A stretch of DNA of 64,000 nt, taken from the IMG/VR virus record IMGVR_UViG_3300027741_002766, positions 1 to 64,000 of that record; one strand, given 5' to 3'. Made by a program: the position numbers and the translations under genes. Of the stretch, positions 1 through 64,000 are shown piece after piece. Each line of letters starts with the position of its first letter. The first letter of the stretch is position 1. The notes under the pieces are model-generated. The model saw nothing but the letters and a program-made list of their open reading frames with translations. It did no database searches and was not told where the DNA came from. Source of the DNA: a virus.

Positions 1-69
1 ATGGACAAATTGGTACGAGAAAACAAAATGTTTCCCGGCGTTTTTGAATGTCGTAAGGTACAGCGATGA
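1..69 (+). CDS. C-terminal end (or whole) of a small unknown protein
   Basis: An open frame runs from the first base of the window to a TGA at 67-69, giving 22 residues that begin with Met (MDKLVRENKMF...). The true start may lie outside the window, so this is either the tail of a longer gene or a tiny gene. Its stop overlaps the ATG of the next gene (ATGA at 66-69), the translational-coupling arrangement seen throughout this genome. No function can be assigned. Confidence 0.45.
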   Translation: MDKLVRENKMFPGVFECRKVQR

Positions 70-335
70 ACAAAGAAATTACACTTACACCAGAGGGTGG
101 TCGATTCTATCGTGCCCTGGTATTCCATTGGCTTACTGTGATATTTGTCATGCCGTTCTTGGTCATTGCCATGATTGCGGCTATCTTGAATCCACTTTGG
201 TTTCGCGAGTTAATGTTCAACTGGGTAGAACGCCGAGTCAATCAATTCACACGCTGGCGTAACAATGTGAAATATCGCATCTACCTCAACTGTGACCCTG
301 TGGTTTGGCACACACTCAAAGGCGACTTGAAGTGA
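66..335 (+). CDS. small membrane protein, unknown function
   Basis: An 89-residue protein with a hydrophobic segment at about residues 17-45 (ALVFHWLTVIFVMPFLV...), followed by a basic, cytoplasm-like tail rich in Arg/Asn. This suggests a single-span or hairpin inner-membrane protein. The start is chosen because ATG overlaps the preceding stop and a purine-rich GTAAGG lies upstream. A second frame at 44-262 overlaps it but has no membrane or codon logic and is treated as a shadow. I do not recognise the family. Confidence 0.6.
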   Translation: MNKEITLTPEGGRFYRALVFHWLTVIFVMPFLVIAMIAAILNPLWFRELMFNWVERRVNQFTRWRNNVKYRIYLNCDPVVWHTLKGDLK

Positions 336-640
336 ACAAGTTGATTCGTAAGGGTTGTGTAGCAGTCGTTTATTCACCTGGGTTTGGTGCAGGCTGGTCA
401 ACATGGAATCGCAAATATCCTGAAATCTTGTTTGATCCTGCCATTGTTGAATTTGTAGAGAAAAAACAAGATGAAGAACTAGAAGTATATGTCACTCTCC
501 GGTACCCCGGCATCTATGATGGTGGCATAGTGGGACTGAAAATAGAGTGGATTCCTGAAGGTACTCTGTTCCGTGTGAACGAACACGATGGTGCCGAAAG
601 CATCGAATTAAGAGATGCAGTCAACTGGATACAGGCTTGA
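332..640 (+). CDS. conserved phage hypothetical protein
   Basis: 102 residues starting at GTG 332, which overlaps the stop of the previous gene (GTGA). An ATG at 305 in the same frame is possible but would overlap the upstream gene by 31 bp. The N-terminal stretch KGCVAVVYSPGFGAGWSTWN followed by YPEILFDPAIVEFVE is, from memory, a conserved signature of a small uncharacterised protein found in many large phages. No catalytic motif is visible. The gene is followed by a strong promoter and a tRNA gene. Confidence 0.75.
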   Translation: MNKLIRKGCVAVVYSPGFGAGWSTWNRKYPEILFDPAIVEFVEKKQDEELEVYVTLRYPGIYDGGIVGLKIEWIPEGTLFRVNEHDGAESIELRDAVNWIQA

Positions 641-664
641 CGCTAAATATTTTTCTGTTATAAT
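637..664 (+). promoter_or_regulatory. sigma-70 type promoter for tRNA-Ile2/Met
   Basis: TTGACG (637-642), 16 bp spacer, TATAAT (659-664). The tRNA starts 9 nt downstream at 673, so the transcript would begin almost at the mature 5' end. The -35 box overlaps the stop codon of the upstream gene. Confidence 0.7.
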
Positions 665-672
665 AAACAAAT

Positions 673-749
673 ACGCCTGTAGTTCAGTTGGTTAGAACAG
701 AGGACTCATAATCCTTTGGTCCCTGGTTCGAGTCCAGGTGGGCGTACCA
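673..749 (+). tRNA. tRNA with CAT anticodon (Ile2 or elongator Met)
   Basis: A full cloverleaf of 77 nt. The acceptor stem ACGCCTG pairs with TGGGCGT, the anticodon loop is CTCATAA, the T-loop is GTTCGAGTC, and CCA is encoded. The variable region TTGGTC and the T-arm resemble bacterial tRNA-Ile(CAT), in which lysidine changes decoding to AUA. A separate initiator tRNA with CAT is present at 6502, so this one is either Ile2 or elongator Met; sequence alone favours Ile2 mildly. Confidence 0.93.
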
Positions 750-758
750 TTTTTAATC

Positions 759-1238
759 ATGACCAAAGTAAACTCCAGTCCCGAAAGACACACTTTTCAA
801 CGATCAGGTGATGAACTGGATCAGGTGCTGGAGGGTCTACGACATCAAGATCGCAAGAACTTGACCGACACTGAGTGGCAGAAAGACAATCTAGAATACG
901 ATTTGCGTAGTACCAAGTGGATCTGCGACAGTGCCAAAAGTACCAAGACCTATGCGCAAAACCTGTATGCGGCCTTGTGCAACAATAACTTTCAAAAGAA
1001 TGAGGTGTGGCCCAGGCTCGAAAATAAACTATGGGGTTGCAGTTGGCGACATGCTGGCGGTATTGTGGCAGACATGCGTGAAGAGGGTGACTATATCGAC
1101 TGGTACTGCTCGGGCATACAAGGCGAGCCCGATAATGATTGGGTAGACCTAGGCCATGTGCCTGAAGGTACAGTGACCGATCAAATCCGCGAAGACTTGT
1201 TTCGCCTGGGCTGGCTTGTGGTAGGGACAAAAGATTAA
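759..1238 (+). CDS. conserved phage hypothetical protein
   Basis: 159 residues. The frame is open from 738 but that start lies inside the tRNA, so ATG 759 is preferred. The sequence is rich in Trp, Asp and Arg, with the runs RSGDELDQVLEGL, NLYAALCNNNFQK and WRHAGGIVADMREEGDYIDW. These match my memory of a widespread uncharacterised T4-like phage protein. It is soluble, with no signal peptide. Function unknown. Confidence 0.8.
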   Translation: MTKVNSSPERHTFQRSGDELDQVLEGLRHQDRKNLTDTEWQKDNLEYDLRSTKWICDSAKSTKTYAQNLYAALCNNNFQKNEVWPRLENKLWGCSWRHAGGIVADMREEGDYIDWYCSGIQGEPDNDWVDLGHVPEGTVTDQIREDLFRLGWLVVGTKD

Positions 1239-1281
1239 ATTTTTCTATAGTCAACATAGAAAAATACAATAGCAAAATGCC

Positions 1282-1311
1282 TTGACTTAGACATTTCCTA
1301 TGCTATATAAT
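1282..1311 (+). promoter_or_regulatory. promoter of the ahpC-ahpD pair
   Basis: TTGACT (1282-1287), 18 bp spacer, TATAAT (1306-1311), with a leader of about 40 nt before the ahpC start. It is host sigma-70-like, suggesting early expression. Confidence 0.65.
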
Positions 1312-1356
1312 AGCGACTCAGTACTAACACTGAGTTTCATTAACCAAGGAGAAACA

Positions 1357-1896
1357 ATGAAAACTGTAGGCGATAAATTAACCCCATTTGCAATCACTGG
1401 CGTCCGTCCCGGACAGCCCGAAGACGCTTTCTATACCATTACCGACGAAAGTTTCGAAGGCAAGTGGAAAGTGATTGTGTACTATCCAAAAGATTTTACA
1501 TTTGTATGCCCAACTGAAATCGTAGCATACGACAAGTTGGCCGCGGACTTTGCTGACCGTGATGCTGTGTTGCTCACAGGTTCAACAGACAATGAGTTTT
1601 GCAAAGTGGCCTGGCAAAAGAGTCACAGTGATTTGATCAAGATCACACATCACCAGTTTGCTGATACACAGCGTGGTGAGTTATCATTGATCGAACAACT
1701 GGGTGTGTTCTATGCACCAGCCGGTGCCGCACTTCGTGCCACATTCATTGTTGACCCCAACAACGAAATCCAGCACGTGACTGTGAACAACTTGAATGTT
1801 GGTCGCTCACCAGAAGAAACCCTGCGAGTTCTTGACGCATTGCAAACTGGCGAACTGTGTGCATGTAATCGTACAGTAGGCGGAGAGACACTCTAA
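1357..1896 (+). CDS. ahpC: alkyl hydroperoxide reductase AhpC (peroxiredoxin)
   Basis: 179 residues; start at ATG 1357 behind AAGGAGAAACA. This thiol peroxidase reduces H2O2, organic peroxides and peroxynitrite in the cytoplasm. The peroxidatic cysteine is C51 in YYPKDFTFVCPTE, the typical 2-Cys peroxiredoxin motif. The C-terminal ELCACN places cysteines at 168 and 170, the arrangement of AhpC enzymes that are reduced by AhpD rather than AhpF. AhpD follows after one base, so the pair should form a working module if host dihydrolipoamide reductants are available. Such a pair is unusual cargo for a phage; it may protect the infected cell or keep it respiring. Confidence 0.95.
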   Translation: MKTVGDKLTPFAITGVRPGQPEDAFYTITDESFEGKWKVIVYYPKDFTFVCPTEIVAYDKLAADFADRDAVLLTGSTDNEFCKVAWQKSHSDLIKITHHQFADTQRGELSLIEQLGVFYAPAGAALRATFIVDPNNEIQHVTVNNLNVGRSPEETLRVLDALQTGELCACNRTVGGETL

Positions 1897-1897
1897 T

Positions 1898-2404
1898 ATG
1901 GCATTCAACGACACTATCAAAGGTGCGTTGCCAGACTATGCAAAAGACACCAAGTTAAATCTTGATGCTGTTCTTTTGCGTAGCACCCTGGATGCTGATG
2001 TGGCCATGGGTTGTGCTGTGGCTGCCTTGGCCGCAACAGGCAACGGAAAAGTCCTAAGTATCTTGTTGGCAGATGCACCTGTACACGCAGAGTCAGCAAT
2101 GACTGCCGCAAGTATTATGGCCCAGAACAACGTTTGGTACCCTTACGTTGAGATGGCTGACGACGAAAGCCTAAAAGGTCTACCGGCTCAGTTACGCATG
2201 AATGCCATTGCTACACATGGTGGTACAACCAAATCAAACTTTGAAGCATTCTCTCTGGCTGCCTCAATTGTGGGCAAGTGCCATTTCTGTGTAAAAGCAC
2301 ACTACGAAACCCTCAAAGCCGAAGGCTACTCAGTAGAACAACTTCGTGACATTGGACGCATTGCCGCAGTAATGAACTCGGTGGCCAAGGTATTAAATAG
2401 TTAA
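1898..2404 (+). CDS. ahpD: alkylhydroperoxidase AhpD
   Basis: 168 residues, all-alpha carboxymuconolactone decarboxylase/AhpD fold. The catalytic motif is KCHFCVKAH, with cysteines at 128 and 131 and His 135, close to the positions (130, 133, 137) in mycobacterial AhpD. It passes electrons from lipoylated E2 subunits to AhpC. It starts 2 nt after the ahpC stop, with GGCGGAGAG acting as ribosome binding site inside the ahpC end. The active site looks complete, so it is probably functional. Confidence 0.93.
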   Translation: MAFNDTIKGALPDYAKDTKLNLDAVLLRSTLDADVAMGCAVAALAATGNGKVLSILLADAPVHAESAMTAASIMAQNNVWYPYVEMADDESLKGLPAQLRMNAIATHGGTTKSNFEAFSLAASIVGKCHFCVKAHYETLKAEGYSVEQLRDIGRIAAVMNSVAKVLNS

Positions 2405-2411
2405 ATAAGGC

Positions 2412-3302
2412 ATGACAACACGCCTTATGTTTATAGGTGAGAATAGAGTCATCGATTCTATTCTCTCTTTGCGCTATGATAGATTTCTCAACCCCAGACC
2501 CGAGCATACCATAATTTACTGCTCGGATTTATTGGATCTCGAGGCTATAAAATCATTGTATCTCCAGTACGAAATTGATACTCGAGGATTTGAATTTTGT
2601 CATGATCGAGATTTGCTGTCTCAACATACCGATGGAAAACTTGTGGCAAGTTGTCGGCATTCTTGGTATATCAAACAACAACTATATAAATTAATGGCAT
2701 TAGATATATGCAATGACAGTAATATATTGATTACCGACTGCGATGCATTTTGCGTTCAGCCTTATGAGTACTTCAACAATAGCAACCCAGTGTTGATTGG
2801 AATAGGAGTCGATACTACCAAATCTGTTACACGAAATCCCACCGGTCATCCAGAGGATTGTTATAAATTTATTACAGATCTAACCAGGATCAACAATTTT
2901 CGTGTTGGACTTTGGGCACTGGAATTTTTGCCCATAACCAAGTCACTTTGGATAGATTTGAAAAATCACATACAGGGTCATTCGCAATTGCCATGGGTGG
3001 CAGCAATTTTAAAATCTTTTGATTGCTATCGACCATACGATTTTTCCGAATATTGTTTGTTGGCACAGTGGATGTTACAGTATAGTGATACACAGGTCAT
3101 TAATATTGAACGAATTGAACTTGACGGTGAACGGTATGATCAAATCAAAAATAGAACCTTGACAACAAATTTTAAGATGTACAACGGAAATTGGTACAAT
3201 ATAAATCAACTGCATGCTGTTAGAATCAGCAGGCATGCACCTCTTACCTTTGAAGACGCAGATTACATCTATAATACTTTAGCATTAAGTCTGCCCAGTT
3301 GA
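2412..3302 (+). CDS. probable DxD-type glycosyltransferase
   Basis: 296 residues. A predicted strand ILITDCDAF gives D109-x-D111, the metal/nucleotide-sugar site of GT-A folds. It is preceded by a helix with RHSWYIKQQLYKLMAL, reminiscent of DUF6492-type capsule glycosyltransferases. The composition is more AT-rich than the ahp genes upstream, resembling the island genes at 21-38 kb, so it may have been acquired with them. No membrane segment is seen. The acceptor is unknown; a host surface glycan or virion protein is possible. Confidence 0.65.
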   Translation: MTTRLMFIGENRVIDSILSLRYDRFLNPRPEHTIIYCSDLLDLEAIKSLYLQYEIDTRGFEFCHDRDLLSQHTDGKLVASCRHSWYIKQQLYKLMALDICNDSNILITDCDAFCVQPYEYFNNSNPVLIGIGVDTTKSVTRNPTGHPEDCYKFITDLTRINNFRVGLWALEFLPITKSLWIDLKNHIQGHSQLPWVAAILKSFDCYRPYDFSEYCLLAQWMLQYSDTQVINIERIELDGERYDQIKNRTLTTNFKMYNGNWYNINQLHAVRISRHAPLTFEDADYIYNTLALSLPS

Positions 3303-3327
3303 CTAAATTCTCCCGTTGTGTTACAAT
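3299..3327 (+). promoter_or_regulatory. promoter of the metallophosphoesterase gene
   Basis: TTGACT (3299-3304), 17 bp spacer, TACAAT (3322-3327), overlapping the stop codon of the upstream glycosyltransferase. The downstream gene has AAAGGAGCACA before ATG 3353. Confidence 0.65.
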
Positions 3328-3352
3328 TACAAATTAAAGAAAGGAGCACAAT

Positions 3353-3958
3353 ATGCCAGCAGTATTTTTGGTCAGCGACACGCATTTTGGTCATGCCGGC
3401 GTGTGTCGCTTTACTCACCCTGACGATCCTGAAGTCAAGTTGCGTCCCTGGACGGATCCTGACGAGATGGATGAGGAAATGATCCGCCGTTGGAACGATC
3501 GAGTACGCCCCAACGACAAGGTGTATCACTTGGGTGATGTTGTGATCAACCGCAAGGCCTTGAAGACTTTGGCACGGTTGAATGGTGACAAAGTATTGAT
3601 CCGCGGTAACCACGACATCTTCCGTGATGATGAATACCGCGAATACTTTCGCGAGTTACGTGCGTACCATGTGATGAACGGACTTATTTTGAGTCACATT
3701 CCTGTACACGAAGCAAGTCTTGGTAGATTTGGGTGCAATATTCACGGACACTTACACGCTAGTCGTGTGAAGAAGGCACGTGGTGTAGATGCTCGTACTG
3801 GCGAAATCTTGTACGGAACCGAAATTGATCCTCGCTATTGGTGTGCTTGTGTCGAGCAAACTGACTTTGCACCCATCTTGTTCGAAGATGTGATCAAACG
3901 CATTACCGCAGAAGGTGGTGTTATAGGATTTAAATCTGGTAACGGACCCACAATGTAG
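3353..3958 (+). CDS. calcineurin-like metallophosphoesterase
   Basis: 201 residues. All metal-binding motifs of the family are in order: DTHFGH near the N-terminus (D9, H11), HLGDVV at about 60, RGNHD at about 85, SHIPVH at about 118 and NIHGHLH at about 131. The metal-coordinating residues are intact, so a di-metal phosphoesterase is expected. Phages carry many such single-domain proteins; substrates could be nucleotides, nucleic acid ends or phosphoproteins and cannot be told here. It is transcribed alone from its own promoter. Confidence 0.9.
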   Translation: MPAVFLVSDTHFGHAGVCRFTHPDDPEVKLRPWTDPDEMDEEMIRRWNDRVRPNDKVYHLGDVVINRKALKTLARLNGDKVLIRGNHDIFRDDEYREYFRELRAYHVMNGLILSHIPVHEASLGRFGCNIHGHLHASRVKKARGVDARTGEILYGTEIDPRYWCACVEQTDFAPILFEDVIKRITAEGGVIGFKSGNGPTM

Positions 3959-3959
3959 A

Positions 3960-3988
3960 TTGATAACGCATAAATAAACCTATACAAT
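3960..3988 (+). promoter_or_regulatory. promoter reading into the structured RNA/tRNA-Glu/tRNA-Asp unit
   Basis: TTGATA (3960-3965), 17 bp spacer, TACAAT (3983-3988). The start point would be near 3995. It also contains CATAAATAA (3969-3977), similar to the T4 late motif. It is the only clear promoter upstream of the large RNA at 4243-4952. Confidence 0.55.
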
Positions 3989-3997
3989 AAGCACAAG

Positions 3998-4120
3998 ATG
4001 AAACATTATTCAAATTATCTACAGACACTAGATCTAGGCACTTGCCTGGCCTTGTGGTCTACGACCGAGAACAATGGCAGTGAACCAGATAACAACAGGG
4101 TCCAGGGAGACAGAGTATAG
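3998..4120 (+). CDS. possible 40-residue leader peptide
   Basis: An ATG within a few bases of the predicted transcript start opens a 40-residue frame (MKHYSNYLQTLDL...) ending at TAG 4118-4120. There is no clear ribosome binding site, so translation would have to be leaderless. Its interest lies in its position: its 3' part covers the 5' arm (4096-4103) of an alternative hairpin upstream of a terminator. It may be a real leader peptide or chance. Confidence 0.25.
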   Translation: MKHYSNYLQTLDLGTCLALWSTTENNGSEPDNNRVQGDRV

Positions 4121-4177
4121 TTCAACAACATACTCAAACTTCAAAGGACCCTGGATTAAAAACCCAGGGTTTTTTGT
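4096..4177 (+). terminator. terminator with a competing upstream hairpin (attenuator-like)
   Basis: ACCCTGG (4148-4154) pairs with CCAGGGT (4164-4170) and is followed by TTTTTG, a classical intrinsic terminator. The same GGACCCTG (4146-4153) is a perfect partner of CAGGGTCC (4096-4103), so the two hairpins exclude each other. This is the layout of a transcription attenuator controlling entry into the downstream RNA gene. Seen directly: the complementarity. Inferred: regulation. Confidence 0.55.
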
Positions 4178-4192
4178 TTTTAGGAGAAAAAT

Positions 4193-4240
4193 ATGAGCAC
4201 AGAAGAATATTGGCAATGGATTAGAGATAACGTGCAATAG
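4193..4240 (+). CDS. possible 15-residue peptide
   Basis: ATG 4193 with AGGAG at the right spacing (4183-4187) opens MSTEEYWQWIRDNVQ, ending at TAG 4238-4240. It lies between the attenuator-like terminator and the structured RNA. The good ribosome binding site is the only support. Confidence 0.3.
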   Translation: MSTEEYWQWIRDNVQ

Positions 4241-4242
4241 CA

Positions 4243-4952
4243 GTTGTCAAAATACAACACCCAGCATTGACCAATAAACCAGTTGATGCTACAATAGAAC
4301 TTAACAAAGCAACAAAGTCGATCGAGACAGTTGCAAGGATCTTTAAAAATTACTTTCATATGGCCCTGGCAACAGGGACCATATGAGAACACATTAGGGT
4401 TACCAGACCCGTTAGAGGCATTGGTAGAAGTGAACTGGCACCGGCGGGTGTCCACTTACTACCAGTCATGAAGCCGGCTCTCACCGTGAGGTGATCCAGA
4501 AAAGCGGCGGATCGTCTGGCAGTAATGACCGTGTACAGCGCAGAGTCGCAATCTGTGAAAAATCAGTACACAATGGTTCCCAAATGTTTTTTCATATGGT
4601 GGGTTCATCTAGAGGCCTAGGATAGTGCCCTTTCACGGCATTCACACCGGTTCGAATCCGGTACCCACTGCCATATGGAAGTATTCTTGGCGTAAGTCAA
4701 AGCAGGAGAAGAAACCTAGCATCTGCAGATGCGAAAGTTTCAGTGGTGCAAGTCCCCTCCTAGGCCTGCCGTTGAGAGTGCTTCTATATGGTAGATGTTA
4801 TAGTCAAGCATCAATAAAGGTATCGTGAGAGGACGCTTTCACTATGCGGGCCCAACTGGCGAGGAACGGGTCCTGATATAACTGCTAGTCGCTATGGAAC
4901 GGAAGCCCCGGACTCCTAAATAGGCATCTCTTGGTGCTTGACTATAACATTT
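4243..4952 (+). ncRNA. large ornate structured RNA of about 710 nt enclosing tRNA-Glu
   Basis: This stretch has no credible gene but is dense with helices. Examples: CATATGG/CCATATG with an inner CCCTG-GCAA-CAGGG GNRA hairpin (4358-4385); TGGTAG/CTACCA enclosing AAGTG/CACTT and GGCACC/GGTGTC (4422-4464); TCACC-GTGA-GGTGA (4481-4494); GTGTAC/GTACAC (about 4531-4570). After tRNA-Glu, a 16-bp helix joins 4671-4686 to 4776-4791 and encloses further stems. A 20-bp helix then joins 4793-4812 to 4933-4952 and ends exactly at the first base of tRNA-Asp. Size, phage context, tRNA neighbours and an embedded tRNA recall the GOLLD and ROOL giant RNAs. I cannot confirm the family by eye. Confidence 0.75.
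4598..4673 (+). tRNA. tRNA-Glu (TTC)
   Basis: A 76-nt cloverleaf. Acceptor GGTGGGT pairs with ACCCACT (G1-U72 wobble), the D-arm is TCATCTAGAGGCCTAGGA as in bacterial tRNA-Glu, the anticodon loop is CTTTCAC, the T-arm is CCGGTTCGAATCCGG, then GCCA. It is embedded in the large structured RNA: its CCA bases are also the first bases of the next 16-bp helix. Flanking CATATGG and CCATATG could extend the acceptor stem in the precursor. Confidence 0.95.
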
Positions 4953-5027
4953 GGTCCGATAGTATATCGGTTAGTATTTCGCACTGTCACTGCGAGGAGA
5001 CGGGTTCGATTCCCGTTCGGACCGCCA
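4953..5027 (+). tRNA. tRNA-Asp (GTC)
   Basis: A 75-nt cloverleaf with acceptor GGTCCGA/TTCGGACC, anticodon loop CTGTCAC, T-arm CGGGTTCGATTCCCG and encoded CCA. It begins at the base following the long terminal helix of the structured RNA, so maturation of the RNA 3' end by host RNase P at this tRNA is plausible. Confidence 0.95.
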
Positions 5028-5044
5028 ATTTTTTTAGGAGTTGT

Positions 5045-5362
5045 ATGAAAGTTTCTCACAAAGACATCATTGGTAATGAACTCAAACCCGATGCAGTTGT
5101 AGTTTATACAGACAACAACAGAATTGTTTTGGGTCGTATTGCAAAAATTCATGAGGGTAGCACCAAAGTTAGTGTAATACCTTTGCAGTCTGACACCAAG
5201 GGTCGGCGCCCGCCACCCAAAGCAAAAACAGTTCGCAGAGAAGATTACAATGTATTTGTGGTCAATGACGGAGAAGTTTTAATGGGAACATTAAAAGGCT
5301 ATGCTCACGACACTGGTCGCTGGACATATGATCCTGATGCAGATCCATATGAAGATGATTGA
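5045..5362 (+). CDS. small conserved phage protein, unknown function
   Basis: 105 residues, start ATG 5045 with TTAGGAG upstream. The frame is open further upstream only through tRNA-Asp. The protein begins MKVSHKDIIGNELKPDAVVVY, has a beta-rich centre with an Arg/Pro/Lys-rich loop (KGRRPPPKAK), and ends in an acidic tail (DPDADPYEDD). It could be a small SH3-like RNA- or protein-binding fold, but no family is recognised. It is likely cotranscribed with the tRNAs. Confidence 0.7.
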   Translation: MKVSHKDIIGNELKPDAVVVYTDNNRIVLGRIAKIHEGSTKVSVIPLQSDTKGRRPPPKAKTVRREDYNVFVVNDGEVLMGTLKGYAHDTGRWTYDPDADPYEDD

Positions 5363-5371
5363 TAATTTTTT

Positions 5372-5446
5372 GAGAGCCACACCGCCCGGATACTTCCCCA
5401 GCAATGGGCACTAGGTCCTGCAACCGTGGCTCTCCCCTTTAAGGAG
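5372..5446 (+). promoter_or_regulatory. structured 5' leader with possible ribosome-site switch
   Basis: GAGAGCCAC (5372-5380) pairs perfectly with GTGGCTCTC (5426-5434), closing a 63-nt element that holds a CCCA-GCAA-TGGG hairpin. The closing strand contains CTC (5432-5434), which with 5435 can instead pair (CTCC) with the GGAG (5443-5446) ribosome binding site of the next gene. Forming one structure prevents the other, as in translational riboswitches. I cannot match it to a known class. Confidence 0.45.
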
Positions 5447-5452
5447 TTGACT

Positions 5453-5707
5453 GTGACCGATACATTAAACAACTTGCCAGCAGGTATCACTGCTGTCATT
5501 GATGACATTGAAGACAACCACAGTTACACTGATAGATTGAAGAGCATGGGATTTCGATCAGGACAAAGTATTCGAGTTCTTAGACGAACTCCGCATTGTA
5601 TGCATGTGCGAGTGGGTTCCAGTGAGTGGGCCATACGCAATCAAGATGCAAAATTAGTAAAAATTATTCCGGAAAACCCGAGCAAGGTGCATGGGCGTGA
5701 CTGTTAA
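5453..5707 (+). CDS. FeoA-like domain protein
   Basis: 84 residues. The start is GTG 5453, six bases after AAGGAG; a GTG at 5426 is also in frame but lies inside the leader hairpin. The sequence follows the FeoA/SH3-like pattern: GITAVIDDIEDNHSYTDRL, then LKSMGFRSGQSIRVLRRTP, then HVRVGSSEWAIRNQDAKLVKI. In bacteria FeoA supports the FeoB ferrous-iron transporter; stand-alone FeoA proteins in phages have no known role. Its last 13 codons plus the stop lie inside the tRNA-Asn gene, so its C-terminus is dictated by tRNA sequence. Confidence 0.7.
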   Translation: MTDTLNNLPAGITAVIDDIEDNHSYTDRLKSMGFRSGQSIRVLRRTPHCMHVRVGSSEWAIRNQDAKLVKIIPENPSKVHGRDC

Positions 5708-5746
5708 TCACTGGTTAGAAGAGTTCGATTCTCTTATCCGGAGCCA
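5668..5746 (+). tRNA. tRNA-Asn (GTT)
   Basis: 79 nt. Acceptor TCCGGAA pairs with ATCCGGA (the seventh pair is A-A), D-stem CCCG/TGGG, anticodon loop CTGTTAA, T-arm AAGAG-TTCGATT-CTCTT, discriminator G and encoded CCA. It overlaps the 3' end of the FeoA-like gene by 40 bp. The acceptor and anticodon stems each carry one mismatch, so activity is likely but not certain. Confidence 0.88.
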
Positions 5747-5749
5747 AAT

Positions 5750-5947
5750 TTATTCGCCGGAGTTGTTGGCCACTTCTTGTGCGTCACCCATGACTTCGGG
5801 CGGTGCGCCAGGCACATTGTTTGTGGAGGGATCCAATAACATGTCGTTGGCAGCCAAGGCCGCAATTAGGTAATGTACTTTTTTCTCAAGATCGCGAAGT
5901 GCGCTGTCTTGATCAATACGTGAATCTCTAGCAAAAAAATTGTCCAT
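5750..5947 (-). CDS. small unknown protein on the opposite strand
   Basis: 65 residues beginning MDNFFARDSRIDQDSALRDLEKKVHYLIAALAAND, probably one amphipathic helix, with a Pro/Gly-rich tail. It is supported by AAAGGAAACTGCC before the ATG, the same ribosome binding site style as other genes here, and by a TAAATAC box (5970-5978, minus) upstream. It sits inverted between tRNA-Asn and tRNA-Trp. No family recognised. Confidence 0.65.
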   Translation of the reverse strand: MDNFFARDSRIDQDSALRDLEKKVHYLIAALAANDMLLDPSTNNVPGAPPEVMGDAQEVANNSGE

Positions 5948-5984
5948 GGCAGTTTCCTTTTTGTCTAGTGTATTTACGCATGTT

Positions 5985-6058
5985 GGCTCGTTAGTATAGT
6001 GGCAGTGCGGAAGTCTCCAAAACTTCTAGCGGTGGTTCGATTCCATCACGAGTCGCCA
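5985..6058 (+). tRNA. tRNA-Trp (CCA)
   Basis: 74 nt. Acceptor GGCTCGT/ACGAGTC, anticodon stem GAAGT/ACTTC with loop CTCCAAA, T-arm GGTGG-TTCGATT-CCATC, discriminator G and encoded CCA. Confidence 0.93.
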
Positions 6059-6065
6059 AACACAT

Positions 6066-6151
6066 GGAGAGCGAGAAGCATTGGTGACTTCAGGAGACTG
6101 TAAATCTTCCACCTTACGGTATACGGGGTTCGAATCCCTGGCTCTCCACCA
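6066..6151 (+). tRNA. tRNA-Tyr (GTA)
   Basis: 86 nt with a long variable arm as expected for bacterial tRNA-Tyr. Acceptor GGAGAGC/GCTCTCC, anticodon stem GGAGA/TCTTC with loop CTGTAAA, T-arm GGGGTTCGAATCCC, ACCA end. It starts 7 nt after tRNA-Trp. Confidence 0.94.
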
Positions 6152-6152
6152 T

Positions 6153-6181
6153 TTGACACGCAACCGTAGGTTGTGTATAAT
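6153..6181 (+). promoter_or_regulatory. promoter of tRNA-Cys
   Basis: TTGACA (6153-6158), 17 bp spacer, TATAAT (6176-6181): a perfect consensus promoter starting two bases after tRNA-Tyr and 19 bp before tRNA-Cys. The spacer includes an ACCGTAGGT imperfect dyad. Confidence 0.75.
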
Positions 6182-6200
6182 ACTGTAAAATAGAAACAAC

Positions 6201-6278
6201 GCACTGGTGGCAGAGTGGCCCAATGCATGGGATTGCAAATCCCAAAAGTCGCTGGTTCAAATCCAGCCCAGTGCTCCA
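6201..6278 (+). tRNA. tRNA-Cys (GCA)
   Basis: 78 nt. Acceptor GCACTGG/CCAGTGC, anticodon stem GGGAT/ATCCC enclosing TGCAA (loop TTGCAAA), T-arm GCTGG-TTCAAAT-CCAGC, discriminator T and encoded CCA. Confidence 0.93.
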
Positions 6279-6284
6279 AAACGT

Positions 6285-6440
6285 TCCAGCGTCACTGGAT
6301 ACTCTGGTCCCAGAGGATGAGAAGTGTGATGACACACACGGGCGGTACTGTTCAAGCCTTAAACAGCGTTGGCAATACGATAACGGTCCCTGTCGAGGAG
6401 CGGGTGGAGGGTGTAAGTGATGAATAGACTAGTTAGGGCA
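6285..6440 (+). other. tRNA spacer with possible structured RNA
   Basis: A gene-free stretch between tRNA-Cys and the next promoter. Several short hairpins can be drawn, including CTCTGG/CCAGAG (about 6302-6316), CTGTT/AACAG and CGTT/AACG. Two overlapping frames of 65-70 codons cross it from inside tRNA-Cys but have no ribosome binding site. It may be a small structured RNA, a decayed tRNA or simply leader sequence. Confidence 0.3.
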
Positions 6441-6442
6441 AC

Positions 6443-6469
6443 TTGACGAAATTTCTGATACACTATAAT
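6443..6469 (+). promoter_or_regulatory. probable promoter of tRNA-fMet and tRNA-Thr
   Basis: TTGACG (6443-6448) and TATAAT (6464-6469) with a short 15 bp spacer. The -35 hexamer is the same as upstream of the first tRNA gene. Confidence 0.5.
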
Positions 6470-6501
6470 TACCGCCGAGGGACGTCAGAGCACCTTATAG
6501 C

Positions 6502-6576
6502 CGCGGGATGGAGAAGCGGTAACTCGTCAGGCTCATAACCTGAAGATCGGCGGTTCGATTCCGCCTCCCGCAACCA
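6502..6576 (+). tRNA. initiator tRNA-fMet (CAT)
   Basis: 75 nt. The first base C opposite A72 is unpaired (CGCGGGA against TCCCGCA), the diagnostic feature of bacterial initiator tRNAs that allows formylation. The anticodon loop is CTCATAA. The anticodon stem TCAGG/CCTGA has only two of the three usual G-C pairs next to the loop. T-arm GCGG-TTCGATT-CCGC, ACCA end. Confidence 0.94.
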
Positions 6577-6577
6577 G

Positions 6578-6651
6578 GCCCTGCTAGTTAAATGGCATAA
6601 CTCCTGTTTTGTAATCAGGCGTCGGCAGTTCGATTCTGTCGCGGGGCACCA
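6578..6651 (+). tRNA. tRNA-Thr (TGT)
   Basis: 74 nt starting two bases after tRNA-fMet. Acceptor GCCCTGC/GCGGGGC, anticodon stem CCTGT/TCAGG with loop TTTGTAA, T-arm GGCAG-TTCGATT-CTGTC, ACCA end. The innermost anticodon pair is T-T. Confidence 0.9.
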
Positions 6652-6665
6652 TTCAAGGAAACATT

Positions 6666-6926
6666 ATGTTAGAATATATTGTCACCTTTTTTGCAGTATT
6701 TGCTACAGACTTGATCTATGTGTACTTTGTGAAATCAATTCAAGACAATCGTCCGTTAATGGCTGCCTGGTGGTCCATGGCAGTGACCTTTACTGCCAGT
6801 GTGGCAGTGATCAACTATACTCAGGATCATTGGGCCTTGATACCGGCGTTACTGGGTGCCTATTGTGGCACTTTGTTTGGCATGTGGATCAAGCAAAGAA
6901 TCAGAGACCACGAAAGTAGTGTCTAG
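6666..6926 (+). CDS. small polytopic membrane protein
   Basis: 86 residues after CAAGGAAACATT. Hydrophobic segments at about 3-22 (IVTFFAVFATDLIYVYFV), 33-52 (WWSMAVTFTASVAVINY) and 55-75 (ALIPALLGAYCGTLFGMWI) suggest three membrane spans with a basic end (KQRIRD). It resembles small phage inner-membrane proteins of unknown role. It follows the fMet-Thr pair directly and is probably cotranscribed. Confidence 0.72.
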   Translation: MLEYIVTFFAVFATDLIYVYFVKSIQDNRPLMAAWWSMAVTFTASVAVINYTQDHWALIPALLGAYCGTLFGMWIKQRIRDHESSV

Positions 6927-7064
6927 TCGAAATTCACGTTTGGGATTTATTAACATAGGATCTATCGCAAAATCTCTACGTACAGTGGAGAACCAATGTT
7001 CACGATACTGGCCTTGAGCCGCTTCGTACAATGCTTGTATGCCGTGTTCAGTATCAAATCTCAT
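6849..7064 (-). CDS. possible small protein, tail-to-tail with the membrane protein
   Basis: 71 residues beginning MRFDTEHGIQALYEAAQGQY. Its 3' end overlaps the 3' end of the + strand membrane protein gene by 78 bp. An AATAAATAC box (7069-7077, minus) sits just before the start, but no ribosome binding site is visible. The N-terminal half looks protein-like while the C-terminal part is the antisense of the neighbour, so the call is tentative. Confidence 0.4.
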   Translation of the reverse strand: MRFDTEHGIQALYEAAQGQYREHWFSTVRRDFAIDPMLINPKREFRLDTTFVVSDSLLDPHAKQSATIGTQ

Positions 7065-7079
7065 AGTGGTATTTATTCA

Positions 7080-7169
7080 GGAGACGTGGCCGAGTGGCCT
7101 ATGGCACCGGATTACTAACCCGGCGAGGTAGCAATACCTCCGTGAGTTCGAATCTCACCGTCTCCGCCA
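7080..7169 (+). tRNA. tRNA-Ser with ACT anticodon
   Basis: 90 nt with a long variable arm (GAGGTAGCAATACCTC hairpin), typical of tRNA-Ser. Acceptor GGAGACG/CGTCTCC, T-arm GTGAG-TTCGAAT-CTCAC, discriminator G, encoded CCA. The loop TTACTAA gives anticodon ACT, where bacteria normally have GCT; the loop-closing pair is A-C. It should decode AGU and possibly AGC, but A34 is rare outside tRNA-Arg(ACG). Confidence 0.88.
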
Positions 7170-7170
7170 A

Positions 7171-7244
7171 GCGGAATTAGTTTAATGGTAAAACGAGATC
7201 CTTCCAAGTTCAAGTCATCAGTTCGATTCTGATATTCCGCTCCA
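7171..7244 (+). tRNA. tRNA-Gly (TCC)
   Basis: 74 nt starting two bases after tRNA-Ser ends. Acceptor GCGGAAT/ATTCCGC, D-arm AGTTTAATGGTAAAAC, anticodon loop CTTCCAA, T-arm ATCAG-TTCGATT-CTGAT, discriminator T, encoded CCA. The anticodon stem has a T-T mismatch. It ends exactly where the convergent desaturase gene ends. Confidence 0.88.
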
Positions 7245-7946
7245 TTATTTAACAGTGGCCAGTCGCAAGGCTCTAAGGATGCAGATGTACATCCATCCTA
7301 TATCAAACTCCCACCAAGTGCGAGAGAGGCGGGCACTCGCTGGTGCCAGGTGATGGTTGTTGTGCAATTCTTCACCGCCAATGACAATGCCCCAAGGGCT
7401 GATGTTTTTACTGAGGTCTCGAGTTTCCCCATTTCTATAGCCCCACCAGTGTGCCACACCGTTGATAACACCTGCGGCCCAGAATGGGATCCACAGCATC
7501 TGTATGCCCCATATTATGGCACCCACCCACCCGAATAGCCAGCAGTTGAGCACAAAGAGAATGCCAATGCCAAGTCGGGAGTGAGCAGTGTATATGTTGT
7601 GCTCCAGCCAATCAGCAGGAGTGCCACGACCGTATGTATCAACCATATCCGTATCTTTTGATGCCTCATGATATAACCATGCTCCTTTGAATAGTACTTG
7701 CCGGATTCCGTACACATGCGGTGAGTGCGGATCTCCAGCCCGATCACTGTATCTGTGATGCTTGCGGTGTATGGCCACCCACTGCCGGGTGACCATGCCT
7801 GTTGTGAGCCACAACCAGAAGCGCATGAAGTGCGCAATCACTGGATGAAATGCCACTGATCGGTGTGCTTGAGCACGATGTAGATATAGTGTGACACATG
7901 CAATAGTGATGTGCGTTGCGATTAAGGTGTATAAGATTTCCAGCAT
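7245..7946 (-). CDS. membrane fatty acid desaturase
   Basis: 233 residues from ATG 7946 (a TTG one codon earlier is also open). It has the three histidine boxes of acyl-lipid/acyl-CoA desaturases: HRAQAH at 23-28, HRKHH at 60-64 and HNNHH at 195-199, plus NGVAHWWG near 163. Hydrophobic segments at about 5-22, 38-54, 125-140 and 143-160 match a four-span di-iron enzyme. It would introduce a double bond (probably delta-9) into host acyl chains, making the membrane more fluid. It is shorter at the C-terminus than many cellular enzymes, but all iron ligands are present. It stands alone, convergent with the tRNA genes. Confidence 0.93.
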   Translation of the reverse strand: MLEILYTLIATHITIACVTLYLHRAQAHRSVAFHPVIAHFMRFWLWLTTGMVTRQWVAIHRKHHRYSDRAGDPHSPHVYGIRQVLFKGAWLYHEASKDTDMVDTYGRGTPADWLEHNIYTAHSRLGIGILFVLNCWLFGWVGAIIWGIQMLWIPFWAAGVINGVAHWWGYRNGETRDLSKNISPWGIVIGGEELHNNHHLAPASARLSRTWWEFDIGWMYICILRALRLATVK

Positions 7947-8006
7947 CAATTACTTAGCGGTTTTATACTACAAATCAAGATAAGTACAACAGTTAGGAAT
8001 CGTACC

Positions 8007-8186
8007 ATGAGCCGGACATTGATCTGGGTGTTGAGTTTTAGTGTGCTAGGGCCTGTGCCCGAGTATGGCGAACAGGCCAAGTTCAAAACACAGGAGGAGT
8101 GCCGTGTGGCTATGGTGCAAAAACAACAAGAATACCACGCCAAAAACAAAAGTGTAGCGGGCAGTTGTTATCAAAGCACCAAATAG
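8007..8186 (+). CDS. small protein with signal-like N-terminus
   Basis: 59 residues, below the usual ORF length cut. The start MSRTLIWVLSFSVLG is hydrophobic, followed by a polar domain with two cysteines (TQEECRVAMVQKQQEY and GSCYQ) that could form a disulfide in the periplasm. The pattern is familiar from small secreted phage proteins. Divergent from the desaturase gene and followed after 20 bp by the SGNH gene. Confidence 0.6.
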   Translation: MSRTLIWVLSFSVLGPVPEYGEQAKFKTQEECRVAMVQKQQEYHAKNKSVAGSCYQSTK

Positions 8187-8206
8187 AAAAATAACTTATT
8201 AAATAT

Positions 8207-8983
8207 ATGATATCAAACTCTAAAATTATTATTGCTGGTGACAGTTGGGGTCTTGGAGAATGGTCTGGACTCGAATTAGGATCCGGTGGGTCGATAAATC
8301 ATACAGGTATGGCACAATATTTTACAGATTTTCAATACACAGTTGTAAATCTATCCAAAGGTGGTTCATCCAATTTAGAATCCATTGAAAGATTAAAACA
8401 CTATAACATAAGCGACAACGACATAGTGTTATTCATCATGACCGATCCTCTCAGAGATTTAGGCGCATTTAAACTTTCAAAGCAAAATAATGATAAAGAG
8501 AACTTAAAAAAAATTACTGAAAAAATCACCAAAGCACTTGTTGATGCTCAAGGAGTGTATCCACTGTTATGCAAGTTAATGCATAACTTATTTGATGAAC
8601 TAAATCAAATTGGACATCCTATCAACTTGATTGGTGGTTTATGCAATATCAATACCGACATTAGTTCTCAATACAACAATTTAACAACACTCATACCAAG
8701 TTGGATTAATATTTTAGTAGGGCAAATGCCCGAGTATGAACATACAATAAATAAAAATTTTGTTATTACAACTGGGTCATTGCTTCAACATATAAATCTA
8801 TCAGAATTTGATTCCAGATTGGCTGAATTAATTATTAACGACTTACATGATATTGAAAAAAATTTTTTAGTTTTTAGAGAGGACATATTTCATCCTGATG
8901 GTGTGCATCCTAATAGACACGGACATCGCATTGCGTTTGATAAAATTGTTGAGTCTCTCAAGATTGACAACAAAATCAAATAA
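8207..8983 (+). CDS. SGNH/GDSL-like hydrolase
   Basis: 258 residues, AT-rich. Block I is IIIAGDSWGLGEW (Ser in GDSW, residues 11-14), a Gly/Asn block NLSKGGSSNLES fits blocks II/III, and the C-terminal DGVHPNRHGH supplies the catalytic Asp and His. The family includes esterases and O-acetyl(transfer)ases acting on lipids or glycans. No signal peptide, so cytoplasmic action on sugar intermediates or virion components is likely. It shares the fold class, but little sequence, with the SGNH genes of the 28-38 kb island. Confidence 0.75.
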   Translation: MISNSKIIIAGDSWGLGEWSGLELGSGGSINHTGMAQYFTDFQYTVVNLSKGGSSNLESIERLKHYNISDNDIVLFIMTDPLRDLGAFKLSKQNNDKENLKKITEKITKALVDAQGVYPLLCKLMHNLFDELNQIGHPINLIGGLCNINTDISSQYNNLTTLIPSWINILVGQMPEYEHTINKNFVITTGSLLQHINLSEFDSRLAELIINDLHDIEKNFLVFREDIFHPDGVHPNRHGHRIAFDKIVESLKIDNKIK

Positions 8984-8992
8984 ATATACAAT
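8964..8992 (+). promoter_or_regulatory. promoter of the tmRNA gene
   Basis: TTGACA (8964-8969), 17 bp spacer, TACAAT (8987-8992), overlapping the end of the SGNH gene. The start point would be about 9000, matching the beginning of the permuted tmRNA. Confidence 0.7.
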
Positions 8993-8999
8993 ATAAAGA

Positions 9000-9287
9000 A
9001 CAGCGTAAACTGTTATCAAGAAAAGGATTCAAGACGGCGGGGCAGTGCCGCCCAGGTCCACCAAAAGTATAATCGATATGCCCATAGCATATAGAGACAT
9101 AAGAAACGGGATTATACTTCTGATGGGCCTGACACAGGATCGATTGGGTCAAGAGTAGAGATAATGGCGCTCGGTAGGCGATGACCGTAAATCAAGCAAA
9201 ACTAGTAAATGCAAACGATAGCGTTTATTCTTTGGCAGCCTAAACACTGCCTAGGGTAGGAAAATACCTCGTAACAGAAATCACCAG
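9000..9287 (+). ncRNA. ssrA: tmRNA, circularly permuted (two-piece) type
   Basis: The acceptor piece comes first: T-stem GGCGG/CCGCC (9036-9052), then CAGGTCC, A and an encoded CCA ending at 9063. An intervening segment, held by AGTATAATC/GATTATACT, is followed by the 5' piece GGGCCTGACACAGGATCGA from 9125. GGGCCTG (9125-9131) pairs with CAGGTCC (9053-9059), and TTGGGTC (9144-9150) pairs with GATTCAA (9026-9032), forming the acceptor and P2 helices. The tag reading frame GCA AAC GAT ... GCA GCC TAA (9211-9243) encodes ANDSVYSLAA, ending in the LAA degradation signal. It rescues stalled ribosomes. The T-loop (GGCAGTG) is not the standard TTCRANY. Confidence 0.92.
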
Positions 9288-9310
9288 AACCCGCTTCGGC
9301 GGGTTTCTCT
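9288..9310 (+). terminator. intrinsic terminator of tmRNA
   Basis: AACCCGC-TTCG-GCGGGTT (9288-9305) with the stable UUCG tetraloop, then TCTCTT. It closes the tmRNA transcript. Confidence 0.85.
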
Positions 9311-9363
9311 TGTCAACCCTTTTGCGGGCTAAGGCGTTGTATATGTATGTCAAGGAGACATCG

Positions 9364-9522
9364 ATGCAACATACTATCAAATGTGACAATTGGGAAAAAC
9401 CTGGTAAAAATGAAGTGGTAAAATTTATGCCTGTCAATTTGGCCAGGTTCAAAAACTGCCCAGACTGTGACCGCAAGCGTATTTCGGCCTGCCGGGATCC
9501 TGCTTGCAGTCGTCGAAAGTAG
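9364..9522 (+). CDS. small cysteine-rich (zinc-ribbon-like) protein
   Basis: 52 residues, start ATG 9364 preceded by CAAGGAGACATCG. Cysteines occur at CDNW, NCPDCDRK, SACRD and ACSRR; the NCPDCDRK knuckle plus later cysteines suggests a small zinc-binding fold. The C-terminus is basic (CSRRK), compatible with nucleic-acid binding. Unknown role. Confidence 0.6.
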   Translation: MQHTIKCDNWEKPGKNEVVKFMPVNLARFKNCPDCDRKRISACRDPACSRRK

Positions 9523-9572
9523 TATCACCAAACTGCTAGGCTTTTGCTTAGAGTTCCTGTATAATACATTGT

Positions 9573-9815
9573 ATGGGAAATCAAACAGACTATTTTGAAC
9601 GCATCGGTTACCAAGCCAAGTACCAAATTGGCGACAGAGTATTTGGGCATTGGAACTCAATTCCGTTTGTGGGTACTGTGGGCAACGACCGCGTGATTGA
9701 CAAAACTGGTCCACAAGTGACCATTCACTTAGATCTACCCATCCGGTATGAACAACAGGTACGCAATGTAATTGTTGTCAAGCATCGAGATATCACTAAA
9801 CTAACAGAAATGTAA
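9573..9815 (+). CDS. small unknown protein, possibly leaderless
   Basis: 80 residues, beta-rich in appearance (YQIGDRVFGHWNSIPFVGTVGND). TATAAT at 9560-9565 is only seven bases before the ATG, which would put the transcript start at the start codon. No -35 consensus is visible. It leads a run with rpoZ-like and the next small gene. No family recognised. Confidence 0.65.
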   Translation: MGNQTDYFERIGYQAKYQIGDRVFGHWNSIPFVGTVGNDRVIDKTGPQVTIHLDLPIRYEQQVRNVIVVKHRDITKLTEM

Positions 9816-9824
9816 AGGAAACAC

Positions 9825-10061
9825 ATGTCAAGACTCAGCAGTGAACTAGCAGTAGAACGAATTGGTAATCGTTATGACTTAATCTTGGTTGCCAGCCGCC
9901 GTGCCCGAGAACTCAGCCGCGGAGACATGCCCCGAGTTGATCCAGGTGCCAGCAACATCAGCACAGCCTTGCGAGAGATCGAGGCAGGCGCAGTAGACCG
10001 CAGTTATCTCTACAAGAAACAAGATTTATCAACCACAAGCCACCATAGGAAATACGCATGA
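9825..10061 (+). CDS. rpoZ: RNA polymerase omega subunit (RpoZ-like)
   Basis: 78 residues. It shows the omega signature: NRYDLILVASRRARELSRG at 15-33, then STALREIEAGAV at 46-57. In bacteria omega binds the C-terminus of beta-prime, assists assembly and is needed for full ppGpp response in some phyla. A phage copy could replace the host subunit and alter promoter choice or the stringent response. Good ribosome binding site (AAAGGAAACAC). Its stop overlaps the next ATG (ATGA). Confidence 0.85.
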   Translation: MSRLSSELAVERIGNRYDLILVASRRARELSRGDMPRVDPGASNISTALREIEAGAVDRSYLYKKQDLSTTSHHRKYA

Positions 10062-10219
10062 TCAAACCAGGCCCAACTTATCGAATGAGCCGTGCCAACA
10101 AAGTACTGTTGGCCTCATACATTGATCGTCACAAACGTGGCGAGATCAAACGCACCGTGATTCAAGCAGACTTGTATGGACGGCAGTTTACTCCAAGAAC
10201 TCGCGATAATCAAAAGTAA
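10058..10219 (+). CDS. 53-residue basic protein coupled to the omega gene
   Basis: Short frame starting with the ATGA overlap at 10058. The protein (MIKPGPTYRMSRANKVLL...) is strongly basic (KRGEIKRT, GRQFTPRTRDNQK) with one predicted helix. It is shorter than most ORF cut-offs but well placed. Its end overlaps the first copy of a palindromic repeat. The tight link to omega hints at a transcription-related role, which is only inference. Confidence 0.6.
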   Translation: MIKPGPTYRMSRANKVLLASYIDRHKRGEIKRTVIQADLYGRQFTPRTRDNQK

Positions 10220-10261
10220 TACTCAAGTACTACTTTTTAAAAAGTAATACTCAAGTGCTAC
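10216..10261 (+). repeat. two copies of a dyad operator-like repeat
   Basis: GTAATACTCAAGTACTAC (10216-10233) and GTAATACTCAAGTGCTAC (10244-10261) are near-identical, 28 bp apart, each an imperfect palindrome. A perfect version occurs at 12590-12607. Both sites lie just before terminator and promoter of the 10356 gene, so they could bind a phage repressor or activator. Confidence 0.6.
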
Positions 10262-10262
10262 A

Positions 10263-10290
10263 AAAACCCTACAGCGATGTGGGGTTTTCT
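10263..10290 (+). terminator. intrinsic terminator after the omega operon
   Basis: AAAACCCTACA-GCGA-TGTGGGGTTTT forms an 11-bp stem with one T-G pair and a GNRA loop, followed by CTTTT. Confidence 0.8.
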
Positions 10291-10296
10291 TTTGGG

Positions 10297-10325
10297 TTGA
10301 CCCAATATTGCTCATTTGCTATAAT
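10297..10325 (+). promoter_or_regulatory. promoter of the 10356 gene
   Basis: TTGACC (10297-10302), 17 bp, TATAAT (10320-10325), directly after the terminator. The duplicated dyad repeat lies 36-80 bp upstream of the -35 box. Confidence 0.75.
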
Positions 10326-10355
10326 AATGACATGTTAAGCAAAAAGGAGTTCTAA

Positions 10356-10820
10356 ATGGGTACACGTAGTCGCATTGCTGTCATGCATGGAGAAGTCTGT
10401 AAAAGTGTCTACTGTCATTGGGATGGCTATCTAGAGCACAATGGTGCTATCTTGCAAGAACACTATGATTCCTCCAAAGCCAATCAACTGATTGCCCTAG
10501 GCGACTTGTCAAGCCTGCGCCCTGAAATTGGTGAGAAGCATCCTTTCTCTTGCCTGGATCCTGAGGCCGGAAGCGACTATGAAGAACGCTATGGCAACAT
10601 GTGTACCTTTTACGATCGTGATCGCGGCGAAACAGACTGCACCTGGAGTGTGGATCACACGTTTGAAGAATTCTTGGACCGTGCCCGAGGTTGTACTGCC
10701 GAGTTTTACTATGTAATGAAAGATGGTGTTTGGTATGTGGGTGACACTTATGGCTCAACCGCCTTAAGTAATCGGTTAACACCACTTGCAGAAGCCTTGC
10801 AGGCTGTAGAAACTGTTTGA
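10356..10820 (+). CDS. conserved phage hypothetical protein
   Basis: 154 residues behind AAAAAGGAGTTCTAA. The opening MGTRSRIAVMHGEVCKSVYC followed by HWDGYLEHNG is, from memory, the signature of a widespread uncharacterised phage protein. It is rich in aromatic and acidic residues with six cysteines and no membrane segments. Transcribed alone; the next promoter overlaps its stop codon. Confidence 0.8.
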   Translation: MGTRSRIAVMHGEVCKSVYCHWDGYLEHNGAILQEHYDSSKANQLIALGDLSSLRPEIGEKHPFSCLDPEAGSDYEERYGNMCTFYDRDRGETDCTWSVDHTFEEFLDRARGCTAEFYYVMKDGVWYVGDTYGSTALSNRLTPLAEALQAVETV

Positions 10821-10845
10821 CACAAAATTGCATTTCGCATATAAT
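10817..10845 (+). promoter_or_regulatory. promoter of the MoxR-type ATPase gene
   Basis: TTGACA (10817-10822), 17 bp, TATAAT (10840-10845), a perfect consensus. The -35 box includes the stop codon of the preceding gene. Confidence 0.8.
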
Positions 10846-10875
10846 TGACTTATCTTAACTAGCAAAGGAAACACA

Positions 10876-11958
10876 ATGTCAGATTCACGCACCGTCACAG
10901 CCGTGCAGGCTCGCAAAAGTTTGCTCCGTGCATTCAAAGTTCAACGTCCCCTGTTCTTGTGGGGCCCTCCCGGCATTGGCAAGAGTGAATTGGTAGAAGG
11001 CATTACCAAGGAACTGGGCGGTCTAATGATTGACCTGCGTTTGGGTCAGATGGAGCCCACAGACATTCGTGGTATTCCTTTTTACAACAAGGACATTGGC
11101 AAGATGGACTGGGCCGAGCCTGTGGAACTGCCCGATGAGGCCACTGCCAGCCAGTATCCTGTTGTGGTCCTGTTCTTGGACGAACTCAACTCAGCCGCGC
11201 CTTCTGTCCAGAGTGCCGCTTATCAGTTGATTTTGAACAGACGCATTGGCAAGTATAAGTTACCCAACAATGTTGTGATGGTTGCCGCAGGCAATCGTGA
11301 AAGCGACAAAGGCGTTACGTATCGCATGCCAACTCCGCTGGCAAACCGTTTCATCCACCAGGAGATGAAGGTGGACTTTGCTTCATGGCAAGAGTGGGCT
11401 GTCAACAACAACATCAACAAAGACGTGGTTGGTTACTTGAGTTTTGCCAAGCAGGACTTGTATGACTTTGATGCCAAATCAGCCAGCCGTGCATTTGCTA
11501 CACCACGCTCATGGACCTTTGTGAGCCAGTTGTTGGATGACGAGGATGATAACGACACTATTACCAACTTGATTGCTGGTACAGTAGGCGAGGGTCTGGC
11601 TGTGAAGTTTATGGCTCACCGCAAGGTTGCATCAAAGATGCCCAACCCTACAGACATCTTGAACGGCAAGGTCAAGGACTTGAATGTCAAAGAGGTGAGT
11701 GCCATGTACAGCCTGGTTATCTCCATGTGCTATGAACTTAAAGGTGCAGTTGAAACTAAAGTAGAAGACAAGAAGTTCCATGAGATGAGTGACAACTTCT
11801 TTGGCTACATGATGAAGAACTTTGAAACAGAGTTGGTTGTGATGGGTGCCAGAATTGCTCTTACCACATACAACTTGCCGTTCCAACCCAGCAAGTTGAA
11901 GAACTTTGACGAGTTCCATCAGCGTTATGGCAAGTACATCTTGCAGGCAAGTGCCTAA
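10876..11958 (+). CDS. MoxR-type AAA+ ATPase
   Basis: 360 residues after CAAAGGAAACACA. Walker A is GPPGIGKSE (30-38), Walker B is VVLFLDELNSA (98-108), and sensor 1 lies in VVMVAAGNRESDKG. PLANRFIHQEMK contains the arginine-finger region. MoxR proteins act as chaperones that insert metals or remodel partners, usually paired with a VWA-domain protein; such a partner is encoded at 12672. Two small genes separate them. In phages the pair's substrate is unknown. Confidence 0.9.
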   Translation: MSDSRTVTAVQARKSLLRAFKVQRPLFLWGPPGIGKSELVEGITKELGGLMIDLRLGQMEPTDIRGIPFYNKDIGKMDWAEPVELPDEATASQYPVVVLFLDELNSAAPSVQSAAYQLILNRRIGKYKLPNNVVMVAAGNRESDKGVTYRMPTPLANRFIHQEMKVDFASWQEWAVNNNINKDVVGYLSFAKQDLYDFDAKSASRAFATPRSWTFVSQLLDDEDDNDTITNLIAGTVGEGLAVKFMAHRKVASKMPNPTDILNGKVKDLNVKEVSAMYSLVISMCYELKGAVETKVEDKKFHEMSDNFFGYMMKNFETELVVMGARIALTTYNLPFQPSKLKNFDEFHQRYGKYILQASA

Positions 11959-11964
11959 ACGGAG

Positions 11965-11987
11965 ATAGGGCTTCGGCCCTATTTTTA
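11965..11987 (+). terminator. intrinsic terminator after the ATPase gene
   Basis: ATAGGGC-TTCG-GCCCTAT (11965-11982) followed by TTTTA. It lies immediately before ATG 11989, so it also overlaps the leader of the next gene. Confidence 0.8.
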
Positions 11988-11988
11988 T

Positions 11989-12312
11989 ATGGGAAGTTTA
12001 CTCAAAGAAGTCAAGGTCGTCAAACTAGATGGTAGGCATAGCCACAAAGGTCTTTTTGATTACATGCTACAATTTAATGCTTGGTCGGGACTTGAAAAGT
12101 ACCAAAGAACCTTGCAGTATTGTCATGCACAATGGGGACCAACTGTGGACGTTGAGACCTACAGTACCCTCCGTTGGGACACTGTGAAAAGGAACTATCA
12201 ATTTGAATTCGGTCCGCACTGGAGTTATCTAGCACGTTATGGAGATTATCGTATCTACCTAACAGAACAAGCCACCAGTTGGATCAAACTTGCAGAACCT
12301 TGGACATCATGA
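11989..12312 (+). CDS. unknown protein
   Basis: 107 residues (MGSLLKEVKVVKLDGRH...), rich in Trp and Tyr, predicted soluble. The start codon directly follows a terminator hairpin and no ribosome binding site is visible. Read-through or leaderless expression would be needed. It overlaps the next gene by ATGA, so the two form a unit. I do not recognise it. Confidence 0.6.
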   Translation: MGSLLKEVKVVKLDGRHSHKGLFDYMLQFNAWSGLEKYQRTLQYCHAQWGPTVDVETYSTLRWDTVKRNYQFEFGPHWSYLARYGDYRIYLTEQATSWIKLAEPWTS

Positions 12313-12593
12313 GTGCCAAAATCACTGTAAAAAAGAACTTGATCATCTTTCACAGTCCTGTGGATTGGATACCTATTCGCAAGCGACTGATAGAGGAATA
12401 TGGACAAAGTATCAACATCAGTTATGCCAGGCGTGAAAGACTGGGTTTTAGTTGGAGATCCCATACTATCTGGATCTCCAGTGGCAGGCAAGAAGGCGAG
12501 TATGAACTCAAGTATCCTGAGGAGCAGATACACTTGGATTTTTTCTCCGAATCAGCACAATCATGGTTCCAACTCCGGTACTTGAATTTGTAA
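12309..12593 (+). CDS. unknown protein
   Basis: 94 residues from ATG 12309 (overlaps the previous stop). The protein (MSAKITVKKNLIIFHSP...) alternates strands and aromatic residues, similar in style to its upstream neighbour and to the small gene at 16295. These may be divergent relatives of one small phage family. No motif of known function. Confidence 0.6.
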   Translation: MSAKITVKKNLIIFHSPVDWIPIRKRLIEEYGQSINISYARRERLGFSWRSHTIWISSGRQEGEYELKYPEEQIHLDFFSESAQSWFQLRYLNL

Positions 12594-12607
12594 TACTCGA
12601 GTATTAC
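12590..12607 (+). promoter_or_regulatory. perfect 18-bp palindrome, probable operator
   Basis: GTAATACTC/GAGTATTAC is a perfect inverted repeat ending 9 bp before the -35 box of the promoter at 12617. It is the third member of the repeat family found at 10216-10261. A dimeric regulator is the natural reading. Confidence 0.6.
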
Positions 12608-12616
12608 ATTTTGCGT

Positions 12617-12645
12617 TTGACCACAAATTCATGACATGTTATAAT
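12617..12645 (+). promoter_or_regulatory. promoter of the metallopeptidase/VWA gene
   Basis: TTGACC (12617-12622), 17 bp, TATAAT (12640-12645), just downstream of the 18-bp palindrome. Confidence 0.78.
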
Positions 12646-12671
12646 ACATACATAGACAACAAAGGAAACAC

Positions 12672-13946
12672 ATGACCACAACCACAGTATCAAAAGAAGA
12701 CGCCAAAAAGTTCGCCAATCTTATTGGTCCAACTGATCCCAAACTGGATCGCGAAGTGCGTGAGATCTTGATCACCGCCCGTGTGGGCCTGCTGTTAAAG
12801 GCTTCATTCTTTGGCAACCTTGCTACTCGTTTGAAACTGGTCAATGCCGACGAGTGGTGTGCCACTGCCGCAACAGATGGCAGAAACTTCTACTACAATA
12901 CCCGCTTTATCAAGATGCTCAAGCCCAAAGAAGTTGAGTTCTTGTTTGGTCATGAGGTCCTGCATTGTGTTTATGATCACTTTGGTCGCCGTGGTGATCG
13001 TAATCCACAGTTGTGGAACATTGCTGATGACTTCTGCGTGAACGCAGACTTGAAGAAGCACCATGTGGGCGAGTTTATCACTTCAGTGCCTTGCTTATAC
13101 GATCACAAGTATGATGGCATGAGTGCCGAAGAAGTGTATGATATCTTGTATGAAAAGGCCGACAAGATTGACATCAATGACTTGCTGAACCGCATGATCG
13201 ACGACCACATGGATGGCGATGATGAGCAAGATGGCGGTGGTGGAGGAGATGGTGATCAAGAAGGTAAAGGCCGTCCACGTTTGACACAAGAAGAGCGTCA
13301 GCAGATCAAGGACGAGATCAAAGAAGCCATGCTGGCGGCTGCCAGTGCAAGTGATGCAGGTAACATTCCAGCAGGTGTCAAACGTCTTATCCAAGAGTTG
13401 ACCGAACCCAAGATGAACTGGCGTGAATTGTTGCGTATGCAATTGGAGTCAACAATCAAGAGTGACTTTACTTGGATGCGAGCAAGCCGCAAGGGCTGGC
13501 ACATGGATGCTGTGATGCCTGGCATGAAGGTGGACCCAATGATTGATATTGCTATTGCAATTGACGCAAGTGGTTCAATTGACGAACGCATGCTCAAGGA
13601 CTTCCTGGGCGAAGTGCAAGGCATCATGGATTCGTTCCCAGCCTACCGAATCCACATTATCACTTTTGATACGGATGCATACAATCCTGCACAATACGAC
13701 TCAGACAACTTGGATGACATCTGTGACTACGAAGTGTCAGGTGGTGGCGGTACCGACTTTGATTGCATCTTCAAGTACTTGAAGGACCATGAAATTGAAC
13801 CCAAGCGACTGGTGGTGTTCACAGACGGCTACCCGTTTGGTTCCTGGGGTGATGAGAATTATGCAGATACAGTTTGGATCTTGCATGGCACCACAACTAT
13901 TGTGCCACCCTGGGGTCAGTTTGCTTACTACGACGAGGCCGAGTAA
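12672..13946 (+). CDS. metallopeptidase-like protein with C-terminal VWA domain
   Basis: 424 residues. The N-terminal half has FGHEVLHCVYDH (HExxH at 94-98 with a further His), as in DUF2201-type putative metallopeptidases. A low-complexity Gly/Asp linker (about 177-195) follows, and the C-terminal half starts at IDIAIAIDASGSID, a MIDAS motif (DxSGS) of von Willebrand A-like domains; GGGGTDF fits the third MIDAS element. With the MoxR ATPase at 10876 it forms a MoxR-VWA type pair. Likely cytoplasmic. Its role in phage growth is unknown. Confidence 0.88.
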   Translation: MTTTTVSKEDAKKFANLIGPTDPKLDREVREILITARVGLLLKASFFGNLATRLKLVNADEWCATAATDGRNFYYNTRFIKMLKPKEVEFLFGHEVLHCVYDHFGRRGDRNPQLWNIADDFCVNADLKKHHVGEFITSVPCLYDHKYDGMSAEEVYDILYEKADKIDINDLLNRMIDDHMDGDDEQDGGGGGDGDQEGKGRPRLTQEERQQIKDEIKEAMLAAASASDAGNIPAGVKRLIQELTEPKMNWRELLRMQLESTIKSDFTWMRASRKGWHMDAVMPGMKVDPMIDIAIAIDASGSIDERMLKDFLGEVQGIMDSFPAYRIHIITFDTDAYNPAQYDSDNLDDICDYEVSGGGGTDFDCIFKYLKDHEIEPKRLVVFTDGYPFGSWGDENYADTVWILHGTTTIVPPWGQFAYYDEAE

Positions 13947-14059
13947 TGAACAAAAAATTTGAACAAATTGTGGACAATGCAGGATTGTATTCTGTCGTAA
14001 TGCTATATGTCAGTGTGATAGCATTTGCTGTGGGTTTTGTTACGGCGTATTTTTTATGA
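13946..14059 (+). CDS. 37-residue single-span membrane peptide
   Basis: ATG 13946 overlaps the preceding stop by one base (TAATG). A polar start (MNKKFEQIVDNAG) is followed by one hydrophobic helix (SVVMLYVSVIAFAVGFVTAYFL). Its end overlaps the next ATG by four bases. Size and coupling suggest a real small membrane protein; the role is unknown. Confidence 0.55.
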   Translation: MNKKFEQIVDNAGLYSVVMLYVSVIAFAVGFVTAYFL

Positions 14060-14271
14060 ACGAACACATAGAAAAATTTGCACGTGAGTGTGGTGCGTGG
14101 AATCAAGTGTACGGTGACAGGATGTTCATGATCGACGAGCACTTTGATATTGAAAAGTTCGCCGAGTTGATTGTGCGGGAATGTGCCGCAGAAGCCGATC
14201 GGCAAACTATCTACTGTAGAGGTATTCCCTGGGGTCGATGGATCAAACAACATTTTGGGTTTCAAACTTAG
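14056..14271 (+). CDS. small conserved phage protein
   Basis: 71 residues (MNEHIEKFARECGAWNQ...), with an FAELIVRECAAEAD helix familiar from many small phage hypothetical proteins, where this ends a short tail-like repeat. Start overlaps the membrane peptide (ATGA). An intrinsic terminator follows. Function unknown. Confidence 0.65.
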   Translation: MNEHIEKFARECGAWNQVYGDRMFMIDEHFDIEKFAELIVRECAAEADRQTIYCRGIPWGRWIKQHFGFQT

Positions 14272-14288
14272 GAGTGCCAATTTTGCCG

Positions 14289-14322
14289 AAATCCCCAAGA
14301 AAATACAACCTTGGGGATTTTC
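14289..14322 (+). terminator. intrinsic terminator
   Basis: AAATCCCCAAG (14289-14299) pairs perfectly with CTTGGGGATTT (14310-14320), then TCTC. It ends the metallopeptidase-VWA operon. Confidence 0.75.
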
Positions 14323-14338
14323 TCACGTAAATATCTAC

Positions 14339-14581
14339 ATGGACGACACAACTGAATCAACACAATTCACTATTGCTGATCTTGCTGGAATACGCAACAT
14401 CATCGACCTGGCTTGCCAGCGTGGCGCTTTTCGTGGGGAAGAAATGAAGGATGTGGGGGTGACTTTTGAACGCCTGACTAACTTCATTGTACAGGCCCAA
14501 CAAGCCGCTGACGCACAAGCCCAGGCTCCAGACGCTGAACAAGAGCCTGCCGAGCCAGCCACACCAACTCAAGGAGAATAG
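14339..14581 (+). CDS. small protein with Ala/Gln-rich tail
   Basis: 80 residues from ATG 14339. A globular N-terminal part (QFTIADLAGIRNIIDLACQRGAF) is followed by a low-complexity Ala/Gln/Pro/Glu tail. No ribosome binding site, but CGTAAATAT (14326-14334), similar to T4 late promoters, ends four bases before the ATG. The pattern of helix plus low-complexity tail is common in small phage scaffold-like proteins, which is only a guess. Confidence 0.6.
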   Translation: MDDTTESTQFTIADLAGIRNIIDLACQRGAFRGEEMKDVGVTFERLTNFIVQAQQAADAQAQAPDAEQEPAEPATPTQGE

Positions 14582-14582
14582 C

Positions 14583-15317
14583 ATGGCATTTTTAAAACAC
14601 ATAGGCAAACATGGCGACCGTAAGGTTGTTATTATTTTTAGACAACTTCCTGGAGACGAGCACATGTGCTTGTGTATCTATCCAGACCTGTTGGCCACAC
14701 ACTGGCATGACAGCATTATGCGAGTGTTGGAAAGCCCTGTGGGTCAAGCCGCAGAAGAATTTGCTGATGCTCTACACCGCAACCTCCTGCCCGATGGTCG
14801 TACCATCCTGGGTGCCTTGCATGCTGAACGCATGATGAAGCGTGTGAACACAGAACAAGTGTTGATGACACCTACCATGAACAGCAATGTCAAACTCAGC
14901 GAACTCAACAACATCTTGAATGAGATGAAAAAGGGCGAAGACGCTGTGCGCAAGATGGCCGAGATTGACGGAGCCAGAGGTCTAGTTGATCCCAAACAAA
15001 AACGTGCCGCTGAAGCACAATACAAAGCCGAACAACAAAGCCCCAAAGCACCAGGTACCTATGCGGCACCACCGGATGGCGCCCTGGATGACAAATCATT
15101 GGCTGCCAACATGCTCACACAGGCAGTTAAAATGCACAACGAAGCCACTGGCATGATCAATGAAGCCGCTCGCATGCGCAAAGAAGCAGAAAAACTATTT
15201 CCTGGTGTGAAGATGATGGACCTTCCCCGGATGGCACCAATTCCCGCAGTAGAGACAGAAACACCTGCGCCTAAAAAGCGTGGACGTAAACCTGCTGTGG
15301 CTCATGCAACTCAGTGA
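14583..15317 (+). CDS. conserved phage protein, unknown function
   Basis: 244 residues, start ATG 14583 behind CAAGGAGAATAGC. An N-terminal domain (MAFLKHIGKHGDRKVVIIF) of about 110 residues is followed by long helical, Lys/Ala-rich segments and a basic C-terminus (KKRGRKP, AT-hook-like) that may contact DNA. The N-terminal part is familiar from T4-like phages, but I know no function. Its end overlaps the next gene by 14 bp. Confidence 0.7.
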   Translation: MAFLKHIGKHGDRKVVIIFRQLPGDEHMCLCIYPDLLATHWHDSIMRVLESPVGQAAEEFADALHRNLLPDGRTILGALHAERMMKRVNTEQVLMTPTMNSNVKLSELNNILNEMKKGEDAVRKMAEIDGARGLVDPKQKRAAEAQYKAEQQSPKAPGTYAAPPDGALDDKSLAANMLTQAVKMHNEATGMINEAARMRKEAEKLFPGVKMMDLPRMAPIPAVETETPAPKKRGRKPAVAHATQ

Positions 15318-15606
15318 TGAATTTCTTGCGCAGTGGGATCATATAATTTCCGGTGTAGACAAAACCGAAGTTCCGTTAGAGTGTATTAACAAGATTGTTA
15401 TTCGATTGCAAGGTGGTCGTCAAAAGACCATCAACCTTTCTCGACTCAAACGTGATGGTTTTGATCTAGAGGAAATTGAATCCTATCTCACCAGAAATCT
15501 GATTGAACTGGGTGATCTGGTACGAGACATAGACTTCTTGGTTGATGTTTCGGCTGTGGCCAAACTGGTTCAACCAGAAACCGATAAACTACTTAAAGAT
15601 CTATGA
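15304..15606 (+). CDS. conserved T4-like phage protein
   Basis: 100 residues from ATG 15304, overlapping the previous gene. The blocks VPLECINKIVIRLQGGRQKTI, LEEIESYLTRNL and QPETDKLLKDL match, from memory, a small protein conserved among marine T4-like phages. Predicted alpha-helical. Followed by thyX with an ATGA-type overlap. Confidence 0.72.
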   Translation: MQLSDEFLAQWDHIISGVDKTEVPLECINKIVIRLQGGRQKTINLSRLKRDGFDLEEIESYLTRNLIELGDLVRDIDFLVDVSAVAKLVQPETDKLLKDL

Positions 15607-16274
15607 ATGTCCGACTTGTCTCGTATTCACAACCAACTGCCGAGTTCGCTGATCTTGGCATATCAGACGCCCAAGAACTCATTGCCTATTGCGCTAGAGT
15701 CTCAAACCCTTCAAACCAACTCAACACCGAAACAAGTGAACGACTCATACGATACCTCGTCCAACACCAACACTGGAGCCCACTCGAAATGGTTTCAGTC
15801 TGCATGGAAATTACGACAACACGAGATATTGCACGGCAAATCCTTAGACACCGAAGTTTCAGTTTCCAAGAGTTCTCTCAACGATATGCTGACCCGACAA
15901 CGGATCTTGAGTTTGTTACCCGCAGTGGACGACTCCAAGACCCACAAAATCGACAGAACAGTATAGAGCATGCGGATCACTTGTTGGAAAACGAATGGTT
16001 CCGAGCACAACAACGAGTGATATATGCTGCCAGGCGTGAATATGACTGGGCAATTGCCAACGGCATTGCCAAGGAACAGGCTCGTGCTGTGCTACCAGAA
16101 GGCCTGATTCAAAGTCGATTGTACATGAATGGTACCTTGAGATCATGGATTCATTTTATCGAACTCAGGAGTGCCAACGGCACACAACTAGAGCATCAAG
16201 AAGTGGCTCGAGCCTGTGCTCAAGCCATTACTGCAATCTTTCCAATGACTCCGGATCTAGTTGCAAACTCTTGA
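15603..16274 (+). CDS. thyX: flavin-dependent thymidylate synthase ThyX
   Basis: 223 residues. It makes dTMP from dUMP using methylene-tetrahydrofolate, FAD and NADPH. The ThyX motif RHRxxSxxxxSxR is present as RHRSFSFQEFSQR starting at residue 82, and ARAVLPEGLIQSRLYMNGTL follows the substrate-binding region near the C-terminus. Length is typical of the family. It supports phage DNA synthesis and is coupled to the upstream gene. Confidence 0.96.
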   Translation: MNVRLVSYSQPTAEFADLGISDAQELIAYCARVSNPSNQLNTETSERLIRYLVQHQHWSPLEMVSVCMEITTTRDIARQILRHRSFSFQEFSQRYADPTTDLEFVTRSGRLQDPQNRQNSIEHADHLLENEWFRAQQRVIYAARREYDWAIANGIAKEQARAVLPEGLIQSRLYMNGTLRSWIHFIELRSANGTQLEHQEVARACAQAITAIFPMTPDLVANS

Positions 16275-16289
16275 TACACCTGCTATACT
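16261..16289 (+). promoter_or_regulatory. possible promoter giving a leaderless transcript
   Basis: TTGCAA (16261-16266), 17 bp, TATACT (16284-16289). The ATG of the next gene is at 16295, about where transcription should start. Confidence 0.45.
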
Positions 16290-16294
16290 AGTGT

Positions 16295-16627
16295 ATGGCC
16301 ATTGCTAACTATCAACCCACTCATTCTGATCTTTCTAGACCCCGAGAAGTCAAAGTCGTTGATGGTGTTGCCACTGCCTACAGTGATGTAGTGGTTCATC
16401 ACTTTCCCATGGGCGATGTAGAAGATCCAGATTTGTATGCGGCACAACCATTGTATGATTGGCAACAAAGCGAAGCCGGTGCCTGGGTTATGGCTCATTC
16501 TGTAGAGCCTCCTTTTTGGACCAGACAGGCAGACATACAATCATACGGATATCGCTACTATATTGTGGCCAGACTCAAAGAATCAGATCAAACTTATTTT
16601 AAACTAAGGTGGAGCAATATCAAGTGA
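16295..16627 (+). CDS. unknown protein
   Basis: 110 residues (MAIANYQPTHSDLSRPREVK...), aromatic-rich and likely soluble. It ends the + strand early region; the next gene converges from the other strand across a GTGAGT/ACTCAC hairpin (16624-16640). No recognised family. Confidence 0.6.
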   Translation: MAIANYQPTHSDLSRPREVKVVDGVATAYSDVVVHHFPMGDVEDPDLYAAQPLYDWQQSEAGAWVMAHSVEPPFWTRQADIQSYGYRYYIVARLKESDQTYFKLRWSNIK

Positions 16628-16654
16628 GTTTTTTACTCACAGGCAGCCCGTTCC

Positions 16655-18259
16655 TTATTGCACAGTGGTCAGCCCTCGTTTGATAAGTGCATAACTGGCC
16701 AGCCAGTCCCATTCGTAACTTTTTTTCAGGGCCGCAAAGTCTCCCCTGACTTGATCATAATATTCCATAGCGTCTTGCGCACCTTTTGAACTCCAATGTC
16801 CCACGCTGTGATCCACATCAAGCCAAACCTTTAATCTATATTCATTTTCTACGTCAGGCAAACTGGCTCGCAGTTTGAGTGCTTCTCGAAATGCTGTGCG
16901 CCAGGCAATCCAAGCGGAATCCAAGTACGTGGCCTCACCTGACAGCACAGGCACTACTTCGTGTGGTTGGTCCAGTGTAAAATCCAGGCCCAGACCTTGA
17001 TTTTGCAATACCAGTTGTTTGTTGTAGGCAATCATGCCTTGATGTCCATATTCCAAATCATTAATGGTATTTCGTGCATGAAAGATATAGTGCTTGGCCG
17101 CTTGCAAGCGATCAGGCTGCCACGTCCAATCAAAGTGTTGATCGACCTTGAGTTTGGCCCACACAGCAAAGTACCAAGCAGTGGTACTGGCCTTGGCTGC
17201 CGCATGTTGACTTGCCACACGACCTGTTATGCCTTGTACCCAATGTATCCTGTTGAGACTGGAGTTCATGTTGGCCATTGTTGCTGATTCCAACCATCTA
17301 AAGTTTGCATGTGCATCTTTTTCGCCATTTGAAATAAACACAATGTCCAGGGGTTGTTCTCGGAGCATACGATGTGTTTTGTCTATGTGCGGATAATCAT
17401 AGATCTGAGTCCTGATATAGTTCTTGCACTCTCTTGGCACTATGGCAGTGGCATGTCCTTGGCTCAGAGGTACCACAGTCTTGGTGGATTCTTGCCATAG
17501 ACTCACAGTGGGCACATGATTGCTCATGGGTACTGTTTGATAGAACTCAACCAAGGGAGTGTCAAATTCATGCCGCCACACTGCTGTCACCAGACTGTCA
17601 TCTGTGTATTGTATACAGGGCATGGGCAGTCTTGGCACTGATTGATCAACAAAGTTCAGTGTCTCAAACCATTCCAATATTTTTAGATTTTTGGTTTTGG
17701 CCAGAAAACTGGGCACATGTACATAGAACGTATCCCCAAACTTTTGTTCATTGCTGGCAAACACATGAAGCATGCTCTGTTGCCATTCGCTGGGGTGCCA
17801 GGTGAAATCAAAGTCAGCGTAATCACAAACATCGCTGGTGACCCAACAATATTCCCACTTGACTCGACTCAGTGCCCTACGCATGGTACCCAGATAATCA
17901 CTTACGTAACGCACATTAACATCACCTGAGTCCGCACTGGTAGGAGTGTGTTTGATATGCAAGCGTGGCACACCAAGTCGGCGTGGTACCACAGGGTGTG
18001 ATCTGTTTACATGCTCATATTTACGTGGCACCAGAGCAGTTCCACCGTTCTCCTGGTGCTGACTGGGCCACACATGCATTTGGTCGCTTTCCCAAGGCAC
18101 AGGTTCCCAAAGAAAATCAAACTCACTATAGTCCGATAAGTAATTTATCCACCAGAAATATCTAGTACGGCTTTGCTTCTGTGCCGCCTCAATTGAATCC
18201 ACTCCACGCTCATGCGGAAATAGATTGGGCTTGATACCTGTATAAAATACATCAAACAT
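16655..18259 (-). CDS. glycosyltransferase-like protein with three internal repeats
   Basis: 534 residues. A pattern of an aromatic-Trp strand, then FDF-x-W-x-P-x-x-W, then H-[VI]-[FW]-x-S and a later VP occurs at about residues 33-80 and 137-185, with a degenerate copy at about 360-410 (FDWTWQP). The C-terminal third (DIVFISNGEKDAHANFRWLE and later AWRTAFREALKL) resembles the protein at 39778-40704. The latter has a DGDN metal motif that is replaced here by VWAKLK, so this copy may be non-catalytic or binding only. It starts on a CATG shared with the divergent gene at 18258. Confidence 0.55.
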   Translation of the reverse strand: MFDVFYTGIKPNLFPHERGVDSIEAAQKQSRTRYFWWINYLSDYSEFDFLWEPVPWESDQMHVWPSQHQENGGTALVPRKYEHVNRSHPVVPRRLGVPRLHIKHTPTSADSGDVNVRYVSDYLGTMRRALSRVKWEYCWVTSDVCDYADFDFTWHPSEWQQSMLHVFASNEQKFGDTFYVHVPSFLAKTKNLKILEWFETLNFVDQSVPRLPMPCIQYTDDSLVTAVWRHEFDTPLVEFYQTVPMSNHVPTVSLWQESTKTVVPLSQGHATAIVPRECKNYIRTQIYDYPHIDKTHRMLREQPLDIVFISNGEKDAHANFRWLESATMANMNSSLNRIHWVQGITGRVASQHAAAKASTTAWYFAVWAKLKVDQHFDWTWQPDRLQAAKHYIFHARNTINDLEYGHQGMIAYNKQLVLQNQGLGLDFTLDQPHEVVPVLSGEATYLDSAWIAWRTAFREALKLRASLPDVENEYRLKVWLDVDHSVGHWSSKGAQDAMEYYDQVRGDFAALKKSYEWDWLASYALIKRGLTTVQ

Positions 18260-19415
18260 GATTAGAATAGACGAAATTTACGAAAATACATTTTTACCCT
18301 GGGTAAGAAAAAATTTATCAGCAACTTCAATTTCTTACTGTGACCCATTTGGACGAAGTGATCCTGACAGTATTGTGTGTAGACAGTCTGATGATAGCCA
18401 AAATAAACAAAATGTAATTTTTTTCTTTGATCAAGAACCTATACAACCCAGTGTGCATTTGCCAACTTTTTATACTTTCCATCTCAGTACCGATCCATCA
18501 ACAACACAGAAGAGATTTTTAGTTACCAGTGAGACCAACAGTGACAATGTAGATTATATATGCAAAGTGTATGGATTGCAACCTTTTTATTATTTTTTTC
18601 ATGGCTGGGCCGCACTAGACTGGTTTAGAGGATACAATCAAACCTTTTTGATCACATTACCCGAACAGCGAAATATCAAAAAAACTTTCTTTAGTCCAAA
18701 TAGAATCATTGGCGGAGAACGCAGTCATCGTGTGCTACAGTTGTACTTTTTCCAATTGTTTGATCTCATGCACAATCACATTAGTGCTCCGTTGACATGT
18801 CCTGTAGAAAATAAAACTATTATTGAATTGGCCAGATTTTATCAACACAAATATCCTGACAACTTCAATCCCAGGGGAACTTCATATGCAGGTGGCATAG
18901 TAGAAACTGTAGCCAAGATGGCATTGCCTAGAATGTTTCCTGGAGAAGACACACAACGCATGAGCAGTTGTTGGCTGGACCAATTTGATCTCTGTGCCGA
19001 GAGCATGATATATCATGTGAGCGAAACTGTGTTTTTTGGTCGCAGACAACATTTGACTGAAAAAACTTTCAAGCCCATTGCACTAGGCATGCCTTTTGTT
19101 TTGAGCGCACCAGCAGGCAGTTTGGCATATCTTCGACAGTACGGGTTTAAAACATTTGATTCCGTTTGGGATGAGTCATATGATGCTCAACCACATGATG
19201 AGAGACGAGTCACAGTATTGACCAGACTACTGGCAGATCTTGACAAAAAAACTCTGACTGAAAAAAATGATATTTTTCAAAAATGTATTCCCATAATTCA
19301 ACACAATTGGAATCATTTTTACAACGGAGGATTTGAAAAAATATTATGGGCAGAATTGACCTCAATGCTCGACAACCTCAAGGCAGCGGCGCAAGGTGAT
19401 TTATCTAGCAATTGA
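18258..19415 (+). CDS. TEK-family glycosyltransferase-like protein (copy 1)
   Basis: 385 residues. The conserved C-terminal block reads HLTEKTFKPIALGMPFVLSA, then GFKTFDSVWDESYD, and the protein ends in an HNW motif. The same block occurs in five other proteins of this window. The TEKxxKP helix followed by a GF-TFD turn resembles the donor-binding half of GT-B enzymes such as fucosyltransferase/exostosin-like families. This copy is on the + strand against the island direction, and its start overlaps the divergent gene's start (CATG). Confidence 0.65.
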   Translation: MIRIDEIYENTFLPWVRKNLSATSISYCDPFGRSDPDSIVCRQSDDSQNKQNVIFFFDQEPIQPSVHLPTFYTFHLSTDPSTTQKRFLVTSETNSDNVDYICKVYGLQPFYYFFHGWAALDWFRGYNQTFLITLPEQRNIKKTFFSPNRIIGGERSHRVLQLYFFQLFDLMHNHISAPLTCPVENKTIIELARFYQHKYPDNFNPRGTSYAGGIVETVAKMALPRMFPGEDTQRMSSCWLDQFDLCAESMIYHVSETVFFGRRQHLTEKTFKPIALGMPFVLSAPAGSLAYLRQYGFKTFDSVWDESYDAQPHDERRVTVLTRLLADLDKKTLTEKNDIFQKCIPIIQHNWNHFYNGGFEKILWAELTSMLDNLKAAAQGDLSSN

Positions 19416-20580
19416 TCACAGAGATCCAGAGACGGGCCGGGCCATGCCCAATGGGATTCCACTGGACCAACATCATCTAATTGAGCAAATGGATGGATAT
19501 AGACTGGACTATCCAAGGATCATTTATTACCTACATCAGTGTCACATACCTCAACAGATAGTGGCCACTGTGGATGCTCCTGCTGGTGCTTGGTATCCTG
19601 TGGTATTAGGATGGTTTGATTTTTCAGCGGACTATCTTGCCATGATCAGTGCAGAGGCACATGCTCGAATACAACAAAAACTCATGCGCCTGGTGTTCAC
19701 CTATCATGAAGGTGATAACCCTGCCCACATGAGAGCAAGAATCAATCAACTGTGTGCAGATCATGCCATAGATCCCGAACAGGTCTGGTTGATCAGTGGT
19801 AATACATCAGCAGATTCAGTACCAGGATGTGTATACTGGCCAGAACTGGAGTTTATGTACTGGCGTAGTGTGGATAGATCAGCAGGAGCCAAATATCACA
19901 ATCATCCAAGATCACGTGCGTTTACTGGCCTATGTAGAATAGACAAACTATGGCGCAAGGTATTCATGAGTGAACTATGGGCCAACAATCTACACCTGAA
20001 TGGTTACTTTAGTTATAATCAGTATCTGCTAGGAGGGGAAGACAACTATTTCAACTGTGCATTGCGAAATAGTTATCTTGCTCATAAACAACATCAAGTG
20101 AATCAGTTCATTGCCGCAGGACCTTTTTGTGTGGATCAACTGGATTCAGATGAGCACAACAACTATGCTGCCAACATGACTGAACTGTATGAAGATAGTT
20201 ATTTCAATATTGTGCTTGAGACCATGATTGATGTGGACAATTCAGGTGGACAATTTTTGACAGAAAAAACGTTCAAACCCATATTCAACAATCAGTTTTT
20301 TGTGGCAGTTAGTAGCCACAATCACATGGCACACCTACGTGAACTAGGGTATAGGTCTTTTGGTCGTGTGATAGATGAACACTATGACACAATAGATAAC
20401 AATCAAGAAAGATTTGAATCAGTGCTGGCTTTGACCAAGAGTTTGTGTGCTCGACCTCTAACAGAGTTGCATGAGATTTATCAACAGTTACAGCCCGAGA
20501 TTTCTCACAATCACCAGGTTTTTGTGGCAGGTATGCGACATAGACTACTATCAGTAGTTGATTGCGTTAATAGATCCTGA
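19396..20580 (+). CDS. TEK-family glycosyltransferase-like protein (copy 2)
   Basis: 394 residues from GTG 19396, overlapping copy 1 by 20 bp. The conserved block is FLTEKTFKPIFNNQFFVAVS, then LGYRSFGRVIDEHYDTIDNN, and a late SHNHQVF. The N-terminal half differs from copy 1, so donor machinery is shared while acceptor sites may vary. Its 3' end overlaps the convergent copy 3 by 70 bp. Confidence 0.65.
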   Translation: MIYLAIDHRDPETGRAMPNGIPLDQHHLIEQMDGYRLDYPRIIYYLHQCHIPQQIVATVDAPAGAWYPVVLGWFDFSADYLAMISAEAHARIQQKLMRLVFTYHEGDNPAHMRARINQLCADHAIDPEQVWLISGNTSADSVPGCVYWPELEFMYWRSVDRSAGAKYHNHPRSRAFTGLCRIDKLWRKVFMSELWANNLHLNGYFSYNQYLLGGEDNYFNCALRNSYLAHKQHQVNQFIAAGPFCVDQLDSDEHNNYAANMTELYEDSYFNIVLETMIDVDNSGGQFLTEKTFKPIFNNQFFVAVSSHNHMAHLRELGYRSFGRVIDEHYDTIDNNQERFESVLALTKSLCARPLTELHEIYQQLQPEISHNHQVFVAGMRHRLLSVVDCVNRS

Positions 20581-21590
20581 ATCTGCATTTTTACAGTTAC
20601 AATCTCATCATTGTATAGTTTTGGCAGTTGCTGCCAAAACCATTCATGGTTATGTACTATTTTGGGCCAAACGTGTTGTTTAATTTTTGTTAGTTCCGCC
20701 AAACTTAAATCGCATAGCCTTTGTGTTTCTTTCAGCAGGTGTTCGAATCTCAGTTGTGGATTTTCTATCTGGTCATAACTTTCGTCTAACACATCCTCAA
20801 ATGTCTGAAACCCTAAACTGAGAAGTTTATCAAGGGCACCTGCGGAACTGAATAACAAAAAAGGGTGACCGTATGCCAATGGTTTCATACATTTTTCCGT
20901 GAAAAATGCATCAAAGTTTTCGTTTATATATGTTTCATTTACAAAAGATACACATGTATGCTGATAAAAAAAGATCTCACCAATGGACCAATCATTGGTA
21001 CCGGCAAATTGATCTGATGGTATTTTCATTGGTAACATTTGATAAATTTTTTCTAAATCAAGACCTTGATTGAACCATGTATCACCAATGATTCCATTGG
21101 TTTGGTCGTAAATACCTTTTACACCATCACCAAATCGATCAGTACACCAATAACTGAAATAAAAATCATCTAGCAAATTAAATTTTACTAAAAATTGCAT
21201 CAATGCTTGTCTATTCCATTGTGCTCGATTGTTCAATGATAGAAACTTTTTTTTCAGATCATCTGAATGATCGTACAAGTTGCTGTATACTAAATTGTTT
21301 GAATAATATGCATAAGCATATTTCAATTTGATGAACTTACAATTGTACTTTTGTTCTAGTTCCGTTGTGGGGTAATCTCGATGAACAATTAATATTGTAA
21401 AACTATCTTTAAAATATTCAAGAGTCTCTATCACCTGGGGCAGATTAAACGCTTCACCAAAGCAGGAATAAATTACCATTGGTTGTTTTTTGTAATTTTT
21501 AATTTCTCCATGATAATTTGAACAAACCAAAACGTCCGAGGATGCAAACTCGGCGATTTCTTTATAGGGATCGGGCTGTATTACGAGCAT
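20511..21590 (-). CDS. TEK-family glycosyltransferase-like protein (copy 3)
   Basis: 359 residues. The conserved block is FFTEKCMKPLAYGHPFLLFS, then LGFQTFEDVLDESYD, and VHNHEWF near the C-terminus. More AT-rich than copies 1 and 2. It overlaps the carbamoyltransferase stop by 10 bp, so it is read from the same transcript and is the last gene of the minus-strand run before the convergent pair. Confidence 0.68.
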   Translation of the reverse strand: MLVIQPDPYKEIAEFASSDVLVCSNYHGEIKNYKKQPMVIYSCFGEAFNLPQVIETLEYFKDSFTILIVHRDYPTTELEQKYNCKFIKLKYAYAYYSNNLVYSNLYDHSDDLKKKFLSLNNRAQWNRQALMQFLVKFNLLDDFYFSYWCTDRFGDGVKGIYDQTNGIIGDTWFNQGLDLEKIYQMLPMKIPSDQFAGTNDWSIGEIFFYQHTCVSFVNETYINENFDAFFTEKCMKPLAYGHPFLLFSSAGALDKLLSLGFQTFEDVLDESYDQIENPQLRFEHLLKETQRLCDLSLAELTKIKQHVWPKIVHNHEWFWQQLPKLYNDEIVTVKMQIQDLLTQSTTDSSLCRIPATKTW

Positions 21591-23059
21591 ACCTTTACAC
21601 CGTATAACTTTTCAAAACGATCTGCGTCAGCACGATCATTCACCATGGGTTCACCGCGTATGTTTAAACTGGTGTTGAGCAACATAGGACACCCTGTCAA
21701 CACATACCACTTCTCTAGCAGTTGTCTGATGCCTGAACCGTCTCGCGCCACCGTTTGTACTCGACTGGAGCCATCAACGTGACAAATAGCAGGAGTAAGG
21801 TCAGGCTGGCGACAACGAGCGACTGACTGCATATAAGGACTATGATGCCAACCCACTGGCATATCAAAATACTGGTCAGCCACCTCAGCCAGTATGACCG
21901 GGGCGAATGGCCTGAACTGTTGTCTACGTTTGATTGCATTTACTTGCTCCTTGATCTCGCTGCCTCTAGGGTCTGCAAGGAGGCTACGGTTTCCCAGTGC
22001 TCTGGGGCCGAACTCGGCTCTGCCTGAGGCAACTCCAACAATTCGTTCAGTAAGAAGCCGATCCAAAAGGCCATTAACGGGATAAGGGCCAGGAATATCA
22101 TGCCCCAGAAAAGCGTTTCGCCAGTTAACTCTATGCCCATGAGCCAAAGCGGCAGCACCAAGGCTAGAGCCGGCGTCACCAGGGCAAGGCATAATCCAAA
22201 TATTCGCAAAGTATTCTCCTAAAAAACGATTGGCACTGCAATTCAGCGCCACTCCACCCATATATACCAGATTCTCGCTAAAACCTAGATTCCTAGCACG
22301 AATCATTACTTGTCTGATAAGATCCTCTGCTACCATTTGTCCGGCTGCCGCAATGTTTTCGTCGCTGGAATATTCCAGAAACTCCTGACTCATGCCTGTG
22401 TGAAAGTTGTGTCGCAAACGCAGTTCACGTTCGTCTGCTATCACGTGTTCACGCATGTCATGATACCAGATGTTCCGGCCCCATGCAGCCATGCCCATGG
22501 TAATGTATTCTTCGTCCAGTGGATGTAGGCCCACACGCTGAGTAACTGCACTATAGAACAGGCCAATTGAGTGTGGATAGACCTGACGCCACAGTCTCTT
22601 GTACTTGGCCCGTCCCGATCGATCATATTCTGCATCCCATATGCTTATGGTGTCCCACTCACCTATGGCATCAATTACTATCACAGTGGCACGTTCAAAC
22701 GGTGAGGTCTGAAAGCCCGCTGCCGCATGCGATAGATGATGATTGTAACTGTGTACACGTTCAGGTTCAATTTGACCGCCCAATTGCCGTTGTAATATTT
22801 GCCGGGTGGTAATTTTATCCCATTCAATGCCTTGGCCTGCGTACCATTGTCTGAATTGTTTGTTCCAAGGGCGTTCATAGTAGGCCACCGTTTCGGGACC
22901 ATACTCCGAGACTTCATCTAGCAAGCCCTGACAAAAGTCAGCGTCATTTTTCTTTTTTGAATAACGTTCACTATGGCCAGCAAACAGAATCTCGCCGTCA
23001 GGTGAGATCACTGTGGCGGCTGCATCATGAAAGCCCGCAGAGATACCTAAGATATTCAT
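21581..23059 (-). CDS. O-carbamoyltransferase, NodU/CmcH family
   Basis: 492 residues. It begins with NILGISAGFHDAAATVI, the family's Kae1-like N-terminus. The metal-binding HHLSHAAAGF is at 107-116, VYMGGVALNCSANR in the middle, and RAEFGPRALGNRSLLADPR marks the second domain, with LNTSLNIRGEPMV near the end. It transfers a carbamoyl group from carbamoyl phosphate via carbamoyl-AMP to a hydroxyl, commonly of a sugar. It is somewhat shorter than typical (about 550-600) but all motifs are present. Start overlaps the tiny peptide upstream (ATGA). Confidence 0.92.
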   Translation of the reverse strand: MNILGISAGFHDAAATVISPDGEILFAGHSERYSKKKNDADFCQGLLDEVSEYGPETVAYYERPWNKQFRQWYAGQGIEWDKITTRQILQRQLGGQIEPERVHSYNHHLSHAAAGFQTSPFERATVIVIDAIGEWDTISIWDAEYDRSGRAKYKRLWRQVYPHSIGLFYSAVTQRVGLHPLDEEYITMGMAAWGRNIWYHDMREHVIADERELRLRHNFHTGMSQEFLEYSSDENIAAAGQMVAEDLIRQVMIRARNLGFSENLVYMGGVALNCSANRFLGEYFANIWIMPCPGDAGSSLGAAALAHGHRVNWRNAFLGHDIPGPYPVNGLLDRLLTERIVGVASGRAEFGPRALGNRSLLADPRGSEIKEQVNAIKRRQQFRPFAPVILAEVADQYFDMPVGWHHSPYMQSVARCRQPDLTPAICHVDGSSRVQTVARDGSGIRQLLEKWYVLTGCPMLLNTSLNIRGEPMVNDRADADRFEKLYGVKVCS

Positions 23060-23157
23060 TTGTAAATAAACGGGTCGCGTTTGCGCAACTCTTTTAATTT
23101 TTTACGATAACGAATCTCTAGTGTGATTCTTGACCAAAGTCTGCCAATCCAATTCAT
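23056..23157 (-). CDS. 33-residue basic peptide A
   Basis: A tiny frame, overlapping by ATGA both with the gene before (23154-23693) and with the carbamoyltransferase after. It begins MNWIGRLWSRITLEIRYR and ends KELRKRDPFIYK. It is closely related to peptide B (23686-23793): both share MNW, RITLEI, YR, L-K-x-L-R and DP[FY]IY. Strongly basic amphipathic helix with an aromatic C-terminal tail. The duplication and the position show selection on the product. It could be a small subunit or adaptor of the carbamoyltransferase, or a substrate peptide. Confidence 0.75.
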   Translation of the reverse strand: MNWIGRLWSRITLEIRYRKKLKELRKRDPFIYK

Positions 23158-23693
23158 TTAGATTTCTCCTTGTGATATTTGTCAAAAGTATTTTGACGTC
23201 TTACTACTACATCATTGTAGTGTTGCGTTGACCAATTGCTGTAATAATCTGTTTTTAGCAACATTAAATGTCCATCAATAACGTCACTTAATTTATTGAT
23301 TATTACTATAAAATACGGCCGATTAGAAAACAATCCCGGATATTGACTGTGACTACCAACTGCTTTACCATACTGCAAATAATAATCGTATGGAATAGTT
23401 TGTTTGTTCAAATACTTGATCCACCATTTAATTGGATAGAACCAACGAACATGATGCGGGAAAACTAGAATTCTTGTATTCAACTTATTACCGTCAATGA
23501 GATTCTGTGTTTGAGTTTTTATAAATTGCTTAATACCACCACTGACGTAAACTTTTACATCTAATAGTTGTTGTAATCTAGCCGCCCGAGCAAACGGACA
23601 CGGAGGAAATTTATAATTATAAAATGCATGTGGTTTTTCTACGTAATTTTTTACCCAATTCCAGATGTCTTGTTCTATATTGAGTTTAATCAT
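23154..23693 (-). CDS. unknown protein, CPFA motif
   Basis: 179 residues (MIKLNIEQDIWNWVKNYVEK...). The early run PPCPFARAARLQQLLDVKVY recalls DUF1415-like proteins, in which a similar CPFA motif follows a helix with Trp. The rest is aromatic-rich. It lies between the two tiny peptides and overlaps both, so it belongs to the same translationally coupled unit. Role unknown. Confidence 0.65.
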   Translation of the reverse strand: MIKLNIEQDIWNWVKNYVEKPHAFYNYKFPPCPFARAARLQQLLDVKVYVSGGIKQFIKTQTQNLIDGNKLNTRILVFPHHVRWFYPIKWWIKYLNKQTIPYDYYLQYGKAVGSHSQYPGLFSNRPYFIVIINKLSDVIDGHLMLLKTDYYSNWSTQHYNDVVVRRQNTFDKYHKEKSK

Positions 23694-23793
23694 AGATATA
23701 AGGATCTTTATCTCTGAGTTTTTTTAATCGTCGGGTACGACGATACTGTATTTCTAGTGTGATTCTTGCACAAAGTCTTTTGACCCAATTCAT
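23686..23793 (-). CDS. 35-residue basic peptide B
   Basis: A paralogue of peptide A: MNWVKRLCARITLEIQYR at the start and LRDKDPYIYD at the end. Starts with an ATGA overlap on the 345-residue gene and overlaps the 179-residue gene by 8 bp. It has one cysteine that A lacks. The two copies are about half identical, so the duplication is old and both are maintained. Confidence 0.75.
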   Translation of the reverse strand: MNWVKRLCARITLEIQYRRTRRLKKLRDKDPYIYD

Positions 23794-24827
23794 TTCATGC
23801 TCCTAATTTGTTGTTCTGCGTAGTCTGGATCACTCCAGCGATAGTTGTATGTAGCCTGAGCAGTACTGGTGCGGATGGAATACACATCCTGATGCGCCAG
23901 AAGTTGACTGTATATCATTTCCCAGTTTTCCGTACCAAATGACCTTTGTAGATCAACTTGCCCGACCTGAGGGTGGCCGATTGTAAGACTCGGTTCAGTT
24001 GGATCGAATCCATTCCGTTCAAGCCATTCTCGAAATTCAGCCAATCGCTGGATTTGCCAATGGTATGCGCTGGGATCACGGGCCCATTCAATATCAAAGT
24101 CACCTGCCGCTTGAGTCTGACCACGTAGTCCCGTAGTAACCAGTTCACCAATGCGCGAATCCCTGCCCTCATCGCAAAATACCTCCCAATGGTGCTTGCC
24201 CACTGCTTTATTTACACCCACATACACACCACCTGTTTTTCTGTTGATAGAGTTGATGCCGAATAGTTCCAGATCAGATTCTTCTAACTCATAACGAGGT
24301 GCATTTAACCAGCACATGAGTTGGCTGGGTCTACGCCATTCAGGTGCAGTTCGTGCTTTGCGTATGCTGAGGATTGAACTTTCGAGTTCATGACACAACA
24401 GGTTTAGTTGTCTTATGTGCCATCGTGTGTAATTGTCTGCTGCCAGATAATAAGGGCTTAATGCGCCTGCGGTGCCTTGCAAATCTTCAAAGTAACGATG
24501 CAGTTGATTCATTTTGTCATGAGCAATGCCGTCATCACTGGCTATTGTGTTGGCTGGAGAGAAAAAATCTGATATGGTATACTGTATGTTTGAAGAATTT
24601 ACAGCGTGTATACTACGATTGATTTGAGTACACAGGTATTCTGGACCACGAACACTCTCTGCCCAGCCCAGCCAACAGTAGTTTTTTTCTAAATGTAAAT
24701 CTGTTTTGATAATGTCATTCAGTGCAGTCAGCCATTTGCGGCTGAGGCTGTTGTCTGCGACGTCTATATATACAGTTAAAATTTTATCATCTGCACTGCG
24801 CAGATCCATTTCGATTTGATCAAGCAA
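23790..24827 (-). CDS. unknown protein of the modification island
   Basis: 345 residues, soluble, with an N-terminal domain starting ILTVYIDVADNSLSRKWL and a C-terminal region with GKHHWEVFCDEGRDSRIGEL and WQIQRLAEFREWLERNGFDP. I do not recognise a family. It overlaps the radical SAM gene upstream by 8 bp and peptide B downstream by ATGA, so it is an integral part of the operon. Confidence 0.65.
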   Translation of the reverse strand: MLDQIEMDLRSADDKILTVYIDVADNSLSRKWLTALNDIIKTDLHLEKNYCWLGWAESVRGPEYLCTQINRSIHAVNSSNIQYTISDFFSPANTIASDDGIAHDKMNQLHRYFEDLQGTAGALSPYYLAADNYTRWHIRQLNLLCHELESSILSIRKARTAPEWRRPSQLMCWLNAPRYELEESDLELFGINSINRKTGGVYVGVNKAVGKHHWEVFCDEGRDSRIGELVTTGLRGQTQAAGDFDIEWARDPSAYHWQIQRLAEFREWLERNGFDPTEPSLTIGHPQVGQVDLQRSFGTENWEMIYSQLLAHQDVYSIRTSTAQATYNYRWSDPDYAEQQIRSMK

Positions 24828-26109
24828 TTTTCATCCACCATTCTAATATGTCTGGGCGTGAGCCCAAGATGTCTGTCATTGTCACTTTTTGTGTGCGTAT
24901 TTGTTCTAATTGTAACACACGAGCCTTGCCTTTTGCAAGAGCCGCTTGATACGTCGCCGGCCACTGTTCCGCAAACGTGGGCCGAGTTTTTAATTGTAGC
25001 AGTACATCACGCATGGCACCTGCGGAGCGGCCTGCTAGTTCGTCAACCCATGGGTCCAACAAGCGTCTAGGCAATGCCAGTGGACTCAATACAATATCTG
25101 GACTGAAACTAAATATGACCTTGGCCAACAGTTGTACCCCATACGTCTGTGATAATCTCTCCATTGCATCAACTTCGAACATGCCAGGCAGTGTGAGTGT
25201 AAAATCAAGACGCATTTGTCTAGGGTTTGTTACGTACTGTAGGCCGTGTTCAAAATTACTGATGAACTGTTTGTAATCCAATCCTGTACGAATATATTCC
25301 CCAATCTCGTTAGTTCCATCCAGACTAGCACATATCTGCCAATCTCTAACATGACTGAGAATATCCCCAAAAAGATCCAGGCCCCTATGACTAATTCTAC
25401 TTAGGTTAGTATTATATCTTGCATAAAGTCCGGGTCCATCTCCTAGTTCAATAATGCGCTTCATGTAGCGCCAATGCTGTTCATACATTAGCGGTTCGCC
25501 ACCCACCCAGTATACTTCTTCTACCAGGTGTTGTTCCACAGCCGCACTGAATTCGGCCTCAACTTGATTTTGCTGGAATAATTGTATTGCTCCGCGTATG
25601 TCGTTTCGCATCCAATTGTTTTTGGGATTAGCCCAGTTGACCATGTTGTTCTGTTTTTGTTCACTCTCCCAGGCTGAGGATAGCATGTCTCCGCAAGTAC
25701 GGCATTTAAAGTTACACAAGTTGCTGAACCTATAATCCCATGAAACAGGGCGCATATGAGTCGATCCATCTGAGTCAGTGCTATCCCATATTTCGTCAAG
25801 TCTTCCTTGGAACAGGTGCCAAAAATAATCGCGGTATACGGATACATTGAGTAGTCGGTCATTGCATACTTCACATTCGGGTAAGGTTTCTCCTGCCATC
25901 ATTCGTCTACGCACACTCTTCATGTGTTCACTATTCCAGTGCTGTTCAAGAGTCAAAGGAATATATCGCCCGGTGCCTGATGCAGTGTCAATATACTGTT
26001 CAAAGTTCTGTGCAGGTTCTCTCGACGCACAGCACATTCTACGCTCGGTCTGCGGGCTTAGATAGGTATGCACCCAGGGTGCCAGGCACATGGTATCAGG
26101 TTTCTGCAT
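24820..26109 (-). CDS. Twitch-domain radical SAM protein (copy 1)
   Basis: 429 residues. The radical SAM cluster motif CNFKCRTC uses C132, C136 and C139, and VGGEPLM is the SAM-binding GGEP motif. An N-terminal auxiliary module precedes it: C8 in MCLAPW, C26-C27, and C79/C82 in CEVC, matching the N-terminal Twitch arrangement that binds a second iron-sulfur cluster. The family (N_Twi_rSAM) has no assigned reaction to my knowledge. Five copies occur in this island, each next to glycosyltransferase-like or SGNH genes, pointing to modification of sugars or peptides. Confidence 0.85.
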   Translation of the reverse strand: MQKPDTMCLAPWVHTYLSPQTERRMCCASREPAQNFEQYIDTASGTGRYIPLTLEQHWNSEHMKSVRRRMMAGETLPECEVCNDRLLNVSVYRDYFWHLFQGRLDEIWDSTDSDGSTHMRPVSWDYRFSNLCNFKCRTCGDMLSSAWESEQKQNNMVNWANPKNNWMRNDIRGAIQLFQQNQVEAEFSAAVEQHLVEEVYWVGGEPLMYEQHWRYMKRIIELGDGPGLYARYNTNLSRISHRGLDLFGDILSHVRDWQICASLDGTNEIGEYIRTGLDYKQFISNFEHGLQYVTNPRQMRLDFTLTLPGMFEVDAMERLSQTYGVQLLAKVIFSFSPDIVLSPLALPRRLLDPWVDELAGRSAGAMRDVLLQLKTRPTFAEQWPATYQAALAKGKARVLQLEQIRTQKVTMTDILGSRPDILEWWMKIA

Positions 26110-26995
26110 ATTCTAATAAGGGTTCAATAATTTCTTCTACAATACGATCTTCTACTCTCTGCTGGTCAAAGAACAAATCGTGGTTATGTTGTAGTCGATC
26201 AATAGTAATAGCATCGTATGGCACAGGTTCAAAGTTGTCAATGTTTTTAATAACTGCATTCAATCGCTGATCAAAATCTTCTATATCATCATATGTCTCG
26301 TCGAATATGTTGTCGAAAGTTTCAAAGCCCATTTGCTTTAGTCTTTTCAAAGTATGTGATTGTCCAGCAATCAAAAATGGATGATAATAAGCACATGCCT
26401 TGAATGTTTTATCTGTTGGCCACCAACAACGACCCACCTGGTGTGTTTCTACAACTACACTGTAATAGGTGTCGTTATACCATTCGGGATTCATAAATCT
26501 TTGCCATTCAGGTAGTGATTTTTCTGCATCGTTTGGCAACTTTTTATCTTGATAACTCCAAACAAAATCGTCAAGTCTTGAACCCAGTGCGTTGACTATG
26601 ATATTTCTGTGTTCTTTTGCTCTATTGATTGGCATAAATGCTATTTTTTTATAACTTTTATCTGGAACATAGTTGTGGTATCCTAACGCTCTCCACCACA
26701 AACTTTCATTATACCAACACCAATTTCTGTTTGTTAATTCATAATAGTTGCTATTGAATTCTGCCTGAGGAATTTCCCATAAATTGTCGATGACAATTTT
26801 GTGTCCTTGACTATGCAATTCGTTTACAACAGGATCATTGACATTCATCCACCAAAAAACAAAAAGTGCGTTTTTATCATAGGTTTTTGTTTGATCGTAT
26901 GATTCAATATCAAAATATTCGCGCCACAGTGGTTCCAGATACCAACTTGTAAAACTAGTAAATTGTTCTGGTTGCAATATCAATTTAATTTTCAT
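26096..26995 (-). CDS. TEK-family glycosyltransferase-like protein (copy 4)
   Basis: 299 residues, the shortest copy. The block reads PTDKTFKACAYYHPFLIAGQ, so TEK is TDK here, then MGFETFDNIFDETYDDIED and LQHNHDLFF. The shorter N-terminus lacks much of the acceptor-side domain of copies 1-3. Overlaps neighbouring radical SAM genes on both sides, so it is made together with them. Confidence 0.65.
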   Translation of the reverse strand: MKIKLILQPEQFTSFTSWYLEPLWREYFDIESYDQTKTYDKNALFVFWWMNVNDPVVNELHSQGHKIVIDNLWEIPQAEFNSNYYELTNRNWCWYNESLWWRALGYHNYVPDKSYKKIAFMPINRAKEHRNIIVNALGSRLDDFVWSYQDKKLPNDAEKSLPEWQRFMNPEWYNDTYYSVVVETHQVGRCWWPTDKTFKACAYYHPFLIAGQSHTLKRLKQMGFETFDNIFDETYDDIEDFDQRLNAVIKNIDNFEPVPYDAITIDRLQHNHDLFFDQQRVEDRIVEEIIEPLLEYAET

Positions 26996-28187
26996 AATTA
27001 ATCAATTCAGCCAGTTCAGGAGCAACAGTTGCTAGATTCTGATTTCGCCATTGGTCTAATTTTTGTATTTGACGTCGAGTTTCACTGCCATCAGTCGACT
27101 CTCCCTGCATCATAAAATCCACAATACCTGCAAAATCTTGTTTGTATACTGTTTGAGCAGTGGTTAAATGTTTAGCAATGGCTTGTTTTGCTGTGTCAGG
27201 CAAGGCAGCGATAGAAAAATACCAGGCTTCGTGCATGATGTTCCAATACACAAAATCAAAGCCTTGTACACTGATCCAATGCGCCAACTGATCAATGTAA
27301 CGCACATTGAATATGTTTACTGTAGAGCAACATTGTAATTGAATGTTGGTATACTGCTGCCGCAGTTGACGGAAAAGTTCAATGTTTCGTTGCACGTCTG
27401 TCCACTTGGCTCCTGTGCGCTGATATTCAAATCGTTCGCATAAGTCATCAATTGAGAATGCAATCTCTACTGTTTTGAAATGCTTCCAAATGTGTTCAGC
27501 CGCCGCGGGCCATTGTGTGCCATTTGTGTTGTAGTGTATTTCCACTTGATGTGCTATACCACGGTCCACTATGCCTTGCAACATTTCAAAATGTTCCTCA
27601 ATCATGAATGGCTCGCCGCCAGTGAATTCAATGTAGCGAATGTCATTCAACACTGAATCAATTTCGGTCCAAAATTGTGCGTTCTCTCTGGGCCAACGTC
27701 CGGCTTTTAGCATTTGATAGGCGAAACTTGTTTTACTGTGTGCTTCTACAGAATTGGCAATTTCTTCCACAGCAAAACTGCTACTGCTCCAAGATCCACA
27801 TATACGACATTTCAAGTTGCAGATGTTGCCCAGTTTTAAATCCAAGAACATCAATGGTTTGGCTGCCTGAGTCCATTCAGAACTGATGCCCATGTGTTTG
27901 AGTCTATCCAGAGTGTGCAGGCGTTTTGAGACACGTCCGGCATCTTCTTCTGCCCAGCATTTGCGGCACGTGGCTGGTCGTTGACCGGCTAGGAATGCCT
28001 GGCGCAATTGATACATGTATTCACTATTTTGAATCGCTTTAAAATCAGCAGACTTCAAGTTGAACTTGACACTATTACTGTCCACAATCTCGTCATCAGC
28101 AAGACAGCAGGGTCTCACTGTGCCAATGGGGCTGGCTTCTAAACTGATCCAAGGCAATACGCAAAATTTAGGGTGTGGGATATTCAT
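26985..28187 (-). CDS. Twitch-domain radical SAM protein (copy 2)
   Basis: 400 residues. CNLKCRIC (C123, C127, C130), TGGEPFM, and an N-terminal auxiliary module FCVLPW, PCC (27-28) and CRKC (74-77). Intact in every motif. It overlaps copy 4 of the TEK family and the SGNH gene at 28168, so one radical SAM enzyme, one glycosyltransferase-like and one SGNH protein are directly coupled here. Confidence 0.87.
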   Translation of the reverse strand: MNIPHPKFCVLPWISLEASPIGTVRPCCLADDEIVDSNSVKFNLKSADFKAIQNSEYMYQLRQAFLAGQRPATCRKCWAEEDAGRVSKRLHTLDRLKHMGISSEWTQAAKPLMFLDLKLGNICNLKCRICGSWSSSSFAVEEIANSVEAHSKTSFAYQMLKAGRWPRENAQFWTEIDSVLNDIRYIEFTGGEPFMIEEHFEMLQGIVDRGIAHQVEIHYNTNGTQWPAAAEHIWKHFKTVEIAFSIDDLCERFEYQRTGAKWTDVQRNIELFRQLRQQYTNIQLQCCSTVNIFNVRYIDQLAHWISVQGFDFVYWNIMHEAWYFSIAALPDTAKQAIAKHLTTAQTVYKQDFAGIVDFMMQGESTDGSETRRQIQKLDQWRNQNLATVAPELAELINYEN

Positions 28188-28941
28188 GTAATGCGCCTTG
28201 TTTTATCAATTCTGGTATGAGCACAGCCTGACACCACATTTCGTGCCCTTGGTGTGAAGGATGTAAATTGTCGTCTATTAAATAGTTATGTGCTCTTGCC
28301 CATGATCCTAGATATTTGTCATGATCATAAAAAAGCCAGGGTCCAGGGTCTAGCACCAATCCAAGTTTTTCAAGTTCTACTGCGTAATCAATCCATTGAT
28401 TGGTACCATCGCCAGGTGACCATAAATCTTGCCAGGCAGTATAGTAGAAAGTGTATCCTCGTTGTTGCAAATAATCAGTTAGTTGTGTCATTGCCAGCCA
28501 AGAAGTCAATGCCAGGCTTTGTTCATTTTGAAATTTTGTATAGTCTACCAGAGTTTTCGCAACAGCAGATCTATTGGGATTTTTGGCCCACCAGTTGCCA
28601 CCCAATACCAGTTCAGTACTTTTTGAGTAACTGTATGTGAACGGATAAGCATCTGCAAATTTGCTCAGTTCTGAACCAGTTATCCAGTCCACTCGTTCCA
28701 CTCCGCTCCACATGACAATGATCAGCAGTTCTGCAGGATCCGGGCAATGTTTTTCAATCCATAAGATGATACTATTTTTGATATGTGTGTTGCCTGCGCC
28801 GGGTATGCCTAAATTACAAATGTCCAGTCCTGCCCATGCAGCCAAATTGTTTCCCCAAGTGCAAGGCGTGTGATGATTATTATGTGTAAAACTACAACCA
28901 GACACTAGTAATTTTTTATACGACGACTCAAACGTTTTCAT
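28168..28941 (-). CDS. SGNH-like hydrolase of the island
   Basis: 257 residues. Block I is LLVSGCSFTHNNH with Ser in GCSF in place of GDS, the oxyanion block is NLGIPGAGNTHIKN, and the C-terminal NLHPSHQGH gives the catalytic His. SGNH proteins of this GCSFT type are frequent in phages and sugar clusters; esterase or acyl-transfer on glycans is likely. It overlaps radical SAM genes on both sides. Confidence 0.75.
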   Translation of the reverse strand: MKTFESSYKKLLVSGCSFTHNNHHTPCTWGNNLAAWAGLDICNLGIPGAGNTHIKNSIILWIEKHCPDPAELLIIVMWSGVERVDWITGSELSKFADAYPFTYSYSKSTELVLGGNWWAKNPNRSAVAKTLVDYTKFQNEQSLALTSWLAMTQLTDYLQQRGYTFYYTAWQDLWSPGDGTNQWIDYAVELEKLGLVLDPGPWLFYDHDKYLGSWARAHNYLIDDNLHPSHQGHEMWCQAVLIPELIKQGALHEYPTP

Positions 28942-30200
28942 TTCAATGCCCCTAATTCAGGCAATGCATGATACCATTTTTCATTTCTGATCTCGTCTAG
29001 TTCGTTGGTTTTACGCCAGAAGGTATCTATCAACTGTGTGTTGTCTGCGGCATTCATAAAGGCAATAGCACTTTCAAAACCTTGCGTGGCACGACCTAGC
29101 GGGTCTCTATCGCTGAGCCAACTCAAATGATTTAGGTATTTGGTGCTGAGTCTTTGTTTGTATTCTTGCGGAGCAATGTCTATTCTATAGTATGCAGGAT
29201 CTTGCAAGATGTTTACATTTAGATCTTGAGGTTGAATCAAGCCAGCGGCACACCATTCTCGATGAAAGTCTGGCAAGTGCCAGGCATTTAATATGCTGAG
29301 TGTAGGTGAGATATAGAAATCCACTTGCGGACATGTTGTAATCATTCGATGACGGTTTTGAACAACATCATACCACCGGGTACCTTTGCGTATGTATTCA
29401 GCGGTCGGGCCCAGGCCATCTAGACTGGCACCAACTGCCACACTCTTGAATTGTCGCCAATATTCAAATACTGAACGACCTTTTAGATCTGTGTGCGTGA
29501 AGTTGGTGTTGTAGATCAGTCGCACATCAAAGCGTCCACGTCGAACAAGTTCCTCTAAGATGTTGTAATGTTCTTCCATCAGCAGGGGTTCGCCGCCAGC
29601 AAAGTAGATTTGTTCTACATAGTCCAAGTGCGGTTCCAGTTGCGTCCACATGTCTGTTTCTGTGCGCCCTGCATAGTTTAATACTGTGTTGCGATCTCGC
29701 CATTCAGGACCTGCTAGTTTTGCTTGGTCTTGATACCATTGACTAGAGAAGATATGCCCGCATGATCTGCACTTTAAGTTGCAAAGATTACTGAAACGAA
29801 TGTCCCAGTAGGTCATTTCAAAAGGATTCTCTTCTAATTTCTTTATGTGATGTCCGTGATGTTTGTTGGCTGATCTGCGGCCCGAAAAGAAGCCCGACGC
29901 TTCTTGTTCATAACAGCGTGTGCAGGCCGCGTGTGGAGTTTCTGTCAGCATATCACCACGCAACTTCTGCATGGGCTCGCCTGTCCATATTTCTTCCAGA
30001 GTATTTGTTCTACAGTTGCCCACAACACCTGGTTTCATTTCAGCATGACAGCAGGGATAGGCCTCGCCGGTGGGATAAGCATGTAAATGTATCCAAGGAT
30101 AGATGCAGAATGTTCGTGAATCTTCTAATAAGAAACGCTCACGCTCAGTGAGTTCTGTTGGGCGCACTAGATCAGTTGAATTATACCGGTATTGAGTCAT
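28938..30200 (-). CDS. Twitch-domain radical SAM protein (copy 3)
   Basis: 420 residues. CNLKCRSC (C140, C144, C147), AGGEPLLM, N-terminal FCIYPW, PCC (50-51) and CTRC (93-96). A His-rich linker ANKHHGHHIKK sits before the core. It is the closest relative of copy 1 by motif (RFSNLCN in both). Overlaps copy 4 upstream by 20 bp. Confidence 0.87.
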   Translation of the reverse strand: MTQYRYNSTDLVRPTELTERERFLLEDSRTFCIYPWIHLHAYPTGEAYPCCHAEMKPGVVGNCRTNTLEEIWTGEPMQKLRGDMLTETPHAACTRCYEQEASGFFSGRRSANKHHGHHIKKLEENPFEMTYWDIRFSNLCNLKCRSCGHIFSSQWYQDQAKLAGPEWRDRNTVLNYAGRTETDMWTQLEPHLDYVEQIYFAGGEPLLMEEHYNILEELVRRGRFDVRLIYNTNFTHTDLKGRSVFEYWRQFKSVAVGASLDGLGPTAEYIRKGTRWYDVVQNRHRMITTCPQVDFYISPTLSILNAWHLPDFHREWCAAGLIQPQDLNVNILQDPAYYRIDIAPQEYKQRLSTKYLNHLSWLSDRDPLGRATQGFESAIAFMNAADNTQLIDTFWRKTNELDEIRNEKWYHALPELGALK

Positions 30201-31518
30201 ACCATTCCTTTAGTTCAGGGAACGCTAGACCAAAGTCTTTTGATCTGCGCTGATCATACTGTGTGTAGAACTGTCGAAAATCATTCAATAACTTTGGTCG
30301 ATCAAATGCTTCTGAGTGTGGAGTTTTGACCACATCCAAATAGTCTATCAAGCGTTGTGTGTGATTGACTTCGTGCTCGTGTATGAATTCTGAATCAGCC
30401 CAGTGTTCAAGCCAGGTCTCTAAACGTTGTCTATACACTGTGCGTTGGGCGTCAGGTAGCACCAGGGGTGATTGAAAACTAGGAAATCGTAGAATGTTTA
30501 GTGTAAAAGATACGGCATCACGACCATATTCCAGTTTCCAATTCATTATACATTCCAGCAATTGATCCAAGGTGCTCAAACACAAGGCGTTGATAGTACA
30601 CATCACATGGATACCCCGGAACTGTCCCGAATCCAACAAGCGTTCTACGTTGTTGGCCCAGTCATCCCAGACAAGGCCGTCGCGTATGTACTCTGCTTGA
30701 GTAGAGATTGCTTCATTGCTTGTGTATAGGTCGATAGCCATGCCTCTTGTGGAGTCAAGCAATCGGTCAATGTCAACTTCGGTCCCCAGGTTACTGTTGA
30801 TTGCCAGGCGTGTTGAACTCTTGCCTCGGTTCTCTTTAAACCAGTCAATGAGTCTCCAGGTGTGGGCGGACATGAGGGGCTCTCCTCCGGTGATTCGGAG
30901 TTCTTGTAGAGTATGATGTAGATCACTTTCCCACCAAGCAAAAAATGCGTCAATGTAGGCATTACTCTCCCCGTACGCAAACAGTTGACTAGCATCATGA
31001 GTGTGAGTAAAGTGGTTGCGCCCATCACTGACCAAGTTAGTATAGGGTCCGTTACGCCGAATATCATTAACCCATGTTGTGCTAAAAGCAGGGTTGCAGT
31101 AAGAGCAAGCAAACTGACAAGTGCGGTCAAAAGCAATTTCCAGCGTACGGAGATTGACATCCGCGTGGGGTAAAGTATTTCTGGCTTCATGCAGGGCCTC
31201 TATGGGATATATTTTGCTTTTGTACACACGGTCACTGATGGCATCGCGACCCATGTCTTCAATCTTCCAGCAATATTCACAACCTGCAGGGCGTTCGCCA
31301 GCCAGCATCTTGCGACGATCCTCTTTCTTTTGATCAGTATTGTGCAACAGCCTAGGGTTGGCCCGGACTCGATCACGGTCCACCAAATGGGCTGGAGGGT
31401 GGTGACAACTTGTGGTCATACCAGAGCCTAACCAAATGGTAGCATTGTACCATTTGGCTGCACAAAAACTTTCAGATATGTTGTCTAATACTTGATGTTT
31501 GAATTCTAAATCGTTCAC
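30181..31518 (-). CDS. Twitch-domain radical SAM protein (copy 4, His variant)
   Basis: 445 residues. The SAM cluster motif CQFACSYC (C134, C138, C141) and TGGEPLMS are intact. In the N-terminal module the usual CC pair is SCHHPP (C38 followed by two His) and the later pair is CEYC (80-83). Copy 5 has the same variation, so the two form a subfamily whose auxiliary cluster may have a histidine ligand or only three cysteines. Overlaps the TEK copy 5 start by ATGA. Confidence 0.85.
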   Translation of the reverse strand: MNDLEFKHQVLDNISESFCAAKWYNATIWLGSGMTTSCHHPPAHLVDRDRVRANPRLLHNTDQKKEDRRKMLAGERPAGCEYCWKIEDMGRDAISDRVYKSKIYPIEALHEARNTLPHADVNLRTLEIAFDRTCQFACSYCNPAFSTTWVNDIRRNGPYTNLVSDGRNHFTHTHDASQLFAYGESNAYIDAFFAWWESDLHHTLQELRITGGEPLMSAHTWRLIDWFKENRGKSSTRLAINSNLGTEVDIDRLLDSTRGMAIDLYTSNEAISTQAEYIRDGLVWDDWANNVERLLDSGQFRGIHVMCTINALCLSTLDQLLECIMNWKLEYGRDAVSFTLNILRFPSFQSPLVLPDAQRTVYRQRLETWLEHWADSEFIHEHEVNHTQRLIDYLDVVKTPHSEAFDRPKLLNDFRQFYTQYDQRRSKDFGLAFPELKEWYDSIPV

Positions 31519-32633
31519 AGATTGCTTTGGATAAAATTCACAAAGCGGTCAGGAAATTCATTGAAAATTCGAGCACCTTCTGCCGCCAAGTGTTGTTGAT
31601 TATACTTAGTTACTGCCTGACTTGCAACCAGAAATTCCTCCAGATTGCTCTCACACAAGTCTTTGACAACCTGGGCAATTCGATCCAATCGATCTTGATT
31701 GTTGTCTATTGAATCAAACGATTCGTCAATCAAATGACCAAACGTTTGGTATCCTGCACGGTGCAGGTCTCGGTAAAAGCCACAATTAGCCACTGCCACA
31801 AAAGGATGAGCCATGCCGATAGGTTTGTATATCTTTTCACTGCGTAGGCTGTAGGGATAATCAAACACAGTTTCAGACACCAAACTAAAATAGGTATCTA
31901 TATAGGGTTCAGCACGAAGATACACGTCACCCCATTTGTTGTCAAATAGTTCATGCTTGACAAAGGCATGTTGATATTGATCTCGTTGTCCTGTGTGAAA
32001 TTGTTCTACTTCGTATTCTGGGGGTAACAGTCGTATCAGGCTGGGTCTCTCAAACAAGTCGGTGTCATAGGTGTGATGATATACCGGAGTGATATCAAGG
32101 TTTGTCCAAAGCGCATGATCCAACAATCCTGTGTCACGCATTTTTTCTATCATGTATTTTCTGTGTGGCCTTGTGCGCCCATTCAAGAACAAGAATCGGT
32201 AGGGCTTGTGTGATTTGCTATAGATTTCATCTGCTCTAACACCCTGTTCTGTGTTGCTTTCATAGCACGTGGCTCTATAAGCATAATGATCATACACCAT
32301 GCAGTTGAGTTCAGGTTCCATATCCCCACAGCCAACCAACAGCAATCTCTTTTGTCGAATTAGATCTATCAGTCCTAGGCGTTGACATTGCAGTTTGAGT
32401 GTGATTGACCCTTCCGACGGATTGGCCAGCACAGGCAAGCAAGTTTCAGAGATTTGTTTTACACGATCTGCGTGACGATTTACAGTCTGCCTAGCAAGTA
32501 CCACAATGTCATTGGGCCTGGATGCGTATTGTTCAAAGTCCCAAAATGTATCATCCACAAGATGTTCGATTTCAGGATAGATTTCGCAAGAAGTATCACA
32601 TACAAGTCTGTGACTACCTAGCATGATATTCAC
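31515..32633 (-). CDS. TEK-family glycosyltransferase-like protein (copy 5)
   Basis: 372 residues. The block reads LRSEKIYKPIGMAHPFVAVA (SEK instead of TEK), then AGYQTFGHLIDESFDSIDNN, and KYNQQHL near the end. The N-terminal half includes an RPHRKYMIEKM helix after FLFLNGRTR, a common GT-B donor-site style. It lies between radical SAM copies 4 and 5 and overlaps both. Confidence 0.66.
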   Translation of the reverse strand: MNIMLGSHRLVCDTSCEIYPEIEHLVDDTFWDFEQYASRPNDIVVLARQTVNRHADRVKQISETCLPVLANPSEGSITLKLQCQRLGLIDLIRQKRLLLVGCGDMEPELNCMVYDHYAYRATCYESNTEQGVRADEIYSKSHKPYRFLFLNGRTRPHRKYMIEKMRDTGLLDHALWTNLDITPVYHHTYDTDLFERPSLIRLLPPEYEVEQFHTGQRDQYQHAFVKHELFDNKWGDVYLRAEPYIDTYFSLVSETVFDYPYSLRSEKIYKPIGMAHPFVAVANCGFYRDLHRAGYQTFGHLIDESFDSIDNNQDRLDRIAQVVKDLCESNLEEFLVASQAVTKYNQQHLAAEGARIFNEFPDRFVNFIQSNL

Positions 32634-34026
32634 ATTCTCGCCACCACGATGCCATTTCTGGAAAGGCCGTCAAGAAATCAGTGCCGCGACGTCGATCGTG
32701 TTCTGCAAAAAATCTGTAAAAGTCTGCACGTGCCTGTGAATGATCTTGTGTCTGCGCACTGCGCATCCAGGCAATGTCTCTGTCTAATCTTGCCACTTCG
32801 TAGTCCTTGAATCCTTGATGTGGATATCTAGGATCTTCCAGGTGTTCCAACATAAATGCTTTGACTTCTTCCAATTTGGCAGTATAACTCTCGGGCAAGA
32901 TTTGTAGACTTTGCCAGGTGGGGGTGCGTAACACAGGAGTATCGAACCATATGCGTTGATAGGTTCTGCTGTGTGTTCGTCTCAAAAACAAGATCCAGCC
33001 CAACAAAGATTTCAATCCTGTTACTGAAAGATTGTTCATGGTAATGATAAATGTGAGACTGTTGTAATTGGGTACTTGGGTCAAATAGCGATTGACATTG
33101 TCAAACATTCGCATGTAGTCAAGTCCATGACGTATGTACTCGGCTTGAGCAGGTATACCTGAATCCACACTTACATACTGCATGAAGTGTTCAATGCGTC
33201 CATCACAGATGTTTTTCACATAGCCAAGATATCGTTTGAACAATTCGGGCTCTACTGAAAAGTTCGATGTCACATTCAAGTGTAGTTTTTTGCTGGGATT
33301 GGCCATGACATAATCAAACACCCTGTATGTGTTTTTATCCATCAACGGTTCGCCACCAGTCATACGGAAGTGTTCCAGTTGAGGATATAACTCAGGCCAC
33401 CATGACCAAAATGCATCTACGTAAGGGTTATGGTCCTTTACCGGAATAGGGCGACGATGTCCGGTAAAGTGACTAGGATCGTTATGAACACGGCTAGTCG
33501 GATAGCCGCCCCATCGATCAACTTCCGCTTGCCAAGTGCTGGAGAACTGCGGACTACAATAACTACAAGCAAGATTGCAAGCGTGATTGAAATTAACTTC
33601 GACGTAACTAGGGACAACATCTTCTTCTCCTGAGGAATTCTTTATAGTTTCAAAATCTACTGCGGCCCAGGGCTCCCCTGAACGATAGTGTCTATCACTG
33701 AGTTTGCCTTGGTCTTCCATATTCCAACAGTAAGAGCATTCTGAGGGACGCTCCTGACGTAACATGATCTTCCTTTGTTGTTTTTTGTAGGGCGTGTTGT
33801 GCAGACTGCTGGGGTTGGCCGCCAGCATCTCTTGAGGAATAGGGTGCAAGGGCGGATGATAACATGAGTTATTGAGCCCGGTGGGCAAGTGCAAACTCAC
33901 CTGTTTCCATTTAGCCAAGCATAATGCCGGCCCTAATTCAGACTGCATGTGTTGGGCACTGCTCAAAAATTTTGATTGCAAGTTGTCATTGACATCGTGT
34001 TGGTTGTTTGTTGTGGTTTTGTCCAT
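32614..34026 (-). CDS. Twitch-domain radical SAM protein (copy 5, His variant)
   Basis: 470 residues, the longest copy. CNLACSYC (C150, C154, C157), TGGEPLMD, N-terminal LCLAKW, SCYHPP (C55 with His two residues on) and CSYC (97-100). Shares with copy 4 the long insert around DAF-WW before GGEP. First radical SAM gene in transcription order, two bases after the SGNH duplicate. Confidence 0.85.
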   Translation of the reverse strand: MDKTTTNNQHDVNDNLQSKFLSSAQHMQSELGPALCLAKWKQVSLHLPTGLNNSCYHPPLHPIPQEMLAANPSSLHNTPYKKQQRKIMLRQERPSECSYCWNMEDQGKLSDRHYRSGEPWAAVDFETIKNSSGEEDVVPSYVEVNFNHACNLACSYCSPQFSSTWQAEVDRWGGYPTSRVHNDPSHFTGHRRPIPVKDHNPYVDAFWSWWPELYPQLEHFRMTGGEPLMDKNTYRVFDYVMANPSKKLHLNVTSNFSVEPELFKRYLGYVKNICDGRIEHFMQYVSVDSGIPAQAEYIRHGLDYMRMFDNVNRYLTQVPNYNSLTFIITMNNLSVTGLKSLLGWILFLRRTHSRTYQRIWFDTPVLRTPTWQSLQILPESYTAKLEEVKAFMLEHLEDPRYPHQGFKDYEVARLDRDIAWMRSAQTQDHSQARADFYRFFAEHDRRRGTDFLTAFPEMASWWRECEYHAR

Positions 34027-34028
34027 GT

Positions 34029-34913
34029 CTATAATCTTTTAATCTTTTGATTTTGTGCAAATTTAAATTTATCACCTAATTTGTATTTTTCAAGCCAAAG
34101 CACGGTATACTCAGAAATCACAATTTCTGGGGCAACTTTTTGCAAATACTCCAGGTGTTCAACAGGTGTTGGATGATAATTTCTTTCAATTTCAAAAAAA
34201 TCAAAAGGAAATATCTCTTTGATTTCTTGAAGTATTTTGTCTTTGTGTTTTGTATACCAATTTATATCACATGCTTGTTCAAAAGTTGGCCAATCGGGTC
34301 CGGCACATGATTCATATCTTTTTTTAAATTCTTTGTTCTTGGGCCCAACTAATTTTTTAGAGAAATCACTCTTTCTGCTGGTCCATTCATAATCAAAAAT
34401 AATTTCCAAGTAACTGGGGCATATTTTATCTAGCACATCCGAATACAACTCAATCACATCCGGGTGCTCGGTCTGATTCAGACCGAGCATGTTGAACTCA
34501 ATTGGTACTACAGAGAAAAAGTTATATTTGCATCCAATGTTTTTTAGTATTACATCAGTTGCTTTCATCATTGCCAGATCTCTGATCAAACAGCCGCGTT
34601 CAGTGACAAATTCATTGACCCAGGATTTGGGGTAAATTGTTGAGGTAAAAATATTTCCTGGTCTCAACCACGAATCATTTAGGTAACGATCTTCTCTTGT
34701 GACATTTGCCCAACATATCATCACAGTATCATCTTTGTTGATGTGATTTCTCTGATGGCACTCTATTAGACTGTTGAATATATAATGATTCCCGGTTCCG
34801 GGTTTGCCCCAATTTTCAAAATAGTCATATTCTCGTGCCACAATGTCGGCCCAGGTGGGCCACTGATACTCAGTAAAACTACATCCAAAGGCAAAAAATC
34901 TTTTGTTGTTCAT
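34029..34913 (-). CDS. SGNH-like protein, tandem duplicate 2
   Basis: 294 residues from ATG 34913, chosen because its tandem copy has the same start; an ATG at 34934 is also open. Block I is FFAFGCSFTEYQWPTW, the second block GTGNHYIFNS, and the C-terminal YHPTPVEHLE carries the likely catalytic His. It is nearly identical over long runs to the next gene, so the duplication is recent. Divergence is clustered at about 105-125 and 170-215. Confidence 0.72.
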   Translation of the reverse strand: MNNKRFFAFGCSFTEYQWPTWADIVAREYDYFENWGKPGTGNHYIFNSLIECHQRNHINKDDTVMICWANVTREDRYLNDSWLRPGNIFTSTIYPKSWVNEFVTERGCLIRDLAMMKATDVILKNIGCKYNFFSVVPIEFNMLGLNQTEHPDVIELYSDVLDKICPSYLEIIFDYEWTSRKSDFSKKLVGPKNKEFKKRYESCAGPDWPTFEQACDINWYTKHKDKILQEIKEIFPFDFFEIERNYHPTPVEHLEYLQKVAPEIVISEYTVLWLEKYKLGDKFKFAQNQKIKRL

Positions 34914-34933
34914 ATTGTTCGCTATCATTTGCA

Positions 34934-35818
34934 TTATAATCTTTTGACTTTTTGATTGTGTGCAAACTTAAAATTATCACCTAATTTGTAATCATTGATC
35001 CAGTTCACAGTGTCTCTAGAAATAGAGATTTTGGGTGCAACTTTTTGCAAGTACTCCAGGTGTTCAACAGGTGTTGGATGATAATCTCTTTCAACTTCAA
35101 AAAAATCAAAAGGAAATATCTCTTTGATTTCTCGTATTATACTGTGTTTATGCCCGACATACCAATTTATATCACATGCTTGTTCAAAAGTTGGCCAATC
35201 GGGTCCGGCACATGATTCATATCTTTTTTTCAAGTTCTGGTGTTTGGACTCAATTAGTTTTTTGGAAAAATCACTCTTTCTGCTGCCCCAATTGTAATCA
35301 AAAATAATTTCCAAGTAACTGGGGCATATTTTATCTAGCACATCCGAATACAACTCAATCACATCCGGGTGCTCGGTCTGATTTTTATTGGTCATGTTGA
35401 ACTCAATTGGTACTACAGAGAAAAAGTTATATTTGCATCCAATGTTTTTTAGCAATAGATCAGTTGCTGTCATGAATGCTAAATCTCTGATCAAGCAGCC
35501 ACGGTCAGTGACAAATTCATTGACCCAGGATTTGGGGTAGACTGCTGTGGTAAAGATATTTCCGGCTGCCAACCACGAATCATTTAGGTAACGATCTTCT
35601 CTTGTGACATTTGACCAACATATCATCACAATATCATCTTTGTTGATGTGATTTCTCTGATGGCACTCAATGAGGCTATTGAATATATAATGATTTCCAC
35701 TTCCAGCATTGCCCCAATTTTCAAAATAGTCATACTCTCGTGCCACGATGTCGGCCCAGGTAGGCCACTGGTACTCAGTAAAACTACATCCAAATGCAAA
35801 AAATCTTTTGTTGTTCAT
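34934..35818 (-). CDS. SGNH-like protein, tandem duplicate 1
   Basis: 294 residues, same motifs as the gene at 34029 (GCSFT, GSGNHY, YHPTPVEH). The two copies are exactly equal in length. Likely a sugar or acyl esterase/transferase. Both copies keep the catalytic-looking Ser and His, so neither is an obvious pseudogene. Confidence 0.72.
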   Translation of the reverse strand: MNNKRFFAFGCSFTEYQWPTWADIVAREYDYFENWGNAGSGNHYIFNSLIECHQRNHINKDDIVMICWSNVTREDRYLNDSWLAAGNIFTTAVYPKSWVNEFVTDRGCLIRDLAFMTATDLLLKNIGCKYNFFSVVPIEFNMTNKNQTEHPDVIELYSDVLDKICPSYLEIIFDYNWGSRKSDFSKKLIESKHQNLKKRYESCAGPDWPTFEQACDINWYVGHKHSIIREIKEIFPFDFFEVERDYHPTPVEHLEYLQKVAPKISISRDTVNWINDYKLGDNFKFAHNQKVKRL

Positions 35819-35821
35819 GAT

Positions 35822-36691
35822 TCATTGATTCTTGTCTATGTCTAGTTCATACTGTGTTAACATATTTTCAACAGTATTTCTATCAAATCCAATCTCATTG
35901 AGAAAATAAATAAATTCAGTCAAATCTTTGCCCAGTCTGCAGACATCCCTATGTATGCCAAACGTTCTCATATTTGGCCAAGTATGGACGTCGGTCAATG
36001 TTGATTTGTCCAAATTTCTTTCAGTATTCCAAAAAGTTACATTGGGCACTGATCGAGATTGCAATTGATTTCCTGCATATTGTGAGAAAATAGAGTATAA
36101 GAAAATTTCACTAGACCACCACTCTTTTTTGTCAAAAAACAAAGCCAGGATGTCATGCTTGACAATTTCTCGAACGATGGCAGTATCAACCATAAACGGG
36201 GTTGACGAATTATATACCTTTTTGGGAATAGGTATGTTATTTGAAATACAAAATTTATCAATCTCAACCCAACCTCTATTATCGTAGTCTTCAACAATGC
36301 CGTTGCCATCTGTTATTGGCCAATCATCCAACAACTGCGGATGCACAAAAAAGTTTTTGCTGTCCAGCATGAGATATTTCTCTGATTGAACTTTGGTGGC
36401 GGCCAACAGTTTCAGCACTGCCGATCGGTGCCAGCCATTTTTTCTACGGGAATCATTTGCATAACAGTCCGGCGGTAACAAAGAGTTGCCTGCTATCAAG
36501 TGCAGCCGATGATGTGTGTAGTAAGGACTCAAGGTATCATACCAGGCCTGTAAACCAAGTTGATTGTCCTCAATGAGGATATAATGATCGCAAGGCGCTG
36601 TCAACATCAAATCTATGCTGTAAGATTGCAACTGTTGTATGCCACGATCTCTTGTGCAGGTCACTGTGACTAAATCTATATTGTTATGCAT
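35822..36691 (-). CDS. DUF6492-like glycosyltransferase
   Basis: 289 residues. It starts DLVTVTCTRDRGIQQLQSYS, has NGWHRSAVLKLLAATK and YLMLDSKNFFVHP, the pattern of DUF6492 proteins, which sit in capsule and surface polysaccharide clusters and resemble GT-A glycosyltransferases (the D-x-K stretch replaces DxD). Upstream on its strand lies a 93-bp AT-rich gap with TTATAATAC, possibly a promoter. Confidence 0.72.
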   Translation of the reverse strand: MHNNIDLVTVTCTRDRGIQQLQSYSIDLMLTAPCDHYILIEDNQLGLQAWYDTLSPYYTHHRLHLIAGNSLLPPDCYANDSRRKNGWHRSAVLKLLAATKVQSEKYLMLDSKNFFVHPQLLDDWPITDGNGIVEDYDNRGWVEIDKFCISNNIPIPKKVYNSSTPFMVDTAIVREIVKHDILALFFDKKEWWSSEIFLYSIFSQYAGNQLQSRSVPNVTFWNTERNLDKSTLTDVHTWPNMRTFGIHRDVCRLGKDLTEFIYFLNEIGFDRNTVENMLTQYELDIDKNQ

Positions 36692-36784
36692 ATAATTTGA
36701 TAGAGGTATTATAATTTTGTTTTATTATTTAAATATGATTATGATCCAATTTGGGTTTCATTGCCTGATTCATATCAGATAATA

Positions 36785-37759
36785 TCAGTCATAAAATACA
36801 TCAAAAGATGTATCTGTCATTTCTATCAGAACATTATAATTGTGTTCTAATATTGGTTTCATGTCATGATACATGGATTCCAACTCCACTGTGGACATTT
36901 TGCTTAGACTATTGATATTTCTTAAAATAGTGTTGATTCCTAATAGACCGCCATCTTCGTCATAACTTTCATCCCACCATTTGTCAAAAGTTTTAAATCC
37001 CAGTCGGTGTAGATTTTTTAAAAAATTCACTGGCCCCTGTATCATAAAAGGTGTTTGGCAGGCAAAAGGTCGCCAGGTTTTTTCGGTTGGATAAAAAGTA
37101 CGTCCTGCAGAATATGTTTCACAAACAATTTCTAAGAAAAATTTAGGATAATGTTTGTTTATTTCAAATTGAAGATCCGCAAAAACCGGCACTGTTGCAA
37201 CTGGTTCAATTTCAATCGGTGAGCAATTTAGCAATTGAACTATAGAGGAGAAATTGCACTGGCCGTTCAACTCGGTACACAATCTATCCATACCCAGATG
37301 CGATCTAAGAAAATCGTTTGTGGGATCGTACAAAAAGGTCTGTAGTGTTTTGTCTCTATATTCAGCAAACATCTCTGCTGAGATCCAAAGGCGTTGCCAA
37401 TTTGATCTTCTTATAAACAGTCCAAAATGTTTTATTTGATCAAAATCTTTTTTTATATAATTATGAGATTTGACAAATTGCTGAATTTGAGACACGTACA
37501 ATGGGGTAAGTTTTGTCACCTGATAGTGAGGATGTTTTTCCAATAGATTTCTTGTTTGTATAGTGACCAACTGTTTGTTTATATTGAATTTGTCGCACAC
37601 ATAATCCAACACCGAGTATAGTCCCAGTTCTGTGGCGTCGGGTCCTTCATCATTTAGATCAATTACAATTTTGCCCTGTGTTTGAAATTCATGTATGATG
37701 TCGGCTATCAAGAACTGTAAATTCCAGATATGTTGATCAATGTTTGGCATGTTAATCAT
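36785..37759 (-). CDS. TEK-family glycosyltransferase-like protein (copy 6)
   Basis: 324 residues. The block reads YPTEKTWRPFACQTPFMIQG, then LGFKTFDKWWDESYDEDGG, and LEHNYNV. The N-terminal part starts with IDQHIWNLQFLIADIIHEFQ. Start overlaps the SGNH gene upstream (ATGA). Together with copies 1-5 it completes the family in this window. Confidence 0.67.
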   Translation of the reverse strand: MINMPNIDQHIWNLQFLIADIIHEFQTQGKIVIDLNDEGPDATELGLYSVLDYVCDKFNINKQLVTIQTRNLLEKHPHYQVTKLTPLYVSQIQQFVKSHNYIKKDFDQIKHFGLFIRRSNWQRLWISAEMFAEYRDKTLQTFLYDPTNDFLRSHLGMDRLCTELNGQCNFSSIVQLLNCSPIEIEPVATVPVFADLQFEINKHYPKFFLEIVCETYSAGRTFYPTEKTWRPFACQTPFMIQGPVNFLKNLHRLGFKTFDKWWDESYDEDGGLLGINTILRNINSLSKMSTVELESMYHDMKPILEHNYNVLIEMTDTSFDVFYD

Positions 37760-38463
37760 AGTAATTGTTTGATCGGTGGCAGTATTAGATCAGCAAATTC
37801 TTGGTAAACCTCTCTACTGGGATGTGTTTTGTCTTCGTCCCAAGAGTTGCGTTTTTCAGCAAGATCCAGTATGTAATGATCGGTATAAGCCCGGCTCCAG
37901 TCCACAAGATTACGTAAATGACTGTAACGATCCAGTATGCGAAATGGGCGACCAAACACAAACAAGTAGGGTATTCTTTTGATTTGCAAAAAACTTTGTA
38001 GACTTATCAATTTCATAGTGGCATGATACATGTGTTCACTGGGCCCAGCATAACGATAAAATCCTCCAAAGGCATCATTGAGTGCAGTGTCTTGGTCGCC
38101 ACAGGTTGATATGCCGCAGCCAAATATCCAGTTGCGTTCAACATAATCTTGATCGTTTATGGGCTCTACAATTTTTTCAGGCCAATCGTTTTGTCGATGT
38201 TGATGTTCACTGGTGAATATAGTTCCAGCAAATTGTGAGATATCTTGAACTTTGTAATCAAAACGTATGAATGGTGTCCATTGTATCAGTACCAAGTCAT
38301 AGTGTCTTTGCGCCAGTTCGGCAATGGTGGTTTCATGTACGTAATTATTGCCTGCACCACTTTGACTTAGATTAACCAAGTTGGCTTGCAATTCAGACTC
38401 AATGAAATAGGGCCATGATCCTGGTCCTCGGCTTAGACTTCCACCATTGGCTAGTATTTTCAT
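37756..38463 (-). CDS. SGNH-like protein
   Basis: 235 residues from ATG 38463, which overlaps the stop of the adenylation gene; the longer open frame upstream is antisense-like extension. Block I is ILANGGSLSRGPGSWPYF, the second NLSQSGAGNNYVHET, and the C-terminal EDKTHPSREVYQEFA supplies Asp and His. Similar in plan to the other SGNH genes but diverged. Confidence 0.7.
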   Translation of the reverse strand: MKILANGGSLSRGPGSWPYFIESELQANLVNLSQSGAGNNYVHETTIAELAQRHYDLVLIQWTPFIRFDYKVQDISQFAGTIFTSEHQHRQNDWPEKIVEPINDQDYVERNWIFGCGISTCGDQDTALNDAFGGFYRYAGPSEHMYHATMKLISLQSFLQIKRIPYLFVFGRPFRILDRYSHLRNLVDWSRAYTDHYILDLAEKRNSWDEDKTHPSREVYQEFADLILPPIKQLL

Positions 38464-39539
38464 TGATAAAATTCCGTTAACATACTGCGTGATATTTTGC
38501 CTGCGCTGTTCACTGGTATTGTATCTACTTGTAAGACCAGTTTGGGACTGCAATGCGAATCGATGTCATTGATGGCTTGTCGCACCTGTTGTTCAGTGGC
38601 TGTGCCAGTGTACACACACATCACGCGATTTTTTCCAAAAACTGCCGCTTGCGCAATGCCTGGCACATTGTTGTACAATTGATTTTCAATACTGAGAGGA
38701 TCTATCTTGTAACCACGAATGTCAATTCTGTCTTTTTGTCGTCCAATGATTTTGTAGTAGCCTGCTGAATCTTGATCAGCAATATCTCCTGTGGCAAACC
38801 AACCGGTTATATGAACACTCGGGCCTTGTATTTCTAGTTCTCCGTTGACAATCCTTGCTTGTATGCCTGACGGCAAGCCCACTGTACCAATTCGCTGTTC
38901 TCCGTGCAATGGATTGGTGAAACAGTGACTACAGGCTTCTGTCATGCCAAATGCTTCAATTACCGGACGTTTGCTCCAGGCTTTTAAATCATTGTACAAT
39001 TGATCTGGTAACGCACTGGATGCTGACCTAACAAAACGCAAGTCAGGAAAATGTTGTCGCATGAACAGTCTTAAAAAATCTGGTATAGCACTAATTATAG
39101 TAGGGCTAAAATCAATCGAACTGCGTAAGTCATGTGGCTTGATATAGGTCACTTCGCATTTGGCTTGTTGTGCGGCCCAGTACATGCCTAAGCCGTGTGC
39201 ATGCCATAGCGGCATGATGCTTAGGTAACGATCATTATGATCAATTTCGTAGGCAGTACAAATTGTTCTAGCCAGTGCATCCAACTGCGTTTGAGAGAAA
39301 CTACAAAACTTACTGTCTCCAGTGGTGCCCGATGTATACCACAGCGCCGAATCTGAATAATCCCCACCCGAGCGTTGTGTTGTACCTGTGTCAGTGACCA
39401 ATAATGAATAATCAGAGTTGTCTAGTAAGTACTTTAATCTGTCTGTAGTTGTAGACGGATTGACAATCATGATACTATAATTTCGATATTGGGGAATATA
39501 CAGTTCAGGATTTTCTACGCATAAAACCACTCTTTTCAT
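38460..39539 (-). CDS. acyl-CoA-synthetase-like adenylating enzyme (short)
   Basis: 359 residues. P-loop YTSGTTGDSKFCSFSQ at about 68-83, a middle motif EAFGMTEACSHCF, GWFATGDIADQD with the ribose-binding Asp, GRQKDRIDIRGYKIDP hinge, and the C-terminal AGKISRSM with the catalytic Lys. All adenylation motifs are present, but about 150 residues usual at the N-terminus are missing. It would activate a carboxylic acid as acyl-AMP. No carrier protein or CoA-handling gene is visible nearby, so the acceptor is unknown. Confidence 0.87.
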   Translation of the reverse strand: MKRVVLCVENPELYIPQYRNYSIMIVNPSTTTDRLKYLLDNSDYSLLVTDTGTTQRSGGDYSDSALWYTSGTTGDSKFCSFSQTQLDALARTICTAYEIDHNDRYLSIMPLWHAHGLGMYWAAQQAKCEVTYIKPHDLRSSIDFSPTIISAIPDFLRLFMRQHFPDLRFVRSASSALPDQLYNDLKAWSKRPVIEAFGMTEACSHCFTNPLHGEQRIGTVGLPSGIQARIVNGELEIQGPSVHITGWFATGDIADQDSAGYYKIIGRQKDRIDIRGYKIDPLSIENQLYNNVPGIAQAAVFGKNRVMCVYTGTATEQQVRQAINDIDSHCSPKLVLQVDTIPVNSAGKISRSMLTEFYQ

Positions 39540-39542
39540 GTG

Positions 39543-39776
39543 TTATTGATCAGTTGCTGTCTTTTCAGAGGTTTTGCCCCACATGATACGATTCCATGCT
39601 CGTTCATGAAAGTAATACATCACACTGTTGACCACAAGAGCAAAACTTACTACACCTAGTCCTACCCATGGATTACCACTGGCGATCCAGCCGCCAAAGA
39701 AATTAGTAATTGTTACTAATATTCTCCAGGTAACTACCTTACCTAAAGATCTTATTGTGTTTTCTAACCAATTCAT
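39543..39776 (-). CDS. DUF2061-like membrane protein
   Basis: 77 residues with RSLGKVVTWRILVTITNFFGGWI and SFALVVNSVMYYFHERAWNRI, the two-helix pattern of DUF2061 proteins. Ends basic/polar. In bacteria the family sits near sulfur and sugar metabolism genes, without a known mechanism. Placed between the adenylation gene and a glycosyltransferase with spacers of one to three bases. Confidence 0.8.
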   Translation of the reverse strand: MNWLENTIRSLGKVVTWRILVTITNFFGGWIASGNPWVGLGVVSFALVVNSVMYYFHERAWNRIMWGKTSEKTATDQ

Positions 39777-39777
39777 A

Positions 39778-40704
39778 TTACCATCCTTCTTGTGTTCTAA
39801 TTACATCAATCTCCCGAACCATGACACCTTGATTATGCCAGTTGCTACGATAGTGATGTTTAAAAAATCTGCTGGCTTCGGCTGTGAGCATGTGCATGGG
39901 CAAGTCAAGTTGTATGGCCAGATCATCTGCCAAGCGATTAGCAATAATTTCAGGTTGATCGTTCTCCACTGTCTTGAAAAGTTCAGCCAAGGCCTCAAAG
40001 TTTTGTACCTGTGTGTAATCCCAGTTGGTGAGCATGGTCATGTATGTGCCTTGACGTGCGCCAGCAATGGCCCAGTAGCCATAGTCTACATCACCGCCCA
40101 CATTGTGCCATATGGTCAAGTGATCTAGATTTCTCTGATGTACACGATCACGAAATTCACTTGCAGTGGGCCGTGCTCCGCGATTCAAACACATTTTGAC
40201 ACCTTCGCGGAATCCGGCACGCCAGGCCTGGAATGCTGAACCATTGGGATAGGTTACACTATAACAGTCATGCATGCTCCAGTAAAGCGGATCAAAACAA
40301 AATTCCACTTGTGTTTCTGTTGTGCCATCTGTGTTTTCATGTGTGCGCATGTTCATCACGTGCTCACGAGTCCATGAACTCAAGCCACCATTGCCATACA
40401 TCAATCCGTTGACATGATTACGTGCTCGCCAGCGGAACACAGCCTTTTCATATTCAGGTGTAGAAAGATCAAGCGTTTGGTTAAAAAACGCTGGGTCGGG
40501 GAGATTATCTCCATCCACGAGGATAAATCGCTCGGTGTCAGAAGCCCGGGCTGCGGCTTTATGTGCCGCATCGCTTCCACGTATATTGCTGACCCGTCGG
40601 GCCCAAGGCACCATGTTCTTAATCTTGACCCAAAATTCTTCTTGTTGCGGTTCATCATAACTTAGGTAAATGCAGTCCAAATCTGCTATGTCAATCTTGC
40701 TCAT
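39778..40704 (-). CDS. glycosyltransferase-like protein with DGDN motif
   Basis: 308 residues from ATG 40704 with GGAAACC upstream. RFILVDGDNLPDP contains the acidic motif expected for a GT-A metal site, after DCIYLSYDEPQQEEFW. FQAWRAGFREGVKMCLNRG and GGDVDYGYWAIAGARQGTYM follow. The same architecture, without the acidic motif, forms the end of the protein at 16655, so the two share ancestry. Confidence 0.66.
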   Translation of the reverse strand: MSKIDIADLDCIYLSYDEPQQEEFWVKIKNMVPWARRVSNIRGSDAAHKAAARASDTERFILVDGDNLPDPAFFNQTLDLSTPEYEKAVFRWRARNHVNGLMYGNGGLSSWTREHVMNMRTHENTDGTTETQVEFCFDPLYWSMHDCYSVTYPNGSAFQAWRAGFREGVKMCLNRGARPTASEFRDRVHQRNLDHLTIWHNVGGDVDYGYWAIAGARQGTYMTMLTNWDYTQVQNFEALAELFKTVENDQPEIIANRLADDLAIQLDLPMHMLTAEASRFFKHHYRSNWHNQGVMVREIDVIRTQEGW

Positions 40705-41032
40705 GTTGTTTTGGTTTCCATCTTTGATGAAGTTCTCCTGGACCAACTACCACAGCCGCATCATTGATGTGGCAAGGTGTTCCTTGATCACTGGGTACCA
40801 GTTTAGGTGGCATGGGTCGGGCACGTGGTTTTAACACACCATCAATCACACGCACCTGCAGGTCCTGTAGTGCAAACTGTTCAGGGGAGACTTCAATATA
40901 CTTACCGGGCTGATCCTCGTGGCTGTAAAACAATGCTCGGCCCAAATCATCATAGTACAGTCTGTAGTAAACGGTCTTCTCTCGGGGCCACTCAATGGCC
41001 TTCCAAAAATCCAAAAACTCTTGTTCATTCAT
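40691..41032 (-). CDS. unknown protein
   Basis: 113 residues beginning MNEQEFLDFWKAIEWPREKT, with Trp and Tyr-rich N-terminal half and Pro-rich C-terminal half ending HQRWKPKQHEQD. Overlaps glycosyltransferase genes on both sides by 8-14 bp. No family recognised; it may be an accessory subunit of its neighbours. Confidence 0.6.
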   Translation of the reverse strand: MNEQEFLDFWKAIEWPREKTVYYRLYYDDLGRALFYSHEDQPGKYIEVSPEQFALQDLQVRVIDGVLKPRARPMPPKLVPSDQGTPCHINDAAVVVGPGELHQRWKPKQHEQD

Positions 41033-41759
41033 GTCGCCAATCCTTCACATGATAGTGTACTGCACCCCATTGGGTCACTGTGTTAAATCTTAGCGGATTG
41101 TTTTCCCACACCAATTCCTGCGTCCAGTTGTATGTTTGAGTTGGGATCATATGGCGTTTCATGTGTACTATTCTTGGATACGTGGCAAATGGCAAGGTAA
41201 CCAGTTCAGGTCCTATGATCTGTGCGGCCATGGCATACACTAGATCGGTAGAAGCCTCTTCATCTGGAAACTTCAACAAGGTTCGGTACTCAGTCCAATT
41301 TTCAAATATATTACGCACCAGTCGAAAGAAGTCTTGTGCTGTTGGGCTCACACGCCAGTATGTGATAGCATTGTACACGTCGGGCAGGTGATTGGCATCG
41401 AACACTTTTCTATAGAACCTACTTTCAGCAGGTTGGTCATAAAAGTCCCTAGCACCTGTGGATATCACAAGGTCTCTGTGTTCGAGCATGGTCCACCAAT
41501 GATCAACGGGACTGGCTATGATCATGTCTGCTTCTAGTTTGATAGTTTGTCTGTAGGGACTGGCCGCAAAGCACTGCCAATCATTAGCAAACCCACCTTG
41601 ATCTCCATTGGGTAACTGTTCCTTGGTTAGTATGGTTATGTTGGCTTCAGGATGATGTTGGCGTATGCTGGCAGCCAACTGATCAGCACAGGACACATAG
41701 TCTGTTGTGTCAGTGTTGACAGCCGGTATGAGGTAACCACGTTCAGCGAGAATTGGCAA
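41025..41759 (-). CDS. glycosyltransferase (GT8-like)
   Basis: 244 residues, start TTG 41759 with GGAGA seven bases upstream inside the preceding gene. QTIKLEADMIIASPVDHWW supplies the ExD/DxD-type motif, ITILTKEQLP precedes it, and PRIVHMKRHMIP and VHYHVKDWRHE supply the late His of GT8-like folds. Related in plan to the next gene upstream. Cytoplasmic. Confidence 0.66.
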   Translation of the reverse strand: MPILAERGYLIPAVNTDTTDYVSCADQLAASIRQHHPEANITILTKEQLPNGDQGGFANDWQCFAASPYRQTIKLEADMIIASPVDHWWTMLEHRDLVISTGARDFYDQPAESRFYRKVFDANHLPDVYNAITYWRVSPTAQDFFRLVRNIFENWTEYRTLLKFPDEEASTDLVYAMAAQIIGPELVTLPFATYPRIVHMKRHMIPTQTYNWTQELVWENNPLRFNTVTQWGAVHYHVKDWRHE

Positions 41760-42549
41760 CTATGTCTCCCAAGTGCTTTTTGCCCATGGCATGAAAAGAT
41801 GTGCCGGCCCAGGCTATCTTTTTGGGACGTTTGTCATCTATATATTCAATTTGAAAGAAGTCTTCATCCAGTTGAGTAAGTGTGTGCTCGGGCATGACAC
41901 TGGCCAGGCGGAATGGTATGTTGTCTACTTGTAAAGTATGACCACTCACAATGCCCAAGGCAATACTGAGTGCATAGTCATTGCGATAGTTAGAGCCAGT
42001 AATGTGATAGAGATCTTTGTAGTGGCGCCAGTTGTTTTTGATCATGTTCATTGAATCAAAAATGTATTGTGCTGTGTTTGATTTTCTAAACATCATCACA
42101 GTAGCCCACCACATGGGCATGCGATTGGCACCAAACCAGTTGAGACCATCAAAGTCATTCATGCTGGTCATGTCCCAGGCAAGTCTATGGCACATGAAAT
42201 CTTGTGGGCTTTCGATTACAGTCTTTAACTCCGTGCCGCACACCACATAGTCAGCGTCTAATACTAGAGTTTGGTCCCAAGGCGAGAGTCGATATGCATC
42301 AGTTCTACCTGCGTTGTGCCAAGACACAGTCGCTTGATAATCCTCAAACCAACGTGTTCCTCCGGAAACTGGCGCCGCATTAATGACTTGATCTGCACCG
42401 ACAAGTCGTGGATCTGTTGGATCTGCGTCTGTGACGATGGCCACTGGAATGTTGAGGTGCCTATGAATTCGTTTAGCACTCCACCCAGCCATAGCAACGT
42501 AGTCGGTTTGTTCATTGTCAAACGCAAATATCAATGCGCCTGTGGTCAT
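41743..42549 (-). CDS. glycosyltransferase (GT8-like)
   Basis: 268 residues. It starts GALIFAFDNEQTDYVAMAGW, has VAIVTDADPTDPRL, and WDQTLVLDADYVVCG gives DxD for metal and sugar-nucleotide binding. KKIAWAGTSFHAMGKKHL near the end parallels the closing His region of its downstream neighbour. The two are adjacent paralogues. Overlaps the 42546 gene by ATGA. Confidence 0.7.
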   Translation of the reverse strand: MTTGALIFAFDNEQTDYVAMAGWSAKRIHRHLNIPVAIVTDADPTDPRLVGADQVINAAPVSGGTRWFEDYQATVSWHNAGRTDAYRLSPWDQTLVLDADYVVCGTELKTVIESPQDFMCHRLAWDMTSMNDFDGLNWFGANRMPMWWATVMMFRKSNTAQYIFDSMNMIKNNWRHYKDLYHITGSNYRNDYALSIALGIVSGHTLQVDNIPFRLASVMPEHTLTQLDEDFFQIEYIDDKRPKKIAWAGTSFHAMGKKHLGDIVANSR

Positions 42550-42854
42550 CGCTTGCGACTCTGTTCTTCATATTCTACCAGCCAGGCATTCATTTGTTCT
42601 TGCCAATGGCCATGTGCCCGAGCAAATAGTTCAGGCACATTCACACGCACGGGAGTCTCATACAAGTCTAACAACACAACATCCGTGTCTTGAGCACAAC
42701 TAAGTAGAGTACATTGTAAGTCAGGGCCTGCTCGCCACATGCCACCGCCATGAGCAAACAACATCCGGGCTTCGTACTTTTCTTTTAGTACACGTCGTGC
42801 GGCCACATGATCAAAACGTGCTCGTGCATGAGCAATTAGTGCATCGGTATTCAT
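42546..42854 (-). CDS. small protein leading the island operon
   Basis: 102 residues (MNTDALIAHARARFDHVAARR...), mostly helical. On the minus strand TATAAT ends six bases before the ATG, so the transcript of the whole island may begin at this start codon. It follows the terminator that closes the virion operon. Resembles small phage hypotheticals with the ARARFDH..RRVLKEKYEA pattern. Function unknown. Confidence 0.6.
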   Translation of the reverse strand: MNTDALIAHARARFDHVAARRVLKEKYEARMLFAHGGGMWRAGPDLQCTLLSCAQDTDVVLLDLYETPVRVNVPELFARAHGHWQEQMNAWLVEYEEQSRKR

Positions 42855-42870
42855 TGTGCGATTATAAAAG

Positions 42871-42894
42871 AAAAAGAGGTAGAAGTCTACCTCT
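42871..42894 (-). terminator. terminator between virion and modification operons
   Basis: Read on the minus strand, AGAGGTAG-ACTT-CTACCTCT followed by TTTTTCTTTT is a strong intrinsic terminator. It ends the virion module before the accessory island begins. Confidence 0.8.
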
Positions 42895-42913
42895 CAAATA
42901 CCCAAATGTAATT

Positions 42914-43897
42914 TTAAGGACCGCTGGAGTTGATAGTTGGTGTGCCCCAGGTGTTACTCAAGTATGTTGTCGATGGTGGAATATAGGTACACAACACTGT
43001 AGGTGCTGTGCCTGTAATTGTGGTTGAGGGGCTGTTTGTTGCAGTGCCACCTGAAATGTTATTTGTTTGTCCTGCACCCGAAACTGCTGGTTGGCTCCAG
43101 GTGATAGCCAGTGTCAAATCGGTTGCACTGCCCGCTGCCGCAGTGACTGTAATAGTTTCACCAGTGTACGGAGAGGTGTCATTGGCCAACAAGAATATGG
43201 TCACTGGGGTTGATGTCAACGCATAATATCCTGTGGATGTGGCCAAGGTGGTTTGTGTGCCGCCTGTGCCGCCAATTCTGGTTGTGCCTGTGTAAGCAGT
43301 GCCGGCAATGGTTTTGCTGGCCGCCGCTCCAGTAATATAAATTGATCCAACTTTGGCAACAAAAGCATTCCAATCTGGGTCAATGTCAGTGCCAGTTGAT
43401 GTTTTACTCATTTGCAGTCTAATACGACCACCGGCATTAAAGAAATAACGTGTCTGTGCGGCACTAGGAAATGTTATGGTCTGGTTCCAAGTAAAGGACC
43501 AGGATGTGGTGCCCCCACCGGTACCAGTGGTTTTAGAAACAGTGCCAGTCCATGTTCCGTATTCTGTGCCCACTGCCACGGCATTGTTACGGTTGGTTGT
43601 ACAGTTGTTGATGTCGGTTTGCACATTGGCCAAAATACCAACTATGTTGCCGGTAACAGGTGCTGTTCTTGATGTTATGGTGGTATTGGTTTGACTGCCT
43701 GATGTGGCCAAGTTGTTGACCAAGGTGGCCCATTGTGTGGCTGCCACAGTATTGCCTGTGGTTTGTGCTACAAAAGCAGTTTGTCCCCAGCCTTTGTCAC
43801 CTGAGCCTGTTGACCAAATGTCATTCAAACCACCTGCTGTGGTGGTAAATGTGTTGTAGTCTGCGGCAAGTATTTGTGATCCTGATGAGTAAGTCAT
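42914..43897 (-). CDS. tail-fibre-like virion protein
   Basis: 327 residues, more than a third Gly, Ser, Thr and Ala, beta-rich, starting MTYSSGSQILAADYNTFTTT. Such an N-terminus with repeats of short turns and no charged clusters is usual for phage appendage proteins. GTGGGTTSWSFTW and similar runs suggest beta-solenoid or jellyroll parts. Ribosome binding site AGGATATAAC. Located at the end of the virion operon, where host-range proteins are common. Confidence 0.6.
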   Translation of the reverse strand: MTYSSGSQILAADYNTFTTTAGGLNDIWSTGSGDKGWGQTAFVAQTTGNTVAATQWATLVNNLATSGSQTNTTITSRTAPVTGNIVGILANVQTDINNCTTNRNNAVAVGTEYGTWTGTVSKTTGTGGGTTSWSFTWNQTITFPSAAQTRYFFNAGGRIRLQMSKTSTGTDIDPDWNAFVAKVGSIYITGAAASKTIAGTAYTGTTRIGGTGGTQTTLATSTGYYALTSTPVTIFLLANDTSPYTGETITVTAAAGSATDLTLAITWSQPAVSGAGQTNNISGGTATNSPSTTITGTAPTVLCTYIPPSTTYLSNTWGTPTINSSGP

Positions 43898-43909
43898 TGT
43901 TATATCCTG

Positions 43910-45112
43910 TTATTTGATTGTGACAATGGCTTCTACTGTGCCAAGTCCTGTGTCTGTTTTATTTACCAAGGCGCGACCAATTACGTTAAAAGCAGTGGCC
44001 TCTTCGGGTGCAGCCGCTCTGGCAATGCCATCGCCTGCTGAAATCAATCTATCGCCCTTGTATACCACTCCTGTCACACGCACAGGCACACGACCTGTCA
44101 TGGCCACTGGAGGATGAGTGTCGTCCTCCCCAGCACCACCGTTCATGGTAAATGCAGGTCTGGTACTGATCACCCCAAAAACTGCACTGCTGGCGTCTGT
44201 TTTGACCTTGGTAATTTCAGCAGATCCGCCTAGTTCAACCACTGTGCCCGGAGTGTACACATCGTCTGCGGCAAAACGCTCGGCCACGTCGGCGTAGAGT
44301 GCTGTGGTTGCTTGAGCAAAGATTCGGTTGAAGTAACTGCCCGATGATCCAATGTTGCCAATTGCGTTGCCTGCACCATTGATGATAGCAGTGGCATAAC
44401 CACTGGTGTTCACAGTGATTGTACCGGCAGCACTGGTGTTGGCATCCGAACGCATGAACTGACTGCTGGTCAATCCGTTTAGGGCCAGTGTATTTGTCAC
44501 ATTACCCCAAACAGCATTGTTAGCAATGCCTGTGGCCATGGTAAGACCGGGATTGACTGCTTGTACGCCCCATCCGCCAGTGACTGCGGTACCAGGAGTA
44601 AAAGTTTGATCTTTGCTGATAATACCCACAATGGTATTGTTGGAGTACAGTTCAATTACAAAGTGTGAAGTTGCTGTGTTGTCTACTATTGTGGCCACAA
44701 TAGCACCTGTTGTGCCTGTGCCTGGAGTATATGCAGGACCTACCACAATCCAGGCCGAGCCTGTCCACACATTCAACTGTTGATTTGTTGTGTCATACCA
44801 TAAATCTCCGATGGTATTATTACTTGGTGCAGAAGCGGCAGAGGTTGCGCCTCCAAGAGTTTTGAATCCAGTACCATTGTACACTTGCATGGTGCCGGCA
44901 GTCTTGTTCCACCAAAGTTGACCAGTTAACGGTGCGCCAGGAGCAGTGGTATTGGCACCATTTTCTAATAGGCGAATAAAGTTATCGCCTAAGAATTGTC
45001 CATAACCTGCCCAGTTTTTTCCCACCAGGGTCATGCTGGAACTAGTATTAACGGTACCATCTGCTACTACAGCATAGATTGCGCCATCAGTTAGTGTGAT
45101 TGTATATGACAT
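43910..45112 (-). CDS. tail-fibre protein
   Basis: 400 residues. N-terminal repeats PLTGQLWWNKTAGTMQVYNG and IGDLWYDTTNQQLNVWTGSA are the LWxD/N-T-x-x-x-V-WxG motifs typical of fibres of T4-like marine phages. The C-terminal half has ALYADVAERFAADDVYTPGT and VVYKGDRLISAGDGIA, a domain frequent at fibre tips. It probably mediates receptor contact. A CATAAATAC box lies upstream (45136-45144, minus). Confidence 0.8.
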   Translation of the reverse strand: MSYTITLTDGAIYAVVADGTVNTSSSMTLVGKNWAGYGQFLGDNFIRLLENGANTTAPGAPLTGQLWWNKTAGTMQVYNGTGFKTLGGATSAASAPSNNTIGDLWYDTTNQQLNVWTGSAWIVVGPAYTPGTGTTGAIVATIVDNTATSHFVIELYSNNTIVGIISKDQTFTPGTAVTGGWGVQAVNPGLTMATGIANNAVWGNVTNTLALNGLTSSQFMRSDANTSAAGTITVNTSGYATAIINGAGNAIGNIGSSGSYFNRIFAQATTALYADVAERFAADDVYTPGTVVELGGSAEITKVKTDASSAVFGVISTRPAFTMNGGAGEDDTHPPVAMTGRVPVRVTGVVYKGDRLISAGDGIARAAAPEEATAFNVIGRALVNKTDTGLGTVEAIVTIK

Positions 45113-45135
45113 GTGTTACTCCGAATGTTCTATTT

Positions 45136-45144
45136 GTATTTATG
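45136..45144 (-). promoter_or_regulatory. T4-late-like promoter box
   Basis: CATAAATAC on the minus strand, one base different from the T4 late consensus TATAAATA. It is 24 bases before the fibre gene start and inside the end of the preceding gene. Confidence 0.35.
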
Positions 45145-45757
45145 CTGTAGTCAGGTTGGTAAGGGTCTGTATACGCACAGTATAGTCAATTTGTATTTGA
45201 CGGTTCAAACTCTTCTGTACCGGGTGAAAAATCACGTGGGTCAGCAGTCGTAGATTACTTGCGCTGGTAGTAAAGGCTTTTAGGCCCAGTTCGTCAAACA
45301 CATATTCGCCATTAAAATTGGTCGAATTGTCAAAGGCTTGTTGTCCTGGCGGTTCGCCGTAGTCCAGCAAGCAACTGACCAAGATATCAGTATAGGGCTT
45401 GCCCGATGTGTGTAGCACTTCCATGTAGTTGTTGGCAGGATCTGAGTCGGCTACTGAGTTATCATCAACTACTTTGGCGTAGGTTTCGTTGTAGAGATCT
45501 GCGTTTTGTCCGGTTGTGTTTGGGGGTAAGTAGGTGATAATCCCAGTGGGATCCACACTAGATCCGCCGTTGCCAAATGCCATTTCGTATATCCAGCCGC
45601 CGCCCTGGGCACTGGTTCTGTTGCTGAGTGTTTCAGCCAGGCTGATACTCATGTTTTCATAATGGATAGCATTCTTTTTGTCCACAAAGACTTCGCCCGA
45701 ATTGGGATCAAATATTTTGACAAATCCTTCAATTTTTACCAATCCAGAAGAAATCAT
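45140..45757 (-). CDS. virion structural protein (fibre or baseplate associated)
   Basis: 205 residues. It opens GLVKIEGFVKIFDPNSGEVF then VDKKNAIHYENM, and has YEMAFGNGGSSVDPTGIITY, a pattern I recall from structural proteins next to fibres in marine T4-like phages. Mainly beta. Its N-terminal motif is repeated at the end of the small protein encoded just upstream. Start overlaps that gene's stop (ATGA). Confidence 0.62.
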   Translation of the reverse strand: MISSGLVKIEGFVKIFDPNSGEVFVDKKNAIHYENMSISLAETLSNRTSAQGGGWIYEMAFGNGGSSVDPTGIITYLPPNTTGQNADLYNETYAKVVDDNSVADSDPANNYMEVLHTSGKPYTDILVSCLLDYGEPPGQQAFDNSTNFNGEYVFDELGLKAFTTSASNLRLLTHVIFHPVQKSLNRQIQIDYTVRIQTLTNLTTA

Positions 45758-45900
45758 GCTCGTGTCTCCACAAAAGTTTCCTGGGTTTTTGGATCAAAAA
45801 TCTTTACAAAACCCACAACCGAAACTGATCCAGTTTCATTGGGTCGTTTGGGCTGTGCCGCGGAATTGGTTTGTTGTGTAACAGGTTGACTATTTTGCAT
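45754..45900 (-). CDS. 48-residue protein sharing the GFVKIFDP motif
   Basis: Below the usual length cut. A Gln/Asn/Pro-rich N-terminus (MQNSQPVTQQTN) is followed by VVGFVKIFDPKTQETFVETR, which matches the opening of the next protein (GFVKIFDPNSGEVFVDKK). AAGGTAAATAAG lies before the ATG. It could be a truncated duplicate or a genuine short fibre adaptor. Confidence 0.6.
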   Translation of the reverse strand: MQNSQPVTQQTNSAAQPKRPNETGSVSVVGFVKIFDPKTQETFVETRA

Positions 45901-45921
45901 ATGACTTATTTACCTTGTGAT

Positions 45922-48900
45922 TTAGCCTCTAAAAAACTCGGCCGCTGGTGTGGTAGAGTCTTGCAAAGGTGTGCCAGTTGTGGGATAGACTCCAGCACCG
46001 TACCAGCCCAGTCCTTGACGAACTTGTATCGACACTTGATAGCCCTGAGCAGGTGCTGTGTCAAATTCCACAGTTACCGGATTGTCAACGGTCACAGTGT
46101 AACCACTGGTTTGTAACAGTCCGCCCACATATACCAACACACATTTCTGGGCAAAACTCAGTCCTGGTGAACTAAGATCAACATCTGCTGTGAACACTGT
46201 GGTTGCACCATCTGCCAAGGTGTTAGATCCCACGTAGTGATCTTGGTACAACACCGGTGCTAGATTGTCGCGATTTAGATTGTAAACCACAGCATCAGTT
46301 ACGTGTGCGGCTGCGGCCGTTCCGGCAGTACCTCTCAGGAGACTGCTCACAGTATTGGCGATCAAATCTCGTTCACGATACATGATGCGCTCACCGTTTA
46401 CAGTCAACACACCCCATATATTGTTGGCCAAGTCTGGTTCAGCAAGAGCACCAGCATTGTCCACATACGCTACGTCATCATCAATTGCAAGATCTTGAGT
46501 TAGTATGGTAGTAGTGGCTGTGGTCATTCTGTAAGAGGCCTGTACTCCACGCATGTCTTGGAAGATACGTAATTCAATACCAGGATTGGGCTCGTTCTCA
46601 AGGATAACAATCACAGCACCGTTGGCAGGCGCAGTATTAAAAGTGACTGATGATCCAGCAAAAGTATAAGTGCTTGCGGCAACCACAATATTATTAATCG
46701 CCACCTCTACATCAGTAGCACCTGCAGGAACAGCATATGGTCCAGTGGTAGCGCCATTACCGGTATAATAAGTTATTTCACGTGAGTATACCCGCAAGTC
46801 CAAGGTGTCAAATATTGCACCCGGTACTAGTTCTTCTGGTGCATGACTTTCATAAGGGCCCACAAACTCTCCGCCCACAACATTGATGTCGGTGGCTCGG
46901 GTTCCTAGGTAAGGATCCAAGAAAGAACTTTCATATGTGGCATCCAGGATGCCTAGATCGTATGTGGGCTGGCCATCAGGACCATAAGAAATATTATCAA
47001 ACGGGCTGACATCAAAGTTACCTACGTCAAATCCAGTGTTTTGTGCAAAAGAGGGAGCAGCCACTTGTACTCCAGGATAGTCAACTCCGTCAATCAATAG
47101 TGGCAGGTCCAACCCTGGTTCGTTAGGACCTGGTACATAGAAGCCCATGGTGCGATCAACGCCACTCAATGAACTGGCTGCCACTGTGGTCCAGTTGGCA
47201 GGATCAAATGTGGATGACGTCACAGTTGTGTTGGCTGACCAGACACGATTTACGTAACGTACCTGTTTACCAGTTGTGTAAGTAACATTAGGCTCCCAAG
47301 GCACAATAGTAGTTGCGTATTGATAGCGATCATACTTGATGGTGGTGTTGATACTACGCACCAATTTGTTGCCCATCACAGCCACAATCTGCCCACCTGT
47401 GCCATTGCCACCTGTGATTGTGACTGTGGCAGTGGTAGTATATCCCGATCCTGGATCGGTAATGATCACTTGATTGATATGTCCTGCACTATTCACTGTG
47501 GCCGTCATCTGGGCCGGAGTGGTACAAACACCCGAGACTGTGAGTTGTGGTGCCACAGTATATCCTGAGCCACCGTCCACAATGATCACATCTTGTATGC
47601 TGAGAGCATAGTTTTCGAACCAAAAACTATAAGGTTGTGTTTGCCACAGTGTGCTTGAAGGTGCAACATCACTATAGATACTGGCGTGTCCGGTACCTTG
47701 TGCAGTGCTTAGATCGTAGGGAGTCAAAATAGGACTCATGTACTGATTGGGCACTTGTGAGTTGTTGTAGAACGCTGGCAAATCAAAGTCGGCCATACTA
47801 CCTTGATACGCATCAAAACCATTGTAGATCAAATTAAAAGCCCGGATACTCACATGATAAGGTTTGACTTCTTTGATATAATTCAACACAAAGTCTTGAT
47901 TGTCCTGTTGATAGGTTTGATATGGCAGCAGTTGTCTAACCTTGTGATCAACATCAATCAAACTGGTCATGTTCAACCATCCGGGTGCTTCAAATTCGCT
48001 GAGTACAAAATTAAACATCAAGATCAAGGCACGATTGCGTTCAATCAATAGTTCATCAATCAACAGTTGTTCATTGATGGCCTGTATGATTTTGCGTGTT
48101 TCGGTCACAGGTTCCTGGTCAAAGTGCTGTGCATCAAAAACTTCAACATCAAATCCAAAACGTCCCAGTGCGTAATCCCACAGTTCAGTCCGGAACTGTA
48201 TGGTACCATCTTGTAGACCCACGCGATCCCATCCAACATCTGTTCTTAGATAGATTTCAAATTTACCCTGGCTGTTGGCAGTGACCTTGACACTACTGCC
48301 CACAGGCGCCTGAGCCACACTCAGCGTGGCAAGATCAGCATAGTTGGCCACCTGGGCAATGATCTTGGTACTGGAATTGTATCCTGGGCGATACCAGGTC
48401 ACATATTGCCAGTAATTTCTAGTGTCATAGTTTTGCACACGAGTCAAGAACAAGGTATCAAAAGTTTTGGCGGCTGTCACAGCATAAATGGTCCACAAAC
48501 CATTTTGAGTACTGTCGCTGGCCACTAGGTATAGATAGCCCACTGGCACCTGGGCTAGGTCTTGATAACTCAATTGTTCAATATTGGCCACACGTTTGTT
48601 CCAGGCACCCAACCCGGCTGCTGGCTCAGGATCACTGCTGTTCAACAGTGCAAAGTTGCGAATTTCCGATATGGGATACTGCAACAACACAGCATTCACA
48701 TACTCTAGATAGTTTTGTAAAGCCAAGAATCTATCAGCAAACATGCTCTGGCGCGGACGGAATTGCACACCGTAGCGCAGGGCTGGACTCAGTGTAGGGT
48801 CAGGCACTAGATTGCCCTGTGGATCTGCGCCGCAAAAACTGTCTTGAAATTTCTGATAGAGATTGGCGGGCAGGAAGGCTTCGGCACGGTCTTGTGGTAG

Positions 48901-51900
48901 AAGATCATACTGCACATGCACATTGTCGTCTGTGAGTTGTCTATCAAATTCAATACTGAGCACTGTGTCTTGGGCACTGATCAAGTCAGTGGCATTGTAG
49001 ATGGCAGTGGCACTGGCGCTGACAAAGGCCACATAAGGAATACCGCTGGCACGGGGGTCAGCGATATATCTGGCTATGCCAGTGGGACTAAGAGTTTTTC
49101 CTGCTGTGCTATTGATTGTGGTAATATTTTTTACCCAGAAATAATATGTAGTTCCAAAAACTCCTGTTGTGGTGAGACCAGTGGTCACGCTGTAATTGGT
49201 AGTGGTTCTAGGTGTGCCAGGACCTGTGTAGTTGCCTGGTGGCACAGAACTTGCAGTCCACTGATAAACATCCACACTACTACCTGGGAATATTTGACCC
49301 CATCTGCGAGCCGCGTATACAATGTCATCTTGATTGGGATCAATGAATCTCACGGAATTGGTATCCCACCAGATTTGTCCTACCTGTCCGACAGCCCAGA
49401 TTCGTCCATTGTTGTTTTTGGCACCCACGTTGTAGGCTGCAGGATCCACAGCACCAGTGTAGTCAATATTTTGTTGCGCGGCACCTAGAATTTTGCCTTG
49501 TAATGGGTCAAAGAAATCAAAGAATGCAGTCTTGGCTCCAGTGATGCGATCATATGAGAACACTCCGTTGATCAAGGCCACATCTACCACTGGTTGTTGA
49601 ACATGTGTGACTCGCCAGGCAGGAGAAAGATCTGGATTGTTGAAAATGGACACTTGACCTGCATTTGAGTTGCCAGTAGGACTGCCTGCCAACAGTATAC
49701 CATTGGTATAGTCAACTGATGCGCCATATTGATACAACTGCTGAATAGATTGATCGTATACCTGTTGACCAAATGCAAATTTGCCAGGATTGCTGACTGA
49801 ACTGTTGGTGCTGGCAAAATAATCATATGTGTATACAGCGCCACTTTGTACCAATGGCCCACTGAACGTTGTGGTTTTGCTGTCAAAGTATGTGTTGCCA
49901 CCGTCAAACGTGTTGGGGCGATACAGGTTGCCACGTGGGGCACCCACAGTAAGAGTCAACGCACTGGTATCTATTTTCACAGCACTGCCAAAGGCAGCAT
50001 AGGCCGCTGGATAGGGACTCTCAATGGTTTGAGTGTAAACAAAAGTTTCAAATCCCATGCTGGAGAAAATGTTTCCAACTAGGCCAGGTAGCACAGTCAA
50101 TTTATTACCTGCTACCGCGGCATCCAAGTTCTTGACACTTATTGTAAGCAGACCAAATGTCTGTGTTCCTGCGACCCCAGCATAGGCCATCACATTGGGC
50201 ACTGTGCTAGAATTGATATTGTAGGCCAACTGTGCGGCCCAACTACTGGGTTGCCAATATGTGGTATCGCCCAGCGATGTGCCTGTTGGTACTGCTCTGA
50301 CGGCCACATATAGACTTGAACTGTTGATAACTATGGTTCCGACTGTGTAGGCCGAACCAACTAACCAGGCAGCAGGTGCGGTCAAAGCCACTTCCTGGTT
50401 GTTGATTCTGATAGTATCGCCTGGAGTCAATGTGGCATTGATAGTTGATGTTGTGATACCATACACACGACTTTGATTTACTTGACGTTCTACCAAGCCT
50501 GCGCCCGGTAACACGCTGCCATCCTGAGGTGCTCCCACATACAGGCTACAGTTGTAACGACAGAGGTCCACTGCCTGTCCGTAGTTGGCGCTGGAAGTAG
50601 GAGCATCGGATCCAATCTGTTGAATCTGATTGAATGTGTTGACTTCGACTACCAGGATGTCTCCTACCGCAGCCGGAGTGGTCAAGGTGATCTGATTGCT
50701 TCCAGTCACTGTGTATTGGCCATCAGGGTTTCCCGCAGTGTTGATCAGGAATTGATTGTTCAATGAAACTGATGTAGGAGCAACCAATGAAGCATCCGTT
50801 TGATATACAGTTTGTGTGGCACTGGTCACAATAAATTGTTGCACTGATCTATCATAGACGTAAACCGATCCTGCATAAGTTACACCATTGTAAGTGTTGT
50901 TGGAGCAACCAATCATGACTTGTCTGCCGTCGGTGCCGCAACTGACTGACTGACCAAATCTTGCATCGGCTGCAAGTCCGCCTGGTGCAAGTGATGTGAC
51001 ATAGTTATAATAACTTTGAGTTGTTACACCGATTGTGCCAGTTGGAGCCGCTGTGAATGTTATATCTCTAGTGGAATTGCTGAATGTATAATCAATTGTG
51101 GGTCTTTGAACAATTCCGTTTACTGTTACATTGAAACTGTAAATGTTTAGAGCAGAGTACAAATATTCATTCAACGAAAACACCTGAGTGATGCCATTGC
51201 CTGTGAATGTTTGAGCCACACGACGACCAATCTTCAGTTGAAGATCTTTGACCGGAGTTGAATTCAAAACCACACTGTCTGCAGTCACAGTGTAGTCAGT
51301 TGAATAAGTCAACAGTTGATTGTTTAGCACCACAAATAGTTGTTGATATGCTCCAGAATCAATCACTATGTTGTCGCTGTAGTTGTAGGAATAGGAAACT
51401 CCGTCAGTGATATAAGTTTCCAGTTGAGTTTCAACTGGCACCAATCCGTAAGCAAACACTTGATTGATTCCTGGTGCACCAATGTACATCCAGTTTTCAT
51501 CTGCGCTGATAGCAATGCTGGTACCAAATTCACTGGCTGAATTTATATAACTGGCATTGGGCACTGTCAACAGATTTGAAATAGCAAAACTTGGGCTGTT
51601 AGGGAATCTGTAGATCACAGCCACATAGCCAGAGTTAGCACTTGAGTCGGCACCAAGGCTGGCTGGGGCACCCACTGCGCCCCAGGTTTGATTGCCCACA
51701 CTGACTGCGGTGCCAAGGCCATACACTCCTACTGCATTGGATTGTAACAAACTGTTTTGTGTGAACGGATTGGTTGATGTTCTCACATAGGTATAAAGTG
51801 CACCAGCACCAGAATTGTAGCCTGGGCTACCTACAAATGCAAACACATTGTCTCGGGCCTGTGCGACACCAGCGCCAAATTTATTGCTGGCCACTGACGG

Positions 51901-54900
51901 AACCACGGTGAGTTGTCCACTGGTATGGAATACCTCTTGTTTTTGCACAACCTCCCACAAACCTGCACCGTTGTTGTCGATCCAGGCACGATCTCCTGGT
52001 ATCAAGTCATTGGCATACGGCAAGGTAATAATGTCACTGCCCTGAGCCACTCGCTGACTTTGTAGAGTAAATGCTGTTCCTGTTCCTGTAGCAACGATTT
52101 GATCTTGTTGCAAGAATGAGAATGACACAGTGACTTGATTGATACCAGGCACATTCAGCACAGTGTATACACCATCTGCACCTGATCCAAAGTACTTGAG
52201 CAACAGTATGTTGTCTGCAACCAAGCCGTGTGCTCGATTAAATCGGATTACCGACGTACCATTCAAGTTGCTGTTGATTTGCGTGACTTGCGCAGGTATC
52301 TGGGCAGTTCTGTAAATTCCCCAATCATAGTCATTGATCTTGGCCACCCATATTATGGTACCCACATTCACGTTGTTGAGTTCGGCAGCCAAACTAGCAG
52401 TGTTGTTAATGTTGAACACAGTGATGTCAACATCGTCTACATTGACATATCCTGCTGACGGCAATGCTGTGTCAGTTTTCTTGACCAAGGTTGTGGTCAA
52501 AATATCGGGTGTGGTTATTCGATAACTTTCAGCCCAGAGATTATCAACATAAACGGTTTGTTGTGCAAGACTTGGTTCGTCAGGTATGGTCACTTGAATC
52601 AAACTGGGATTTGAAGTTAGCAATGCTTCGTTCAATCTCAATTCATAAAAACTCTTGTTGGCATTGGCCCCGTACGTGCCGCGTTGTATGGCCCAGTTTT
52701 CGTAGATATTGTATTCAGATACTCCGCGACCAAGATCAGCAAAAGTAAAAATTTCTGCGGCACGAACAGTGCCCTTGGTGCCAAGAAATTGCCTATAGAG
52801 ATTTACTTGACTGGTGCTGTCAAGATTCAGTGCCACCATGTACTCTCTGGGCTTGAACCCAATCAAGTTGTAGGCAAACAGATCTTGGTTGATTTCAAGA
52901 TTGGCCTGATACACATCATAACTGTTGGCCAACTGATCACTCTTGTTGGACAAATTGGGCAATAGGCCTTGTTGTATCTTGGTATAGTCACTGCGTGTCC
53001 AGTAGTTGAAGTTGAATTCTGGGCTGGGTTGCACAATATCAACTGCACTGTAGTAGAAGTTTTTGTACAACACAATCTCGCCGCGAGCATACTTGCGCAA
53101 GGGATCCCACTCTTTCACATTGTTTTGATTGAGTATAAATCCAGGAGCGTTCAATTGACCGTTCCAATTTTGTGAGGTTGAACCTATCAGTCGCACTCGA
53201 TTTTGTCTAGCACCTGTAGCAGGATAATAGATCAAATCCGCAAAGATACTTTGATTGTCCAACACTACCATGTTTTCGTATGACGTAAACTTGATGTGAA
53301 AATAGTTTATAGTATCGGCTGTTAAACTTTTCAATGTAAATGTATTGTCCAGTCTTTCCACCACAAGATCTCTTGTGGCAAAAGGAGTACGTTCTGCATT
53401 GAGTACCATGTTTTCTGTGGTCTGTAGTGCAATACTGTCCACAATGGCTCCTGGGCGCTCTACTATGACCTGTGTGGCTCCAGGATTCAAATTGATAATA
53501 CTGCCTTCGGCCCAGCCTTGACCGCTCCAGTACAAGAATTCGCTGACCATCTGATTCCAGTCCAGCATGTAACCGTTTTCCAGTTGGGTAAACAACATGC
53601 CTTGCTGTTGCAATAATGCACCATAACTCAACAAGAAATCGGCTACCAAGGTTCTGTTGGTAAACACATAGCCATAAGGAACTTGTACCACCCGGTTGGT
53701 GTAGGTCACAGGCACACGCACTTCATATCCACCGGCATTAATAGTGCTTAACACTCCATTGACACGACTGACCAAGATATTAAAGTAAGGTTGTGTGGTG
53801 CTGTACCCATACACTGCCCAGCCATTGGCAGTTGATTGTACAATTATACTGCTGTAGGTCAACTGATCAAATGGCACATTCTTGTAGAACAACAAGTTGT
53901 AACTTTCGTCGGGCAACAACAAACTCGAATTTAGACTGTTGGGACTGGATTTTTCAGTGTAGATCTGCAGGAGATTTTTGCCCGAAAATGCTGCCATTCG
54001 GTAGCACAGTCGCACATCAAGATTTTTAAGATCTGCTGTGAGAGTGTCAGTTGAGTTGATTCCGCTGATTCGATTGTAGTCCACAATCCAGTCAATGTAA
54101 CTGGCCTTGCTGACTCCATTGCCATACACTTCAATGCCATTGGCATCCAGTCTATAACGACCATTATAAAGATATTGTCCCAGTTCTGGATCATAGCGAT
54201 ACAAATCACGATCAGCAAACAAACTAAAGAATTCAGCAGGACGTGTGAGTGCCAACAAGCGCATGATAGCAAAGGGGTATGCACTACTGGTTCGCCAGGC
54301 ATTTTCGACAGGAGCATCATCGCCTACTGCCCAATTTCTTTGGAAATTGTTGCTGTTGAAATTGCCCACCATGACTTCAATTGGAGCCAGTAACAGGCCT
54401 TCACTTGAGGAAGGAATCACTTGTGTCAGTTGAGGTCTAGCATACTGAGGCAACACATAAGGTGCAATCGGATCTCGAACTAGACCAGCAGCCAAGTCGT
54501 CCCACAGCACCAAGTTGCCTGAGGTGTAGGGAGCAGGACCATACTCGGCTTCCCACCATGAGGGCATTACTGTAAATCCCAACATCTCCCAAGGTCTTGT
54601 GTTGGGACTTGTGGTATCATAAAAGTAGTTGTAGATACCGCGCCAGGCGCCCACAGCCAATGGTTCATTGTTGTTGAGTTTGTTACCGGCTGTGCTGTAG
54701 TTCCAGGTAAATGCATTGGCAGCCCGGTAATCTTGAGATTTGTAATCCAATTTGTTCCAGCCCACCCAGGTCAAGAAGTCTTGACTTTCTATTTGGGTGA
54801 TTTCTCCCAGTGTATAATCTGTTGTACGGAACTGTCCTGGCACAACTTCTGTTGCTGTGAGCGGCACAGGGTTGCCATCCAGTTTCAAGTTGTTGTAGAT

Positions 54901-57900
54901 TCTGGTTTCAAATTCCAACAACAACTGATCTCGATAGTCATCAAACGCCACAGTGATAGAACCATCGTGTCCTCGAATCACTCGTCTAGGCTCAATGTAG
55001 GTTGTGTCCAAATATATCTCTGGAACAAATGCTGGATACAGTCCCAATTTGGTGGGTGTGTTGGGTATGAATGTACCGTAGGTTTCGGAGTATTCTTGTA
55101 TGACCACTTGATCGCCCACTACCAGTGGTAGCAACACAGTGAGTGTGGGTGCATCTGTTGAAACTACATATTCAATACCTCTTGTGAGCAAACGCCCATT
55201 CAAGTATACCAGCAGTCCAAGATAGTTGGCTGAGGTGTAGTTGTAGACCTGCGTGGTGTCAAATCTCTGCGTGGTAATTGCAGTGACCACTGTGGTTGAT
55301 TCAGTGTAGGTATTACTGGCCGGTATCATGTCCGACCAATAGAAAGGATTGGAACTGGTACGACCCGCAATGAGATCAGTAATGATTGTGGTCAATATTT
55401 CAGACACCGTCATGTTCATATAGTCGCCAGTGACAGCGGCATTCAGCAACTGTGCTTTGTATTTTTCGTATTCTCTTGAATTGTATTCCAGACTGGCAAA
55501 TATATTATAATCCGCGCTACGCAGAAAGTAACCAGCCATGGTCATTGGTGCGCTTTGTTGTAAAATGTTCAAGCCAAATGGCACAATATTGCCAAGGTCA
55601 CGCGAGTTGTTGGCACCATTGATTTTTCCCGTTAGACCCACAAGATTTTGTCCTATCGAATCATAATGACTTCTAATAGTGCCCAAGGTAAGATTGTTGG
55701 CATTTTGATTCAACGGATTATTTTCAAGATTCACAGGCACTTGATAAAACGCCACTGCACTCACTTGGTTGCTCAAGACCAAGACCTCAATCACTTGCCC
55801 TGGTACAATCACTGTGTTGGCAGGAAATGTGATGGTTGTGGTATTATCGCTGGTTACATAGGTATATGAGCCCGGGTCTTGGAACGTGCTGTCGACATAG
55901 ACTTTGACTGTTGGAATGGTAGTCACCGGCAAGGCAGCCACATCCAACAACAATGGTGTGTTGGCCGCATAAGTGAAACTAAACTGTTGATAGATTTTGC
56001 TCTTGACTGCGGCAGTTTGCCAACCAATTTCTCGTTGGTAAACTGTACGGTCAGCATATTGTCTTACAAAACCTGTACTGACATTTTTTGTATAACTTAC
56101 ATTGTCCTTGACATAAAGAAATGTATCTGCATAAAGATTGTTGTCAAACACAATATCGCCAATGTTATTGATACTTAGGTATTGCAGAGGAAAGCCCAAT
56201 ACTGTGTCATTTGCGCCCGGACCAACTGCATAACTAAACAATTTGGATCCTGCAAATGTACTACTAGGGTATGCCACAGGGTTGCTTAGACTATAACCAT
56301 TGCTGTCATAGACGTCAAATAAAGGTGCTTGATTCACTCCTGTTTTTTGTTGTGCTTGAACCCACTGTGATCCATCGTAATAAAAACTTATGCCTTGCAA
56401 TGTGTTGCCGCTGAGACTGACCACTGTTTGATCAACCAAGACATCAGCATCGCTTGCTGGTACTAGATCAATAACTGGAGTATCACCTTCCACCAAGGTA
56501 ACAAAATTGACCACATAGATTTTATCTCTTACATTGGGATCTGTGTCTTTGGCAAAAATAACTCGGGTGCCATTTATGAAATTGTAACCATCCACCCCAT
56601 ATCCCACAGTTCCATTGACAGTGCTAAAGGCATCGGTTGTGACAAAATCAAGTATGTCCACAGGTTGTTTGCCCTGTGTACCCATTTGATACAGTCGTGT
56701 GCCACCGCGGAATTCCAAGATAGGACGCCGTGCTCTGAAAGCATTGTCCAGTACAGGGGTGGTATTGTTGTATGTGGCCGAGGCTGTGATCACATCCACA
56801 TGGAACCAACGGTTACTGCGTGTCCAGGCATTGAGGTCTGGACTATCTAATGCTATGGTTAGATAATCTGGCACCAGGGGTTGATTTAGTTCAGCATCAA
56901 AGTTGGTTGAATCAAAGGATGTTGAATCAAACGGTATTGTTGCGCTTTTGGTATATGTCTCCGGAGTGACATAATTGGTCACTGGCAGCAGTTGAATAGC
57001 AGTACCAACTCCAGCCACGTAGTAGTCACCATTGGCATAACTGGCCGGCACCACAGGTGCAAGAAACTGCACCTTGAGATTGTTGGTAAACACCACGCCA
57101 TTGGGACTGGTATAATTTTTCTTGCCCAGGATATCAGTTGCCACATTAATCACCGTGCTACTGACCTGATCAATCAGTCGGATTTGACCAAAAATATCTG
57201 GATTTGTTCCATCCTGATACCACAGTACATCTTTGGCTGCTGTGAGTAATGGAATCTCTGCAAAATAGCCGTCAGCATCACGATACCACGATGTGCTGGC
57301 CCATTGTGTACCAAACAGCACAGTGAATTTGTTTAGGTTAGGACAAGGTCTTTGAACACTAAGTTGTAGAATTGGCTGGCCATTGTTGTCATATTGATAA
57401 GTGATCAGCCACACGCTGTAACGTGTGTCAGGATCTGTGATTGGCACAGTCTGATCAAACACTAAACTATCAAAACTGCCTGGAAGACCATTGTTGGCAG
57501 ATGCCTGCTCTAAAGGATCAAATTGCGAAGTTATCAACCAACCACCATCCTGTGCATCGGCGATTTGATTGGTGAATACCACTGTGCGATTGTTGAGACT
57601 TGTGATGCCATCAATGCCACCGTACTCGGCCAAGAAGTCCGACAGATACACATTGTTGATTTGGTCAAATTGTAGATTGGTCAACAAATCTACTGTGCCG
57701 ATGCTGTTGAGATCGTAATAGAACTGCTGAGCATTTTTAAATGGCACATCAAAAGAAACAGTACCAAGGTCTTCACCATTGTTGGTCACTCCCAGCACAT
57801 CTCTACTGGAGATGTTGGGAGCATAAGGAAGTCGACCATTCACGCCCGGATCTGACTGTATCCAGAAATTATTGCCTGTTTGACTCACGTCGAATGTGTA

Positions 57901-58449
57901 ATTGCCGCCACGCACCAGAGTGATCACAGGATTGTCACCGGGTATGGTACTGAATTTATAGGCTGTGCTGGTTCGAGTGACTGTGAAGTTCTCGGTCAAG
58001 GGAATGGCCGTGGCATAAACATTCACAGCATTTGGTCCGCCAGGCAACCAGTAGTATTGACTGTAGTTTACAAATTTGTCAAAATTAACAAACGGATCCC
58101 AGGTATAGTATTCACTGGTATAAAGCCTATCACTGTTGTTGACAACCGCGCCTTGCACTGCCAAGGCATCTGTGATACCAGGATAGGTAATGGCATCTTT
58201 TATTTCGTTGGTATCTGGCTTGAGACTGATGACACCTGGCTCCAACTGATAGTTGGCTCGAGTGGCTGTGGGCTCCAGCACATAGTAGTCATTGGGATTG
58301 ACGCCGGGTCCGACTCTGCGACCCACATAGCCCTGTGTTTTCTTGAATGCAGGTTCCTGAACCAATTGATCCAGTGTGGCATTCAAAAATTGCTTGTTGG
58401 GAGTGGTCTGAAATATATCAGGTAAAAAATCAACAGTGCGGATGGCCAT
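45922..58449 (-). CDS. giant virion structural protein (4175 residues)
   Basis: A 12.5 kb uninterrupted frame, a fifth of the window. It starts MAIRTVDFLPDIFQTTPNKQ, with the YYWLPGGPNAV region I recall from very large structural proteins beside gp6 in marine T4-like phages. About residues 2100-2900 hold several FG-GAP-like repeats (FGTSIAISADENWMYIGAP, FGSAVKIDTSALTLTVGAP, FGQSVSCGTDGRQVMIGC). YTGNGATTGPYAVPAGATDV-type beta modules recur in the middle and near the C-terminus. It is probably a baseplate-attached fibre or adhesin. Its start overlaps the gp6 stop by one base. Confidence 0.88.
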   Translation of the reverse strand: MAIRTVDFLPDIFQTTPNKQFLNATLDQLVQEPAFKKTQGYVGRRVGPGVNPNDYYVLEPTATRANYQLEPGVISLKPDTNEIKDAITYPGITDALAVQGAVVNNSDRLYTSEYYTWDPFVNFDKFVNYSQYYWLPGGPNAVNVYATAIPLTENFTVTRTSTAYKFSTIPGDNPVITLVRGGNYTFDVSQTGNNFWIQSDPGVNGRLPYAPNISSRDVLGVTNNGEDLGTVSFDVPFKNAQQFYYDLNSIGTVDLLTNLQFDQINNVYLSDFLAEYGGIDGITSLNNRTVVFTNQIADAQDGGWLITSQFDPLEQASANNGLPGSFDSLVFDQTVPITDPDTRYSVWLITYQYDNNGQPILQLSVQRPCPNLNKFTVLFGTQWASTSWYRDADGYFAEIPLLTAAKDVLWYQDGTNPDIFGQIRLIDQVSSTVINVATDILGKKNYTSPNGVVFTNNLKVQFLAPVVPASYANGDYYVAGVGTAIQLLPVTNYVTPETYTKSATIPFDSTSFDSTNFDAELNQPLVPDYLTIALDSPDLNAWTRSNRWFHVDVITASATYNNTTPVLDNAFRARRPILEFRGGTRLYQMGTQGKQPVDILDFVTTDAFSTVNGTVGYGVDGYNFINGTRVIFAKDTDPNVRDKIYVVNFVTLVEGDTPVIDLVPASDADVLVDQTVVSLSGNTLQGISFYYDGSQWVQAQQKTGVNQAPLFDVYDSNGYSLSNPVAYPSSTFAGSKLFSYAVGPGANDTVLGFPLQYLSINNIGDIVFDNNLYADTFLYVKDNVSYTKNVSTGFVRQYADRTVYQREIGWQTAAVKSKIYQQFSFTYAANTPLLLDVAALPVTTIPTVKVYVDSTFQDPGSYTYVTSDNTTTITFPANTVIVPGQVIEVLVLSNQVSAVAFYQVPVNLENNPLNQNANNLTLGTIRSHYDSIGQNLVGLTGKINGANNSRDLGNIVPFGLNILQQSAPMTMAGYFLRSADYNIFASLEYNSREYEKYKAQLLNAAVTGDYMNMTVSEILTTIITDLIAGRTSSNPFYWSDMIPASNTYTESTTVVTAITTQRFDTTQVYNYTSANYLGLLVYLNGRLLTRGIEYVVSTDAPTLTVLLPLVVGDQVVIQEYSETYGTFIPNTPTKLGLYPAFVPEIYLDTTYIEPRRVIRGHDGSITVAFDDYRDQLLLEFETRIYNNLKLDGNPVPLTATEVVPGQFRTTDYTLGEITQIESQDFLTWVGWNKLDYKSQDYRAANAFTWNYSTAGNKLNNNEPLAVGAWRGIYNYFYDTTSPNTRPWEMLGFTVMPSWWEAEYGPAPYTSGNLVLWDDLAAGLVRDPIAPYVLPQYARPQLTQVIPSSSEGLLLAPIEVMVGNFNSNNFQRNWAVGDDAPVENAWRTSSAYPFAIMRLLALTRPAEFFSLFADRDLYRYDPELGQYLYNGRYRLDANGIEVYGNGVSKASYIDWIVDYNRISGINSTDTLTADLKNLDVRLCYRMAAFSGKNLLQIYTEKSSPNSLNSSLLLPDESYNLLFYKNVPFDQLTYSSIIVQSTANGWAVYGYSTTQPYFNILVSRVNGVLSTINAGGYEVRVPVTYTNRVVQVPYGYVFTNRTLVADFLLSYGALLQQQGMLFTQLENGYMLDWNQMVSEFLYWSGQGWAEGSIINLNPGATQVIVERPGAIVDSIALQTTENMVLNAERTPFATRDLVVERLDNTFTLKSLTADTINYFHIKFTSYENMVVLDNQSIFADLIYYPATGARQNRVRLIGSTSQNWNGQLNAPGFILNQNNVKEWDPLRKYARGEIVLYKNFYYSAVDIVQPSPEFNFNYWTRSDYTKIQQGLLPNLSNKSDQLANSYDVYQANLEINQDLFAYNLIGFKPREYMVALNLDSTSQVNLYRQFLGTKGTVRAAEIFTFADLGRGVSEYNIYENWAIQRGTYGANANKSFYELRLNEALLTSNPSLIQVTIPDEPSLAQQTVYVDNLWAESYRITTPDILTTTLVKKTDTALPSAGYVNVDDVDITVFNINNTASLAAELNNVNVGTIIWVAKINDYDWGIYRTAQIPAQVTQINSNLNGTSVIRFNRAHGLVADNILLLKYFGSGADGVYTVLNVPGINQVTVSFSFLQQDQIVATGTGTAFTLQSQRVAQGSDIITLPYANDLIPGDRAWIDNNGAGLWEVVQKQEVFHTSGQLTVVPSVASNKFGAGVAQARDNVFAFVGSPGYNSGAGALYTYVRTSTNPFTQNSLLQSNAVGVYGLGTAVSVGNQTWGAVGAPASLGADSSANSGYVAVIYRFPNSPSFAISNLLTVPNASYINSASEFGTSIAISADENWMYIGAPGINQVFAYGLVPVETQLETYITDGVSYSYNYSDNIVIDSGAYQQLFVVLNNQLLTYSTDYTVTADSVVLNSTPVKDLQLKIGRRVAQTFTGNGITQVFSLNEYLYSALNIYSFNVTVNGIVQRPTIDYTFSNSTRDITFTAAPTGTIGVTTQSYYNYVTSLAPGGLAADARFGQSVSCGTDGRQVMIGCSNNTYNGVTYAGSVYVYDRSVQQFIVTSATQTVYQTDASLVAPTSVSLNNQFLINTAGNPDGQYTVTGSNQITLTTPAAVGDILVVEVNTFNQIQQIGSDAPTSSANYGQAVDLCRYNCSLYVGAPQDGSVLPGAGLVERQVNQSRVYGITTSTINATLTPGDTIRINNQEVALTAPAAWLVGSAYTVGTIVINSSSLYVAVRAVPTGTSLGDTTYWQPSSWAAQLAYNINSSTVPNVMAYAGVAGTQTFGLLTISVKNLDAAVAGNKLTVLPGLVGNIFSSMGFETFVYTQTIESPYPAAYAAFGSAVKIDTSALTLTVGAPRGNLYRPNTFDGGNTYFDSKTTTFSGPLVQSGAVYTYDYFASTNSSVSNPGKFAFGQQVYDQSIQQLYQYGASVDYTNGILLAGSPTGNSNAGQVSIFNNPDLSPAWRVTHVQQPVVDVALINGVFSYDRITGAKTAFFDFFDPLQGKILGAAQQNIDYTGAVDPAAYNVGAKNNNGRIWAVGQVGQIWWDTNSVRFIDPNQDDIVYAARRWGQIFPGSSVDVYQWTASSVPPGNYTGPGTPRTTTNYSVTTGLTTTGVFGTTYYFWVKNITTINSTAGKTLSPTGIARYIADPRASGIPYVAFVSASATAIYNATDLISAQDTVLSIEFDRQLTDDNVHVQYDLLPQDRAEAFLPANLYQKFQDSFCGADPQGNLVPDPTLSPALRYGVQFRPRQSMFADRFLALQNYLEYVNAVLLQYPISEIRNFALLNSSDPEPAAGLGAWNKRVANIEQLSYQDLAQVPVGYLYLVASDSTQNGLWTIYAVTAAKTFDTLFLTRVQNYDTRNYWQYVTWYRPGYNSSTKIIAQVANYADLATLSVAQAPVGSSVKVTANSQGKFEIYLRTDVGWDRVGLQDGTIQFRTELWDYALGRFGFDVEVFDAQHFDQEPVTETRKIIQAINEQLLIDELLIERNRALILMFNFVLSEFEAPGWLNMTSLIDVDHKVRQLLPYQTYQQDNQDFVLNYIKEVKPYHVSIRAFNLIYNGFDAYQGSMADFDLPAFYNNSQVPNQYMSPILTPYDLSTAQGTGHASIYSDVAPSSTLWQTQPYSFWFENYALSIQDVIIVDGGSGYTVAPQLTVSGVCTTPAQMTATVNSAGHINQVIITDPGSGYTTTATVTITGGNGTGGQIVAVMGNKLVRSINTTIKYDRYQYATTIVPWEPNVTYTTGKQVRYVNRVWSANTTVTSSTFDPANWTTVAASSLSGVDRTMGFYVPGPNEPGLDLPLLIDGVDYPGVQVAAPSFAQNTGFDVGNFDVSPFDNISYGPDGQPTYDLGILDATYESSFLDPYLGTRATDINVVGGEFVGPYESHAPEELVPGAIFDTLDLRVYSREITYYTGNGATTGPYAVPAGATDVEVAINNIVVAASTYTFAGSSVTFNTAPANGAVIVILENEPNPGIELRIFQDMRGVQASYRMTTATTTILTQDLAIDDDVAYVDNAGALAEPDLANNIWGVLTVNGERIMYRERDLIANTVSSLLRGTAGTAAAAHVTDAVVYNLNRDNLAPVLYQDHYVGSNTLADGATTVFTADVDLSSPGLSFAQKCVLVYVGGLLQTSGYTVTVDNPVTVEFDTAPAQGYQVSIQVRQGLGWYGAGVYPTTGTPLQDSTTPAAEFFRG

Positions 58450-61400
58450 TAAATTACTCCACTGCCGGGTGCAGTTCTAATATTGGTACTGGTCAGGGCA
58501 GTGATTACTTCAATGTTGCTGACCAAGGCGCCGTTGACAAATATTTCACTGGGGCCACTACGTATTTCGTACAAGTCACCAAAACTCTTCAGCGGGTCCA
58601 ATGGCACTAGTACCACTGAACTGACCACGCCACCCATGTTGGCATGAATGTAGGCAGCCAGTTCTGAAAAATAGAATGTCTGTCCAAAATCCCATTTGTC
58701 AATGCTGAAATAACTGTTGAGGTTGGCCAGCACAAGATTCTTGATTTCACTTTCACTGGCAGTGCTGTCAGCGGCACGGATAACTTTGATGGTGGCCTGC
58801 AACTCTTTGGCTGCTTTGGGTCCAAACAATGGCTTGAATACCACGCTGTTCACAATCACATTGTCGCTGATCATTTTGTAATCATTGAGTCCTTGATAGG
58901 CTGTACTCAGTTGATCTATTGTGGGCACAGCAGGTTTGGGCACTGTGCCGGTGGTATCTCGCAGCCAATTCTGATAGGCAGTATAGTAGGCCTGATTGAC
59001 CACATACAAGTCGATGATGTTGGTGGTGCCTGGATCAATTCTGCTGGTCAGCGAGGCATTGTGTCTGTATTGATAGTAAAGACTTTGTCGACCAACACGA
59101 GCCTGCCATTGATCTGACACTTCTACAAGACTGCGCACACCAGTTACACTGATGGCCAACAGGTAGAAGGCTCCCAGTTGACCGGCCAAGGGTCCAATGG
59201 CAATGGTCTGATTGTAAGCGTAGAATACCTGTCCCGGAACGTACTGTGTCAAGACCACTTCAATGGCATCTTTGGTAGCATAGTCTGAATTAACGCGACC
59301 TGGTTCTACCAAGAGATAACGCTGGAGGTTGTCAAAGTCCACTGTCTTTTCAAAGAATACCAATTTGGTAGTGGGGTTCACAGCAGGCGCTACTATTTCA
59401 TTAAAGAAGTCTGGATCAATTGGGGCACCATTACCGGGGGAATATTCATAACTGACAAATACTTCAAAGTCATCCACAAAACCATCACTGGCCACTGGTT
59501 GTCCAACAATGCTCATGCGGATGTCGCCAGGCAGTGGAATATGTGTGTCAGGTCTTGAATTGGTCTTTAATACATTCACAAAATCACTGATCACTGAGCC
59601 TGTGCGACTATCGTAGATGCGTTGTCCTGTTTCAAAGAAAAATCTTGTTTGCAGTACTGAGCCAAACAGGTAAAACAGCGCACGGCTGGTCACTGTGTAA
59701 CTGCTGCCGTTGGTCACAAATTGAATCAGCCATGAAGCATCTTGATTGGTGCCTGTGGTACTGCCTGCGTACTGTTGACTCCAGGCAGCATTGGTGGCCA
59801 AGTTAGTGCTGGTGATCACATACCACGTGTAAGGTGTGCCTGTGATTGTGCCTGTGCTGTCATAGCCAAGACCAAAGTTTCGATACAATAAAATTTGATC
59901 AGTTATACTGGTCACCGTGGTGCTGGGCAAGTCTGTCACAAACAGGGGAATAACCGACACAGGAATAGCACCAGTAGGAACAAAATTGTTCAGTATGACA
60001 GGACCAGCGCCTGTGGTAAAATTGCCTTGGCCTTGGTTGGTGCCATCCAACACAATGGCTGTGGGGCTGGCCCAGATAATCAATCGGTCGTTGTCCTGAG
60101 TGGGCGATCCCAACTTCAATTCATTGTTGCTGTTAAAATAGTAGCCCTGTGGTGGCACAAATTGTACCAGTGAACCCACCTGTATGAACTTGCTCACAGT
60201 ACTGCTGTAGGTTCCAATGGCAGCAGGGTAACCCAACGAATTTACAAAGTAACCAGTGGTCTCGTTGGACAATGTTGTGCTTTGATGCCAGGTAAAACCC
60301 AGTGGCACAAGATCAGGTCTTGGAAAGTTGTCATAGTAAAATTGATCTAGACCTGTGGAAATCAACAGAGGTTGAATTTGATTGGTGATCACGGTGGCCA
60401 CATCATTGCGTGTGAGCCAGGTGAAGTTGAATGTGGGCAGTTGATTTTCTTCCCACAAGGCACCATCACTGCCAAAGGTGTTGGTTGAAGAGTATTTGCC
60501 GGTATTGTCAACTAGATCAAGATATCTTGACGTGCCAATGGATGCACGATTCAAGGCCTTGCTCTTGATAATCGAATTGTACAGTGTGAATGGGAAGTTG
60601 TTGTAGTCTTCGCCATTGACCATGCGGTTCTGTGTGTAGTACCTAGCAGGCGCACGTTGCTTGATTTCGTCCAAGGTCTCACGAGGTTGTGCGTTGCTCA
60701 CCGGCTGTGTAATACCGCAGGTGAATGTGATTGTTTCTATGTTTCCAGTGCGGCTCACATAACTGATAGGTATGATCACACTCTGCATTTCTTCTGGATT
60801 GATAATGTAGGCCAGTCCGTTTGAAGCGCGAACATAACAACGGAAGGTGCCCACCGGAATAGTGCTGAACACACCGTCGCCAAATGTCAGTGTGATTTGA
60901 TCATTGGTTCTACTGACCACTGAAAACAATTTGCGTTGATCTGGAGCCAGTTGCTCGGTGGCAGCCGCGTACACACTCTGCACGTACTGCCATTCATATT
61001 GTACATTGCCCACTGTGTCTAGTTGAAACAGCCAACGGTCTTCGTTGTTGACACCTTCAATGTTGATGGGCACTGTCTGGTTGGCCACACGCTCACCAAG
61101 ATTGAAATCTTGATTTTGTAGTACACCTTGCTTGAAATAAAAGAAATAGCCGGTGTTGGCGCTGGCAAATCCCAATTGATCGTTGCGGAACAACACATTG
61201 AATATACCGTTGGGCAAGGGACTGGGTTCGTACACATAGTCTCGTCCCACCGATGTTGAATTTACTGCTTCAAATGGCATGTTGACGCCGTCTACTGTGG
61301 CAGTGTAAGGAATCACTGGCAGGTATCCTGGCACCAAGTTGATGCTGTATTCGCTTGTGTCAACTCCCACTATGGTCTGTTTGGCCCCTGGACGACCAAC

Positions 61401-61907
61401 TCGTTGTGTATTGACCAATGCCGCATTGATAATAGCAGTGAATTGTTCTACCCAGTTGAAATTGGTAGGATCATTCCAGTTGATTGTGACATTGGCCAAA
61501 TTGACGCCATTGAAATCTGTGACATTTTCGGTGGTTTGTACGCTGAATACTTTGAGATAACCTTGTGAGGCCTGATTGCGTTTGGGAGTGTAACTGACCA
61601 GTTCAGCCAGTTTGACCACGCTGTCTCTGCGCTCGGCTGTGCCTAGATAATTTTCTCTAGTGTTTAGATCATTGCGGAAACTCATGGCCTGACCCATGAA
61701 CGCAATCACATCCAGCATGGCAATAAATTCTGAACTTTCAATGTAGTCATTGAAACTTTCAGGATAGTATTGGCGTATGTAGTCTACAAAACTCTTGCGC
61801 AAGGCTTCAAAGTTGTAACTTTGAAAGTCTGCCTCTCTATAGGTTTCGTAGATGCGTTTCCAATCCTCAACGCCAAATACAACTGTTTGTCTAGTGGTTC
61901 TTGCCAT
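58449..61907 (-). CDS. baseplate wedge protein gp6-like
   Basis: 1152 residues. The N-terminal region with FVDYIRQYYPESFNDYIES, FMGQAMSFRNDLNTRENYL and TAERRDSVVKLAELVSYTPK matches T4 gp6, the protein that forms the inner ring of the baseplate wedges. T4 gp6 is about 660 residues, so this version carries long insertions in its C-terminal half. It lies between gp25 and the giant protein, as in T4-like marine phages. AATAAATAA (61923-61931, minus) precedes it. Confidence 0.92.
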   Translation of the reverse strand: MARTTRQTVVFGVEDWKRIYETYREADFQSYNFEALRKSFVDYIRQYYPESFNDYIESSEFIAMLDVIAFMGQAMSFRNDLNTRENYLGTAERRDSVVKLAELVSYTPKRNQASQGYLKVFSVQTTENVTDFNGVNLANVTINWNDPTNFNWVEQFTAIINAALVNTQRVGRPGAKQTIVGVDTSEYSINLVPGYLPVIPYTATVDGVNMPFEAVNSTSVGRDYVYEPSPLPNGIFNVLFRNDQLGFASANTGYFFYFKQGVLQNQDFNLGERVANQTVPINIEGVNNEDRWLFQLDTVGNVQYEWQYVQSVYAAATEQLAPDQRKLFSVVSRTNDQITLTFGDGVFSTIPVGTFRCYVRASNGLAYIINPEEMQSVIIPISYVSRTGNIETITFTCGITQPVSNAQPRETLDEIKQRAPARYYTQNRMVNGEDYNNFPFTLYNSIIKSKALNRASIGTSRYLDLVDNTGKYSSTNTFGSDGALWEENQLPTFNFTWLTRNDVATVITNQIQPLLISTGLDQFYYDNFPRPDLVPLGFTWHQSTTLSNETTGYFVNSLGYPAAIGTYSSTVSKFIQVGSLVQFVPPQGYYFNSNNELKLGSPTQDNDRLIIWASPTAIVLDGTNQGQGNFTTGAGPVILNNFVPTGAIPVSVIPLFVTDLPSTTVTSITDQILLYRNFGLGYDSTGTITGTPYTWYVITSTNLATNAAWSQQYAGSTTGTNQDASWLIQFVTNGSSYTVTSRALFYLFGSVLQTRFFFETGQRIYDSRTGSVISDFVNVLKTNSRPDTHIPLPGDIRMSIVGQPVASDGFVDDFEVFVSYEYSPGNGAPIDPDFFNEIVAPAVNPTTKLVFFEKTVDFDNLQRYLLVEPGRVNSDYATKDAIEVVLTQYVPGQVFYAYNQTIAIGPLAGQLGAFYLLAISVTGVRSLVEVSDQWQARVGRQSLYYQYRHNASLTSRIDPGTTNIIDLYVVNQAYYTAYQNWLRDTTGTVPKPAVPTIDQLSTAYQGLNDYKMISDNVIVNSVVFKPLFGPKAAKELQATIKVIRAADSTASESEIKNLVLANLNSYFSIDKWDFGQTFYFSELAAYIHANMGGVVSSVVLVPLDPLKSFGDLYEIRSGPSEIFVNGALVSNIEVITALTSTNIRTAPGSGVI

Positions 61908-61950
61908 AATAGTCCGTTTCTTTTATTTATTGCAAAAATAAACGGCGTAG

Positions 61951-62325
61951 TTATACGTAACTGGCACGTCGGGTTTCTTGATTTAAAAATATACTCAGCA
62001 ATTCTGTAGTCTGGCTTGGTACCAACTGTACCTGCAATTCTATCAACACACCGTTTTGTTGTGGATAGTAGTTGACATCACTGAGATATACTCTTGGATC
62101 GCCACCAGCAATTCTTTGTATTTCGGCCAGAATAGCAGTTTCTGTGGTGTTGTCTTGATTTTCAAAGATTGCATCTGCCAAGGTAGATCCATACGCAGGA
62201 CGGCCGGGCAAGGTTCCTTGACGAATGTTGAAAGCATTCAAGAGGTCACGCTTGATCAACTCACCGTCAGTGAGTGTGAATTTTTTGTATTGATTAATTG
62301 TGCTATAGCCTACAAATGTGGTCAT
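61951..62325 (-). CDS. baseplate wedge protein gp25-like
   Basis: 124 residues, the usual size. LTDGELIKRDLLNAFNIRQG and LPGRPAYGSTLADAIFEN form the GPW/gp25 family core (the TRPGERPxxPxxG-like segment), followed by a beta hairpin. In T4 gp25 joins the wedge to the sheath and helps initiate sheath polymerisation. Followed after 43 bp by gp6. CATAAATAC sits immediately before the start. Confidence 0.92.
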   Translation of the reverse strand: MTTFVGYSTINQYKKFTLTDGELIKRDLLNAFNIRQGTLPGRPAYGSTLADAIFENQDNTTETAILAEIQRIAGGDPRVYLSDVNYYPQQNGVLIELQVQLVPSQTTELLSIFLNQETRRASYV

Positions 62326-62329
62326 AAAG

Positions 62330-62338
62330 GTATTTATG
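62330..62338 (-). promoter_or_regulatory. T4-late-like promoter box before gp25
   Basis: CATAAATAC on the minus strand, ending only four bases before the gp25 ATG. Same sequence as before the fibre gene at 45112. A gp55-type late sigma factor is not in the window. Confidence 0.35.
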
Positions 62339-62345
62339 TGTGCAG

Positions 62346-63902
62346 TTACCAGAAACTAGCAATGTACTCAATTGCTTCTGCGGCATACTCTTGTGCGCCA
62401 GCAATAATTTCCTCTGCACCAGTTGTCAAAGCGGATACATCAAAATTGGACAGTGCTGATGAGTCCAGTCCCAAGGCGTCAAGTCCTGTTTCCAGTAATT
62501 CTTTTCCATAGGTCTGCAGTTCTGCCAATACTTCTTTTGATCCGGGTATGTCTTTCAACAACTCTCCAACTCCTGGCAGACTTTTTGCTTGATCCAGCAA
62601 TTGTGCGGCTCCTTTTACTTCTGTCAAAAGGCCCTGCCCTGATTGTAACAAACTGATTATGGGATTGGCTCCGGGCACTTGACTCAGTGCCGCCACACCG
62701 GCTGCGGTCGAAGCCAATCTAGTGAGCAGGATTGATGCCGACTGATTTACTGTGCTCAGTTGCGTGGCCTGTGCTCGTATGTCAATACCCAGTACAGGGT
62801 TGGCAAATATATTGCGAGGTATCTTATCAGTACCTATGATGCTGTTGAAAGCAGTGTCTACCACTGAGCGATTGACTGTGTGAGAATAGCCCTTGGGGGA
62901 TTGAACTCCTGTCTGTAAAGGATTTCCGCCTCCACTGACTGATTGGTTTACTGAGCCAAAATTTTGACCAAATATTGAATTAATAGTCGATGTGGTCAAT
63001 TGACCAATATCGCTGCCGCCTAGTGTGTTGTTCAACCAACCCAGGGTAGGTCCTAGACCAAAGTTGGCAGCATTGTTCACAAGAGGCCCAACAGTTGATG
63101 CAGTGTCGGCCAATGCTGGCAGTCCCAATCTGTAACGAATAATAGGGTCAGTGGGATCGGCGTTGCCCAACGATTGCAGTTGTTCTGCTGTGAGTCCGGC
63201 ATATGGATCTGCCAAACTGCTTGTGGTATCATTAACCACTCCCAACTCTGACAAGTTGCTGTAACTGCTGGCCAAACAACTTTGTTGGGCCACGCTCTGT
63301 AATGTGGGGTTGGTCAGCACAGCGTCCAAACTGTCAGCACCACCTAGACCAGTCCACACTGTGGGACTGCTGAGAGTACTGACCAGGTTGGCAGGATCTT
63401 GGTTGACCAACTCTGCTGTGCCAGGTTTGATTAAACCAGCCTGTTGCAGTTGATCGGCTGAAAGCCCAAATGTACCAAGACCTTTTTCGTTAGTGACTTC
63501 AGCGGCTGTTTGATTTGTGGCCGCAGCCGTGGAAGACATAAGCCCTTGAACCTGTGTGGTTGTGAGTGGGCCCACAGGGCTGCCAGCCAACACTGTGGTA
63601 TTGACAAATGTAGATATCGAGGTTGGGTTAGGTGCTGGGAGATTGGGTATCTTGGTCAAGATTCCAGCAATAGTTGCTAGGTTGCCAGTGCTCACAGCCG
63701 ATGTGACCTGACTCAAGGCCGTCACAAGGCCTCCTTTGGCCTGTACTAGGCTGTTCAATACATCACCGGCTCGCAGTCCTGATAGGCTGCCGGTAGCATA
63801 CTGTTGATTGAATATGGCCTGTGCTTGGTCGTAGGTAGATCCTGCTGGTCCAGTCATTTCTACTGTTTGACCTGTAGGGGTGACAAATTTAAATACGTTC
63901 AT
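62346..63902 (-). CDS. virion structural protein, probably baseplate/tail
   Basis: 518 residues from ATG 63902, which overlaps the preceding stop (ATGA); an ATG six codons upstream is less likely. The N-terminal 55 residues (FKFVTPTGQTVEMTGPAGST, then AQAIFNQQYATGSL) form a small domain seen at the start of other phage structural proteins. The rest is Ala/Leu/Ser-rich and helical. Its place before gp25 and gp6 suggests a baseplate or tail tube-related protein. Confidence 0.65.
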   Translation of the reverse strand: MNVFKFVTPTGQTVEMTGPAGSTYDQAQAIFNQQYATGSLSGLRAGDVLNSLVQAKGGLVTALSQVTSAVSTGNLATIAGILTKIPNLPAPNPTSISTFVNTTVLAGSPVGPLTTTQVQGLMSSTAAATNQTAAEVTNEKGLGTFGLSADQLQQAGLIKPGTAELVNQDPANLVSTLSSPTVWTGLGGADSLDAVLTNPTLQSVAQQSCLASSYSNLSELGVVNDTTSSLADPYAGLTAEQLQSLGNADPTDPIIRYRLGLPALADTASTVGPLVNNAANFGLGPTLGWLNNTLGGSDIGQLTTSTINSIFGQNFGSVNQSVSGGGNPLQTGVQSPKGYSHTVNRSVVDTAFNSIIGTDKIPRNIFANPVLGIDIRAQATQLSTVNQSASILLTRLASTAAGVAALSQVPGANPIISLLQSGQGLLTEVKGAAQLLDQAKSLPGVGELLKDIPGSKEVLAELQTYGKELLETGLDALGLDSSALSNFDVSALTTGAEEIIAGAQEYAAEAIEYIASFW

Positions 63903-64000
63903 TTGACTTGTAGATTCCATCCTGCTGGCACAGGTACAGCCGTGGGCGGTGGTGTGGGTTGGCCATTCACAAAATCCACCACCACACTCACACCTTGGTT
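63899..64000 (-). CDS. C-terminal end of a structural gene cut by the window edge
   Basis: An open frame on the minus strand runs in from the window end and stops at 63899-63901 with an ATGA overlap on the next gene. The visible 33 residues have a Pro-rich stretch (GQPTPPPTAVPVPAGWNLQV). The start and identity lie outside the window. Confidence 0.65.
   Translation of the reverse strand, partial: NQGVSVVVDFVNGQPTPPPTAVPVPAGWNLQVK

What the first reader, a model, noticed from the sequence alone, without database searches (positions are those of the whole stretch)
4243..4952. A giant ornate RNA folded around tRNA-Glu and ending at tRNA-Asp
About 710 nt without a protein gene can be folded into many long, mostly perfect helices, several with GNRA tetraloops. 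A 16-bp helix (4671-4686/4776-4791) and a 20-bp helix (4793-4812/4933-4952) are far beyond chance, and the second stops exactly one base before tRNA-Asp. A complete tRNA-Glu is embedded in it. Size, phage setting and embedded tRNA are known features of GOLLD (and of tRNA neighbourhood for ROOL) RNAs, which assemble into RNA-only multimers. It is either a new GOLLD/ROOL member or a new class.
Basis: partly seen in the sequence, partly recalled or inferred. Interest (0 to 1): 0.9.

Follow-up and report, generated by a model that had tools for sequence, protein, structure and literature searches.

The report
New structured RNAs in phage tRNA operon
The supposed giant RNA is really the front of a virus-encoded operon laid out like a ribosomal RNA operon, holding a tRNA and two previously undescribed, evolutionarily conserved structured RNA families (plus a probable third) that occur in many environmental phages and whose job is unknown.

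Summary
The fold is real (shuffle z -9.4) and both long helices exist. It is not one giant RNA, and not GOLLD or ROOL (no Rfam match even at E<=10). Homologues show separate modules: a sigma70-type promoter and rrn-like boxB/boxA leader (4267-4353); RNA e1 (4378-4600); tRNA-Glu; RNA e2 (4671-4791); RNA e3 (4793-4952); tRNA-Asp. In other phages the modules recur in other orders, separately, or not at all. e3 is a new ~150-nt family: 36 distinct sequences, 97.9% of pair cells paired (about 38% when slid), 30 of 40 pairs with compensatory changes, a covarying pseudoknot. It has one copy per phage record, lies in tRNA arrays, and was not found in 84,980 bacterial/archaeal genomes (exact pattern) or 50,697 phage records (blastn). 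e1 is a second covarying family (30 sequences); e2 has few, close homologues. Closing helices commonly pair the upstream tRNA's own 3' NCCA (23 of 28 adjacent tRNA-Glu/e3 cases), with covariation at the discriminator base. Most likely: a phage stable-RNA operon organised like pre-rRNA (antitermination leader, closing helices), releasing tRNAs and trans-acting ncRNAs of unknown target. Structure is strongly supported; expression, processing and function are inferred.

The parts
4267..4295 (+). sigma70-type promoter TTGACC-17-TACAAT ahead of the array
   Evidence: Sequence; equivalent TTGACN-17-TATAAT promoters ahead of the leader in many homologues.
4309..4334 (+). boxB-like hairpin GCAAC...GTTGC upstream of boxA
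   Evidence: Sequence; same hairpin-then-boxA order as the rrn leader, an order described in PMC10250234.
4337..4353 (+). rrn-type boxA GGATCTTTAAAAATTAC
   Evidence: 12/17 to E. coli rrnC boxA (shuffle p about 0.013); homologues reach 17/17 (L323); 42 boxA-like sites on the tRNA strand vs 2 on the other in 65 loci.
4357..4385 (+). hairpin CATATGG-CCCTGGCAACAGGG-ACCATATG; its 3' arm can instead pair with the end of e1 (alternative pairing that recurs in homologues)
   Evidence: Sequence, inverted repeat I3, homologue sequences.
4378..4600 (+). e1: new structured RNA family, ~220 nt, closing helix P1 4378-4399/4579-4600, P2 4403-4408/4514-4519, conserved GGTTACC, CATGAA and GTAATG (4522-4527)
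   Evidence: 30-33 distinct homologues; P2 perfect in 23/30 sequences vs 3.8% in cross-sequence controls; P1 87.6% paired vs 31-49% slid, 12/20 pairs with both-side changes.
4598..4673 (+). tRNA-Glu (UUC); its CCA (4671-4673) is paired in the closing helix of e2
4671..4791 (+). e2: structured element with 16-bp closing helix (4671-4686/4776-4791) that includes the CCA of tRNA-Glu
   Evidence: 83-85% identical copies in L232, L307, L285/L248, placed after tRNA-Lys there; absent in L029.
4793..4952 (+). e3: new structured RNA family; P1 4793-4812/4933-4952, P2 4825-4831/4836-4842 (GACG loop), P3 4848-4853/4868-4873, pseudoknot 4859-4862/4889-4892
   Evidence: 36-sequence alignment A2: 97.9% of cells paired, 30/40 pairs with compensatory change, pseudoknot 100% paired; model R1 gives 44 hits in each of two sets of loci.
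4953..5027 (+). tRNA-Asp (GUC) directly after e3

Best explanation
The region is the front of a phage stable-RNA operon organised like a pre-rRNA operon. A sigma70-type promoter and a boxB/boxA leader recruit the host Nus antitermination complex, so that a long untranslated array of tRNAs and ncRNAs is transcribed past Rho. The first products are e1, tRNA-Glu, e2, e3 and then tRNA-Asp. Each ncRNA is closed by a 16-27-bp helix, analogous to the leader-trailer helices of pre-16S and pre-23S rRNA. This helix commonly pairs the 3' NCCA of the tRNA in front, so the precursor folds as tRNA/closing-helix/ncRNA units. Nucleases (RNase III on the helix, RNase P on the following tRNA, exonucleases to the CCA) would then free the tRNAs and the ncRNAs. 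e1 and e3 are separate single-copy ncRNA genes that most likely act in trans during infection; their partner is unknown. Shown: e1 and e3 are conserved covarying RNAs, modular, viral and tied to tRNA arrays; the boxA-like leader recurs; NCCA pairing recurs. Inferred: antitermination, processing and action in trans.
For: Covariation of e3 with pseudoknot and of e1. Modularity. All 81 e3 loci tabulated have tRNAs on the same strand, in most the next tRNA starts 3-10 nt downstream. One copy per record in 28 of 32 virus records, with one extra partial hit at a record end. e3 pattern: 0 hits in 84,980 species genomes vs 111 stretches in IMG/VR. boxA up to 17/17 identical to E. coli, 26-32 nt before tRNA-Glu in many loci, 42 vs 2 strand bias. 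NCCA paired in 23 of 28 adjacent cases with discriminator covariation. Other tRNAs in these arrays are only a few nt apart, so such elements are not needed as spacers. boxA consensus GYTCTTTAANA: PMC5725501. Leader-trailer helix >17 bp needed for active 30S, boxA recruits antitermination factors: PMC10250234.
Against: No transcript data. The window's own boxA is a weaker match (GATCTTTAAAA, 10/11 to the published consensus), and many loci lack a recognisable boxA near e3. e4, another ncRNA in the array, shows no long closing helix next to tRNA ends. RNase III cleavage is unproven. e3 can lie up to 15 tRNAs after the nearest boxA, so the link between leader and e3 is not strict. e2 has too few and too similar homologues for a covariation test.
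Confidence: 0.6

Rival explanations
1. e1, e2 and e3 are cis-acting parts of the precursor (spacers, processing or antitermination signals in the manner of HK022 put RNA) that help the tRNA array to be transcribed or cut, and have no function once released.
For: They lie only in tRNA arrays, close to the leader in many loci; the closing helix pairs the upstream CCA; boxA leader nearby.
Against: Single copy per record although arrays hold up to ~29 tRNAs; most tRNAs are separated by a few nt without any such element; e3 can lie many tRNAs downstream of boxA; long invariant unpaired core segments and a conserved pseudoknot exceed what a spacer needs.
Confidence: 0.25
2. One giant RNA: e1, tRNA-Glu, e2 and e3 act together as a single GOLLD/ROOL-like particle.
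For: e1 and e3 are often neighbours, with tRNA-Glu beside them; phage and tRNA-island setting as for GOLLD/ROOL (PMC12286853).
Against: Modules occur separately, up to 1.8 kb apart, in different order or alone; no Rfam match.
Confidence: 0.08
3. Self-cleaving or self-splicing ribozymes or mobile introns inserted between tRNAs.
For: Invariant unpaired core in e3; a GIY-YIG-like ORF lies beside or inside the related element e4 in L083; X-X'-X alternative pairing at e1 ends.
Against: No match to group I/II introns or known ribozymes at E<=10, apart from a chance-level twister-sister match outside e1 and e3; neighbours are intact tRNAs, not split genes; single copy at varied sites.
Confidence: 0.07

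Closest known systems
GOLLD RNA
   Same: Large structured RNA of phages, near tRNA islands, sometimes with tRNA in the linker (PMC12286853).
   Different: No Rfam match; here separate elements of ~220, ~120 and ~150 nt instead of one RNA that often exceeds 800 nt; different conserved sequences.
ROOL RNA
   Same: Phage/prophage, near tRNA islands, multiple pseudoknots (PMC12286853).
   Different: No Rfam match, much smaller elements, found only in viral contigs here.
Bacterial rrn operon leader and leader-trailer helices (E. coli rrnC: boxB-boxA-16S-tRNA-Glu-23S-5S-tRNA-Asp-tRNA-Trp)
   Same: Promoter, hairpin, boxA, structured RNA closed by a long helix, tRNA-Glu(UUC), structured RNA closed by a long helix, tRNA-Asp, later tRNA-Trp.
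   Different: e1 and e3 do not match rRNA; tRNA order differs in most homologues, so the order match may be coincidence; Nus binding untested.
HK022 put RNA / lambda nut
   Same: Phage RNA near the 5' end of a transcript that acts on RNA polymerase (general knowledge).
   Different: put is a short two-hairpin RNA (general knowledge); e1/e3 are larger and not strictly promoter-proximal; not compared by sequence here.

Membership tests
GOLLD | Match to the Rfam covariance model | tested here: not met
   No match at gathering threshold or E<=10.
GOLLD | One large RNA with conserved 3' region and variable 5' region | tested here: not met
   Modules e1, e2, e3 separate and reorder in relatives.
GOLLD | Phage or prophage tRNA island | tested here: met
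GOLLD | Forms an RNA-only nanocage | not testable with these tools
   Needs cryo-EM or native gels.
ROOL | Match to the Rfam covariance model | tested here: not met
rrn-type antitermination leader | boxA consensus GYTCTTTAANA after a promoter | tested here: met
   Many homologues match fully; the window itself 10/11.
rrn-type antitermination leader | boxB hairpin before boxA | tested here: inconclusive
   Present in the window (4309-4334); conservation not scored across all loci.
rrn-type antitermination leader | NusB/S10 binding and Rho resistance | not testable with these tools
   Experiment needed.
pre-rRNA leader-trailer architecture | Long (>17 bp) helix closing the RNA | tested here: met
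   20 bp for e3, about 20-27 bp for most e1, 16 bp for e2; a few e1 (L029 type) have a shorter P1.
Group I/II introns, known ribozymes | Rfam model match | tested here: not met

The most novel reading that the evidence does not exclude
A widespread group of environmental phages carries a mimic of a ribosomal RNA operon: host Nus factors are recruited by an rrn boxA to make, next to tRNA-Glu, a set of new single-copy trans-acting structured RNAs (e1, e3, e4 and others) whose folding and release depend on closing helices that sequester the 3' end of the preceding tRNA.
Probability: 0.4. Interest if true: 0.88.

Novelty: new variant of a known kind. Interest (0 to 1): 0.74.

Why it matters
Structured phage RNAs such as GOLLD and ROOL can be abundant but are functionally mysterious. 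Here are at least two new families with firm covariation, small enough for structural and in vitro work, tied to a recognisable transcription signal and to one tRNA. A phage tRNA/ncRNA operon using the host rRNA antitermination signal would explain how long untranslated phage tRNA arrays escape Rho, and makes phage takeover of stable-RNA synthesis testable.

Tried and rejected
GOLLD/ROOL membership: rejected by cmscan at E<=10 on the window and on diverged homologues. Single giant RNA: rejected by modularity. Coding region: rejected. Named phages as sources: blastn found only tRNA matches or chance-level hits. Two collection scans used a wrong gap length (14-18 instead of 18-21), so their zero counts mean nothing. 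A resemblance of e4 (ATAACGGTCC...TGTCGGG) to a stretch of 23S rRNA was seen by eye from memory only; there was no Rfam LSU match, so it was not used. No covariance model was built for e1 (variable arms); an nhmmer profile was used instead.

Full report
Observation. The window is the first 64 kb of a 108,737-base virus record. Between a metallophosphoesterase gene (3353-3958; Pfam Metallophos) and a small ORF from 5045 lie tRNA-Glu(UUC) 4598-4673 and tRNA-Asp(GUC) 4953-5027. The stretch 4243-4952 folds far better than shuffles (z -9.4). The first starts on the CCA of tRNA-Glu; the second ends at the base before tRNA-Asp.

Not a known family. cmscan against Rfam 15 gives only tRNAs here at the gathering threshold. 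At E<=10 it gives only chance-level extra matches on the window and on diverged homologues. GOLLD, ROOL, introns and ribozymes are therefore not supported.

Modules. Relatives were fetched through the metallophosphoesterase and by exact motif scans of IMG/VR. Blastn shows the 710 nt breaking into pieces. L037 keeps e1-tRNA-Glu-(diverged e2)-e3-tRNA-Asp. L029 has e1-tRNA-Glu-e3-tRNA-Asp with e2 missing. L083 has e1 and tRNA-Glu, and e3 1.8 kb further on, before tRNA-Met. L232, L285 and L307 have e2 after tRNA-Lys. In L351, L337, L306, L313, L325, L253, L336, L322 and L340 e1 lies directly before e3 or within a few tens of nt of it. So the 'giant RNA' is at least three independent RNA elements.

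e3. An alignment of 36 distinct sequences gives 39 RNAalifold pairs, 28 with compensatory changes. With a pseudoknot that I read from the alignment (GCCG/CGGC, GCGA/TCGC, GCCA/TGGC), 97.9% of cells are paired against 37-42% when the partner strand is slid by 1-3 columns. 30 of 40 pairs show both-side changes, and the pseudoknot is 100% paired with two swapping pairs. Cells count sequences, not independent events, and the structure was derived from this alignment, but the size of the effect is decisive. A covariance model gives 44 hits in each of two sets of loci. Of 32 virus records searched whole, 28 have a hit; each has one, except one record with an extra partial hit at its end. In the 81 loci tabulated, the flanking tRNAs are on the same strand; the downstream tRNA usually starts 3-10 nt away, and the upstream one is most often tRNA-Glu. 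An exact e3 pattern found 111 stretches in viral contigs and none in 84,980 bacterial and archaeal species genomes. Blastn with three e3 variants found no e3 in 50,697 phage records.

e1. Thirty aligned homologues share GGTTACC, CC..(G)TAGG, CATGAA/CACGAA and GTAATG, with strongly variable arms between. P2 (CCAGAC/GTCTGG, CCTACA/TGTAGG, CCTAGT/ACTAGG, CCAATA/TATTGG) is perfect in 23 of 30 sequences, against 3.8% when strands from different sequences are combined. P1 is paired in 87.6% of cells vs 31-49% slid. No frame is open throughout in any homologue.

e2. Other loci carry 83-85% identical copies, starting at a tRNA 3' end (Glu in the window, Lys elsewhere). With so few and similar sequences covariation cannot be judged; its status as a family rests on conservation plus the closing helix.

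CCA pairing. In 28 loci where a tRNA abuts e3 it is annotated tRNA-Glu each time in the distinct cases printed, and in 23 the closing helix contains the complete CCA. The partner of base 73 follows it: ACCA/TGGT in most, GCCA/TGGC in L301 and L320. e1 does the same where it follows a tRNA (L351, L337, L366, L313, L325; sequences), as does e2 in the window. Many of these loci are related, so 23 of 28 is not 23 independent events.

Leader. The region starts with TTGACC-17-TACAAT (4267-4295), a hairpin (4309-4334) and GGATCTTTAAAAATTAC (4337-4353). The E. coli rrnC leader has a hairpin then TGCTCTTTAACAATTTA. In homologues the motif reaches 17/17 and sits about 26-32 nt before tRNA-Glu, or about 46-57 nt before the e1 alignment region. 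In 65 loci there are 42 such motifs on the tRNA strand and 2 on the other. The published consensus is GYTCTTTAANA (PMC5725501). In E. coli, boxA recruits the Nus complex and a leader-trailer helix longer than 17 bp is critical for active 30S formation (PMC10250234). The gene order of the window (leader, RNA, tRNA-Glu, RNA, tRNA-Asp, later tRNA-Trp) parallels rrnC, but tRNA order varies among the relatives, so I treat this as suggestive only.

Mechanism. The best reading is a phage stable-RNA operon with rrn-type antitermination and pre-rRNA-like closing helices that separate ncRNAs from tRNAs. Single copy number, mobility within the array, viral restriction and an invariant unpaired core argue for trans-acting ncRNAs rather than spacers, because neighbouring tRNAs in the same arrays are only a few nt apart. 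The target is unknown. Which host factor cuts the helices, and whether the RNAs are stable, cannot be decided from sequence.

Novelty. The literature search gave no description of these families or of boxA leaders on phage tRNA arrays. The library lacks most subscription journals, so this is not proof of absence. As a kind, structured phage RNAs near tRNA islands are known; these families and this architecture appear new.

Noticed in passing
window 6280-6501 (before tRNA-Met 6502): e4: another conserved structured element (~220 nt) in the same tRNA array; 18 homologues aligned, 16 of 37 RNAalifold pairs with compensatory changes; an apparent extra helix GGTCCCT/AGGGAC, CCTCTCT/AGAGAGG, TTCTTTCT/AGAAAGAA covaries by eye. 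No Rfam match.
   Followed up: partly
L083 6460-6990: ORF that looks by eye like a GIY-YIG homing endonuclease sits just before or inside e4, suggesting an intron-like or targeted insertion.
   Followed up: no
window 8950-9310: Phage-encoded permuted (two-piece, betaproteobacterial-type) tmRNA, Rfam RF04321 and RF01850; the tag reads ANDSVYSLAA by eye. Not found by ARAGORN.
   Followed up: partly
window 3960-4180; L083 7500-7665; L037 and L029 upstream of the array: Conserved promoter, short ORF (MKHYSNYLQTLDLG...) and terminator-like GGACCCTGG...CCAGGGTTTTTT unit, just before the array in the window.
   Followed up: no
L083 7695-7840; L037 and L029 before tRNA-Leu: Possible further structured element AAATGGGCGGCCT..GGATGG....ATCCGAGCGTAT.. 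ending in a long hairpin, in the arrays of three phages.
   Followed up: no
window 4357-4385 and 4591-4600: Strand X' (CCATATG) can pair either with X before it or X after e1; the X-X'-X triplet is kept in most leader-adjacent e1 copies and lost together in L029-type phages.
   Followed up: partly
window 45922-58449 (-): A 4,175-aa ORF, unusually large for a phage protein.
   Followed up: no
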